Source of the DNA: Candidatus Nitrosopelagicus sp.
Lineage (GTDB): Archaea > Thermoproteota > Nitrososphaeria > Nitrososphaerales > Nitrosopumilaceae
Length of the DNA: 37,482 nt
Direction of reading: 5' to 3'
NCBI GenBank assembly: GCA_028242535.1
Contig: JAOJYB010000009.1
Span: 1 to 37,482, forward strand
Shown: positions 1 through 37,482 of the stretch, in pieces
Layout of the letters: each line of letters begins with the position of its first letter
Position numbering within the stretch: the first letter of the stretch is position 1
Program-made: the position numbers and the translations under genes
Notes under the pieces: generated by a model
What the model was told of the DNA's origin: nothing
Databases searched by the model: none
Seen by the model: only the letters and a program-made list of their open reading frames with translations

Positions 1-42
1 ACATGTACCTTCAAATTTCATTGCAATTTTTCGCCAGCTCAT
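1..42 (-). CDS. Small unknown protein, N-terminal fragment (cut by window edge)
   Basis: Reading leftward from the ATG at 42 gives MSWRKIAMKFEGTC before the window ends, so only 14 codons are visible. The ATG overlaps the TGA stop of the rfcL gene (ATGA), the same coupling seen at other operon junctions here, which supports a real start. The terminal Cys could be the first ligand of a zinc site, but that cannot be seen. Function unknown. Confidence 0.5.
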   Translation of the reverse strand, partial: MSWRKIAMKFEGTC

Positions 43-1199
43 TGTAATAATTCAATCTCCTTTTCAATTAATTCCTCATATGTTTCCTCAAATTCTAATT
101 CAATGGAATCATTTTTCTTTAATGTTAAGAGTAATGGAAAGAAAAATGTTGCAAACGTACTATTTGATACATGTAGTTTTTTAGATAATGTTGAACTAAT
201 TGCTTTAATTTTTGCTCCATCCCATCGCAATCTATTCAACAAAGGCCAAGAAAGATTATACTTAGTGTATCTAGCAGAAGAATCTTTTTCATAAAGTGAC
301 AATAAGATTGAATCAAGATATCTCAGTAGTCTCCAGTTTTGTGTTTTCATTATTTTTCCATAAAGTAAATCAGCTTTAGAAATAATTTCTAGTGATTTAG
401 ATATTTTTTCTGTAGATAGATTACTAGTTATAATACTTGAATAAAACGCATTAATTTTTTCTCTAGGATCAATTCTTAAAGAAAATAATACAACTCTTGC
501 CTCATCTAATGATTGTGATTTGAAAAATGCATTTAATCCATCCTCTACATTGAGAGATTCAAATGATTTTTCAGTATTAGGTTCAAATCCAGTAACTAAT
601 GCTTGTGCAGAATTTATCATAGAACGAATGTCACCTTTTGAATCAGTGATAAGTTTTACAAATCTACCAGGATTGATTTTTGCTTTTTCTTTTTCTAGGA
701 TCATATTGAGATACAATTTGAGAAATCGAGGTGATAAAGGACTAATTTGTAGAGTTTTTACAACTTTTTTGATTTTTTTCATTTTGTCAGAGGAATCATA
801 ATTCCCAGCAAGTATAATTGGAACTGTTGGTTCTTTTAAGATGTTAATGAGTGCTTCAATACCTCCAAAATCAGAACGTCCATGAATTCCATCTACTTCA
901 TCAATGAATATCATAGGTTCACCAAGAACAGTTTGATTTCCAAGTACAGGAGTTAGTATCTCTTGAATATTTTTTTTATTTCTTACATCACTTGCATTAA
1001 GACTAATCATATCATATCCAAATTGTTTTCCTGCAAGAAAACACATAGTTGTTTTTCCAATTCCAGGAGGACCAATCAATAAGAGAGGTTTAGTTCCTTT
1101 CTTCCATTTTCCAAACCACTCAACAAATTGTTTTCTAACATCTTCATTTCCAACCATATCAAAAATATTTTGAGGTCGATATTTTTCGGACCACATCAT
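39..1199 (-). CDS. rfcL: Replication factor C large subunit
   Basis: AAA+ subunit of the archaeal clamp loader, which opens PCNA rings and places them on primed DNA. The N-terminus (MMWSEKYRP) is the RFC signature. The Walker A motif GPPGIGKTT and the Walker B motif MIFIDEVDG are both present. The SRC motif of small subunits is replaced by LSPRF, as expected for a large subunit, and the C-terminus is acidic. Length (386 aa) is at the short end for archaeal RfcL. An in-frame GTG at 1208 overlaps the preceding stop, but the ATG at 1199 (or 1196) gives the usual start of the family. It is the middle gene of a minus-strand group. Its partner rfcS lies at 34299. Confidence 0.93.
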   Translation of the reverse strand: MMWSEKYRPQNIFDMVGNEDVRKQFVEWFGKWKKGTKPLLLIGPPGIGKTTMCFLAGKQFGYDMISLNASDVRNKKNIQEILTPVLGNQTVLGEPMIFIDEVDGIHGRSDFGGIEALINILKEPTVPIILAGNYDSSDKMKKIKKVVKTLQISPLSPRFLKLYLNMILEKEKAKINPGRFVKLITDSKGDIRSMINSAQALVTGFEPNTEKSFESLNVEDGLNAFFKSQSLDEARVVLFSLRIDPREKINAFYSSIITSNLSTEKISKSLEIISKADLLYGKIMKTQNWRLLRYLDSILLSLYEKDSSARYTKYNLSWPLLNRLRWDGAKIKAISSTLSKKLHVSNSTFATFFFPLLLTLKKNDSIELEFEETYEELIEKEIELLQ

Positions 1200-1204
1200 T
1201 TGTA

Positions 1205-2326
1205 TCACTTAGTAGGAAGGTTTTGAGTCAAATCTGACCAAATATTTTGCTCTTGCAGCTTTTTGTACCAAAATAGGTTATAATGCTCAACTGTTAGGAA
1301 TAAAAATTCTAAGAATTTTCTATGTGAGAATTCATCTGGAAGTTTTTCAAGAGCGGCTCTAGCATCATTTAGGTATGATTCACTATGTTTCATTGTTTCT
1401 TCAAATCCACTTTTTACATCATTCATTTTGAGAGAATAAAAAAGTGGCCAAGATGGAATTTTTGCTGCTTTGTCTCTAATACTATCTTCAATTTCATTTC
1501 CACATCCAACTGATTCAGCTGCTTTTGCCATTCCAGTGTAAAAGATGTCAGCTAATGGTGGACGAGCTAATGCCATATTTCTGCCTGCAGTACCCATCAC
1601 AGAACGATATTTTTTATAACTTTCAACTAATTCTTCTTCAGTAATTGATGTAGGTTTGTCTTTTAATTTTGTATCAAGATATTGACCAATTCTTGCTTGC
1701 TTAAATCCTTCTTCAAATTCTTTTACTACATCTTCACCACCTTTTGAAATTTTTTCTCTAGCAAGTTTTAGAATATATGGATTCATCAATTTGTAATCAT
1801 CTAAATACTCCAAATCTTCATCTTTGTCAACGATTCTATCCATTGGCTCACTAAGATCTATTGCAATTATGTGACCATCGACAATATCTTCTCGCATTGT
1901 AGTACTCTTATCATCTTTGAAATAATCCGTTGATGCATCAAAAAGACCATTGAATACAGGAAATGTCATTTTTACAAAATTTGAGTTTAGGATTCTAAGA
2001 ACTCGATCATGTAGTGTATCAAAATCTTCAAGTTTAGATTTTATAGGATCAATTTCAGAAGCATTTAAGATAATTTCTGTAGAACCAACTTCTTCTGCAA
2101 ATTTTTGTTGTGTTGTATTAGGAGAATCATCAGACTTTATTTGATCAAAGAGATTTTTTGCAAATCTCTTAGCAAACTCAGGAAATGTATTTTCTGCTTC
2201 TTCTTTATAATGATTAAACTGTTTGAATCCTTTTGATTTGAATAGACCTTGCTTGATGATTTGTTTTCCAGGTTTGGTTCCCATCAAAGCACTTTTGCTA
2301 AAAATTGATTCATCTTTTCCACTCAC
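1205..2326 (-). CDS. Conserved-looking soluble protein of unknown function, coupled to rfcL
   Basis: This 373-residue protein has no family I recognise. It is highly charged and mostly helical in appearance, with no signal peptide or membrane segment. A central region carries DIVDGHIIAIDLSEP, and a Gly/Ala-rich stretch (MGTAGRNMALARPPLAD) precedes a single Cys (ESVGCGNEIED). The start is GTG; a TATA-like CATAAATAG on the minus strand lies about 26 bp upstream (near 2349-2357), predicting a leaderless message. Its stop overlaps the possible GTG of rfcL, so it is probably cotranscribed with the clamp loader subunit. A link to replication or DNA handling is only positional inference. Confidence 0.8.
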   Translation of the reverse strand: MSGKDESIFSKSALMGTKPGKQIIKQGLFKSKGFKQFNHYKEEAENTFPEFAKRFAKNLFDQIKSDDSPNTTQQKFAEEVGSTEIILNASEIDPIKSKLEDFDTLHDRVLRILNSNFVKMTFPVFNGLFDASTDYFKDDKSTTMREDIVDGHIIAIDLSEPMDRIVDKDEDLEYLDDYKLMNPYILKLAREKISKGGEDVVKEFEEGFKQARIGQYLDTKLKDKPTSITEEELVESYKKYRSVMGTAGRNMALARPPLADIFYTGMAKAAESVGCGNEIEDSIRDKAAKIPSWPLFYSLKMNDVKSGFEETMKHSESYLNDARAALEKLPDEFSHRKFLEFLFLTVEHYNLFWYKKLQEQNIWSDLTQNLPTK

Positions 2327-2371
2327 AAAAAGTTGTTAACAAATTGCTATTTATGCGTTCAAAGAACTAAA

Positions 2372-2869
2372 TCACAATCGTCTAAACTCTGCAGCACCTT
2401 TTTCTGTAATTTTTAGTTGTATTGATTTTCCAAAAGGACCACTTTTTTCTACTGGCATCATGAAGCGTTTTTTCTCAAGATCTTGTAAAATAGTATCCAA
2501 ATTATTTGTTGAAAGGTTTGCTCTTTTTTGAAGTTCTTCAAATTTTGAAATATTTGTCATTAGTAAACCAAGCACAATTTTTTCTTTAGACCAATTTTTT
2601 GTTGAGAATTCTTCTTTACGTGGTGATTCTTGGAAATTATCAGGAGAAGATTCTTGGAAATTATCAGGAGAAGATTCTTGGAAATTATCAGGAGAAGATT
2701 CTTGGAAATTATCAGGAGAAGATTCTTGGAAGAAATTTCTGCGAGGGCTTTCAGGACGAGTAGATGTATTTTGTTTAAGACCAACACGTTTCAATACTCT
2801 AGGAAGTATTCTGGCGAGTGGTATGATCAGAAATATGAGTAAATAGATCCAAGAATAGTTTTCTTCCAT
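2372..2869 (-). CDS. Membrane-anchored protein with octapeptide repeats and C-terminal winged-helix-like domain
   Basis: The 165-residue product begins with a hydrophobic segment (about residues 7-25, YLLIFLIIPLARILP) followed by basic residues, so it is probably an N-in or N-out single-span anchor. Residues about 45-90 consist of tandem SSPDNFQE repeats, hydrophilic and likely disordered. The C-terminal ~75 residues (KEKIVLGLLMTNIS...ITEKGAAEFRRL) look like a winged helix with the usual final hairpin ITEKG. A membrane-tethered DNA-binding protein is therefore plausible but unproven. It is separated from the next minus gene by about 45 bp. The repeats are encoded by four identical 24-bp DNA units. 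Confidence 0.75.
   Translation of the reverse strand: MEENYSWIYLLIFLIIPLARILPRVLKRVGLKQNTSTRPESPRRNFFQESSPDNFQESSPDNFQESSPDNFQESSPDNFQESPRKEEFSTKNWSKEKIVLGLLMTNISKFEELQKRANLSTNNLDTILQDLEKKRFMMPVEKSGPFGKSIQLKITEKGAAEFRRL
2625..2731. repeat. 24-bp tandem repeat, four perfect copies plus partial
   Basis: Four identical 24-base units occupy 2625-2648, 2649-2672, 2673-2696 and 2697-2720, and an 11-base partial copy follows (2721-2731). They lie in frame in the 2372-2869 gene and encode SSPDNFQE. Perfect identity between the copies points to recent expansion. The unit has no stop in several frames, which is why shadow reading frames cover it. Confidence 0.97.
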
Positions 2870-2914
2870 GTTATATCATTCCAATTCGAAAGTAATAATG
2901 TATGTGTTGATTTT

Positions 2915-3235
2915 CTATTGAGATTGTGAAAAAACACGATATTCACCTATAATAGAATTACATTTGTGACATGTGTATTGGCCTCTCTCAATGAGGATTA
3001 GTCCATTAGCAACCGGTTCATTTGGTTTTTCTTCTATCTGTATTTTAGTTGGCCCATCAAATTCAGAGTCACAAGTTTTGCAGAAATGTTTCAACATTTT
3101 TCCTAGATCAAGTTTCTCAAGTGATGCCAAGAAATGTTTGTCTATGTTTGGGACAAGTTTTGATTTTGAAACTTCTTCATCAGTAAGTTCTGCACTAACC
3201 CATCCACCAGAACCTTGTAACTCTATTATCGTCAT
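2915..3235 (-). CDS. Small zinc-ribbon-like protein of unknown function
   Basis: The 106-residue protein has two CxxC pairs, FCKTCDSEF at about residues 57-65 and YTCHKCNS at about residues 88-95, spaced as in a zinc ribbon. Between them is a short acidic/basic linker, and the N-terminal half (MTIIELQGSGGWVSAELTDEEV) lacks recognisable motifs. Zinc binding is inferred from the cysteine pattern. ATG start at 3235. It is transcribed away from the monophosphatase gene at 3327, and the gap between them carries A/T-rich sequence that could hold both promoters. Confidence 0.75.
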   Translation of the reverse strand: MTIIELQGSGGWVSAELTDEEVSKSKLVPNIDKHFLASLEKLDLGKMLKHFCKTCDSEFDGPTKIQIEEKPNEPVANGLILIERGQYTCHKCNSIIGEYRVFSQSQ

Positions 3236-3326
3236 AATAATTCATTTTTTTATGCATGAATAAAGAGGTTTTGAAAAAAAAAACGAAAATGTTATTCAAC
3301 TTAAATTATCCACAAATTGGAAAATC

Positions 3327-4127
3327 ATGATGGATACAAATCAAATTCTCAAAGAGGCATCAAGAAGAATTTACGAGGCTGTAAAAGATATGGCAGGTAC
3401 TGAAAAGGCTGCAGGGAATTTTGGAAGAGGTGCTGGAGGAGATATTTCAAGAAATATCGACATTACTGCAGAAAACACTGTTTTAGATTATCTAAAAGAG
3501 ATTAATTTTGAATGTGTAGTTTTAGGAGAAGAATGTGGTCGTGTAGAATTATCAGATGAACCAAAGGGTTTTGTCATCATGGATGCAATTGATGGTTCTG
3601 CAAATGCAGTTAGAGGAGTTCCATTTTTCTGCTCATCGTTAGCATTTGCAACGGAAAATAGGCTAAGTTCGATAACAGATGGTGTAATTACAAATCTTTC
3701 AACAGGTCAAATGTATTCAGCATCACAAGGAAAAGGTTCATTTCTTGATGAGAAACAAATTTCAATTCACAAAGAAAAACCATTGTATAAAATAGTTGGA
3801 ATAAACACTTCAGGTGCAAATCAAGAAATAATGAAAAAATTGCAACCAGTTATTCAGAATCATAGTCATCTAAGACACTTTGGTGCAAATGCATTAGAAA
3901 TGGCAATGTTTGCACAAGGATTAATGGATATCTTCATTGACTTGAGAAATAAGATAAGGATTCAAGACATTGCAGCAGGATACATTATTGTTAAAGAAGC
4001 AGGAGGTTTACTTTTAGATGAAAAATTTAACACATTAGATGCAGACTTGAGTTATGAAACAAGAGTTTCTTTTGTGGCAGCTGCTAATCAGGAAATTTTA
4101 GACGATATATTTCCAAGAGAAAAGTAA
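3327..4127 (+). CDS. Inositol monophosphatase / fructose-1,6-bisphosphatase family protein
   Basis: Mg-dependent sugar-phosphate phosphatase of the IMPase fold; archaeal members often hydrolyse both inositol-1-phosphate and fructose-1,6-bisphosphate. The metal ligands are visible: GEECG (E68/E69), MDAIDGSAN (D86, D89, with S for the usual T), and QDIAAG (D214). Length (266 aa) is normal. In an autotroph lacking other FBPases it could act in gluconeogenesis, but the substrate cannot be told from sequence. A TATA-like TTAAATTA near 3301-3308 fits a leaderless start. The second ATG (3330) has slightly better spacing than the first. Confidence 0.88.
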   Translation: MMDTNQILKEASRRIYEAVKDMAGTEKAAGNFGRGAGGDISRNIDITAENTVLDYLKEINFECVVLGEECGRVELSDEPKGFVIMDAIDGSANAVRGVPFFCSSLAFATENRLSSITDGVITNLSTGQMYSASQGKGSFLDEKQISIHKEKPLYKIVGINTSGANQEIMKKLQPVIQNHSHLRHFGANALEMAMFAQGLMDIFIDLRNKIRIQDIAAGYIIVKEAGGLLLDEKFNTLDADLSYETRVSFVAAANQEILDDIFPREK

Positions 4128-4130
4128 ATT

Positions 4131-4967
4131 TTATCCGTATGATTCGTATTTGACTTCAAATGTTCCATCTTCATGGGGATTATCTCTATTAACAAATCCT
4201 CTATCAGAAACATAATCCATTACTCCATCAATTGTTCCTTGATAACCACAAATGTAGATTCTAGTATTCTCAGGAGTTACTTTTTCTCCAACTAATTCAT
4301 CTAATGGAGAAACACCTTGAGCATTTGCTTTGAAAAATGATTCTACACGTCCAGTATGACCGATCCAAGACCTGTTAAAGTATTCTTTAGGTCTACTAAT
4401 TGCAGCTCGGTAAATAAAGTTCCATTTATCAGATCCTCTCTCTTTACTTTCATTTTGAAGGTCAGTAAGTAGACGTTTGTAACTTAATTCATCTACGTAA
4501 CTTGCTCCGTGTAAAACAACAACTTGTCTTTTATCATTTGTTTCATGAAAGTGATTTGCAAAAGCAATGAATGGTGCAAGACCTGTTCCACCTCCAACAC
4601 AAACAATTCTTCTGTTATCTGGTTGTCCATTACGAAGTTTATCTTCAATAATCAAATCTTCACCAGTAGGATCACCAAGTAATACTTCATCTCCAACACT
4701 AAGATAGAATAATTCGGTAGTAACGCGACCAGGTAGTGGTTTTCTAACCCATCTAATTACAAATTCATAATAATCTCTATTTTCAGCATGAGATACAAGA
4801 GAATATGCACGTTTAATGATTTTATTTTCTGCTGCTACTGGCAAACCAATTGTAAGGAATTGACCAGTTCGGTATTTTGGCATTCCATTTACAGGAACAA
4901 TTCTAATTATAACTAAATCTTCTTTTAGTAATTCAGTATAGATGATCTTTGCTTTTGTATCAGCCAT
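4131..4967 (-). CDS. Ferredoxin-NADP reductase-like FAD/NAD(P)-binding oxidoreductase, copy 1
   Basis: A 278-residue flavoprotein of the ferredoxin-NADP+ reductase superfamily. The FAD-binding motif is RAYSLVSH (RxYSxxS) near residue 54. The pyridine-nucleotide-binding motif VCVGGGTGLAPF follows near residue 122, and the C-terminal YICGYQGTIDGVMDYV is the usual CG-x-P-like segment. There is no Fe-S cluster motif, so it would need a separate ferredoxin, for example the one at 35759. It shares long identical stretches with the gene at 15011 (EFVIRWVRKP, LHGASYVDELSYK) and is clearly its paralogue. It converges on the phosphatase gene with a 3-bp gap. Confidence 0.88.
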   Translation of the reverse strand: MADTKAKIIYTELLKEDLVIIRIVPVNGMPKYRTGQFLTIGLPVAAENKIIKRAYSLVSHAENRDYYEFVIRWVRKPLPGRVTTELFYLSVGDEVLLGDPTGEDLIIEDKLRNGQPDNRRIVCVGGGTGLAPFIAFANHFHETNDKRQVVVLHGASYVDELSYKRLLTDLQNESKERGSDKWNFIYRAAISRPKEYFNRSWIGHTGRVESFFKANAQGVSPLDELVGEKVTPENTRIYICGYQGTIDGVMDYVSDRGFVNRDNPHEDGTFEVKYESYG

Positions 4968-5024
4968 GCAAGAAACCTTCTTGATTTAGATAAATGTATT
5001 TCTCTTAAAATTTAGACAGGATTC

Positions 5025-5034
5025 TTTTTATATA
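5025..5034 (+). promoter_or_regulatory. TATA box of the DUF1059-like gene
   Basis: TTTTTATATA is centred about 32 bp before the ATG at 5062, so initiation would fall a few bases before the start codon. No ribosome-binding site is obvious. Confidence 0.55.
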
Positions 5035-5061
5035 GAAAATATATCCTCAAAAATTAAGACA

Positions 5062-5226
5062 ATGACAAAATTAACATGTATGGATTATGGTTTTGATTGT
5101 CCATATGTAATAGAGGGTGAAGTTGAGCAGGTTATTGAAGAATTTGGGAACCATACAACCGAAGAACATGGAATAGAATATTCCACAGAAGCTTTGACAC
5201 AATTCATTTTAAGACAACAAGGTTGA
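5062..5226 (+). CDS. Small DUF1059-like protein
   Basis: A 54-residue protein, MTKLTCMDYGFDCPYVIEG... to ...LTQFILRQQG. The N-terminal Cys/Asp-rich segment (TCMDYGFDC), followed by EGEVEQVIEEFGNHTTEEHG, matches the DUF1059 pattern of small archaeal and bacterial proteins: C-x6-C, then a helix and an HxxxxHG-type motif. Function is unknown; the two Cys and two His could bind a metal. A TATA box at 5025-5034 and a complete reading frame support it. It lies between the divergent FNR-like gene and the convergent hemA-like gene. Confidence 0.75.
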   Translation: MTKLTCMDYGFDCPYVIEGEVEQVIEEFGNHTTEEHGIEYSTEALTQFILRQQG

Positions 5227-5237
5227 TTGTAAAAAAA

Positions 5238-6311
5238 TTAAATTCTTTTCATTGAAGCAGATAAAATTGGTAATTCTTTTGAGATGATTTTCTCAACAGC
5301 AGGAACTATACCAGATTTTAGTTTAGTATTTTCTTCATAGATTTCTGCAACTTGATCCCGGAATAGTAATTTAATTCCAGGCAATTCCATAATACTTTCT
5401 TCAACAGCTCTTGGTTCAGATAAATCTAAAATTAGTGTTCCTTTCTTCTTTTCTTGCATTACTAGCTTGATTCTTTCAAGATCAATCACGAAATAATCAG
5501 CAGTTGTTGCGACTATAATAATATTAAATTTATCAAATCCTGCAAGTACATCTGCAAATTCCATTGGAGTTCCTCCTAAGATTTGTGAAAAGTTTGTAGA
5601 GCGGTCGATAGTTTTACTAGTTACTTGAAAAGGGATTTGTTTTTGACCTAATGTTTTTGCAACCATTGCAGCAGTTTCACCTGTACCGATGAGTAAGACT
5701 TTCTTTTTTGCGTCTAGCCCAACTTTTTCTTCTATTAGATTTAGTGCTATGTCTCCCAGAGATACAACATCCTTACTTATTTCAGTTGAATCTCTAATTG
5801 AACTTGCAAGTCTAATTACACTATCAAATAATTTATTAAGAATTTTTCCTGAAGAGCCAGATTTTTTTGAGTCTTCTAGAGATTTTTTAATTTCATCATA
5901 GACTTCTTGTTTTCCTACAACTACAGAATCTAATCCACAAGCTAATCGTAATAGATGAAGGTAAACATCATCATCTTTGAAAACTTCAAGAGTTTGATCA
6001 AAATGATCAATATCAATTTGCTCTATACTAGAATTATTTTGCCAGGTTTCTTTCATTTGATTAATTATCAAGCCTTTTCCTTCAGGTCGTCTTGCATCAG
6101 TAGAATCATCATTTTCAAGATTACTAACAGTGAAAATTTCAACTCTGCTTGATGTTTGAATTATGATACATTCATCAACGCCGGGAATTTTTTTGAAAGC
6201 ATCATATGCAGCATTTATGTCGTTGAATGCAAATCGTGAAAGAGAATGTAATGGTACATTTTTGAAAGTAACGCGCGCATTCAAGACATCAAATTTAACT
6301 TCACTCAACAT
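5238..6311 (-). CDS. hemA: Glutamyl-tRNA reductase homologue lacking the catalytic Cys
   Basis: GluTR reduces glutamyl-tRNA to glutamate-1-semialdehyde, the first step of C5 tetrapyrrole synthesis (heme, siroheme, cobalamin). Family features: NARVTFKNVPLHSL at the N-terminus, HLLRLACGLDSVVVG near residues 119-133, the NADPH motif LLIGTGETAA at 206-215, and LDLSEPRAVEE further on. At the universally expected T-C-N-R-x-E motif this protein reads T53-S54-S55-R56-V57-E58, so the nucleophilic Cys is Ser. The nearest Cys is C48. The GEPQIL motif is also altered (GKQEVY). The 357-residue length is short because much of the C-terminal dimerisation domain is missing. It may be a divergent active enzyme or a paralogue with another role. 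Confidence 0.8.
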   Translation of the reverse strand: MLSEVKFDVLNARVTFKNVPLHSLSRFAFNDINAAYDAFKKIPGVDECIIIQTSSRVEIFTVSNLENDDSTDARRPEGKGLIINQMKETWQNNSSIEQIDIDHFDQTLEVFKDDDVYLHLLRLACGLDSVVVGKQEVYDEIKKSLEDSKKSGSSGKILNKLFDSVIRLASSIRDSTEISKDVVSLGDIALNLIEEKVGLDAKKKVLLIGTGETAAMVAKTLGQKQIPFQVTSKTIDRSTNFSQILGGTPMEFADVLAGFDKFNIIIVATTADYFVIDLERIKLVMQEKKKGTLILDLSEPRAVEESIMELPGIKLLFRDQVAEIYEENTKLKSGIVPAVEKIISKELPILSASMKRI

Positions 6312-6325
6312 ATATCACCAAAATA

Positions 6326-6997
6326 TCAATCTCGTAATTTTGTTCGTCCACCTTTAGCAGTTCTAAAAACATTCATTCCAAGATGATAATTGGCATGTAA
6401 TGAATCTAGGTATGTAAGGTCTTGTTCAATTTTTGCAATATCGTCAGGTAAAGATTCAGGATCATTTCTAAGACGTTCTAGTTTTACTTGTAATTCATCG
6501 CCTAGAACAGTAATTCCAGTTTCATAATTGGAAGTTCCACCATAGCGTTCATCTAAAATATTTTGAGGATCATAATTAGGAGTTGTATCTTCATAGTTGA
6601 GAGCTTTTCTTGTAATGTCATCTTTTTCGTCTTCAGATAAGATAGGTTTAGGAAATCGATCTTCCTTATCTAAGAAAAATTCTGGTTCACCCATAGCTCT
6701 TCTAAATATAATCTCAGTTTTTCGTTTGTTAGAAAAGTCTGGACCTTTTGGCGCTTCAGATTTTACTTCTTCTGCAATTGCTTTGAATTCATCTTCAGCA
6801 GCTTTTGCTGCAGCTTCTTTCAATTTTTTTGCTTTTGCAATTGCTTTTTCTGCAGCTTCTTCTGCTTTTTGAGCAGCTTGTGCTGCAGCTTCTGCGTCAA
6901 TAGATGCTTTGGCAGATTTTTGACTATCTTCTTTTTTTGGTTCTTCAGATGCTTTTGTAATTTCCTTTACTTTAGAGATATTCTTGTCGTCAGACAT
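6326..6997 (-). CDS. Ala/Lys-rich coiled-coil protein of unknown function
   Basis: The 223-residue product begins MSDDKNISKVKEI. Residues about 30-80 are a long Ala/Glu/Lys stretch with heptad character (AEAAAQAAQKAEEAAEKAIAK), so a coiled coil is likely. The C-terminal half (FRRAMGEPEFFLDKEDRFPKP... to ...NYHLGMNVFRTAKGGRTKLRD) is globular-looking but unfamiliar. There is no membrane segment. I chose the ATG at 6997 over an upstream TTG at 7066 because a minus-strand TATA-like box at 7021-7030 is spaced for a leaderless start there. It lies just upstream of hemA on the same strand, 14 bp apart. Confidence 0.75.
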   Translation of the reverse strand: MSDDKNISKVKEITKASEEPKKEDSQKSAKASIDAEAAAQAAQKAEEAAEKAIAKAKKLKEAAAKAAEDEFKAIAEEVKSEAPKGPDFSNKRKTEIIFRRAMGEPEFFLDKEDRFPKPILSEDEKDDITRKALNYEDTTPNYDPQNILDERYGGTSNYETGITVLGDELQVKLERLRNDPESLPDDIAKIEQDLTYLDSLHANYHLGMNVFRTAKGGRTKLRD

Positions 6998-7090
6998 CGA
7001 TTTTTCTGTGAAATTGCCCGATTTTAATATTCTTGTATCATGTAGTTTTGAATCTTCTGCGATCAAACAATCTTAATTTTAAGAAAGAAA

Positions 7091-7168
7091 TGGCGCCCTC
7101 GGCGGGATTTGAACCCGCGTCTCAGCCGTGACAGGGCCGAATTCTAGACCGGGCTATACTACAAGGGC
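7091..7168 (-). tRNA. tRNA-Asp (GTC)
   Basis: Minus-strand cloverleaf. The acceptor stem is GCCCTTG paired with CGAGGGC, the anticodon stem CGGCC/GGCTG encloses loop CTGTCAC (anticodon GTC after U33), and the T loop is GGTTCGAATCC. The discriminator is G73, as in Asp tRNAs. The mature body is 7094-7168 and the 3' CCA is encoded (7091-7093). No intron. Confidence 0.96.
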
Positions 7169-7265
7169 AGTATTTACAAGAAAAAGAATTGCTGGTTTTA
7201 AAGTTTCCATTTTAACTTTCAAACTAGTAAAAGACTAAATTATACAATAATGGAAAAACTCGCAT

Positions 7266-7339
7266 GGGTCTATAGCGCAGCCAGGTAGCGCACCGCCCTT
7301 TTAAGGCGGCTGTCGTGGGTTCGAATCCCACTAGACCCG
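7266..7339 (+). tRNA. tRNA-Lys (TTT)
   Basis: Plus-strand cloverleaf. The acceptor GGGTCTA pairs with TAGACCC, the anticodon stem CCGCC/GGCGG encloses loop CTTTTAA (anticodon TTT), the T arm is GTGGGTTCGAATCCCAC, and the discriminator is G. The 3' CCA is not encoded. It ends 2 bp from the convergent argH stop. No intron. Confidence 0.96.
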
Positions 7340-7341
7340 CG

Positions 7342-8802
7342 TTATTTTGTAAGTGTTTTAACGCGTTTTTCTAATAAAGTTAAAGATTTTTTCACACTGT
7401 CATTTTGAGTTTTAATATGTTTTTTCAGTGTTATAATTTTGCGAGTTCTTTGCCCAATCATTCGTTTTTGTTCTGATATTCCAGATGAGCCTTTTGATTT
7501 TCGTTGTTTAAGAGATGAAATGACGGTAGTTTTTTGAATTAGTTCAAAGAGTTTTGATGGTTTTATCTCTTTAATTCCAAGAGATTCAATATCATCTAGA
7601 TCAAGATCAGAGAGTATCTTTTTTGAATTGTGTGAAAGTTGAACAAGATTACCAACTATATTATGTGCAGTACGAAATGGAATTTTTTCAAGTACTAAAT
7701 TTTCAGCCAAATCTAGTGCAATTAAAAATCCATCTTCGGTTGCTTTTTGCATTTTTTCTTGATTAACTGTAAGTTCAGAGAGCATTGATTTTATTATAAT
7801 TAGTGCAGTGATGGATGTTTTTGATGTCGACCAAATTGAGGATTTGATTTGCTGTAAGTCTCGACTATATCCAGAAGAAAGTCCTTTGGTGGTAGTTAAG
7901 ATAGATGTCAAATGTCCAATAACCTGTGATGTCTTTCCACGTGTAAGCTCTAAGATGTCTGGATTTTTCTTTTGTGGCATTACACTTGAAGGAGATGTAA
8001 AATCATCAGATAATTCAATAAATGAGAATTCAGTAGATGACCAGATGATAAAGTCCTCAGATAATCTACTTAGGTTTGTCATCATAATTGCAGAATTTGC
8101 AACATATTCTGCCACAAAGTCACGTGTACTTGTAGCATCAATTGAGTTTTCAATAAGAGATGGAAACCCAAGCATTTTTGCAGTACTGTCTCTATCAATT
8201 GGTAAACTAGTTCCACCTACAGGACCTGCACCTAAAGGGCTTTGATTAACGCGTGTATATAATGACATGAATCTGTCTAAATCACGTAATAATGAATCAG
8301 CATAAGACAAAAGATAATGAGAAAATACACCAACTTGAGCTTGTTGAAGATGAGTGTAAAGAGGCATTATTGATTTAGTATTTTCTTGTGCTGTTTTTAG
8401 CATAGTAGAGATTGTTTCAAGTAGACATTGTAATAGTATGTTAATGTCATCACGAATTTTTAATCTAATATCAAGTGCAACTTGATCATTTCGTGAACGT
8501 GCAGTATGCATTTTTCCACCATTTTCAAGTCCAGTTTTCTTGATTACTAGTGATTCTATCAGTTCATGAATATCTTCGGGTTCAAAATCAGGTTGTGATA
8601 TGTTTCCTCCCTTTAATTCTTCGAGTGCAATCAATATTTTTTTTACTTCGATTTTTGTTAGAAGTTTATTTTCATATAACATGATAACATGGGCTTCACT
8701 TCCAATAATATCATAAAATGCAATATCTGAATCGTCTTTAAGTGATGAAACATAACTTAGAGTGATATCATCAAGAGTTTTTCCCAGTCTAGAACGATAC
8801 AT
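7342..8802 (-). CDS. argH: Argininosuccinate lyase
   Basis: Last step of arginine synthesis: splits argininosuccinate into arginine and fumarate; cytosolic homotetramer of the fumarase/aspartase superfamily. The superfamily signature is SSVMPQKKNPDILE (GSSxMPxKxN-type loop), and the N-terminus MYRSRLGKTL and the HTARSRNDQVALD motif are typical of ArgH. Length 486 aa is normal. The true start is the ATG at 8802. The TTG three bases upstream can also be read but has no advantage, and the promoter geometry places initiation at 8802. Its promoter is shared with the divergent gene at 8851. Confidence 0.95.
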   Translation of the reverse strand: MYRSRLGKTLDDITLSYVSSLKDDSDIAFYDIIGSEAHVIMLYENKLLTKIEVKKILIALEELKGGNISQPDFEPEDIHELIESLVIKKTGLENGGKMHTARSRNDQVALDIRLKIRDDINILLQCLLETISTMLKTAQENTKSIMPLYTHLQQAQVGVFSHYLLSYADSLLRDLDRFMSLYTRVNQSPLGAGPVGGTSLPIDRDSTAKMLGFPSLIENSIDATSTRDFVAEYVANSAIMMTNLSRLSEDFIIWSSTEFSFIELSDDFTSPSSVMPQKKNPDILELTRGKTSQVIGHLTSILTTTKGLSSGYSRDLQQIKSSIWSTSKTSITALIIIKSMLSELTVNQEKMQKATEDGFLIALDLAENLVLEKIPFRTAHNIVGNLVQLSHNSKKILSDLDLDDIESLGIKEIKPSKLFELIQKTTVISSLKQRKSKGSSGISEQKRMIGQRTRKIITLKKHIKTQNDSVKKSLTLLEKRVKTLTK

Positions 8803-8820
8803 CAACTTGGATTCAAAATC

Positions 8821-8832
8821 GCTATATATAGC
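8821..8832. promoter_or_regulatory. Palindromic bidirectional TATA box
   Basis: GCTATATATAGC is a perfect 12-bp palindrome whose centre (8826.5) is 24.5 bp from the ATG at 8851 and 24.5 bp from the argH ATG at 8802. No other TATA-like element fits better for either gene, so one box probably serves both. The flank on the plus side (TCAAAATC) looks more BRE-like than the other. Confidence 0.7.
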
Positions 8833-8850
8833 AACTACGGGTTCAATTCA

Positions 8851-9174
8851 ATGACACAGGATGTTAAACAGCTACGAGTGAAAATCTTCGATGAATTATC
8901 ACAGATTGTAGATCCTGAGATTAACACAACAATTACAGAATTGGAATTAATTGATGAAGTGGACATTAGTGAATCTAATGTTAAAGTTGATTTGCATCTA
9001 ACAAGTCCGTTTTGCCCAGCAGTTTTTGGATTTAAGATTGCACAAGATATTCATGATAATCTATTAAGTATACAAGGAATTGAAGACGTAAAGGTCAATG
9101 TCTCAAATCACTTCATGGCTGAACAAATTAACAATCAAGTAAATAACAGTCCAAACCCTCACAAAAAAGATTAG
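8851..9174 (+). CDS. DUF59/MIP18 family Fe-S assembly factor
   Basis: A 107-residue protein of the MIP18/SufT-like family, which helps to mature or deliver Fe-S clusters. The family pattern is visible: FDELSQIVDPEIN (the DPE motif), a central beta strand set, and SPFCPAVFGFKIAQDI carrying the conserved Cys, then GIEDVKVNVS. Residues after about 92 (AEQINNQVNNSPNPHKKD) are a hydrophilic tail. It is convergent with sdhB (three Fe-S clusters), their stops overlapping by 4 bp. A role in SDH maturation is an attractive but unproven reading. Leaderless start from the box at 8821-8832. Confidence 0.88.
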   Translation: MTQDVKQLRVKIFDELSQIVDPEINTTITELELIDEVDISESNVKVDLHLTSPFCPAVFGFKIAQDIHDNLLSIQGIEDVKVNVSNHFMAEQINNQVNNSPNPHKKD

Positions 9175-9950
9175 TCTCTAATTCCTAAAAGATATCCTCT
9201 CAAGAGTTGAATTCCCATTGCAGGGTCAACTCCCTTTGGACAAACTTGACTGCATGAACCAGCAAAATGACATCTCCATATTCCATGAGATTCATCTATA
9301 ACTTTGAGTCGTTTGTTTTTTCCTTTGTCTCTGTCATCAGCGATGTATCTATAGGCTTGTGCTAATGCTTGAGGACCAACAAATGATGTATCCATTGCCA
9401 TAGTTGGGCATGCAGAGTTACACAAACCACATTTGATACAACTAGAAAATTGAATATATTTTTCGACATTTTCAGGGCTTTGTAAAAATTCTCTCATTCC
9501 ACTTTCAGGGTCAATTTCAGAATCATCTCTAATTACATACGGCATGACCTTTTTGTGATTGTTTATCATTCGTTCAAAGCCGACAACCAAATCACGAACC
9601 ACAGGGAAATTATCCATTGGTTCTACAGTAACAGTATCAGAATCTAATTCAGAAATTTTTGTAAAACATGCTAAAGCAGGTTTACCATTAATTTTCATTC
9701 CACAAGAACCGCATGATGCTTGTCTACAGGAATATCTAATTCCAACAGAGTGATCTAAATGTGATTTTACATCCAGTAAAGCATCCAAAACAGTTGTCCA
9801 TTTTTCAATAGGAACAACATAATCATCAAATCTCTCTTCAGAGTTTACATTAGGATTACTACGTTTAATTTTTAATTTTACAGATTTAGTTGATGAGACA
9901 ACAGTTTGAGAACGTTCTTCTGATAATTTAGGGTGAAGTGTTGCCATCAT
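9171..9950 (-). CDS. sdhB: Succinate dehydrogenase iron-sulfur subunit
   Basis: Carries electrons from the flavoprotein to quinone in complex II. The N-terminal ferredoxin domain holds the [2Fe-2S] motif SCRQASCGSCGM and a later Cys (ALACF). The C-terminal domain holds CIKCGLCNSACP and CHFAGSCSQVCPKGVDP, giving the ligands for [4Fe-4S] and [3Fe-4S]. Length 259 aa is normal. It is last in the operon; its ATG overlaps the stop of sdhD (ATGA). A second ATG immediately follows the first. Confidence 0.95.
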   Translation of the reverse strand: MMATLHPKLSEERSQTVVSSTKSVKLKIKRSNPNVNSEERFDDYVVPIEKWTTVLDALLDVKSHLDHSVGIRYSCRQASCGSCGMKINGKPALACFTKISELDSDTVTVEPMDNFPVVRDLVVGFERMINNHKKVMPYVIRDDSEIDPESGMREFLQSPENVEKYIQFSSCIKCGLCNSACPTMAMDTSFVGPQALAQAYRYIADDRDKGKNKRLKVIDESHGIWRCHFAGSCSQVCPKGVDPAMGIQLLRGYLLGIRD

Positions 9951-10300
9951 ACCATCCCCATGCTTGTCATAATTATAGTTCGTGAGCCATATGCAATTAA
10001 TCCTGCCATTGCTGCAAGACAGCCAATTGTAACAGCCTTTTCATATGTTGGACCTTGATTCATTTCCAGTAAAATTACTCTCAAGCCATTAAATCCATGA
10101 ACAGAAATTAAGATTAACAATAACTCAAGCAATAATGCATACCCTACACTTTCATAATTTGCAATTACATTTTCATATGCTAATGATTCATGAAAATCTT
10201 GAGTTAGCCTCATCAGTATGTGAACAACTGTCAAGGATAACGCGCCTATGGCAGTACCATAATGGATTTTCATTATGATGCTTTCTCGTAATACCATCAT
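9947..10300 (-). CDS. sdhD: Succinate dehydrogenase membrane anchor subunit
   Basis: A 117-residue hydrophobic protein with three likely membrane helices: around HYGTAIGALSLTVVHILMRL, YALLLELLLILISVHGFNGLR, and AVTIGCLAAMAGLIAYG. Helix histidines (VVHILMRL and SVHGFNG) are placed like the heme b and quinone-site residues of SdhD. The reading frame is open to 10366, but those codons lie inside sdhC. The ATG at 10300 overlaps the sdhC stop (ATGA) and matches the junctions on either side, so it is the likely start. The subunit name rests on position and topology more than on sequence. Confidence 0.85.
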   Translation of the reverse strand: MMVLRESIIMKIHYGTAIGALSLTVVHILMRLTQDFHESLAYENVIANYESVGYALLLELLLILISVHGFNGLRVILLEMNQGPTYEKAVTIGCLAAMAGLIAYGSRTIIMTSMGMV

Positions 10301-10737
10301 GCGAACATCACCGCCATTCCATACCACATTGCAAGAGCCGCCATACCCAATGTTGCATAGATACATGCTTTACCTTTCATATTGATTGATTGTGGTTTGT
10401 ATGGATAATCAGGTCTCTCTGCTTTACCAATACCATAACCCATTTGTGCAATCATCAATCTAATTCCATTTCCAGTATGAAAGACACACATTCCAATAAC
10501 TAATGCCAAAAAGAGATGACCTTCAGTAGTTTGTGTCATTTCTAATGATTTATCCCAAACAGCTTTTCCATCTAATATGTGACTTGTTTCCCAGATGTGA
10601 CCTATGAAATATGCTAAGAGACCAAGACCTGTTAGACGCATTAAAAGCCAAGCTAATCTTTCGATACCAAATTTTCCAATCTTTCCAGGATTAAGCCATC
10701 CCTTCAGTCCTTCTCTTGCACCAGTCTCTCGTTCCAT
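10297..10737 (-). CDS. sdhC: Succinate dehydrogenase cytochrome b-type subunit
   Basis: A 146-residue membrane anchor. After a basic N-terminus (NPGKIGKFGIERLAWLLMR) come three likely membrane helices, near residues 26-48, 72-95 and 120-144. LLMRLTGLGLLAYFIGHI is the R-x-S/T-G...H pattern of SdhC, and CVFHTGNGIRLM carries the second conserved His region, for heme and quinone binding. Start ATG overlaps the sdhA stop (ATGA). With sdhD it forms a two-protein anchor, unlike the heterodisulfide-reductase-like anchors of Sulfolobus. Confidence 0.9.
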   Translation of the reverse strand: MERETGAREGLKGWLNPGKIGKFGIERLAWLLMRLTGLGLLAYFIGHIWETSHILDGKAVWDKSLEMTQTTEGHLFLALVIGMCVFHTGNGIRLMIAQMGYGIGKAERPDYPYKPQSINMKGKACIYATLGMAALAMWYGMAVMFA

Positions 10738-12449
10738 CAGTATTTTCTCTCCACAGGTTTGTATTTAGTTATAGTAACTGGATGCTTCTTCATAATTGGT
10801 TCGTTTGGATCATAGTAAGCCAGTGTGTGATGAAGGAAGTTGGTATCATCACGTGTTGGGAAATCAGTTCTGGCATGAGCACCACGAGACTCTTTTCTGT
10901 TTAGTGCACCTAATAATACAACTTCAGCAACACGGAACATTGAGTCTAGTTCCATTACATTTTGAAAGTTTGTATTGTATTCTTTTGCTGAATCATCAAC
11001 ATGTTTCCAAGTTTTCTGTTTTAGTTCACGAATTTTTTTGAGACCTTCAGCCAAATCATTGTGATTTCTATAAACATAGGCTTTTGCGTTTAGAGTTTCA
11101 GCAACTTCCTGTTTTACTTCGTATGGATTTACTTCACCACGTCCACGGAATATGCCGTCAAAGATTCTAGTTTCCTCTGCAGATACTAGATGAGTAGGGA
11201 ATTGTGCAGAAGTATATTCTTTTTCAATATAATCAGTAGCCAATGAACCAGTGATTTTTCCCCAAACAATACATTCAGAAGTAGAATTTGCTCCAAGACG
11301 ATTTGCGCCATGAACACTATTACATGCAGCTTCACCTGCAGCCCAGACTCCTTGAAGTTCAGCTGCACCATCAATGTTTGTATGAACCCCACCCATCATA
11401 TAGTGACAAACAGGTCTAACGTCAAGTGGTTCATCTGCAGGATCAATTCCTGAGAATTTAATTGAAATTTCTCTAATACCTCCTAGTTTAGCTTTAATTT
11501 TTTCATCACCAAGATGTCTTAAATCTAATTTTATACAGTCTTCTCCAGTTTCATGTTTGAATCCACGACCTTCATTAATTTCAGTTATTATAGAACGTGA
11601 GACAATATCACGTGGAGCTAATTCCATTTTTCCTGCTGCGTAGTTTTTCATGAAACGGTCACCATCTTTGTTTAGTAGATAACCACCTTCACCTCTAGCA
11701 CCTTCAGTAATTAAAATTCCAGATGGCAAGATTCCAGTAGGATGAAATTGAACAAATTCCATATCTTTTAGTGCCATTCCTGCACGATATGCCATGTCCA
11801 AACCATCAGGAGTTGATGATAATGCATATGTAGAATAACTAAAAATTCTTCCTGCACCACCAGTAGCAATTATCAATGCTTTACCTTTGATAGTGTAAAA
11901 TGATCCAGAAGATGTTTCTATCGCAGTGATTCCACAAAATTGTTTTCCATCATGTATGATTGATGTTATATACCATTCATTTAGAAATTCAATATTATCA
12001 TATTTTTGACATGTATCGTATAGAGTTTGCATTTCAAAAAATCCAACTTTGTCAATAGCATAAGATGCACGTGGGAAACTATATCCACCAAAATTACGTT
12101 GATCAATTTTACCATTTTCTTGTCTTGACCATGGCATACCCCAATGCTCCAATTGAAAAATTTCATTTGGCATCATGTGACATAATTTTTCGGCAGTATC
12201 CTGATCAGCTAAGAAATCACTTCCTTTTACAGTATCATAAATGTGTGATTCTATGGTGTCTCCTTTTTCTTCTTGAATGACTGCTGCAGTTCCTCCTTCG
12301 GCAGACACAGAATGAGAACGCATGACTTGTGTTTTTGCTATTACACCAATCTTAATTTTTGAATTCTTTTTCGCGGCCTCAATGGCTGCACGTAATCCTG
12401 CTAAACCAGAACCTGCAATGATTAGATCAAATTCAATAGAATCCGTCAT
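10737..12449 (-). CDS. sdhA: Succinate dehydrogenase flavoprotein subunit
   Basis: Oxidises succinate to fumarate with covalent FAD. The dinucleotide-binding motif IIAGSGLAGLRAAIEA starts near residue 9, and RSHSVSAEGGTAA holds the His that carries the flavin. The substrate segment is FHPTGILPSGILITEGARGEGG, followed by DLRHLG and MGGVHTNIDG. Length 570 aa is normal. First gene of sdhA-C-D-B, in which every junction is an ATGA overlap. A minus-strand TATA-like element at 12481-12490 would give a roughly 10-base leader. In Nitrososphaerota this complex works in both respiration and carbon assimilation (known of the group, not shown here). Confidence 0.96.
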   Translation of the reverse strand: MTDSIEFDLIIAGSGLAGLRAAIEAAKKNSKIKIGVIAKTQVMRSHSVSAEGGTAAVIQEEKGDTIESHIYDTVKGSDFLADQDTAEKLCHMMPNEIFQLEHWGMPWSRQENGKIDQRNFGGYSFPRASYAIDKVGFFEMQTLYDTCQKYDNIEFLNEWYITSIIHDGKQFCGITAIETSSGSFYTIKGKALIIATGGAGRIFSYSTYALSSTPDGLDMAYRAGMALKDMEFVQFHPTGILPSGILITEGARGEGGYLLNKDGDRFMKNYAAGKMELAPRDIVSRSIITEINEGRGFKHETGEDCIKLDLRHLGDEKIKAKLGGIREISIKFSGIDPADEPLDVRPVCHYMMGGVHTNIDGAAELQGVWAAGEAACNSVHGANRLGANSTSECIVWGKITGSLATDYIEKEYTSAQFPTHLVSAEETRIFDGIFRGRGEVNPYEVKQEVAETLNAKAYVYRNHNDLAEGLKKIRELKQKTWKHVDDSAKEYNTNFQNVMELDSMFRVAEVVLLGALNRKESRGAHARTDFPTRDDTNFLHHTLAYYDPNEPIMKKHPVTITKYKPVERKY

Positions 12450-12480
12450 TATTGAATAAAATTAGAATAGGTTACTTATG

Positions 12481-12490
12481 TATTATAACA
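12481..12490 (-). promoter_or_regulatory. TATA box of the sdhACDB operon
   Basis: Read on the minus strand, TGTTATAATA is centred about 36 bp before the sdhA ATG, predicting a leader of about ten bases. It lies 30 bp from the PadR operator at 12520-12543, close enough for the same regulator to affect both promoters. Confidence 0.45.
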
Positions 12491-12510
12491 AAATATTGAG
12501 GATCGAATCA

Positions 12511-12520
12511 TTAATATATA
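12511..12520 (+). promoter_or_regulatory. TATA box of the padR-type gene
   Basis: TTAATATATA is centred 26 bp before the ATG at 12542, which predicts leaderless transcription starting at or next to the start codon. It touches the tandem operator directly downstream. Confidence 0.65.
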
Positions 12521-12543
12521 TCACTAGCGATATCACTAGTGAT
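12520..12543. promoter_or_regulatory. Tandem 12-bp operator-like repeat on the padR promoter
   Basis: ATCACTAGCGAT (12520-12531) is followed without a gap by ATCACTAGTGAT (12532-12543). The second copy is a perfect palindrome and the first differs by one base. The pair fills the space from the TATA box to the start codon, where a bound dimer would block initiation, so autorepression is the simplest reading. Confidence 0.65.
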
Positions 12544-13027
12544 GTTTGAACAGTGGGCTCAAAGAGTTGGAAGTGCGATACCAAGAGGATTCTCAAGATA
12601 TTACATCTTAAAGCAGTTACAAAAAATGCCACATACTGGAAAGGAGATTATCAATTCTGCAGTTGAAGACAGCGATGGTAAATGGAAACCTTCACCAGGT
12701 CTGATCTATCCATTATTAGGTAGATTACTTGATGAGGGATTGATTGAAGAAACAGAAGATGGGAAATATCAGATTACAGATGAAGGAAAAACAATCTCAA
12801 AAGATTTAGAGGTATTTAACAAAAATATGAAAGAGCAGATAGACACAGTGATGAAAATGGCCAATGTTGGAAAATTTATGGCAATGGATGTTTTAGAAAG
12901 AGTTACTATACTGGGTAACTTATTGAGTTCAAACGTAAGTAATATGACAAATCATGAAGTTGAAAAATATAAGAGATTTCTAAAATCAGAATTAGAAAAG
13001 ATTAAGGAAATGGATTCTAAAAAATAG
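12542..13027 (+). CDS. PadR family transcriptional regulator
   Basis: A 161-residue winged-helix protein. Residues about 18-95 fit the PadR domain: YILKQLQKMPHTGKEIINSAVE, then SPGLIYPLLGRLLDEGLIEE (the recognition helix region) and the wing with YQITDEGKTISKD. The C-terminal part (KNMKEQIDTVMKMANVGKFM... to ...FLKSELEKIKEMDSKK) is helical, as in the PadR dimerisation domain. Start ATG at 12542 rather than GTG at 12539, because the TATA box at 12511-12520 is then at leaderless spacing. The operator at 12520-12543 suggests autoregulation. Divergent from sdhA and followed after 42 bp by a metabolic gene. Confidence 0.9.
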   Translation: MFEQWAQRVGSAIPRGFSRYYILKQLQKMPHTGKEIINSAVEDSDGKWKPSPGLIYPLLGRLLDEGLIEETEDGKYQITDEGKTISKDLEVFNKNMKEQIDTVMKMANVGKFMAMDVLERVTILGNLLSSNVSNMTNHEVEKYKRFLKSELEKIKEMDSKK

Positions 13028-13069
13028 GCTTCAGGCTAATCATAAATAAAACAAGACGGGATAGAATTT

Positions 13070-13927
13070 ATGAAAAAACTTCGAAAATTGATTAATGATA
13101 AATCAAAACCGTTGGTAGTTCCAGGAGTTTATGATGCAATAGGAGCAAAGATTGCTCAAAAAGTTGGATTTGAAGCAATGTTTCAGACAGGTTATGGTAC
13201 ATCTGCCACACTATTAGGAATGCCAGATTATGGATTCATTGGATTATCTGAAACTACAGATAATGCTAGACGCATAGCAAATGCAATATCAGTTCCATTG
13301 ATTGTAGATGTAGATACAGGTTATGGAAATGCATTAACTGTAAAAAAATTACTCCAAGATTTACAAGTTGCAGGAGCATCAGGAATATTTCTCGAAGATC
13401 AAAAATGGCCTAAGAGATGTGGGCATATGAAAGGAAAAGAGGTGGTGCAAAAAGAAGAATATGCAGAAAAATTGGCTGCAGCTGTAGATGCAAAACAAGA
13501 TAAGGATTTCATCATAGTGGCTAGAACCGATGCAAGAGCTACAGAGGGATTAGATGATGCAATTGAGAGAGGTAAATATTATAGAAAAATTGGTGCTGAT
13601 TTAATTTTTGTTGAGGCTCCAAAATCAATAGAAGAAATGAAAAAGATTGGGAAATCAATCAATGCTCCATTAGTTGCAAATATGATTGAAGGGGGTGCAA
13701 CACCAATTAGTTCCACTTCAGCCCTACATAAAATGGGATTTCAACTAATCTTATATCCTCTTTCAATATTATATGCAAATACATTTGCAACTATGAAAAT
13801 ACTAAAGGAATTAAAAAGCAAAGGCACCACAACAAGACTAAAGAAAGATTTAGTTAATTTTGATCAATTTAATGATATTGTAGAATTGTCAAAATTTAGA
13901 AAATTAGAGAATAAATATTCAAAATAA
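13070..13927 (+). CDS. Isocitrate lyase / PEP mutase family enzyme
   Basis: A 285-residue TIM-barrel enzyme of the PEP mutase/isocitrate lyase superfamily, which makes or breaks C-C or C-P bonds of 2-oxo acids. Metal and substrate motifs are visible: VDVDTGYGNA near residue 81, EDQKWPKRCGH with the catalytic Cys (KRCGH) near residues 103-113, and ARTDAR near residue 145. Length fits methylisocitrate lyase (PrpB), dimethylmalate lyase or oxaloacetate hydrolase-type members rather than true isocitrate lyase. If it is a methylisocitrate lyase, its product succinate would feed the sdh operon next door. A TATA-like CATAAATAAA near 13041-13050 gives it its own promoter. Confidence 0.85.
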   Translation: MKKLRKLINDKSKPLVVPGVYDAIGAKIAQKVGFEAMFQTGYGTSATLLGMPDYGFIGLSETTDNARRIANAISVPLIVDVDTGYGNALTVKKLLQDLQVAGASGIFLEDQKWPKRCGHMKGKEVVQKEEYAEKLAAAVDAKQDKDFIIVARTDARATEGLDDAIERGKYYRKIGADLIFVEAPKSIEEMKKIGKSINAPLVANMIEGGATPISSTSALHKMGFQLILYPLSILYANTFATMKILKELKSKGTTTRLKKDLVNFDQFNDIVELSKFRKLENKYSK

Positions 13928-13949
13928 AAAAGAAAAATCAGTAAAGAGT

Positions 13950-14237
13950 TTATTGAGTATTTCTCTTTACTTCAATGTCTATTGTGGAAACATTTCTTGT
14001 CTTACCGTCTTGTGACTCTAAACTTTCAGAGCCTATGGATATATTTCCAATGCTATATCCGGAGTTTTCGGTCTTTCTTGAAATTATTTGTGCAACATCT
14101 ACGGCTCTACCGATACTCATTCCTCGAGCTTTGATGCTGACAGTAGGCAAATTAGCCAATTGGATTAACGTTGAAGTAACGTATGCCATTATTGGTTTTT
14201 TACCTATGAATACAGTGTCTCGTTGTTCGGTTGACAT
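13950..14237 (-). CDS. albA: Alba family DNA/RNA-binding chromatin protein
   Basis: A small (95 aa) dimeric nucleic-acid-binding protein that coats archaeal DNA and binds RNA. The N-terminal FIGKKPIMAYVTSTLIQL carries the lysine pair that contacts DNA (K13, K14; K16/K17 in Sulfolobus). The loop and second helix follow in VSIKARGMSIGRAVDVAQII, and the C-terminus ends in TIDIEVKR. Start ATG at 14237; a minus-strand ATTTAAAT at 14261-14268 lies 27 bp upstream. It is divergent from the HEAT-repeat gene across a 40-bp gap in which the two promoters cross. Confidence 0.95.
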   Translation of the reverse strand: MSTEQRDTVFIGKKPIMAYVTSTLIQLANLPTVSIKARGMSIGRAVDVAQIISRKTENSGYSIGNISIGSESLESQDGKTRNVSTIDIEVKRNTQ

Positions 14238-14277
14238 GCGAGTAAAATATTACGAGGATAATTTAAATCAAGGCAGA

Positions 14278-14811
14278 ATGAATAGAGAGAAAATTTTAGA
14301 ATCACTCAAAAATAATGATTCAAAGCAGAGTGTCATATCAACATTAACTCAGATTGAGGATCCAGAAATTTTACAAGAAATGATAAGATTATTCGATGAT
14401 GAGAAAATAGAGATTAGAGGAGAAGTATTTAGTACATTATTTCTCAATCAAAATGATATCTCAAAGCAGTTGATTTGGGGGCTGGTACATAAGAGTAAAA
14501 ATGTACGAGCAAATGTTACACTAGTATTAGCAAATAGAAATGAAAAAAAATTAATTCAGGAAATTTTAAGATTAACAAAAGATTCTAGTGGATTGGTTAG
14601 GACTTGTGCATATGGCGCATTAGGACATTTAGAGTGTAAAGAAGGAGTAAAAGAACTGCATGAAGGGATTTTTGATTCAAACATCGAGGCTGTAAAAAGT
14701 GCAGCATATGCATTATCAAGAATTGGAGAGAAGATTTCACAAGAAGAAATAGACGAGTTGAAAAAATTTGATGAACCAGACTTTGAGAAAATTTTAAAAC
14801 TTTTTAATTAA
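14278..14811 (+). CDS. HEAT-repeat protein
   Basis: A 177-residue all-helical protein of HEAT/PBS-lyase-like repeats. Recognisable units include IEDPEILQEMIRLFDDEKIE, VHKSKNVRANVTLVLANR, KDSSGLVRTCAYGALGHL and FDSNIEAVKSAAYALSRIGE, with the usual D-x-x-V-R/K and A-x-x-A-L positions. Such proteins usually act as binding scaffolds; the partner is unknown. The frame is open much further upstream, but that part lies antisense to alba. The ATG at 14278 gives MNREKILESLKN and fits a TATA-like TAAAATATTA at 14243-14252. It ends 1 bp before the encoded CCA of the convergent tRNA-Ala. Confidence 0.85.
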   Translation: MNREKILESLKNNDSKQSVISTLTQIEDPEILQEMIRLFDDEKIEIRGEVFSTLFLNQNDISKQLIWGLVHKSKNVRANVTLVLANRNEKKLIQEILRLTKDSSGLVRTCAYGALGHLECKEGVKELHEGIFDSNIEAVKSAAYALSRIGEKISQEEIDELKKFDEPDFEKILKLFN

Positions 14812-14812
14812 A

Positions 14813-14889
14813 TGGTGGACCGAAAGGGATTTGAACCCTTGACCCCACGCATGCCATGCGCGTATTCTACCAGGCTGAACTATCGGCCC
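14813..14889 (-). tRNA. tRNA-Ala (GGC)
   Basis: Minus-strand cloverleaf. The acceptor GGGCCGA pairs with TCGGTCC and contains the G3:U70 wobble that marks tRNA-Ala; the discriminator is A73. Anticodon stem CGCGC/GCGTG encloses loop ATGGCAT, anticodon GGC after U33. T arm AAGGGTTCAAATCCCTT. The CCA end is encoded (14813-14815); the body is 14816-14889. No intron. Confidence 0.95.
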
Positions 14890-14981
14890 ATGAATCTAAT
14901 TGATTCATTTTTTAAAAAATTTACCAACATTTAACTTAATTCTATTCTTGTCAGAAATAGTTTCAGCTAATTTCAGCGGAA

Positions 14982-14989
14982 CTTATAAG
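14982..14989 (+). promoter_or_regulatory. TATA box of FNR-like gene copy 2
   Basis: CTTATAAG is centred 25.5 bp before the ATG at 15011, predicting a leaderless transcript. This is the main reason for choosing that start over the upstream in-frame codons. Confidence 0.6.
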
Positions 14990-15010
14990 GTAACTTATTT
15001 GATCTTAATT

Positions 15011-15853
15011 ATGGTCGAAGATAATTTTGCAACATTAACTTACGCACAATTACTTAAAGAAGATTTAGGTATATTTCGTCTTGTTCCAAAAGAGGGAAGT
15101 ATTCCAGATTTCAAACCAGGTCAATTTTTAACAATGGGAATGCCAGTAAAAGCAGAAGGAGGTAAGATAGTCAGACGTGCATATTCAATTGCATCACATC
15201 CTGAAAATAAGAAATGTTTTGAGTTTGTCATTAGATGGGTACGAAAACCATTTCCAGGTAGATTAACAACTGAACTATTTAATGCAAAAGAAGGAGATGA
15301 GATTCGTTGGCTTAACCCAACAGGTCACTTGACAATTAATGATGAATTACCAAATGGAGAACCAGATACGAGAAGAATTGTATGTATTGGTGGAGGAACT
15401 GGATTAGCACCATTTGTAAGCTATGCACAACACCTTCATGATATAGGAGATAAGAGAGAAATTGTGGTGTTGCATGGAGCAAGTTATGTTGATGAACTAA
15501 GTTACAAACAACTTCTCACTGATTTAGAAAATGAGAGTATAGATAGAGGAGCAGATAAATGGAATTTTAAATATAGAGCAGCAATTAGTAGACCGCAAGA
15601 ATGGTTTAATCGAGCATGGAAAGGACAAACAGGAAGGGTAGAACAATTCCTAAGAGCCAAAATGGATGAAAACTCACCACTAGAAGAATTAGTTGGGGAA
15701 AAGATTACCAAAGAAAATACGATGTTTTACATTTGTGGATGGCAGGGAACCATTGACGGAACAATGGATTACCTTGAGAACAAAGATTTCGTAACAGAGA
15801 GGAATAAACGTGGAGATGGTAGTTATGAAGTCAAATTCGAATCATATGGATAA
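15011..15853 (+). CDS. Ferredoxin-NADP reductase-like FAD/NAD(P)-binding oxidoreductase, copy 2
   Basis: A 280-residue flavoprotein closely similar to the protein from 4131-4967. FAD motif RRAYSIASH, NAD(P) motif IVCIGGGTGLAPF, and C-terminal FYICGWQGTIDGTMDYL are all present. Differences from copy 1 cluster in the segment after the FAD motif (EGDEIRWLNPTGHLTIND against VGDEVLLGDPTGEDLIIED) and near FLRAKMDENSP, which may change partner or cofactor preference. Reading could begin 37 codons earlier, but the ATG at 15011 matches the N-terminus of the paralogue and the TATA box at 14982-14989. Confidence 0.9.
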   Translation: MVEDNFATLTYAQLLKEDLGIFRLVPKEGSIPDFKPGQFLTMGMPVKAEGGKIVRRAYSIASHPENKKCFEFVIRWVRKPFPGRLTTELFNAKEGDEIRWLNPTGHLTINDELPNGEPDTRRIVCIGGGTGLAPFVSYAQHLHDIGDKREIVVLHGASYVDELSYKQLLTDLENESIDRGADKWNFKYRAAISRPQEWFNRAWKGQTGRVEQFLRAKMDENSPLEELVGEKITKENTMFYICGWQGTIDGTMDYLENKDFVTERNKRGDGSYEVKFESYG

Positions 15854-15910
15854 AAAAAATTCCTACAAAAAAGTTCAATTATTGAAATATGAGACCAAGA
15901 CAATATAATT

Positions 15911-16507
15911 ATGACAATTGCAATTTACTTGGCACATTTGAATCCAGTTACAAATGCACACGCGGAAATTATCAAAGAATTGGCAAAAGAAGACAATGTA
16001 GTAGTCATGCCAGTTAGATTTCTTATTGGAAGTACTGAAATTAACAGTAAAAGCTTTCCATTTACATTTAATGTAAGGAAAGAGATGCTAGAATCAGTAT
16101 TTGGGGATTCAATAATAATTTCAGCAAATTACACTTTTCATGCACCTTTTAAGAGATATTTTCCACCTCTTGTTTCAAAAGGTTCATGGGAATTAAGAAA
16201 GGAGATTCTTAGTGAAATTAAAGGAGAGTATTACACATACACAGGAGATAAGGCAGAAGGATTGATGTTGAAATTATACCGATTAAAGCCAAAGATTGGT
16301 CAGAGAAAAAAACTCTCTGCTACATCAGTAAAAAATGAGATGTATGAATCAGCAACAGGAGAGAAAAGCGATTGGGACAAGCATGTTCCAAAATCAGTTG
16401 CAGAGATAATTAATAAAAATTGGAACATTATTGAAGGATTTGCCTCAACAGAAGATAAAACAATGAGAGTTCTAGGTATGAAATTCCCAAGAGAAGGATA
16501 TAGTTAG
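15911..16507 (+). CDS. Cytidylyltransferase-like nucleotidyltransferase
   Basis: A 198-residue protein whose N-terminus, IYLAHLNPVTNAHAEIIKEL, is the (H/T)xGH-type nucleotide-binding motif of the cytidylyltransferase/NMN adenylyltransferase superfamily, with TNAH in place of TxGH. A second motif, KLSATSVKNEMYESA near residue 135, resembles the ISxTxxR signature. The middle (NYTFHAPFKRYFPPLVSKGSWELRKEI) is unlike standard NadM. It probably transfers a nucleotide to a phosphorylated substrate, but the substrate cannot be read. TATA-like AATATAATT just before the ATG is too close for the main promoter. Confidence 0.7.
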   Translation: MTIAIYLAHLNPVTNAHAEIIKELAKEDNVVVMPVRFLIGSTEINSKSFPFTFNVRKEMLESVFGDSIIISANYTFHAPFKRYFPPLVSKGSWELRKEILSEIKGEYYTYTGDKAEGLMLKLYRLKPKIGQRKKLSATSVKNEMYESATGEKSDWDKHVPKSVAEIINKNWNIIEGFASTEDKTMRVLGMKFPREGYS

Positions 16508-16542
16508 TTATAAAATAAATAGACAAAATTCTAGAATTTTTT

Positions 16543-17457
16543 GTGGGTTCAATATCTGAATTAATTTGGTTTGATGGAAAATTCGTCAAACATAGAAATG
16601 CAAAGATCCCAGTTACAACTCACGCAATTCATTATGGAACATCAGTTTTTGAAGGAATTAGGGCATATTGGAATGGAGAAAAATTAAACATATTCAGATT
16701 AGATGAACATGTTACCAGATTTAGAAATTCAGGAAAATTTTATGACATTGTATTAAGATTTTCAAATAAAGAAATTAAAGATGCAGTAATTAATTTATGT
16801 AAAAAAAATAAGATTAAGACTTCATGTTATATCAGACCATTTTATTTTGTTGGACAATATGGTATTAATTTGCATGTGACACGAAAGGCACCAACACATG
16901 CAGTAGTCTTTTGTTTTCCATTTGGAGATTTATTTAATAAAAATGGCATAACAGCCTGTATTTCAAAATGGAAAAAATTCAATGATAGTTCAACTCCAAC
17001 ACAAGCAAAGATGGGAGGAAATTATCTAAATTCTATTTTAGCCACACAAGATGCAAAAAAGAGAAAATTCGATGAAGCGATTCTATTAGATAAGGATAAT
17101 AAAGTAAGTGAGGCACCTGGGGAAAATATCTTCATTGTCAAAAATGACATATTGATTACACCCCCACTTTCATCATCAGCATTAGATGGCATAACAAGAA
17201 AATCAATATTGGAATTTTCAAAGAATATAAAAATAAAATCAAAGATAAAAGAGATTTCAAGTGATGAATTAAAAAAAGCAGATGAAGTGTTTTTGACTGG
17301 GACAGCTGCAGAGATAACTCCAGTAATTAAGATTGAAACAAAGAAAATAGGAAATGGAAAAGTTGGGGAGATGACAAAGCAAATTATGAATGCATATAGT
17401 GAGATAGTAATGAATAATAACAAAAAATTTTCTAAGTGGTTAACAAACGTGTATTAA
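16543..17457 (+). CDS. ilvE: Branched-chain amino acid aminotransferase
   Basis: PLP enzyme of fold type IV that interconverts branched-chain 2-oxo acids and Leu, Ile and Val. ELIWFDGKFVKHRNAKIPVTTHAIHYGTSVFEGIRAY is the usual N-terminal half pattern (read in pieces: THAIHYG, FEGIRAY). The PLP Lys lies in QAKMGGNYLNS near residue 155, and SEAPGENIFIVK and TGTAAEITPV close the active site. Length 304 aa is normal. The start is GTG at 16543, with TTATAAAATA at 16508-16517 as promoter. It ends 2 bp before the dehydrogenase gene and may be cotranscribed with it. Confidence 0.92.
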   Translation: MGSISELIWFDGKFVKHRNAKIPVTTHAIHYGTSVFEGIRAYWNGEKLNIFRLDEHVTRFRNSGKFYDIVLRFSNKEIKDAVINLCKKNKIKTSCYIRPFYFVGQYGINLHVTRKAPTHAVVFCFPFGDLFNKNGITACISKWKKFNDSSTPTQAKMGGNYLNSILATQDAKKRKFDEAILLDKDNKVSEAPGENIFIVKNDILITPPLSSSALDGITRKSILEFSKNIKIKSKIKEISSDELKKADEVFLTGTAAEITPVIKIETKKIGNGKVGEMTKQIMNAYSEIVMNNNKKFSKWLTNVY

Positions 17458-17459
17458 AA

Positions 17460-18395
17460 ATGAAAGTTATTCAAATTGGAACTGGTGGGTGGGGCAAGAA
17501 TCATTGTAGAGTTTTATCAGAATTTGGAGTACTTTCAGCTATTTGTGATATGGATTATGAAAGAGCAAAAGAATTTGGAGAGAAATATAATGTAAATTAT
17601 TACAAAACAGTAGAAGAGTTATTTGAAAAAGAGGATTTTGATGCAGCGTTTATTTGTACACCAACATCGACTCATTCAGAGTTAGCCTCAAAATTAATTG
17701 AAAAAAAGAAACATGTTTTTGTAGAAAAACCAATGACATATCTTTCTGAGGATGGTGAGAGATTAGTTGAACAAGCTAAAAAAAATAAAGTCATCTTAAC
17801 ATGTGGATATATTGAGAGATTCAATCCTGCAGTAGATCATGTGAAAGAGTATCTAAAATCAAAAAAATTCGGAGATTTAATTAGATTAGAATTTTATCGT
17901 GAGCATAGAATGCCTCCACATATCAAAGATGTTGGAATAATTTATGATACAAGTGTTCATGACATTGATACTGCAATGTGGCTTTTTGATGAGACCCCAC
18001 AAGTGGTATTTGCAAAATCAGGGCAGATAAATCATGAACATGAGGATTTTGCTACAATAATGCTAGGTTTCAAAGATAATAGAGTAGCTACAATTTCTTC
18101 AAATTGGATTACACCAACTAGAGTGAGAAATTTTAATGCAGTGTGTACTGATGGGCGAATTTTTTCAGATTTCATTACTCAAGAGATACGTGTTGAGACA
18201 GACAAGGGAACTGAGAATCCAAGTAGCCAAAAAGAAGAACCATTGTCATTAGAAATTAGAAATTTTCTAGACGCGATTGAAGATAAAAATGAGTTAAGAG
18301 TAAAACCAGAACAGGCTGTAAATGTCACAAGAATTGCAGAAGCAGCTCTTTTATCTAGTCAAAAAGGAATCCCAATTTATCTGGATATAAAATGA
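17460..18395 (+). CDS. Gfo/Idh/MocA family sugar dehydrogenase
   Basis: A 311-residue NAD(P)-dependent oxidoreductase. The Rossmann motif GTGGWGKNHCRVL is at the N-terminus, FVEKPMTYL is the EKP motif that holds the catalytic Lys, and YDTSVHDIDTAMWLF is the conserved H-D-x-D segment. Family members oxidise or reduce sugars and nucleotide sugars. With the hexapeptide acetyltransferase two genes on, it resembles the WbpB/WlbA plus WbpD/WlbB pair that builds N-acetylated diamino sugars, so a nucleotide-sugar substrate is likely. ATG at 17460 is preferred to upstream in-frame codons that overlap ilvE. The stop overlaps the next start (ATGA). Confidence 0.88.
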   Translation: MKVIQIGTGGWGKNHCRVLSEFGVLSAICDMDYERAKEFGEKYNVNYYKTVEELFEKEDFDAAFICTPTSTHSELASKLIEKKKHVFVEKPMTYLSEDGERLVEQAKKNKVILTCGYIERFNPAVDHVKEYLKSKKFGDLIRLEFYREHRMPPHIKDVGIIYDTSVHDIDTAMWLFDETPQVVFAKSGQINHEHEDFATIMLGFKDNRVATISSNWITPTRVRNFNAVCTDGRIFSDFITQEIRVETDKGTENPSSQKEEPLSLEIRNFLDAIEDKNELRVKPEQAVNVTRIAEAALLSSQKGIPIYLDIK

Positions 18396-18661
18396 AAAAA
18401 AAATTATTAGATATTTTGGCATGTCCTATGTGTAAGAATCATCCACTAGAATTAATTGAGATCAAATCAAAAAATGATGAGATTCAAGAAGGTGCAATTT
18501 ACTGTACTTCGTGTAAGAGACATTTTCTAATAATTGAAGAAATTCCAGTTATGCTTCCAGATGAATTAAGAGATAAAAAACAGGAAGATGAATTTCTTAA
18601 AAGAAATAGAGAAGTACTCCCAGAAAAGATTATCACTCAAGGAAAACCCTGGCATTTGTGA
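18392..18661 (+). CDS. Trm112-like zinc-binding protein
   Basis: An 89-residue protein starting [24 protein letters not shown], then [22 protein letters not shown]. The two CxxC pairs and the I-P-V-M-L-P ending are the Trm112/UPF0434 fold, whose members hold and activate methyltransferases (known of the family). No methyltransferase is in this operon, so the partner may be elsewhere. It is translationally coupled on both sides: ATGA with the sugar dehydrogenase and GTGA with the acetyltransferase. Confidence 0.88.
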
Positions 18662-19146
18662 TCATATTGGTTGAAAATTTTATTTCAGAAAAAGCAAAGA
18701 TTGGAGATGATGTAAAAATATGGCATTTTGTATATGTTGGAGATAATACAGAGATTGGAGATAATGTAAAAATTGGTTCACTATCTCATGTGGATTATGA
18801 TGTGAAAATTGGAAACGATACAAGAATTGAAGGACTGGTTTACATTCCACCGTTATCAAGAATTGGAAAAAATGTTTTCATTGGACCTTCAGTCTCATTG
18901 ACAAATGATCCATTTCCACCAAGTGAAAAATTAATTGGGGTTACAATAAACGATAATGCAATAATTGGTAGTAGAGCTGTAATCAAGGCAGGAGTAACTA
19001 TTGGAGAAAATAGTGTAGTTGCAATGGGTGCAGTTGTAACTAAAGATGTACCACCAAACACAGTTGTAGGCGGCGTTCCTGCCAAAATTATGTATTCAAA
19101 AGAAGAATATAATAAAAAACAACTAGATTGGAAAAATTCTAACTAG
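18658..19146 (+). CDS. Left-handed beta-helix (hexapeptide) acyltransferase
   Basis: A 162-residue protein made of hexapeptide repeats ([LIV]-G-x4): [27 protein letters not shown], then [16 protein letters not shown] and [29 protein letters not shown]. The last is the standard C-terminal motif of sugar acetyltransferases of the WbpD/WlbB/PglD kind. It probably acetylates an amino group on a nucleotide sugar. The start is GTG at 18658, overlapping the Trm112-like stop. It converges with ferritin, the stops overlapping by 4 bp. Confidence 0.88.
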
Positions 19147-19661
19147 TTCTGAGATTCAGTTGTAGCAGAATTTGCCATCCCGCCAAGTAATTTATCAATC
19201 TCATAAATTGCAAGTTTGTCACGACCTAAGAGATTAAACTTTTGTAAAATATTCTCAAATTGCTGTTCTTCTTCAATTTGTTCATTGACAAAGAATTGTA
19301 GAAATGTAAACGAGTTATGATCTTTATCTTTTTGAGCAATATCAACCATTTTGTTTATTGATTTTGTAACAACTTGTTCATTTGTTAATGTGGTTTTACA
19401 TATTGCTTCTAATGATTTGAAAGTTTTTGGTGGTTGTTTTACTGCAGGAATTATTGCACCCACACCTTGACCATTTAGAAAATTTACAAATTTTAACATG
19501 TGTAAATGCTCTTCTTCAGCTTGTGCATAGAAAAATTCAGCAGAACCATCATAGCCAGTTATTTCACACCATGAAGCTGCAGAAAGATATGCATTAGCTG
19601 CATTTGCCTCCATAGAAATTTGGTTATTCAGTGCTTTAACTAAAGGAGCAGATATTTTCAT
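19143..19661 (-). CDS. ftn: Ferritin
   Basis: A 172-residue four-helix-bundle iron storage protein. Ferroxidase-type ligands are visible: E18 in [14 protein letters not shown]50/E51 and H54 in [12 protein letters not shown], and the later helix [14 protein letters not shown] with further Glu and Gln. The length, the absence of a heme-binding Met region and the loop [16 protein letters not shown] favour classical ferritin over bacterioferritin. In an Fe-rich metabolism like this one (SDH, ferredoxin) it would buffer iron. ATG at 19661. Confidence 0.93.
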
Positions 19662-19768
19662 AGTATGATTTATTCTCCAGAGTTAAAATACTTCTCGAAA
19701 ATTACGCTTACCTAATTACTCTAAGCTAAGTGCAAAAGTTCTAAATTGAACCTCAATTATGCAATCAT

Positions 19769-21310
19769 ATGTCAGACAATTCCTTAATGGAAAAATTTGA
19801 ACAAGAAGTATGGTCCAAAGTTCCTCACAGAGAAGAAAAAGATGGTAAAGTAGAGATAGTTAATGCAACTCCTTTGATAGATCTGACAGATGATTTGAAA
19901 GAATGTGCAAAAACGGTATATGACGTAGATATTAGTGGAAAAGATTTCAAAGTGTATGGTAAGTTTGATGGTACCTTACTGACAGGTTCAATCAAAGTAA
20001 GACCTGCTGTTAACATAATTCATGATGCGATAACTACAGGTAAGATTACCTCAGGAACAACAGTAATTGAAGCTACGTCAGGAAACTTTGGAATTGCCCT
20101 TGGCTTACTCTCAAAAATTGGTGTCACTGCAATTGCACTTGTTTCAAGAAAACTTCAAGAAGGTGTTTTCAAAGAATTAAGAAATGGAAATATTCGAATC
20201 ATGGATCTTGATATGGATATTTGTCCTGCACCTGGAATGGAAGATAAACAAGATGCATTGGTTGCAAAAGCTACCGCTGCAAACATTCGTTCACAGATGA
20301 TTGATCTTGGATTTGAGCCTAAAACTTTTGATGACAATATTTCAGAGATTGAAACACTTTTAGCTAAAAAAGATATAATCAATTTAGCAAAATTCCTTGC
20401 AAAAATTTACAATTTATTCTGTCCTGAGCAGTACGATAATGATTTGAATGTTGATGCACATAGAACTGTTACAGGTGTTGAAATTGATCAGCAGTTGCAT
20501 GAAAATGGGGAATCATTAGAAAATTACAATATTGTTTGTACATTTGGAACTGGTGGAACATCTGGTGGTCTAAGTAGATATTTTGATGAGAAATATAATA
20601 AAAAAGGAGTTCACGTGATATTTCCACCAGACCAACAAGATGTTGCAGGAATAAGAACAGTAGGAAATGCAGACGGTCTAAAATATTATAACCCAGATAA
20701 ATATGCAGGTAAACATCAAGTAGATTTTGAACAAGCAAAACCACTTCTAAAATTCTTTGTAGATAAAGGACATGATATGGGCGAAAGTAGTGCTCTCGAA
20801 CTTTATGCAGCTTTACAAATGATATACAAAAATGGAGGAAATTATGTTGTGATGATTTGTGATGGAATTGACAAATATAGAAAGAATTTCGAGAAAATTG
20901 GAAATGGTATTACACCAAATCAAGTGTCACAGCAAGATGTTGCATCAAATGCAAATGAGTATAATAAAGTAATATGGATTCATACTCAGTATACTCCACG
21001 TGAAGAAGGAATTGAATTACTTGCAAAATCACTCGGTATTGATAAGAGTAAGATTGTTGTGCCAAATGCCAGAATAGCACAACAATTACTATCAGGACAA
21101 CAAATTCCTGAGGAAATTGATAATGCATTACAAGAATCTAATGGAAAATCATTAATGGTATGTATGGCAGGAAGAACATCATTAATGGCTGCAAATGTTT
21201 TAGCAGAAAAGGGTATTCAAACCGATAGTCTAACTGGAGGAATTACTGGCCTTCCCGAAAGTCAAACTAAAGATATGTCAGAGATAATTGAGCAAGCATC
21301 CCAATTTTGA
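19769..21310 (+). CDS. Cysteine-synthase-like PLP enzyme fused to a rhodanese domain
   Basis: A 513-residue two-domain protein. Residues about 30-395 are a fold-type II PLP enzyme: LTGSIKVRPA with the PLP Lys (K76), the substrate loop EATSGNFGIAL (101-111) and the phosphate loop GTGGTSGG (260-267). They resemble cysteine synthase or threonine synthase. Residues about 398-513 are a rhodanese-like domain, with active-site loop CMAGRTS (Cys 465) and the downstream GGITGLPE. The join suggests sulfur is passed as persulfide between the domains, or used to make Cys or a thiocompound; this is inference. Between 160 and 245 there is an insertion not seen in the short cysteine synthases. Confidence 0.85.
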   Translation: MSDNSLMEKFEQEVWSKVPHREEKDGKVEIVNATPLIDLTDDLKECAKTVYDVDISGKDFKVYGKFDGTLLTGSIKVRPAVNIIHDAITTGKITSGTTVIEATSGNFGIALGLLSKIGVTAIALVSRKLQEGVFKELRNGNIRIMDLDMDICPAPGMEDKQDALVAKATAANIRSQMIDLGFEPKTFDDNISEIETLLAKKDIINLAKFLAKIYNLFCPEQYDNDLNVDAHRTVTGVEIDQQLHENGESLENYNIVCTFGTGGTSGGLSRYFDEKYNKKGVHVIFPPDQQDVAGIRTVGNADGLKYYNPDKYAGKHQVDFEQAKPLLKFFVDKGHDMGESSALELYAALQMIYKNGGNYVVMICDGIDKYRKNFEKIGNGITPNQVSQQDVASNANEYNKVIWIHTQYTPREEGIELLAKSLGIDKSKIVVPNARIAQQLLSGQQIPEEIDNALQESNGKSLMVCMAGRTSLMAANVLAEKGIQTDSLTGGITGLPESQTKDMSEIIEQASQF

Positions 21311-21343
21311 TGTTTATTAAGATACTGTAAATAAATAAAATTT

Positions 21344-21796
21344 ATGAAATGTCTTTCGGTTTGTCAACCATTTGCTGAGTTAATTGTTCAAGGAAAAAAG
21401 ACAATTGAATTGAGAAAATGGAATACTAAATTTCGAGGTGAGTTTTTGATTCATGCTGCAAAAAATATTCTTATACAAGATTGCAGACGAATGAAAATAT
21501 CACCATCATCAATTACAGTCGGTGCAATAATAGGAAAAGTAAATCTAGTTGATGTAAAAAAATATGATTCAGATAAAGAACTTTACACTGATAAGAAAAA
21601 ACATCATTCAATATCAAGCAAAACAAATAACAAGTATGGATTCATTTTAGAAAATCCAAAAAAATTACGAGTGCCTATTCCATATTCGGGAAAACTAAAT
21701 TTCTTTGAGTTTCAACCGGATGAGATAAAAAATAATGATATCAAAATAGAACTTTTTGAAGAAGAACATCGGTACATGTGGATAAATCATCATTAA
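21344..21796 (+). CDS. ASCH domain protein
   Basis: A 150-residue protein whose start, MKCLSVCQPFAELIVQGKKTIELRKWNT, is the ASCH domain signature (Q-P-[FY/W]-A..I..G.K..E.R). RGEFLIHAAKN and VGAIIGKVNLVDV follow. ASCH domains have a PUA-like fold and are thought to bind RNA or act on modified nucleosides; the target here is unknown. It sits between the PLP-rhodanese gene and TBP on the same strand, each with its own probable promoter. Confidence 0.85.
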   Translation: MKCLSVCQPFAELIVQGKKTIELRKWNTKFRGEFLIHAAKNILIQDCRRMKISPSSITVGAIIGKVNLVDVKKYDSDKELYTDKKKHHSISSKTNNKYGFILENPKKLRVPIPYSGKLNFFEFQPDEIKNNDIKIELFEEEHRYMWINHH

Positions 21797-21826
21797 TTGT
21801 AATAATAGACCGAAATCAAATCCATG

Positions 21827-21836
21827 TATATATAAA
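21827..21836 (+). promoter_or_regulatory. Strong TATA box of the tbp gene
   Basis: TATATATAAA is centred 26.5 bp before the TBP start codon, so transcription would begin at about the ATG. It is the best TATA match in the window. Confidence 0.7.
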
Positions 21837-21857
21837 GGGAGTATTTAAAGAGTAAAA

Positions 21858-22421
21858 ATGCCACAGACAAAACCAATAGTAAGTGTAGAAAACGTAGTAG
21901 CTTCTGCATCAGTTGATCAAAAAATAGATCTAAATGATATTACGAAAAAATTTCCTGCAACAGAATACCATCCAGACCAATTTCCAGGTTTGGTTTTTCG
22001 CTTGGAAAGTCCAAGAACTGCTACACTGATCTTTAGAACGGGTAAAATGGTATGTACCGGTGCAAAATCTGAAGAAATGGCAGTAAAAGCTGTTCAGACG
22101 GTTGTAAAACAATTACGCAAAGGAGGCATAAAGATTAAGAAAGATGCAGTCATTACTGTACAAAATATTGTTGCTGCAATAAATCTAGGAGGAAAAATTC
22201 ATCTAGAGCAGGCAGCGAGAACATTACCAAGAAGCATGTACGAACCTGAACAATTTCCAGGTTTAATTCATAGAATGCTTGACCCAAAAACAGTAATTCT
22301 TCTGTTTGCATCAGGCAAGCTTGTATGCACAGGTGCCAAAAAAGAGGCAGATGTGTATAGATCAGTACATAACCTACATTCTACATTAGAAGAAAAAGAA
22401 TTAATGATCTACGATATGTAG
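21858..22421 (+). CDS. tbp: TATA-box-binding protein
   Basis: General transcription factor that binds TATA boxes and recruits TFB and RNA polymerase. The 187 residues form two direct repeats of about 90 residues, each with FPGL-x-x-R and then a strand ending in GK-x-VCTGAK: FPGLVFRLESPRTATLIF...GKMVCTGAK and FPGLIHRMLDPKTVILLF...GKLVCTGAK. Length and repeat layout are normal for archaea. Its own promoter carries the strongest TATA box here, so self-dependence of expression is expected. ATG at 21858. Confidence 0.97.
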   Translation: MPQTKPIVSVENVVASASVDQKIDLNDITKKFPATEYHPDQFPGLVFRLESPRTATLIFRTGKMVCTGAKSEEMAVKAVQTVVKQLRKGGIKIKKDAVITVQNIVAAINLGGKIHLEQAARTLPRSMYEPEQFPGLIHRMLDPKTVILLFASGKLVCTGAKKEADVYRSVHNLHSTLEEKELMIYDM

Positions 22422-22444
22422 AGTTTACAATTCATTTATTATTT

Positions 22445-22837
22445 TTAAATTTTCTTTAGTTCTTCCTCAATCTCAAATAGAGATTTATTTTTTGGATCTA
22501 ATTCCTTAATCTTGTTGCAGCATTCAATTACCTTTTCTCTATTTTTCAGATTAAGGTACACACTTGCTTTAATTGCCAAAGCATCAAGATCAAATATACC
22601 AATTTCTAAAACATTATTCATGTATTCCAATGTTTTTTGAGAATCGCCTTTGATGTAATAGATGGTTCCAATAATGAATGCAATATCAGGATCATGTTCA
22701 AGTTTTTTTTCAATTCCATGACCATATTCTAGTGCTTCATCATATTTTTTTTCTCTTTCTACAGAATTTTTTTCTTTTCTTGCTTGTTTGATAAGCGTTC
22801 TAAGACGACGTCGAGGATTATTAAAAAGACCAGTCAA
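22445..22837 (-). CDS. Small TPR-like protein
   Basis: A 130-residue helical protein with tetratricopeptide-like repeats: KKYDEALEYGHGIEKKLEHDPDIAFIIGTIYYIKGD, then QKTLEYMNNVLEIGIFDLDALAIKASVYLNLKN and REKVIECCNKIKELDPKNKSL, read in pieces. The N-terminus is basic (NNPRRRLRTLIKQARK). TTG at 22837 is the probable start because an in-frame stop lies shortly upstream and no ATG is near. Its start lies 15 bp after the stop of the aldolase gene, so it is probably the last gene of the pentose phosphate operon. Function unknown; probably a protein-binding scaffold. Confidence 0.75.
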   Translation of the reverse strand: MTGLFNNPRRRLRTLIKQARKEKNSVEREKKYDEALEYGHGIEKKLEHDPDIAFIIGTIYYIKGDSQKTLEYMNNVLEIGIFDLDALAIKASVYLNLKNREKVIECCNKIKELDPKNKSLFEIEEELKKI

Positions 22838-22852
22838 GAGATATCCGAAATA

Positions 22853-23515
22853 TTATGCTTTTTTTGATAAATCAGACTGTAATTTCTGCCAGTCAGATAG
22901 GAACATTTTAAGACCTTTATCAGTTAAAGAGTGACCAAGCATTTTTGCTAATACACTGGCAGGTAAAGTTACAACATCAGCGCCGATTTTTGCTGCATCT
23001 ACAACATGTTGTGGATGTCTTACACTAGCAACAAGAATTTGTGTTTTAAAATCATAATTTGAAAAAACTTGTTTAATTTCTCTAATTAGATCCATACCAG
23101 TGTGACCAATATCATCTAATCTTCCAATGAAAGGACTAACATATTTTGCACCTGCCTTAGCAGCAAGAAGTGCCTGATTGGCTGAAAATACAAGTGTAAC
23201 ATTTACAGGTATTCCTTGTTCTGAAAAACTCTTACAAGCTTTTAGACCATCACCTGTCATTGGACATTTGACAACAACATGATCACCATATTCTCGAAGT
23301 TTTTTTCCTTCTTCCATCATTCCATTATAATCAGTGCTTACAACTTCTAAACTAACATCACCTTTGATTATTCTAGTGATTTCTTCCATTGCTGCATGTG
23401 GATCACCACCTTCTTTTGCAAGTAATGAGGGGTTTGTGGTAATTCCATCCAGTAAGCCCATGTCATTATATTTTCGAATATCTTCAATATTCGCAGTATC
23501 AAGGAAAATTTTCAT
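22853..23515 (-). CDS. tal: Transaldolase / fructose-6-phosphate aldolase family
   Basis: A 220-residue Schiff-base aldolase of the small transaldolase type. The N-terminus MKIFLDTANIEDIRKYN and GITTNPSLLAKEGG are diagnostic. The active-site Lys is in VVVKCPMTGDGLKA near residue 84, and PFIGRLDDIG and ASVRHPQHVVDAAKIGADVVTLPASVL follow. Members are either transaldolase or fructose-6-phosphate aldolase; the context with transketolase and epimerase favours transaldolase. ATG overlaps the stop of the transketolase C-subunit gene (ATGA). Confidence 0.92.
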   Translation of the reverse strand: MKIFLDTANIEDIRKYNDMGLLDGITTNPSLLAKEGGDPHAAMEEITRIIKGDVSLEVVSTDYNGMMEEGKKLREYGDHVVVKCPMTGDGLKACKSFSEQGIPVNVTLVFSANQALLAAKAGAKYVSPFIGRLDDIGHTGMDLIREIKQVFSNYDFKTQILVASVRHPQHVVDAAKIGADVVTLPASVLAKMLGHSLTDKGLKMFLSDWQKLQSDLSKKA

Positions 23516-24480
23516 TGTTTACTCCGGATATCTTTGACATTTTTTTCTATATTAATTGATGTGATGCCATGTTTTTCAAATAATTGATGTATTTCACTAT
23601 CACGAGCAGATTCACCAAACATATCTTGTGCTCCAATTCTACGTATAGGAACTGGATATAATTCAGACACCACTTCAGAAACAGCAGAGCCAAATCCACC
23701 CAGAATATTGTGTTCCTCACAAGTGACGATTCCACCAGTCTCTCTTGCAGCCTTTTCTAAGATATCTTTGTCAATTGGTTTTATTGTAAAACAATCAATA
23801 ACCCTACATGAAATACCACCTTGTTGAAGTTTCTCAGCTGCATCAAGTGCCATTTTTACTGTTATTCCAGTTGCAGCTATAGTACAATCATTTCCATCTC
23901 TTAATGTTATACCTTTTCCGATTTCAAATTCTTGAGAATTAGAGTATACAGTAGAAACCTTGGATCTTGCCATTCTCATGTAAAATGGACCATAAGTTTG
24001 TGCAATATTTTTTGTTAGTTTTGAAACAGCAACTGCATCAGCAGGAATTAGAACTTTCATGTTTGGTATGACACGCATTATTGCGATATCTTCAATGGTT
24101 TGATGAGAACCGCCATCAGCACCAACAGATAATCCACCATGAGATGTTACAAGTTTAACATTTAGACCTTTTTTTTCTCCTCTTGATGGGTATGCAATTG
24201 AATTTCGTATTTGATCAACACATCGTCCTGGCAAAAAGATTGCATATGTGCTTGCAAAAGATATTTTTCCAGAATAAGCTAATCCTGCAGCAACAGATAC
24301 TAAATTTGCTTCAGCTATACCTACATTAAAGAATCTTTCAGGAAATTGTTTTCCAAAACCAGATGTTTTCAGTGAATCAGTAGTGTCTGCACCTAAAACA
24401 ACAATATTTTTATTTTGTTCACCTAACTCAATGAGAGCTTTTCCATATGCAGTTCGCATGTCACCAAACTCAGTACTCAT
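23512..24480 (-). CDS. Transketolase C-terminal subunit
   Basis: A 322-residue subunit supplying the pyrimidine-binding and C-terminal domains of a split transketolase, which moves two-carbon units between sugar phosphates with thiamine diphosphate. RTAYGKALIELGEQNKNIVVLGADTTDSLKTSGF begins the Pyr domain, ERFFNVGIAEANLVSVAAGLA holds the catalytic Glu, and the C-terminal domain starts near residue 200 (TIAATGITVKMALDAAEKL) and includes the CEEHNILGGFGSAVSE segment. It follows the N-subunit with a 1-base overlap (TAATG), consistent with equal expression. Confidence 0.94.
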   Translation of the reverse strand: MSTEFGDMRTAYGKALIELGEQNKNIVVLGADTTDSLKTSGFGKQFPERFFNVGIAEANLVSVAAGLAYSGKISFASTYAIFLPGRCVDQIRNSIAYPSRGEKKGLNVKLVTSHGGLSVGADGGSHQTIEDIAIMRVIPNMKVLIPADAVAVSKLTKNIAQTYGPFYMRMARSKVSTVYSNSQEFEIGKGITLRDGNDCTIAATGITVKMALDAAEKLQQGGISCRVIDCFTIKPIDKDILEKAARETGGIVTCEEHNILGGFGSAVSEVVSELYPVPIRRIGAQDMFGESARDSEIHQLFEKHGITSINIEKNVKDIRSKQ

Positions 24481-26144
24481 TAATATCCAAGCTCCGTTGC
24501 TATTTGTGTGAGTTCGTCTTTTTTCTTACCTAGTACATGCAAGTCAATCCATTTATTCACCAGTTCAGTGCCGCCAAGTTCATTGGCTTTTTGAATCAAT
24601 AATTTACGTCTAGTTCTCAATACTTGATTTCTGAATTCCCGTATCACTAATCGAACATCAGTTTGACCGATTATTGCACTTCCTCCAACAAATGCACGTG
24701 CACCATCTGCAAAGCATTGACCAATATTATCTAAAGTTACTCCACCATCAGCTTCTATGTAACCAGTAAAATTATTTTCTTTCAAACTTGACATGAGGTT
24801 TTTTGTTTTTTCATGTGTATTTTCAATGTATTTTTGACCTGACTTACCAGGTACAACAGACATTACGATAACTTGATCAAGTGTAGGAATGAATTTTTTA
24901 CTCCATTCAGGCATAGGAGTATCAGGATTTATTGCTAATCCAACACTAACTTTATTCGATTTTAATAGATCATGAATTTCACCAAAACTTGATTCGTCAC
25001 ATACTTCAGTATGAACAGTTACAATATCACTTCCAGCATCAATATAATTTTGAATTTGTTTTACAGGTTCATTAATCATTAAATGAGTATCAAATGGAAT
25101 AAGAGTTAGAGACCTTAATTCTTTAATTTTTGTATAATCAAAAGTAGAATTTGGAACAAATTGACCGTCCATAACATCTAGATGAATATAATCAGCACGT
25201 CCATCATCACAGTGTTTCACTTCATTTTCTAAATTTGTCATATCACCTGCTATTATAGAAGGTGCAATCATAAATTGTGAATCTAATTCTTGATTAATTA
25301 TAGGAACAAGTTCAGGATTAGGTGCTTTACCATGCCATTGCGGATTATCTTCCATGTGTTCAACAGCTTTTCCTTTAATTGTTCTAGCTATGATAATTGA
25401 TGGCATGCCTTTAACAGATTTTGCTCTACTAATTGCATTAGAAATTTGTTCAATTCTATGACCATCAACTTCAATTACATTCCATCCAAAGGAACGCCAT
25501 TTGTCACCAGTTTTCCATCTACTAGCATCCCTCCACATTTCAGATAGTTCATCACCCTCAAGAGTTTCATCTAGTGGCATAATTTTTTCAGTGTAAGAAT
25601 CTTGTTGTATGAAATTTCTATCAAGGATTAATGTCAAATTATCAATATTATATTTTGCAGCAGTCATTGCAGCTTCCCATACTTGACCTTCATCACTTTC
25701 ACCATCACCCATTACAGTGAAGATGTGCGTATCTTTTCCATCAAGTTTTGCAGCCAATGCATTTCCAATAGAGTATGATAATCCAATCCCTAAAGAACCA
25801 CCACAAAATTCAACACCAGGACATTTTAGATCAGGATGACCTTGTAATTTACTTCCAAATTGTCGTAGAGTATCTAATTGTGATTCTTCAAAATATCCAG
25901 CTACTGCCATGTTTGAAAATAAACCTGGAGATGCATGACCTTTTGATAAGATTAGTTTATCACGATCTTCCCATTCAGGGTTTTTTGGATCATATTTCAA
26001 ATGATTATAGAATATGCATCCCATGATTTCGGCCATTGAGAATGAACCTCCAGGGTGACCAGAACCAGCCACAGAAGTTCCACGAATAACTAATTTTCTT
26101 GCTTGAAGAACATTTTTTTTAATTTGATAGTAATTCAGGCCCAT
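24480..26144 (-). CDS. Transketolase N-terminal subunit fused to ribulose-phosphate 3-epimerase
   Basis: A 554-residue fusion. Residues about 1-280 are the thiamine-diphosphate-binding half of a split transketolase: GHPGGSFS (H30), KGHASPGL, and the ThDP/Mg motif GDG (146-148) to N177. Residues about 292-500 are a complete ribulose-5-phosphate 3-epimerase: MIAPSIIAGDM (S296), HLDVMDGQFVPN (H321, D323), DTHLM (H354), VVPGKSGQKY, ADGGV (D466) and GGSAII. All the expected catalytic positions are present, so both parts look active. A roughly 50-residue helical tail follows. The reading frame is continuous with no sign of a frameshift. Confidence 0.95.
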   Translation of the reverse strand: MGLNYYQIKKNVLQARKLVIRGTSVAGSGHPGGSFSMAEIMGCIFYNHLKYDPKNPEWEDRDKLILSKGHASPGLFSNMAVAGYFEESQLDTLRQFGSKLQGHPDLKCPGVEFCGGSLGIGLSYSIGNALAAKLDGKDTHIFTVMGDGESDEGQVWEAAMTAAKYNIDNLTLILDRNFIQQDSYTEKIMPLDETLEGDELSEMWRDASRWKTGDKWRSFGWNVIEVDGHRIEQISNAISRAKSVKGMPSIIIARTIKGKAVEHMEDNPQWHGKAPNPELVPIINQELDSQFMIAPSIIAGDMTNLENEVKHCDDGRADYIHLDVMDGQFVPNSTFDYTKIKELRSLTLIPFDTHLMINEPVKQIQNYIDAGSDIVTVHTEVCDESSFGEIHDLLKSNKVSVGLAINPDTPMPEWSKKFIPTLDQVIVMSVVPGKSGQKYIENTHEKTKNLMSSLKENNFTGYIEADGGVTLDNIGQCFADGARAFVGGSAIIGQTDVRLVIREFRNQVLRTRRKLLIQKANELGGTELVNKWIDLHVLGKKKDELTQIATELGY

Positions 26145-26267
26145 CGTAGTTTATTGACCAATTTGATACTTTTAATTTTACACATGATCGTCCTCAAGAA
26201 AAAATACCTAGAATTACATAAATAGCTATTTCCAAAAATTTTAATCTTCAAAGATCGTACTGAAAAT

Positions 26268-26654
26268 ATGGATTTTCATGATTCACTGCCACTCATGCTT
26301 TATGATGACAGATGTTATGTTTGTATAAAATTTGCCAAATTAATGAATTTTTTAGCTAAAGGAAAATTACGTATGATCGGTCATTATACAGAATTTGGGG
26401 GAACGATTAGAGAAAAAATTCTAGAAGATGATGCATTGGAAATGTTTTGGTTTATTGATAAAAAAACAGCATATGGAGGAAGGGCTGCAATTATTCCATT
26501 ATTATCAGCAATTCTGAGTATTCACGACAAAAAATTCAATGAAATGAGCATTCAAGAATCATGTGATATAGGATGCAAGGATTCACTTGCAGTGTTTTTC
26601 CGTTCTGCCAGTCTAATTACTCACAGTAGAAAGATCAAGATAAGTAATCTATAA
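26268..26654 (+). CDS. DCC family thiol-disulfide oxidoreductase-like protein (DUF393)
   Basis: A 128-residue protein of the DCC (DUF393) family. The name-giving motif is LMLYDDRCYVCIKFAKLMN (D-D-x-C-x-x-C) near residues 10-25, in a thioredoxin-like arrangement, and YTEFGG and the MFWFIDKKTAYGGRAAI strand follow. Family members are presumed redox proteins; substrates are mostly unknown. It has its own short upstream region and is followed after 24 bp by leucyl aminopeptidase on the same strand. Confidence 0.82.
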   Translation: MDFHDSLPLMLYDDRCYVCIKFAKLMNFLAKGKLRMIGHYTEFGGTIREKILEDDALEMFWFIDKKTAYGGRAAIIPLLSAILSIHDKKFNEMSIQESCDIGCKDSLAVFFRSASLITHSRKIKISNL

Positions 26655-26678
26655 AAAAAGTATTTTTCAGAAAAATAT

Positions 26679-28160
26679 ATGCAAATTAGAACAGAAGCAG
26701 TTTCCCCAGTTAAAAAAAGAACCTCAATTTTGTGTGCATTTTGTTTTGAGGATACAAATATAGTAATAGGATTGGGAAAATTAAATAAAAAAATAGACCA
26801 GATAATTTCACAATCAGTTAAAGAGATCAATGGTAAGAAAGGTAAAATTTCAATAATTCATTCATACAATGAAATTCCATCAGAGAGAATTTTGATTGCA
26901 GGATTAGGTAAAAAGAATAAACTAACCTCAGATGTAATTAGAGATGTTACAGGTATTATTACAAAAAAGATTCATGAATTAAAAATAAAAGAATTTTCAA
27001 TTATAATTCCAGAGAAGATTTCAATTAAAAATGATCAAGTTATATCAACGATAGTAGAAGGTGCAAATCTTTCACTGTATGAGTTTGATTTATTTAAAAA
27101 AGAAAAATCTAACAAAAAAGAACCAGATTTAACACTATTAACATCTGATAAAAATGTACAAAAAATAATCAAAAATTCAATTATAATTTCTGATGCAGTT
27201 AAATTTACAAGAGATGTTGCAAATCTTCCACCAAATGAATGTCCTCCAATGAAATTAGGTGAAATAGCAAAGAAGATATCAAATCAAAATAAAATGAAAT
27301 GTACAGTATTTTCAAAAAATGAGATAAAATCTAAAAGATTAGGAGGAGTTTTTGCAGTAGGACAAGGAAGTAAAAATGAGCCTAAATTCATAATTTTAGA
27401 ATATAGAAATGGTAAGAAGGAACAAAAACCAATCTTGCTTGTTGGTAAAGCAGTAACATTTGACACAGGTGGAATTTCGTTAAAACCTGGAGAAAAAATG
27501 GATGAGATGAAGTTTGACAAATGTGGAGGATGTACAGTATTAGGAGTGATGAAAGCAATCTCAGAGTTAAAACTTGCAATTAATGTAGTTGCAATAATTC
27601 CATCTGTCGAAAATATGCCAAGTGGAGAGGCATTTAGACCTGGAGATATTATAAAATTATTTAATGGAAAAACTGCAGAAATTTTAAACACAGATGCTGA
27701 AGGTAGATTAATTTTAGCAGATGGACTTGCATATGGAATAAAACACTATCAACCATCTTCGGTAATGGATTTTGCAACATTAACTGGAGCATGTATTGTT
27801 GCATTAGGAACTAATGTTGCAGGAATAGTAAGTAACAACACAAAACTTGTATCAAAAATTAAAACTGCATCAACAAAAACTTCAGAAGAAGTTTGGGAAT
27901 TACCAATAAATGATGATTATATGGATATGGTGAAATCAAAAGTTGCAGATATTAGAAATATCGGAATGGGACGGGCAGCAGGAACAATAACAGCTGCAGC
28001 ATTTTTAGCAAATTCAGTAGGAAATGTACCGTGGGTACATTTTGATATTGCTGGAACTGCCTGGATTCAACCATCTACAAAAAATAAATCATACAATTCA
28101 CATGGCGCTACAGGGTTTGGAGTAAGATTAGTCGTAAATTATCTTATGAATCAAAAATAA
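26679..28160 (+). CDS. pepA: Leucyl aminopeptidase (M17)
   Basis: A 493-residue two-metal aminopeptidase. The C-terminal catalytic domain carries LLVGKAVTFDTGGISLKPGEKMDEMKFDKCGG with the metal ligands and the NTDAEGRLILADGLAYG signature. The N-terminal macrodomain-like half (about residues 1-165) is divergent and Lys-rich. Length is typical of bacterial PepA. M17 peptidases are much more common in bacteria than in archaea, so an old transfer is possible, but codon use looks like that of its neighbours. Role: release of N-terminal residues in peptide turnover. Confidence 0.93.
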   Translation: MQIRTEAVSPVKKRTSILCAFCFEDTNIVIGLGKLNKKIDQIISQSVKEINGKKGKISIIHSYNEIPSERILIAGLGKKNKLTSDVIRDVTGIITKKIHELKIKEFSIIIPEKISIKNDQVISTIVEGANLSLYEFDLFKKEKSNKKEPDLTLLTSDKNVQKIIKNSIIISDAVKFTRDVANLPPNECPPMKLGEIAKKISNQNKMKCTVFSKNEIKSKRLGGVFAVGQGSKNEPKFIILEYRNGKKEQKPILLVGKAVTFDTGGISLKPGEKMDEMKFDKCGGCTVLGVMKAISELKLAINVVAIIPSVENMPSGEAFRPGDIIKLFNGKTAEILNTDAEGRLILADGLAYGIKHYQPSSVMDFATLTGACIVALGTNVAGIVSNNTKLVSKIKTASTKTSEEVWELPINDDYMDMVKSKVADIRNIGMGRAAGTITAAAFLANSVGNVPWVHFDIAGTAWIQPSTKNKSYNSHGATGFGVRLVVNYLMNQK

Positions 28161-28163
28161 ACT

Positions 28164-28388
28164 CTATGGATTTACGATTTTTCTAAATATCCAGTTCTTA
28201 ATTTTCAACAATGCCAAAACCCAAATGAATATCAGAATCATAGCAATTAGCACTTTTGCACCAGAATTAATGAGTGGATCTAGGTCACCAGAGAATGAAA
28301 GAGGTCCAATGAAAACAACCATCAAACCGCCGCCAATTATAATTAAAACCCACATTGCAAAGATGAATGAGAATAGTGGAAGAGACAT
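28164..28388 (-). CDS. Small two-helix membrane protein of unknown function
   Basis: A 74-residue protein with two probable membrane helices, FSFIFAMWVLIIIGGGLMVVFIG (about 6-28) and VLIAMILIFIWVLALLKI (about 46-63), and a short basic C-terminus. No motif identifies it. Its ATG overlaps the stop of the phosphoglycosyl transferase gene by one base (TAATG), so the two are probably cotranscribed and may work together in the membrane. Confidence 0.7.
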   Translation of the reverse strand: MSLPLFSFIFAMWVLIIIGGGLMVVFIGPLSFSGDLDPLINSGAKVLIAMILIFIWVLALLKIKNWIFRKIVNP

Positions 28389-29377
28389 TAGATATTCACT
28401 CCCATCATAAATGCCGTAATTATAGCAAGAATTCCAGAAAATATTCCTAGTTTAAAAATTTCATATCCAATTTGTTTTTCCGTTAGAGGTTTTTTTGCAA
28501 TAAGTAATCTAACTAGAGTGATTGGAGCGTGGTTTTCAGAAGTCGATTGTAATTTCCAATCATCAGTATGAGTCACAGGGTTTTTAATTTCTCTATGTTC
28601 TACAATTTTCTTTACACTAGATAAAAATAAAAATGAATTAATAATTGCTGGAAGAATTGCAATAGCAGCAATTACTTCAACACCACCAATTATTGCAATT
28701 CCACCATATACAACACCAAATGTTACTGCACCAGAATCTCCAGGAAATATTTTGCTTGGAAATTTATGATATTTGTAAAATGCTAAAGATGAAAATGCTA
28801 AACAAAGACAAATTATTCCTACTTCATAATTTTGAATTATAAAAAGACAAGCAGATAATGCAAAACTTGCAATTGTAATGAATCCACTTGCAACCCCATT
28901 TAAAACATCAATTGAATTAATTGTGTTACCCATAATTGGTATCATAAATACAACTAATGCCATGTATAGTAATGGAATTTGAACTGTTCCAAATAATGGG
29001 AAAGCAAGATTCGAGTCATACGCACCAAGTAATAATATTGGAGCAGAACAAAAAGCAAGAGCTAGTGGTTTGAACCAACCGCCCATAGTTTTTTTGTCAT
29101 CTATAATTCCAACAATAAATGCAAAGAATGTTGTCAGGATAACAGCAAGTATTTCAGAAATTGGAAAAAATATATATAAAATAATTAATGATAATTCCAT
29201 TCCAACAATAATCGATAGACCACCAGGTCGTGCAACCATTGTTTTTTCTTTTTTATTTACATCAACAACGGTGATGTTACGTTTCTCTAAAGCACGAATT
29301 ACAAAAGGAGTTAATCCGTATACTGAAAAAAATGCAACGGCGATTGCGATTATTGCTGGGATTATTAGTTGTTCCAA
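28388..29377 (-). CDS. Phosphoglycosyl transferase of the GT4/WecA-MraY family
   Basis: A 329-residue polytopic membrane protein with about ten hydrophobic segments. Family motifs: VGIIDDKKTMGGWFKPL (the DD of the catalytic loop), NSIDVLNGVASG, and KIFPGDSGAVTFG (the GDS loop). It moves a sugar-1-phosphate (probably GlcNAc-1-P) from UDP-sugar to a lipid carrier. In archaea the likely acceptor is dolichyl phosphate at the start of N-glycan synthesis (AglH role); this is inference. The start is a TTG at 29377 directly abutting the helicase stop. No nearby ATG fits. Confidence 0.88.
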   Translation of the reverse strand: MEQLIIPAIIAIAVAFFSVYGLTPFVIRALEKRNITVVDVNKKEKTMVARPGGLSIIVGMELSLIILYIFFPISEILAVILTTFFAFIVGIIDDKKTMGGWFKPLALAFCSAPILLLGAYDSNLAFPLFGTVQIPLLYMALVVFMIPIMGNTINSIDVLNGVASGFITIASFALSACLFIIQNYEVGIICLCLAFSSLAFYKYHKFPSKIFPGDSGAVTFGVVYGGIAIIGGVEVIAAIAILPAIINSFLFLSSVKKIVEHREIKNPVTHTDDWKLQSTSENHAPITLVRLLIAKKPLTEKQIGYEIFKLGIFSGILAIITAFMMGVNI

Positions 29378-31594
29378 TTACCTGACCTTTTCTACTTGAG
29401 ATTTGATACTTTTTGCAAGAATTGCACCAATTTTATCTATTGCTGCTAACTTCTCAAGAGGTGCTTTTTTCAGTGCGGTTTTATTTTTGTAGCCATTTTT
29501 GTACAAAATTTGAGCACGAACTCGTCCAATTTGTTTTATTTTTACTAATTCAAGATATTTCTCTGGAACACCATGAATTATTTGCAGTTTAAGTAAATCT
29601 GATTCGTCAATGAGATTCTGATATTCAGATACAATCTTTTTTTGATCATTTTCTTTGGCGTGATCTCTCCAAAATTTAACAATCTCTGTAAAGGTATAAG
29701 TCAAATCTTTTGCATTTTCTTTTATATAGAATATATCACCAGGCTCAGCATCAAAATGTTCTGACATATCTTGATAAGTCATGGCATCAATCCATTTGTA
29801 AAGAATTAACAGACTTTTGAAACAATCTTCGCTTGAAAATTTTTGTTGTGTGTATAATTTTTCATTTTTATTAATAAGATCATCCATATCTTCTTGATAT
29901 TTATCAGGTATTGTGTATTGTGAATAAAATTCAGGAAGATTTGTAATCATGTGTAATATTCCGAATGTATGTTTTGTTCCTCTTACATAGTCTTCAATGT
30001 AACCTGTCATATCAAAGGCAGTTTTAGGATCAATTCTTAAATAAAAAACTCTAATACCAAATTTTGTAGGTTCAAAACCATTTTCATCAGTAATCATCCC
30101 ATATTCTTTTAATTTTTCAAGTTGTTTTGTTACCTTTTTTTCCAATACAGAATTATCTGAAAGTTGATACGCAGCAAAAGTTTGTGAAAAAAATTTTATT
30201 ATTTTTTCATAAGATGTTGGATTAAATTTAGATGCGGTATAAACAAATCCAAGTAAATTTATTCGTAAAGAACTATCTTCATCTAAAGTTTTTGATTCTA
30301 ATGGTTCTGGTTCACCATCAATATAATGTTCTAATATTTCATCAGGATATCCTTTTGAAATAATTATTGATTCACCCATATCATCATATTGTGGTCGTCC
30401 AGCTCTTCCACACATCTGTTTGTATTCTAGAATACTAATTTTTTCCAAACCATTATTTGTATATCTCATGACACTTGGAATTACAACTCTACGTGCAGGT
30501 AAATTTACACCAGCAGCTAAGGTAGGAGTTGCAGTTAAGAATTTTATGTGTCTGTTTTTATATTCAGTTTCAATTATTGTACGACATCTTTGATCAAGTC
30601 CTGCATGATGAAACGCTGTACCATTTTTCACCATTAGTGCTAATTCAGTAGTTAATTTTGTATTATCATAACTGTCTTTTGGGAGAATTTTCTTTGAGAT
30701 TTTTTCTAATTCTTTTCGTTGATTTTCATTAAGCATTTTTACAACATCTCGTCCAGCCTCTTTTGCCCATGCTACGGCATTTTTTCTTGTCATTGCAAAT
30801 ATCAAGCATTGATCTCCATTCTCAACAGTATCCAACCCTAAACCAATCCAATCCTTTTTGTGCCTAGATTCTTGACGATCATTTGTGAGATTACCTTCAG
30901 TTTCTTCACGGTCTTGATTTGTTATGATATGTCGACTGTAAACGGCTTCAGATAATGGAACACGTCTAAATGTACTCTCGACTAATTCGCAATCTAACCA
31001 CGTGGCAAGTTCATCACTGTTTGATATAGTTGCACTGAGTCCAATGATTCTAGGTGGATTTTTTCCAATAAATCCAGATCTAAGTCTGGTTAAAACAATT
31101 TCCAGTGTTGGACCTCTTGTGTCATCACCAATTAGATGGATTTCATCAGAAACCACCAATCCTATATCATAAATCCAATCTTGCTGAAATGCCATATTCG
31201 CATCCATACTTTCGTTTGTGAGAAATATTACATCTGCATCTTCTAATTTCTCTTTTTTTTCTTTTGAATCTCCAGTAGATAATGCTACTTTGAGTTTTCT
31301 ACCTAGATTTAGTTTCTCTAATTTTTTAAATTCTTCAAATTTTTCACTAGTTAATGCACGTAATGGAGTCAGATAGATAACTTTGGTTTTATGTTTTGAA
31401 AGATGTGAAAGAATTGCAAGCATTGCAATGAGTGTCTTTCCACTTGCAGTAGGTATTGTAATTAAAAAATTTTTTTTATCATCAAATAATCCTGCCTTTA
31501 CAGATTGTTCTTGTGGTTCAAAAAGTTCGTCGTATCCTTCAGACTTAAGAAAATCAATTACTTTAGGTTCTAGATCAAGTTTACTTATTTTCAT
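29378..31594 (-). CDS. hel308: Ski2-like DNA helicase Hel308
   Basis: A 738-residue superfamily 2 helicase acting at stalled replication forks. Walker A IPTASGKT (47-54), TPLRALTSEK, the DEIH box (150-153, SDEIHLIGDDTRGPTLE), motif III LSAT, and motif VI QMCGRAGRPQYDD near residue 391. The C-terminal part contains a winged-helix/ratchet region and ends in helix-hairpin-helix motifs (LVKIKQIGRVRAQILYKNG and KLAAIDKIGAILAKSI), typical of Hel308. Its ATG overlaps the mcm stop (ATGA), so it is made with the replicative helicase. Confidence 0.92.
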   Translation of the reverse strand: MKISKLDLEPKVIDFLKSEGYDELFEPQEQSVKAGLFDDKKNFLITIPTASGKTLIAMLAILSHLSKHKTKVIYLTPLRALTSEKFEEFKKLEKLNLGRKLKVALSTGDSKEKKEKLEDADVIFLTNESMDANMAFQQDWIYDIGLVVSDEIHLIGDDTRGPTLEIVLTRLRSGFIGKNPPRIIGLSATISNSDELATWLDCELVESTFRRVPLSEAVYSRHIITNQDREETEGNLTNDRQESRHKKDWIGLGLDTVENGDQCLIFAMTRKNAVAWAKEAGRDVVKMLNENQRKELEKISKKILPKDSYDNTKLTTELALMVKNGTAFHHAGLDQRCRTIIETEYKNRHIKFLTATPTLAAGVNLPARRVVIPSVMRYTNNGLEKISILEYKQMCGRAGRPQYDDMGESIIISKGYPDEILEHYIDGEPEPLESKTLDEDSSLRINLLGFVYTASKFNPTSYEKIIKFFSQTFAAYQLSDNSVLEKKVTKQLEKLKEYGMITDENGFEPTKFGIRVFYLRIDPKTAFDMTGYIEDYVRGTKHTFGILHMITNLPEFYSQYTIPDKYQEDMDDLINKNEKLYTQQKFSSEDCFKSLLILYKWIDAMTYQDMSEHFDAEPGDIFYIKENAKDLTYTFTEIVKFWRDHAKENDQKKIVSEYQNLIDESDLLKLQIIHGVPEKYLELVKIKQIGRVRAQILYKNGYKNKTALKKAPLEKLAAIDKIGAILAKSIKSQVEKVR

Positions 31595-33669
31595 ACTCTG
31601 TTATAATGACCAGGTTTTGACTCATAAATAGATGAGTCTCTTGCCATCTTTCTGATAAAGTTTTTAGCTTCTTCATCATTATATTTTCCAGTTTTTACCA
31701 GTTCTTCTACTAATTGCTTTTCATCAACTGGAGTTTTATGTTCACCTTCAAGTGATTGCATTACATCCATGAATAATTGCATTTTTGATACTTCACTTCG
31801 TGGTCTTCCTTGTAGTACACCAAGATCCACTTTACCAGTATTGACATCAATTCCTGCATTTTCAAACATGTTTTGTAAAAGGTAAATAGCACGTTCCGCA
31901 TCATCTTCATCAACTTGAGTTTTTAACAATAAACGTGCTCTTGCCGTTGCCATTCTGATCAACCCTTCTAGTTGTCTAGGAGTGACAGTGATCATTTCTT
32001 CAGCCTCAACTGTTCTCATTTTCATGTAATAATCAAGTATTTTTTGTTCAGCCTCTTTGGTTAATTTAGGGTCAATTCGTTTCACATAACTAAGATATTT
32101 TGTTAGTGTTTCAGAATCAATTAATGATTTTTGATCAATTCCTTTAGGAGTATGAAGATTAATAATGTGTTGAGCTATTTTTGTATCTCTTTCTTTTGAA
32201 GGTTTATCACGAATGACATGAATTAGATCAAAACGAGTCAAAAGTGGTACTGGGAGATTTACATTTTCTGTAATATTTTTGAAAGGATCATATTTACCAT
32301 ACATTGGATTAGCTGCTGCAAGAATAGATGTTCGTGCATTTAATGTTGCAACAATTCCTCCTTTAGAAATACTAGCAGTTTGCTGCTCCATAACCTCGTG
32401 TAATGCACTTCTATCTTCAGCCTTCATCTTATCAAATTCGTCAATACATACTAAACCTTGATCACCTAGTACTGTTGCACCTGCTTCTAACATGAAAATT
32501 CCATTTGTATCTCTAACCACTGCAGCAGTCAAACCAGCAGCGGTAGAACCTCTTCCAGAAGTATACAAACCACGAGGAGCAACTCTGACACAGAATTTTA
32601 ACATCTCACTTTTTGCAGTACCAGGATCACCAACTAAGAATATGTTGATATCACCCCTAATCTTACTTCCATCTTGTAATTCCCTTTGGGTAGAGCCTGC
32701 CATCAAAAGTAATATTGATTCTTTGACAACTTCATGCCCAGTAATGTGTGGGGCAAACGAGTCAATCAATTGTTGATACAAATCAGGACTTTTTGATAAT
32801 GATTTGATCATTTTTTCATCTTCTTGAGAAATTTCCTCTCGCTGTATTGTTCTATACGATTTATCTTTTTTACTTCCTAAAAATTCTACATTATTTCCAT
32901 CCAATCTTAATCGGTACAAAGGACTGCTTGCTTTTGAAACACCACTCATTTTTTCTTGTTCAATTCTTACTATTCCAGTAAGAACTACCCTATCACCAGG
33001 TCTTGCATTATCCACCAAATCTTGTTTAACAGTTACATCAAGATAGTGAGGTAACTGTCCAGGAGGGAGATCTTCTGGTAATTCTTGTAGACGTACAAAT
33101 TGTACATCAATAAAACGACTAGATTCAGGCTCAACTCCAAGTTCTCTATGATTACATTTAGGATTAGAACACTGTACAGGAGATGTTAAGGATAAACCGT
33201 GTCCAAGAATTACATCAGTTCTATGACCTTCCGGACAAACAAAGACCAATTCTTTTGCAAGAGGTTTTACTTCTGATGCTCTTAACACCATTCCAGAAAC
33301 ACTAGTTATTTTTCCAATAACTTCTGCGTTAATTTGACGTAGACTTCGTTGAACAGGATAATTTGCAATTCGTGCTCTTATTTCATGTTCAATCTTTTTT
33401 GCATATTTTGGGAAACGTTCTTGTAAAATTTCTTTGATTGCTCTTGAAAATGCTTCTAGAATTGAATCAGGACTTTCGTTAAATACAGATTCAATGTCAG
33501 GATGTAAGACCAGATCATTGTAATCAACATTAATGAATTTAGATTTTGATGGCATCATATTGTCAATGTCATCAACATATCGAAAATTTCCTTTTTCGTC
33601 TTTAAACTCTAGTAAAAATTCTTTAACATATCCAGATAGTGCAGATTCAGTTTGTGTTTCAAGCGTCAT
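31591..33669 (-). CDS. mcm: Replicative DNA helicase MCM
   Basis: A 692-residue hexameric 3'-5' helicase that unwinds DNA at replication forks. The N-terminal domain has a zinc-binding site (C145, H149, C167, C172 in CPEGH...CSNPKC). AAA+ core: Walker A GDPGTAKS (347-354), Walker B VCIDEFDKM (D410, E411), sensor/finger LLTRFDL (R479). A C-terminal winged helix follows. Length normal. Between gins (upstream, ATGA overlap) and hel308 (downstream, ATGA overlap), in an order known from other archaea for GINS and MCM. Confidence 0.97.
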   Translation of the reverse strand: MTLETQTESALSGYVKEFLLEFKDEKGNFRYVDDIDNMMPSKSKFINVDYNDLVLHPDIESVFNESPDSILEAFSRAIKEILQERFPKYAKKIEHEIRARIANYPVQRSLRQINAEVIGKITSVSGMVLRASEVKPLAKELVFVCPEGHRTDVILGHGLSLTSPVQCSNPKCNHRELGVEPESSRFIDVQFVRLQELPEDLPPGQLPHYLDVTVKQDLVDNARPGDRVVLTGIVRIEQEKMSGVSKASSPLYRLRLDGNNVEFLGSKKDKSYRTIQREEISQEDEKMIKSLSKSPDLYQQLIDSFAPHITGHEVVKESILLLMAGSTQRELQDGSKIRGDINIFLVGDPGTAKSEMLKFCVRVAPRGLYTSGRGSTAAGLTAAVVRDTNGIFMLEAGATVLGDQGLVCIDEFDKMKAEDRSALHEVMEQQTASISKGGIVATLNARTSILAAANPMYGKYDPFKNITENVNLPVPLLTRFDLIHVIRDKPSKERDTKIAQHIINLHTPKGIDQKSLIDSETLTKYLSYVKRIDPKLTKEAEQKILDYYMKMRTVEAEEMITVTPRQLEGLIRMATARARLLLKTQVDEDDAERAIYLLQNMFENAGIDVNTGKVDLGVLQGRPRSEVSKMQLFMDVMQSLEGEHKTPVDEKQLVEELVKTGKYNDEEAKNFIRKMARDSSIYESKPGHYNRV

Positions 33670-34181
33670 TTCTTTTCACCCAAAATTTGTTTTTTAAATG
33701 CAAGACTAGCATCATGTATTTGATTATAATATACTTCTTCTTCTACGCTAAGTTTTGACAAAAGGTCAGAAGTGAGTTTTGAAGAGTCGGCTAATCGAAC
33801 TATCTTGCCCTGTCTGATTCTTACCAATTGATTTAACATACTTTCTACTTTATCAAAGTCAGTGCTTTCAAGTTTTTTCATGTATGCGTTAAGTTTAATG
33901 TAGAAATGCTTGTCTAATGTTGCAAGTGAATCTTCATCTTGTACATCTTCTTTTACCTTTGCTTGTTTTAATTCCTTAACCATATCTTGTTCATGAACAA
34001 TTACATGCTTTTCAGATTCTAAAATATTAGCAACCCATCTAGGAATATTCATCATTTCATTTTCCTTTCCTTCTATCTGTACTCCAGATACATCCATTTT
34101 GAGGTCATGTTTGAATTCAACTTTAACGTCTTCCAAACCATATCCTATCGAATGAACTTTGACTACATCTTCTATTTCCAA
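33666..34181 (-). CDS. GINS complex subunit (Gins15/51-like)
   Basis: A 171-residue protein with the GINS fold features: NEMMNIPRWVANILESEKHVIV (the B-domain-like segment near residue 42-63) and the helical A region LNQLVRIRQGKIVRLADSSKLTSDLLSKLSVEEEVYYNQI, read in pieces. With MCM and Cdc45/GAN it forms the CMG-like helicase of archaea. Start is TTG at 34181; an in-frame stop lies directly upstream, so no earlier start exists. It overlaps mcm by ATGA. It is the first gene of a replication operon, divergent from rfcS. Paralogue assignment (15/51 versus 23) is uncertain. Confidence 0.85.
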   Translation of the reverse strand: MEIEDVVKVHSIGYGLEDVKVEFKHDLKMDVSGVQIEGKENEMMNIPRWVANILESEKHVIVHEQDMVKELKQAKVKEDVQDEDSLATLDKHFYIKLNAYMKKLESTDFDKVESMLNQLVRIRQGKIVRLADSSKLTSDLLSKLSVEEEVYYNQIHDASLAFKKQILGEKK

Positions 34182-34183
34182 TA

Positions 34184-34259
34184 TTGATCAAACACCTTTC
34201 AGGGATTTATGGACAGCGATCGATCAAATTTCTCAACAATTAGCTTTGATCAATTGATC
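34184..34259. repeat. Cluster of TTGATC/GATCAA motifs between divergent replication genes
   Basis: TTGATCAA occurs at 34184-34191 and 34246-34253, the latter continuing as TTGATC (34254-34259) to make a 12-bp palindrome GATCAATTGATC (34248-34259). GATCAA also occurs at 34222-34227. Four copies within 76 bases of a 117-base gap look like binding sites rather than chance. Confidence 0.6.
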
Positions 34260-34269
34260 CTTCTAGGCA

Positions 34270-34279
34270 TTTATTAATA
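34270..34279 (+). promoter_or_regulatory. TATA box of rfcS
   Basis: TTTATTAATA is centred 24.5 bp before the rfcS ATG at 34299, so the transcript is probably leaderless. It lies ten bases downstream of the last GATCAA element. Confidence 0.6.
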
Positions 34280-34298
34280 GCAAAATACAGTTTGCAAC

Positions 34299-35255
34299 AT
34301 GACAATTTCAGATATTATGTGGGTAGAGAAGTATAGACCAAAGAAAATCTCCGAAGTGGTCAATCAAAAAGACATCAAAGGTAGTCTTCAAGCATTACTC
34401 AAAAATCAACAAGAGATGCCACATTTACTATTTTCAGGTTCTGCAGGAGTCGGAAAGACTACTATGGCAATATGCATCTCTCAAGAGATTTTGGGAGACA
34501 GATGGAAAGACTACACGTTAGAGCTTAATGCATCTGACGAAAGAGGAATTGGCATGGTGAGAGAACGAGTAAAAAAGTTCTCAAGATTTGCAGGACTAGA
34601 TACAGAGATTCCATTTAAGATAATAATTTTAGATGAGGCAGATGAAATGACTTCAGATGCTCAGACAGCACTTAGAAGAATTATAGAAGATACAGCAAAA
34701 TTTTGTAGATTTATTTTGATTGCAAATAATATATCAAAAATTATTAATCCAATTCAGAGTAGATGTGCAGTTTTTAAGTTCTCACAAATTAGCGAAAAAG
34801 AAATCATTACACAACTAAAAACTGTTCTTAAAAAAGAGAATGGCGAAGCTGATGAAAAAGGTCTAAAAGAGATTGCAGAATATGCAGAAGGAGATCTAAG
34901 ACATGCCATTAACCTATTACAAACTGCTGCAAGTATGGGAGATATTACTCAAGACAGTGTAAAGGCTGCTGCAGGATTAACAAAAACAAATGATGTAGAA
35001 GATGTTTTGAAATTAGCTGTTTCTGGAAATATTCAAGATTCAAGAAATAAAATGATTGAACTGATTAAGGTTTATGGAATGTCAGAATCAGACTTTCTCA
35101 AATATATCAATCAAGCATTATTTTCTGCCAAATATGATAATTTAGAAGAATTATCACAAATTATAGCAAAATATGACTATAGAATTTTAGTTGGTTCAAA
35201 CCCAGAGATTCAATTATCAGCAATGCTTGCAGAATTAGGAAAATTTTCTAAATAA
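34299..35255 (+). CDS. rfcS: Replication factor C small subunit
   Basis: A 318-residue AAA+ subunit, four of which join one RfcL to make the clamp loader. MWVEKYRPKKISEVVNQ is the family N-terminus, SGSAGVGKTTMA the Walker A motif, IILDEADEMT Walker B, and NPIQSRCAVFKF the SRC motif that supplies the arginine finger. C-terminal helical collar follows. Length normal. Divergent from the gins-mcm-hel308 operon, so clamp loading and unwinding genes face each other over a 117-bp region. Confidence 0.97.
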   Translation: MTISDIMWVEKYRPKKISEVVNQKDIKGSLQALLKNQQEMPHLLFSGSAGVGKTTMAICISQEILGDRWKDYTLELNASDERGIGMVRERVKKFSRFAGLDTEIPFKIIILDEADEMTSDAQTALRRIIEDTAKFCRFILIANNISKIINPIQSRCAVFKFSQISEKEIITQLKTVLKKENGEADEKGLKEIAEYAEGDLRHAINLLQTAASMGDITQDSVKAAAGLTKTNDVEDVLKLAVSGNIQDSRNKMIELIKVYGMSESDFLKYINQALFSAKYDNLEELSQIIAKYDYRILVGSNPEIQLSAMLAELGKFSK

Positions 35256-35258
35256 TTT

Positions 35259-35549
35259 TTAAAAACCTTCTGGAGGTTTTTGTACAAATACATTACAAAC
35301 TAATGCATCAGTATTTTCATCTCTATACTGAACATTACAAGATACAAATTTACCCTTTAATGCACGTTCAAGATCTTCTTGAGTTGTTTCTTTATACTCA
35401 GGATTGTCAGGATTGTCAATTTTTGAAATTAGAATTTTTTCAATTTTGCTGTATTGTTCCTGATTGTCTTTTCTATAATGAGTCACATCTAATTCAAATA
35501 CATTTCCAGAAATACATCTAACAACTGGTCCTCCAATTCCATCACCCAT
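35259..35549 (-). CDS. Conserved-looking small protein of unknown function
   Basis: A 96-residue protein starting MGDGIGGPVVRCISGNVFELD and ending in VCNVFVQKPPEGF. It has three Cys but no CxxC pair, no membrane segment and a mixed strand/helix pattern (ISKIDNPDNPEYKETTQEDLERALKGKF). I do not recognise a family. It converges on rfcS with a 3-bp gap and lies next to tRNA-Ser on the same strand. Confidence 0.65.
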   Translation of the reverse strand: MGDGIGGPVVRCISGNVFELDVTHYRKDNQEQYSKIEKILISKIDNPDNPEYKETTQEDLERALKGKFVSCNVQYRDENTDALVCNVFVQKPPEGF

Positions 35550-35602
35550 GAATAGTTAGAAGTTTGATGTGATATAAATTTCAAAATTTAATTAAAATTA
35601 AA

Positions 35603-35686
35603 CGCCGAGAGAGGGATTTGAACCCCCGCGTTCTTGCGAACACAGGCTTTCAAGGCCCGCGCCCTACCAGGCTAGGCGACCTCGGC
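35603..35686 (-). tRNA. tRNA-Ser (TGA)
   Basis: Minus-strand class II tRNA. The acceptor GCCGAGG pairs with TCTCGGC, the anticodon stem CGGGC/GCCTG encloses loop CTTGAAA (anticodon TGA after U33), and a long variable arm GTTC-GCAA-GAAC follows, then the T arm with GGTTCAAATCC. Discriminator G73. The CCA end is not encoded. No intron. Confidence 0.96.
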
Positions 35687-35758
35687 AAAAAGTGATGTAA
35701 AATACTGCTTAAAATTTGTTCAGTATAAAATTAAAAAGAAAGAATGCTACGATTATTT

Positions 35759-36316
35759 CTAATCGTGTGCGTGTGGGTTTGCTGATCCAGATTCCATTTT
35801 GACAAAAGTTCCAGCTGCTTTCTCGTGAGGTTCCATATTGGCTTGATCAACGAGAACTGCTTGCGGAGGACAAACTGAAACACATGCCATACAATAAATG
35901 CAGTCATGTTCTCTGATAGCGTCTGCTTTGTCGGTGAAATCTAGGCGTTCTTCTTTTTCAGTTGTGCCTTCACCTTTCCATTCAGTTTTATCATTAACTG
36001 CATCTATGCCGGATATGTCCTTGTCAGTTCTGTACCATTGAAAAATTTGTACTGGACATGCTTCTATACAAGCACCGTCTGCAACACAAACATCCCAATC
36101 ATTTGCCACCATAGTACCAGTGATTCCAAGTTTTTCCATTTTTTCGCCGTGTTTTTCATAATCGGCTAAAACCTGTTCGTTCTTGGATGCATCCCATTCG
36201 TTTGCTCCTTCACCTACTTGTGATGGCCAAACCCAATGGAAGTTACCAGATGGACCATCGATAATTTTACCGATTGGTTTTTTGTCGCCATGACAAAAGT
36301 CTTCATTAATTGGCAT
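35759..36316 (-). CDS. Sulfolobus-type ferredoxin with N-terminal extension
   Basis: A 185-residue dicluster ferredoxin. Cluster I reads C77-x2-D80-x2-C83-x3-C87-P (CVADGACIEACP), with Asp replacing the second Cys, as in the [3Fe-4S] site of Sulfolobus zinc-containing ferredoxins. Cluster II has C139-x2-C142-x2-C145-x3-C149-P (CIYCMACVSVCP). LGITGTMVANDWDVC before cluster I also matches that family. The N-terminal ~65 residues could hold Zn, but only a few His are present (H9, H27, H56). A partner for the FNR-like flavoproteins is plausible. Promoter: ATTTAAAT about 26 bp upstream. Confidence 0.9.
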   Translation of the reverse strand: MPINEDFCHGDKKPIGKIIDGPSGNFHWVWPSQVGEGANEWDASKNEQVLADYEKHGEKMEKLGITGTMVANDWDVCVADGACIEACPVQIFQWYRTDKDISGIDAVNDKTEWKGEGTTEKEERLDFTDKADAIREHDCIYCMACVSVCPPQAVLVDQANMEPHEKAAGTFVKMESGSANPHAHD

Positions 36317-36338
36317 AATCCAACCTCATTTGAATATT

Positions 36339-36346
36339 ATTTAAAT
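36339..36346 (-). promoter_or_regulatory. TATA box of the ferredoxin gene
   Basis: ATTTAAAT is centred 26.5 bp upstream of the ferredoxin ATG at 36316 on the minus strand, consistent with a leaderless message. Confidence 0.6.
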
Positions 36347-36456
36347 CTAGACAAAATTAGTACCGACTAAACAATGATCGGCAGATATTTTTGAAGATAT
36401 AACACCGTTTTATTTGAAAATGCCTACGTTCATATCTTTTCATATTAATCTACAGC

Positions 36457-37122
36457 ATGGACATTATCAAATACGACATTTACAGTGGTCCAAATATCGG
36501 GATCTATAGTACAGTAAATGATGAATTTGTGTTTTTACCAAGAGGATTTTCAGATGGAAAATCAGAAAAATTATCCGAATATTTAGAAGTAAAATCATTA
36601 GAGATATCAGTTGCAAATGCAAGAGTATTAGGAATTTTGATGGTAGTGAATAATCACGGCATACTGTTACCAAGTACATGTTCAGAAGGGGAATTTAACC
36701 ACATTAAGGATAATACAGATCTCAATGTAGAGATTCTAGATGTAAAAAATAATGCACTTGGAAATATGATGAGTGTTAATGATAAAGGTGGAATTGTTTC
36801 ACCCCTAATACCAAAAGAAGATTTGCAGAAAATACAAGATGCATTGGATATAGAAGTGATGCAATTCAAAATTGCAGGATTTCAACAGATAGGTGCAGTT
36901 ATGGCTACATCAGAAAAAGGAACAGTAGTTCATCCAGAAACTGACGAAGAGGATATGAAAACCATTAATAATTTACTAGGAGGAAATATTGAAGCTGTAA
37001 CAATTAATGGAGGGATACCATTTGTATCATCCGGAATATTAGCAAATAAGAATTCAGTAGTGGTTGGTTCATTAACAAATGGACCAGAGATAATGATGCT
37101 CACTAGAGCATTTTTACATTAA
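36457..37122 (+). CDS. eif6: Translation initiation factor 6
   Basis: A 221-residue ribosome anti-association factor that binds the large subunit. The five-fold repeated alpha/beta units are visible: YDIYSGPNIGIYSTVNDEFVFLP, ANARVLGILMVVNNHGILLPS, NNALGNMMSVNDKGGIVSP, AGFQQIGAVMATSEKGTVVHP and INGGIPFVSSGILANKNSVVVG, read in pieces. Length and repeats are normal. It has a separate upstream region (36317-36456) shared with the divergent ferredoxin gene. It converges with hisS, overlapping by 9 bp. Confidence 0.96.
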   Translation: MDIIKYDIYSGPNIGIYSTVNDEFVFLPRGFSDGKSEKLSEYLEVKSLEISVANARVLGILMVVNNHGILLPSTCSEGEFNHIKDNTDLNVEILDVKNNALGNMMSVNDKGGIVSPLIPKEDLQKIQDALDIEVMQFKIAGFQQIGAVMATSEKGTVVHPETDEEDMKTINNLLGGNIEAVTINGGIPFVSSGILANKNSVVVGSLTNGPEIMMLTRAFLH

Positions 37123-37482
37123 AAGATTTTTGATGTGTTTTAATAATTCAGGTATTAAAACTTGATTTTCATTTCTATCAGACATATTTCTTACAACAAC
37201 CATATTTTTTGAATATTCATCAGGACCTACAATAATAACAAATTTTGAATTAGTTGATTGTTCCATTTGTTTTTTAAGTGCTCTACCAGAAAGATCAATA
37301 TCAGTTGGTATAGAATTTTCTCTCAACAAAGATGTAATTTTGATAGCAATTGATTTCATTTCTTCATTAACATATAAAATAGAAATACGATTTTTTTGCT
37401 CTGTAAATGATGATTTTTGGTTTTCTAATGCTAATATAATACGTTCAACACCACCCGCAACACCAGTTGCACCAAGATCATC
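37114..37482 (-). CDS. hisS: Histidyl-tRNA synthetase, C-terminal part (cut by window edge)
   Basis: The frame runs from the right edge (DDLGATGVAGGVERIILALE) to the TAA at 37114. GGVER is the class II motif 3 arginine region, and the rest (RISILYVNEEMKSIAIKITSLLRENSIPTDIDL... to ...IPELLKHIKNLLM) is the HisRS anticodon-binding domain with its VIIVGPDEY strand. The internal Met near 37359 is not a start, because the reading frame continues upstream without a stop. Only about 122 residues are in the window. Confidence 0.9.
   Translation of the reverse strand, partial: DDLGATGVAGGVERIILALENQKSSFTEQKNRISILYVNEEMKSIAIKITSLLRENSIPTDIDLSGRALKKQMEQSTNSKFVIIVGPDEYSKNMVVVRNMSDRNENQVLIPELLKHIKNLLM

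Follow-up and report, generated by a model that had tools for sequence, protein, structure and literature searches.

Gene organization of the locus

The analysed stretch of DNA, here called the window, comprises 37,482 nucleotides of contig JAOJYB010000009.1 of Candidatus Nitrosopelagicus sp. and carries the following features around an open reading frame in which two enzymes of the pentose phosphate pathway are joined:

22853..23515, minus strand: transaldolase/FSA-family protein, 220 aa, TIGR00875
23512..24480, minus strand: transketolase C-subunit TktC with pyrimidine-binding and C-terminal domains, 322 aa, PF02779 and PF02780
24480..26144, minus strand: tktN-rpe fusion gene, 554 aa, ATG start, stop codon at 24480-24482
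24483..24629, minus strand: C-terminal tail of the fusion protein, residues about 506-554, predicted helical
24669..25268, minus strand: ribulose-phosphate 3-epimerase (Rpe) domain, residues 293-492, PF00834, with S296, H321, D323, H354 and D466
25269..25319, minus strand: junction between TktN and Rpe, residues 276-292, corresponding to the natural C-terminus of unfused TktN
25320..26111, minus strand: transketolase N-subunit (TktN, ThDP-binding) domain, residues 12-275, PF00456

The frame at 24480-26144 contains no internal stop, and in the Pfam search the encoded protein exceeded the cut-offs of both Transketolase_N (PF00456; 153.5 bits, cut-off 22) and Ribul_P_3_epim (PF00834; 182.7 bits, cut-off 21.1). 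The open reading frame is a complete split-transketolase N-subunit joined to a complete Rpe. The single-frame fusion proposed in an initial annotation of this DNA, which gave no strand and named these two Pfam families as a check, is real and lies on the minus strand; the epimerase span given there (about 24645-25271) is close to the Pfam match, and the tail of about 50 residues was located at residues about 506-554. The other half of the transketolase, which had been expected in trans, is encoded by the next gene, tktC, whose ATG has base 24480 in common with the stop codon of the fusion gene (one-base overlap). The stop codon of tktC in turn overlaps the start of the transaldolase-family gene by four bases. 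The product of the latter gene scored 306.4 bits with TIGR00875 (cut-off 245.95), and we take the Glu in SLEVVS and the Phe in YVSPFIG to be transaldolase-like residues as opposed to those of fructose-6-phosphate aldolase.

On the other side of the fusion gene, 123 bases (26145-26267) separate it from a divergent small gene (26268-26654), which we assume to resemble DUF393/DCC-type proteins, and the promoter of the fusion gene is probably located within these bases. In the window's own genome, which is 81% complete, the single Rpe match is the fused one.

Distribution and reality of the fusion

Rpe matches and the lengths of the frames enclosing them were tallied by profile search in a class-wide sample of 300 genomes. 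Genome groups were given family codes; f1, the window's family, was taken as Nitrosopumilaceae from named loci, while f3 and f2 are presumed to be Nitrososphaeraceae and Nitrosocaldaceae, respectively. Frame length served as the proxy for fusion in most tallied genomes, and both domains were seen directly in one frame in the window, in 80 named f1 loci, in 22 f3 loci and in the additional f1 loci L194, L195, L196, L198 and L199. The 80 named loci are the 80 highest-ranking of 563 confirmed stretches, ordered by similarity to the fusion, and match the window protein over residues 1-554 or nearly so with 73-94% identity; the genome tally was unranked.

In f1, some Rpe match was present in 165 of 171 genomes, a count which assumes that 16 unlisted genomes of the 300 belong to more distant groups, as their ordering suggests. 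The match was of domain size in 164 genomes, and in 160 of these it lay in a frame of at least 540 aa; in the remaining four (G252, G242, G205 and G298) it was cut by contig ends. In f3, an Rpe match was found in 43 of 45 genomes, 42 times in frames of 545-612 aa, and the 43rd genome (G114) was shown to carry a frame of fusion size via its TktN frame of 541 aa. No Rpe match was obtained in six f1 and two f3 genomes of the sample, four of which (G152, G193, G240 and G257) also gave no TktN match, and the other four (G179, G281, G294 and G239) contained TktN frames of 134-282 aa only. The fusion is present down to genomes of 0.8 Mb. Outside the two families, no fusion occurred among the domain-size Rpe matches listed for a sample of 300 genomes drawn from the window's phylum, the range covered by the search, where the frames measured 226-295 aa. 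The two-domain architecture is thus present in f1 and f3, and its suspected lineage specificity holds within the groups searched.

These counts bear on the possibility, raised together with the initial annotation, that an assembly error or a frameshift had joined two separate genes. Related families do have the two genes side by side and unjoined, but the recurrence of the fusion in independent genomes, with fusion-size frames in 160 of 164 f1 genomes (the others cut at contig ends) and 43 of 43 in f3, and with both domains directly visible in one frame in the 80 named f1 and 22 f3 loci, reduces the probability of an artefact to a practically negligible level. This is a real fusion, old and intact. 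Separate genes in close relatives, which had likewise been named as evidence that would speak against a fusion, were found in part: one genome of the window's genus, G168, has a stand-alone TktN and no domain-size Rpe match. In four other families of the order, separate neighbours are the usual arrangement. The stand-alone TktN of G168 (locus L186, contig C157) looks foreign, being unlike the f1 form, and directly precedes tktC; the first part of its TktC differs from that of the window and the later part is closely similar, with the change near a conserved stretch, and contig C28 of the same genome carries a separate TktN piece. This locus is possibly a chimeric contig or the result of recombination with a foreign split-transketolase operon.

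Among the f1 genomes with a domain-size match, the weakest Rpe match (2.8e-43) was that of L199 in G133, a genome of 3.2 Mb; on reading, it still retains all five catalytic residues and the beginning of the tail.

Conservation of the active sites

Active-site residues were counted by alignment column in 103 fused proteins, namely the window protein, 80 from f1 and 22 from f3. In the TktN part, S28, H30, H70, G148, N177 and H271 are identical in 103 of 103 proteins and residues 146-149 are invariant; the site residues are also invariant in a 32-row alignment. We take H30, H70, G146-D147-G148, N177 and H271 to be the cofactor and substrate residues of transketolase. In the Rpe part, S296, H321, D323, H354 and D466, regarded here as the catalytic Ser, two His and two Asp, occur as initially annotated and are likewise identical in 103 of 103 proteins; those of the window align with the residues of solved Rpe structures (1rpx and 2fli).

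The Rpe part passed the subfamily model NF004076 (195.9 bits, cut-off 165) and missed the cut-off of the equivalog model TIGR01163 (191 versus 212.6 bits), with a match from residue 292 to 504 that spans nearly the whole model. By its profile scores it is a member of the PF00834 family, and membership of the TIGR01163 equivalog is not claimed. Moreover, the Rpe loop reads PGKSGQ in most of f1 versus PGFxGQ in most others. Because of the missed TIGR01163 cut-off and this loop, a shift in epimerase rate or substrate is possible. The stronger version of this idea, in which the epimerase domain now acts on a different substrate, such as allulose-6-phosphate, or has become structural only, draws on the same two observations, but it has to accommodate the full identity of the five catalytic residues, the passed NF004076 model, an allulose-6-phosphate epimerase model (NF007266) missed by a wider margin (141.6 bits, cut-off 271) and the lack of any other Rpe match in the 81% complete genome of the window; it is therefore considered quite improbable.

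For the estimation of selection, dN/dS was calculated for 172 f1 pairs from the window and 33 of the 80 named loci, of which 163 (TktN), 156 (Rpe) and 147 (tail) were usable. The median values were 0.048 for TktN, 0.088 for Rpe and 0.112 for the tail, many pairs being near saturation at silent sites. Within f1, purifying selection acts on the fusion protein.

Probable origin of the fusion from neighbouring genes

The unfused gene order was analysed in 21 genomes of families f2, f4, f5 and f12, picked from 24 genomes with a match; G164, G212 and G253 were left out, and G164 and G212 were examined for TktN only. The gene order of the fusion locus, tktN-rpe-tktC, was present with three adjacent but separate genes in 19 of the 21 genomes, and the other two (G146 and G200) have broken TktN matches beside rpe. 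A transaldolase-family gene follows tktC in 8 of the 19 loci, a further 8 end inside tktC, and in 3 no such gene was found in the available downstream sequence (about 0.4 kb in G077 and G080, about 1.1 kb in G096). The spacing between tktN and rpe was determined for 18 of the 19 loci with assumed start codons: in all 6 loci from f2 and f5 the rpe start codon and the tktN stop overlap by 4 bases, the nearest in-frame rpe start lies 1-4 bases past the tktN stop in 11 f4 loci, and it lies 45 bases past in f12. Other arrangements were seen elsewhere, with rpe not between tktN and tktC in the f7 and f20 loci examined, divergent in f19 and after tktC in two f30 loci.

At the protein level, the W of the WHG motif is 20-21 residues away from the end of unfused TktN (four sequences from f2 and f5), and in eight fused proteins the WHG motif stands 23 residues before the xPS motif of the epimerase; therefore, essentially no linker was added. 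An indel at the overlap of tktN and rpe would suffice for the fusion.

For f1, the phylogenetic trees included the window and 14 of the 80 loci; segments shorter than 150 aa were excluded. The fused sequences form one clade with support of 100/99 for TktN and 100/100 for a concatenation of 56 rows, and in the Rpe tree the fused clade received an SH-aLRT value of 98 by a quick method with long-branch warnings. The simplest account is a single fusion event in an ancestor shared by f1 and f3, and separate neighbouring genes look like the ancestral state. The trees alone do not distinguish gain from loss of the fusion, but gain is favoured because the families outside the fused clade are unfused.

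Two independent fusions had been considered due to the likeness of the loop in most f1 proteins (PGKSGQ) to that of unfused f7 (PGKTGQ), as opposed to PGFAGQ in most f3 proteins, and were rejected since the fused sequences form one clade. The PGKTGQ loop of f7 was found in the stand-alone Rpe proteins of L155 and L156, whose branch is very long; next to the Rpe of L156 lies a full-length transketolase that is not split. A retained internal start for the production of free Rpe was also rejected, since M292 is common in f1, is often Leu or Phe in f3, and is hence not a conserved start.

C-terminal tail and fold model

In the aligned fused proteins (the window, 12 from f1 and 22 from f3), about 30-50 residues extend past the barrel. 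No like tail is present in 21 aligned stand-alone Rpe proteins, four of which, from f2, have short, unlike extensions. A single-chain AlphaFold2 model based on a shallow alignment of 32 sequences reached a mean pLDDT of 74.3 and a pTM of 0.72, and the fold matches 6yak and Rpe structures. In this model the tail consists of a helix at residues 497-533 and another at 540-551 with block means of 82-93, except for 72 at residues 531-540; parts of TktN (residues 179-210) are of low confidence in the chain alone. In a profile comparison, the f1 and f3 tails scored 25.4 versus at most 14.1 in 60 column shuffles, in a register that differs from the multiple alignment, and the two tails may be related. 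As a guess, the tail could serve in the docking of TktC or of another barrel.

Pathway context and proposed function

Further pathway genes were searched in 16 genomes, of which 13 belong to the fused families and the other three to f2, f4 and f19 (one each). RpiA was found in 15 of the 16, among them both genomes of the window's genus that this search covered, and the window's own genome (81% complete) gave no match. RpiB was found in 0 of 16 genomes. Hps and Phi each exceeded their cut-offs in 0 of 16. Both cut-offs are strict: of 14 control genomes, 2 passed that of Hps and 5 that of Phi. Below the cut-offs, the 13 fused-family genomes gave Hps matches of at most 22.6 bits, some of which are the fused Rpe itself, and Phi matches of at most 54.3 bits; a near-full Hps-like match of 170.7 bits (cut-off 200) occurred in the unfused f2 genome G067 (L184) and one of 125.8 bits in the f19 genome. 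With RpiA in 15 of these 16 genomes, no RpiB, and no Hps or Phi over the cut-off, the genes covered by this search suggest that the fused lineages most likely obtain ribose-phosphate from fructose-6-phosphate via transketolase, transaldolase, Rpe and RpiA.

When the pathway runs towards ribose, xylulose-5-phosphate is a product of both transketolase reactions and has to be converted by Rpe; a 1:1 fusion of the two enzymes fits this demand. The reading preferred here, to which we assign a probability of about 0.85, is that the gene encodes a putative bifunctional enzyme of the non-oxidative pentose phosphate pathway which is paired with TktC and arose once; the presence of both domains also supports the earlier proposal that one chain would carry two successive steps of the pathway. 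According to this reading, the TktN part would pair with the TktC encoded by the next gene, and ThDP would sit between the two chains of the resulting split transketolase, as it does in the alpha2beta2 enzyme 6yak. In the ribose-forming direction it would release one xylulose-5-phosphate per turnover, and the attached metal-dependent epimerase would convert this product to ribulose-5-phosphate for RpiA, so that the fusion would fix a 1:1 ratio and hold producer and consumer together. The gene would have originated once, by loss of the stop between overlapping or near-touching tktN and rpe in a tktN-rpe-tktC cluster, and have been kept in two families. Both activities, the assembly with TktC, the flux direction and the benefit of proximity are inferred.

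A narrower form of the same explanation, for which the chances are slightly under even, holds that the fusion only fixes co-expression and 1:1 stoichiometry, with the enzymes acting independently and gaining nothing from proximity. The genes of unfused relatives are already adjacent and mostly overlap or lie a few bases apart, such that joining them could be neutral, and this account needs neither a linker nor a new contact surface. On the other hand, almost every sampled member of the two families has retained the fusion, even at a genome size of 0.8 Mb, and this retention and the new conserved tail argue against it. Going beyond the bifunctional enzyme paired with TktC, it is conceivable, though unlikely, that fusion and helical tail bring tetramers of the split transketolase and oligomers of the epimerase together in a single large particle for making ribose, in which xylulose-5-phosphate is passed directly between active sites.

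Relation to known systems and significance

The initial annotation knew of no described case. However, the fusion is already known from sequence: a Tkt N-terminal-Rpe fusion, cluster 341.1, is reported for 73 of 98 Thaumarchaeota assemblies (PMC11237513, mSystems 2024), and with the same architecture (TktN upstream of Rpe) and lineage the window is by architecture a further instance of it. The passages of that article on cluster 341.1 give occurrence and pathway, suggesting a complete pathway in Thaumarchaeota and contrasting the non-oxidative pentose phosphate route with most other archaeal lineages, and do not include gene-order origin, a single event, an active-site check or the tail. In another study the non-oxidative pathway is called conserved in a hadal genome (PMC7265257). 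No biochemical study of the fusion was found in the open-licence PubMed Central literature. The present analysis adds the derivation of the fusion from adjacent genes by one event, the invariance of its active sites and the helical C-terminal tail seen only in fused proteins.

The closest solved relative of the N-part is the split-gene transketolase 6yak (E 3.2e-73; 43% identity in the fold alignment), which is likewise an N-terminal component with a separate C-subunit, but its N-chain of 309 aa lacks an epimerase. The Rpe structures 1rpx, 2fli and 3ovr belong to the same barrel family and the window's catalytic residues align with them, whereas they are free-standing chains of about 220-230 residues without a transketolase part or helical tail. 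The archaeal Hps-Phi fusion, named in PMC11237513, likewise places two consecutive steps towards ribose-phosphate in one chain, yet in another pathway and with other enzymes, neither of which exceeded its cut-off in the 16 genomes searched here.

The locus is a clear example from nature of adjacent genes merging, with sister families still showing the unfused arrangement, and it offers one protein in which to ask whether enzyme fusion speeds a coupled reaction. Should the large particle exist, ammonia-oxidizing archaea would have an enzyme assembly peculiar to them. These archaea are common in sea and soil, and the fusion is in keeping with their having a complete non-oxidative pentose phosphate route for making ribose.
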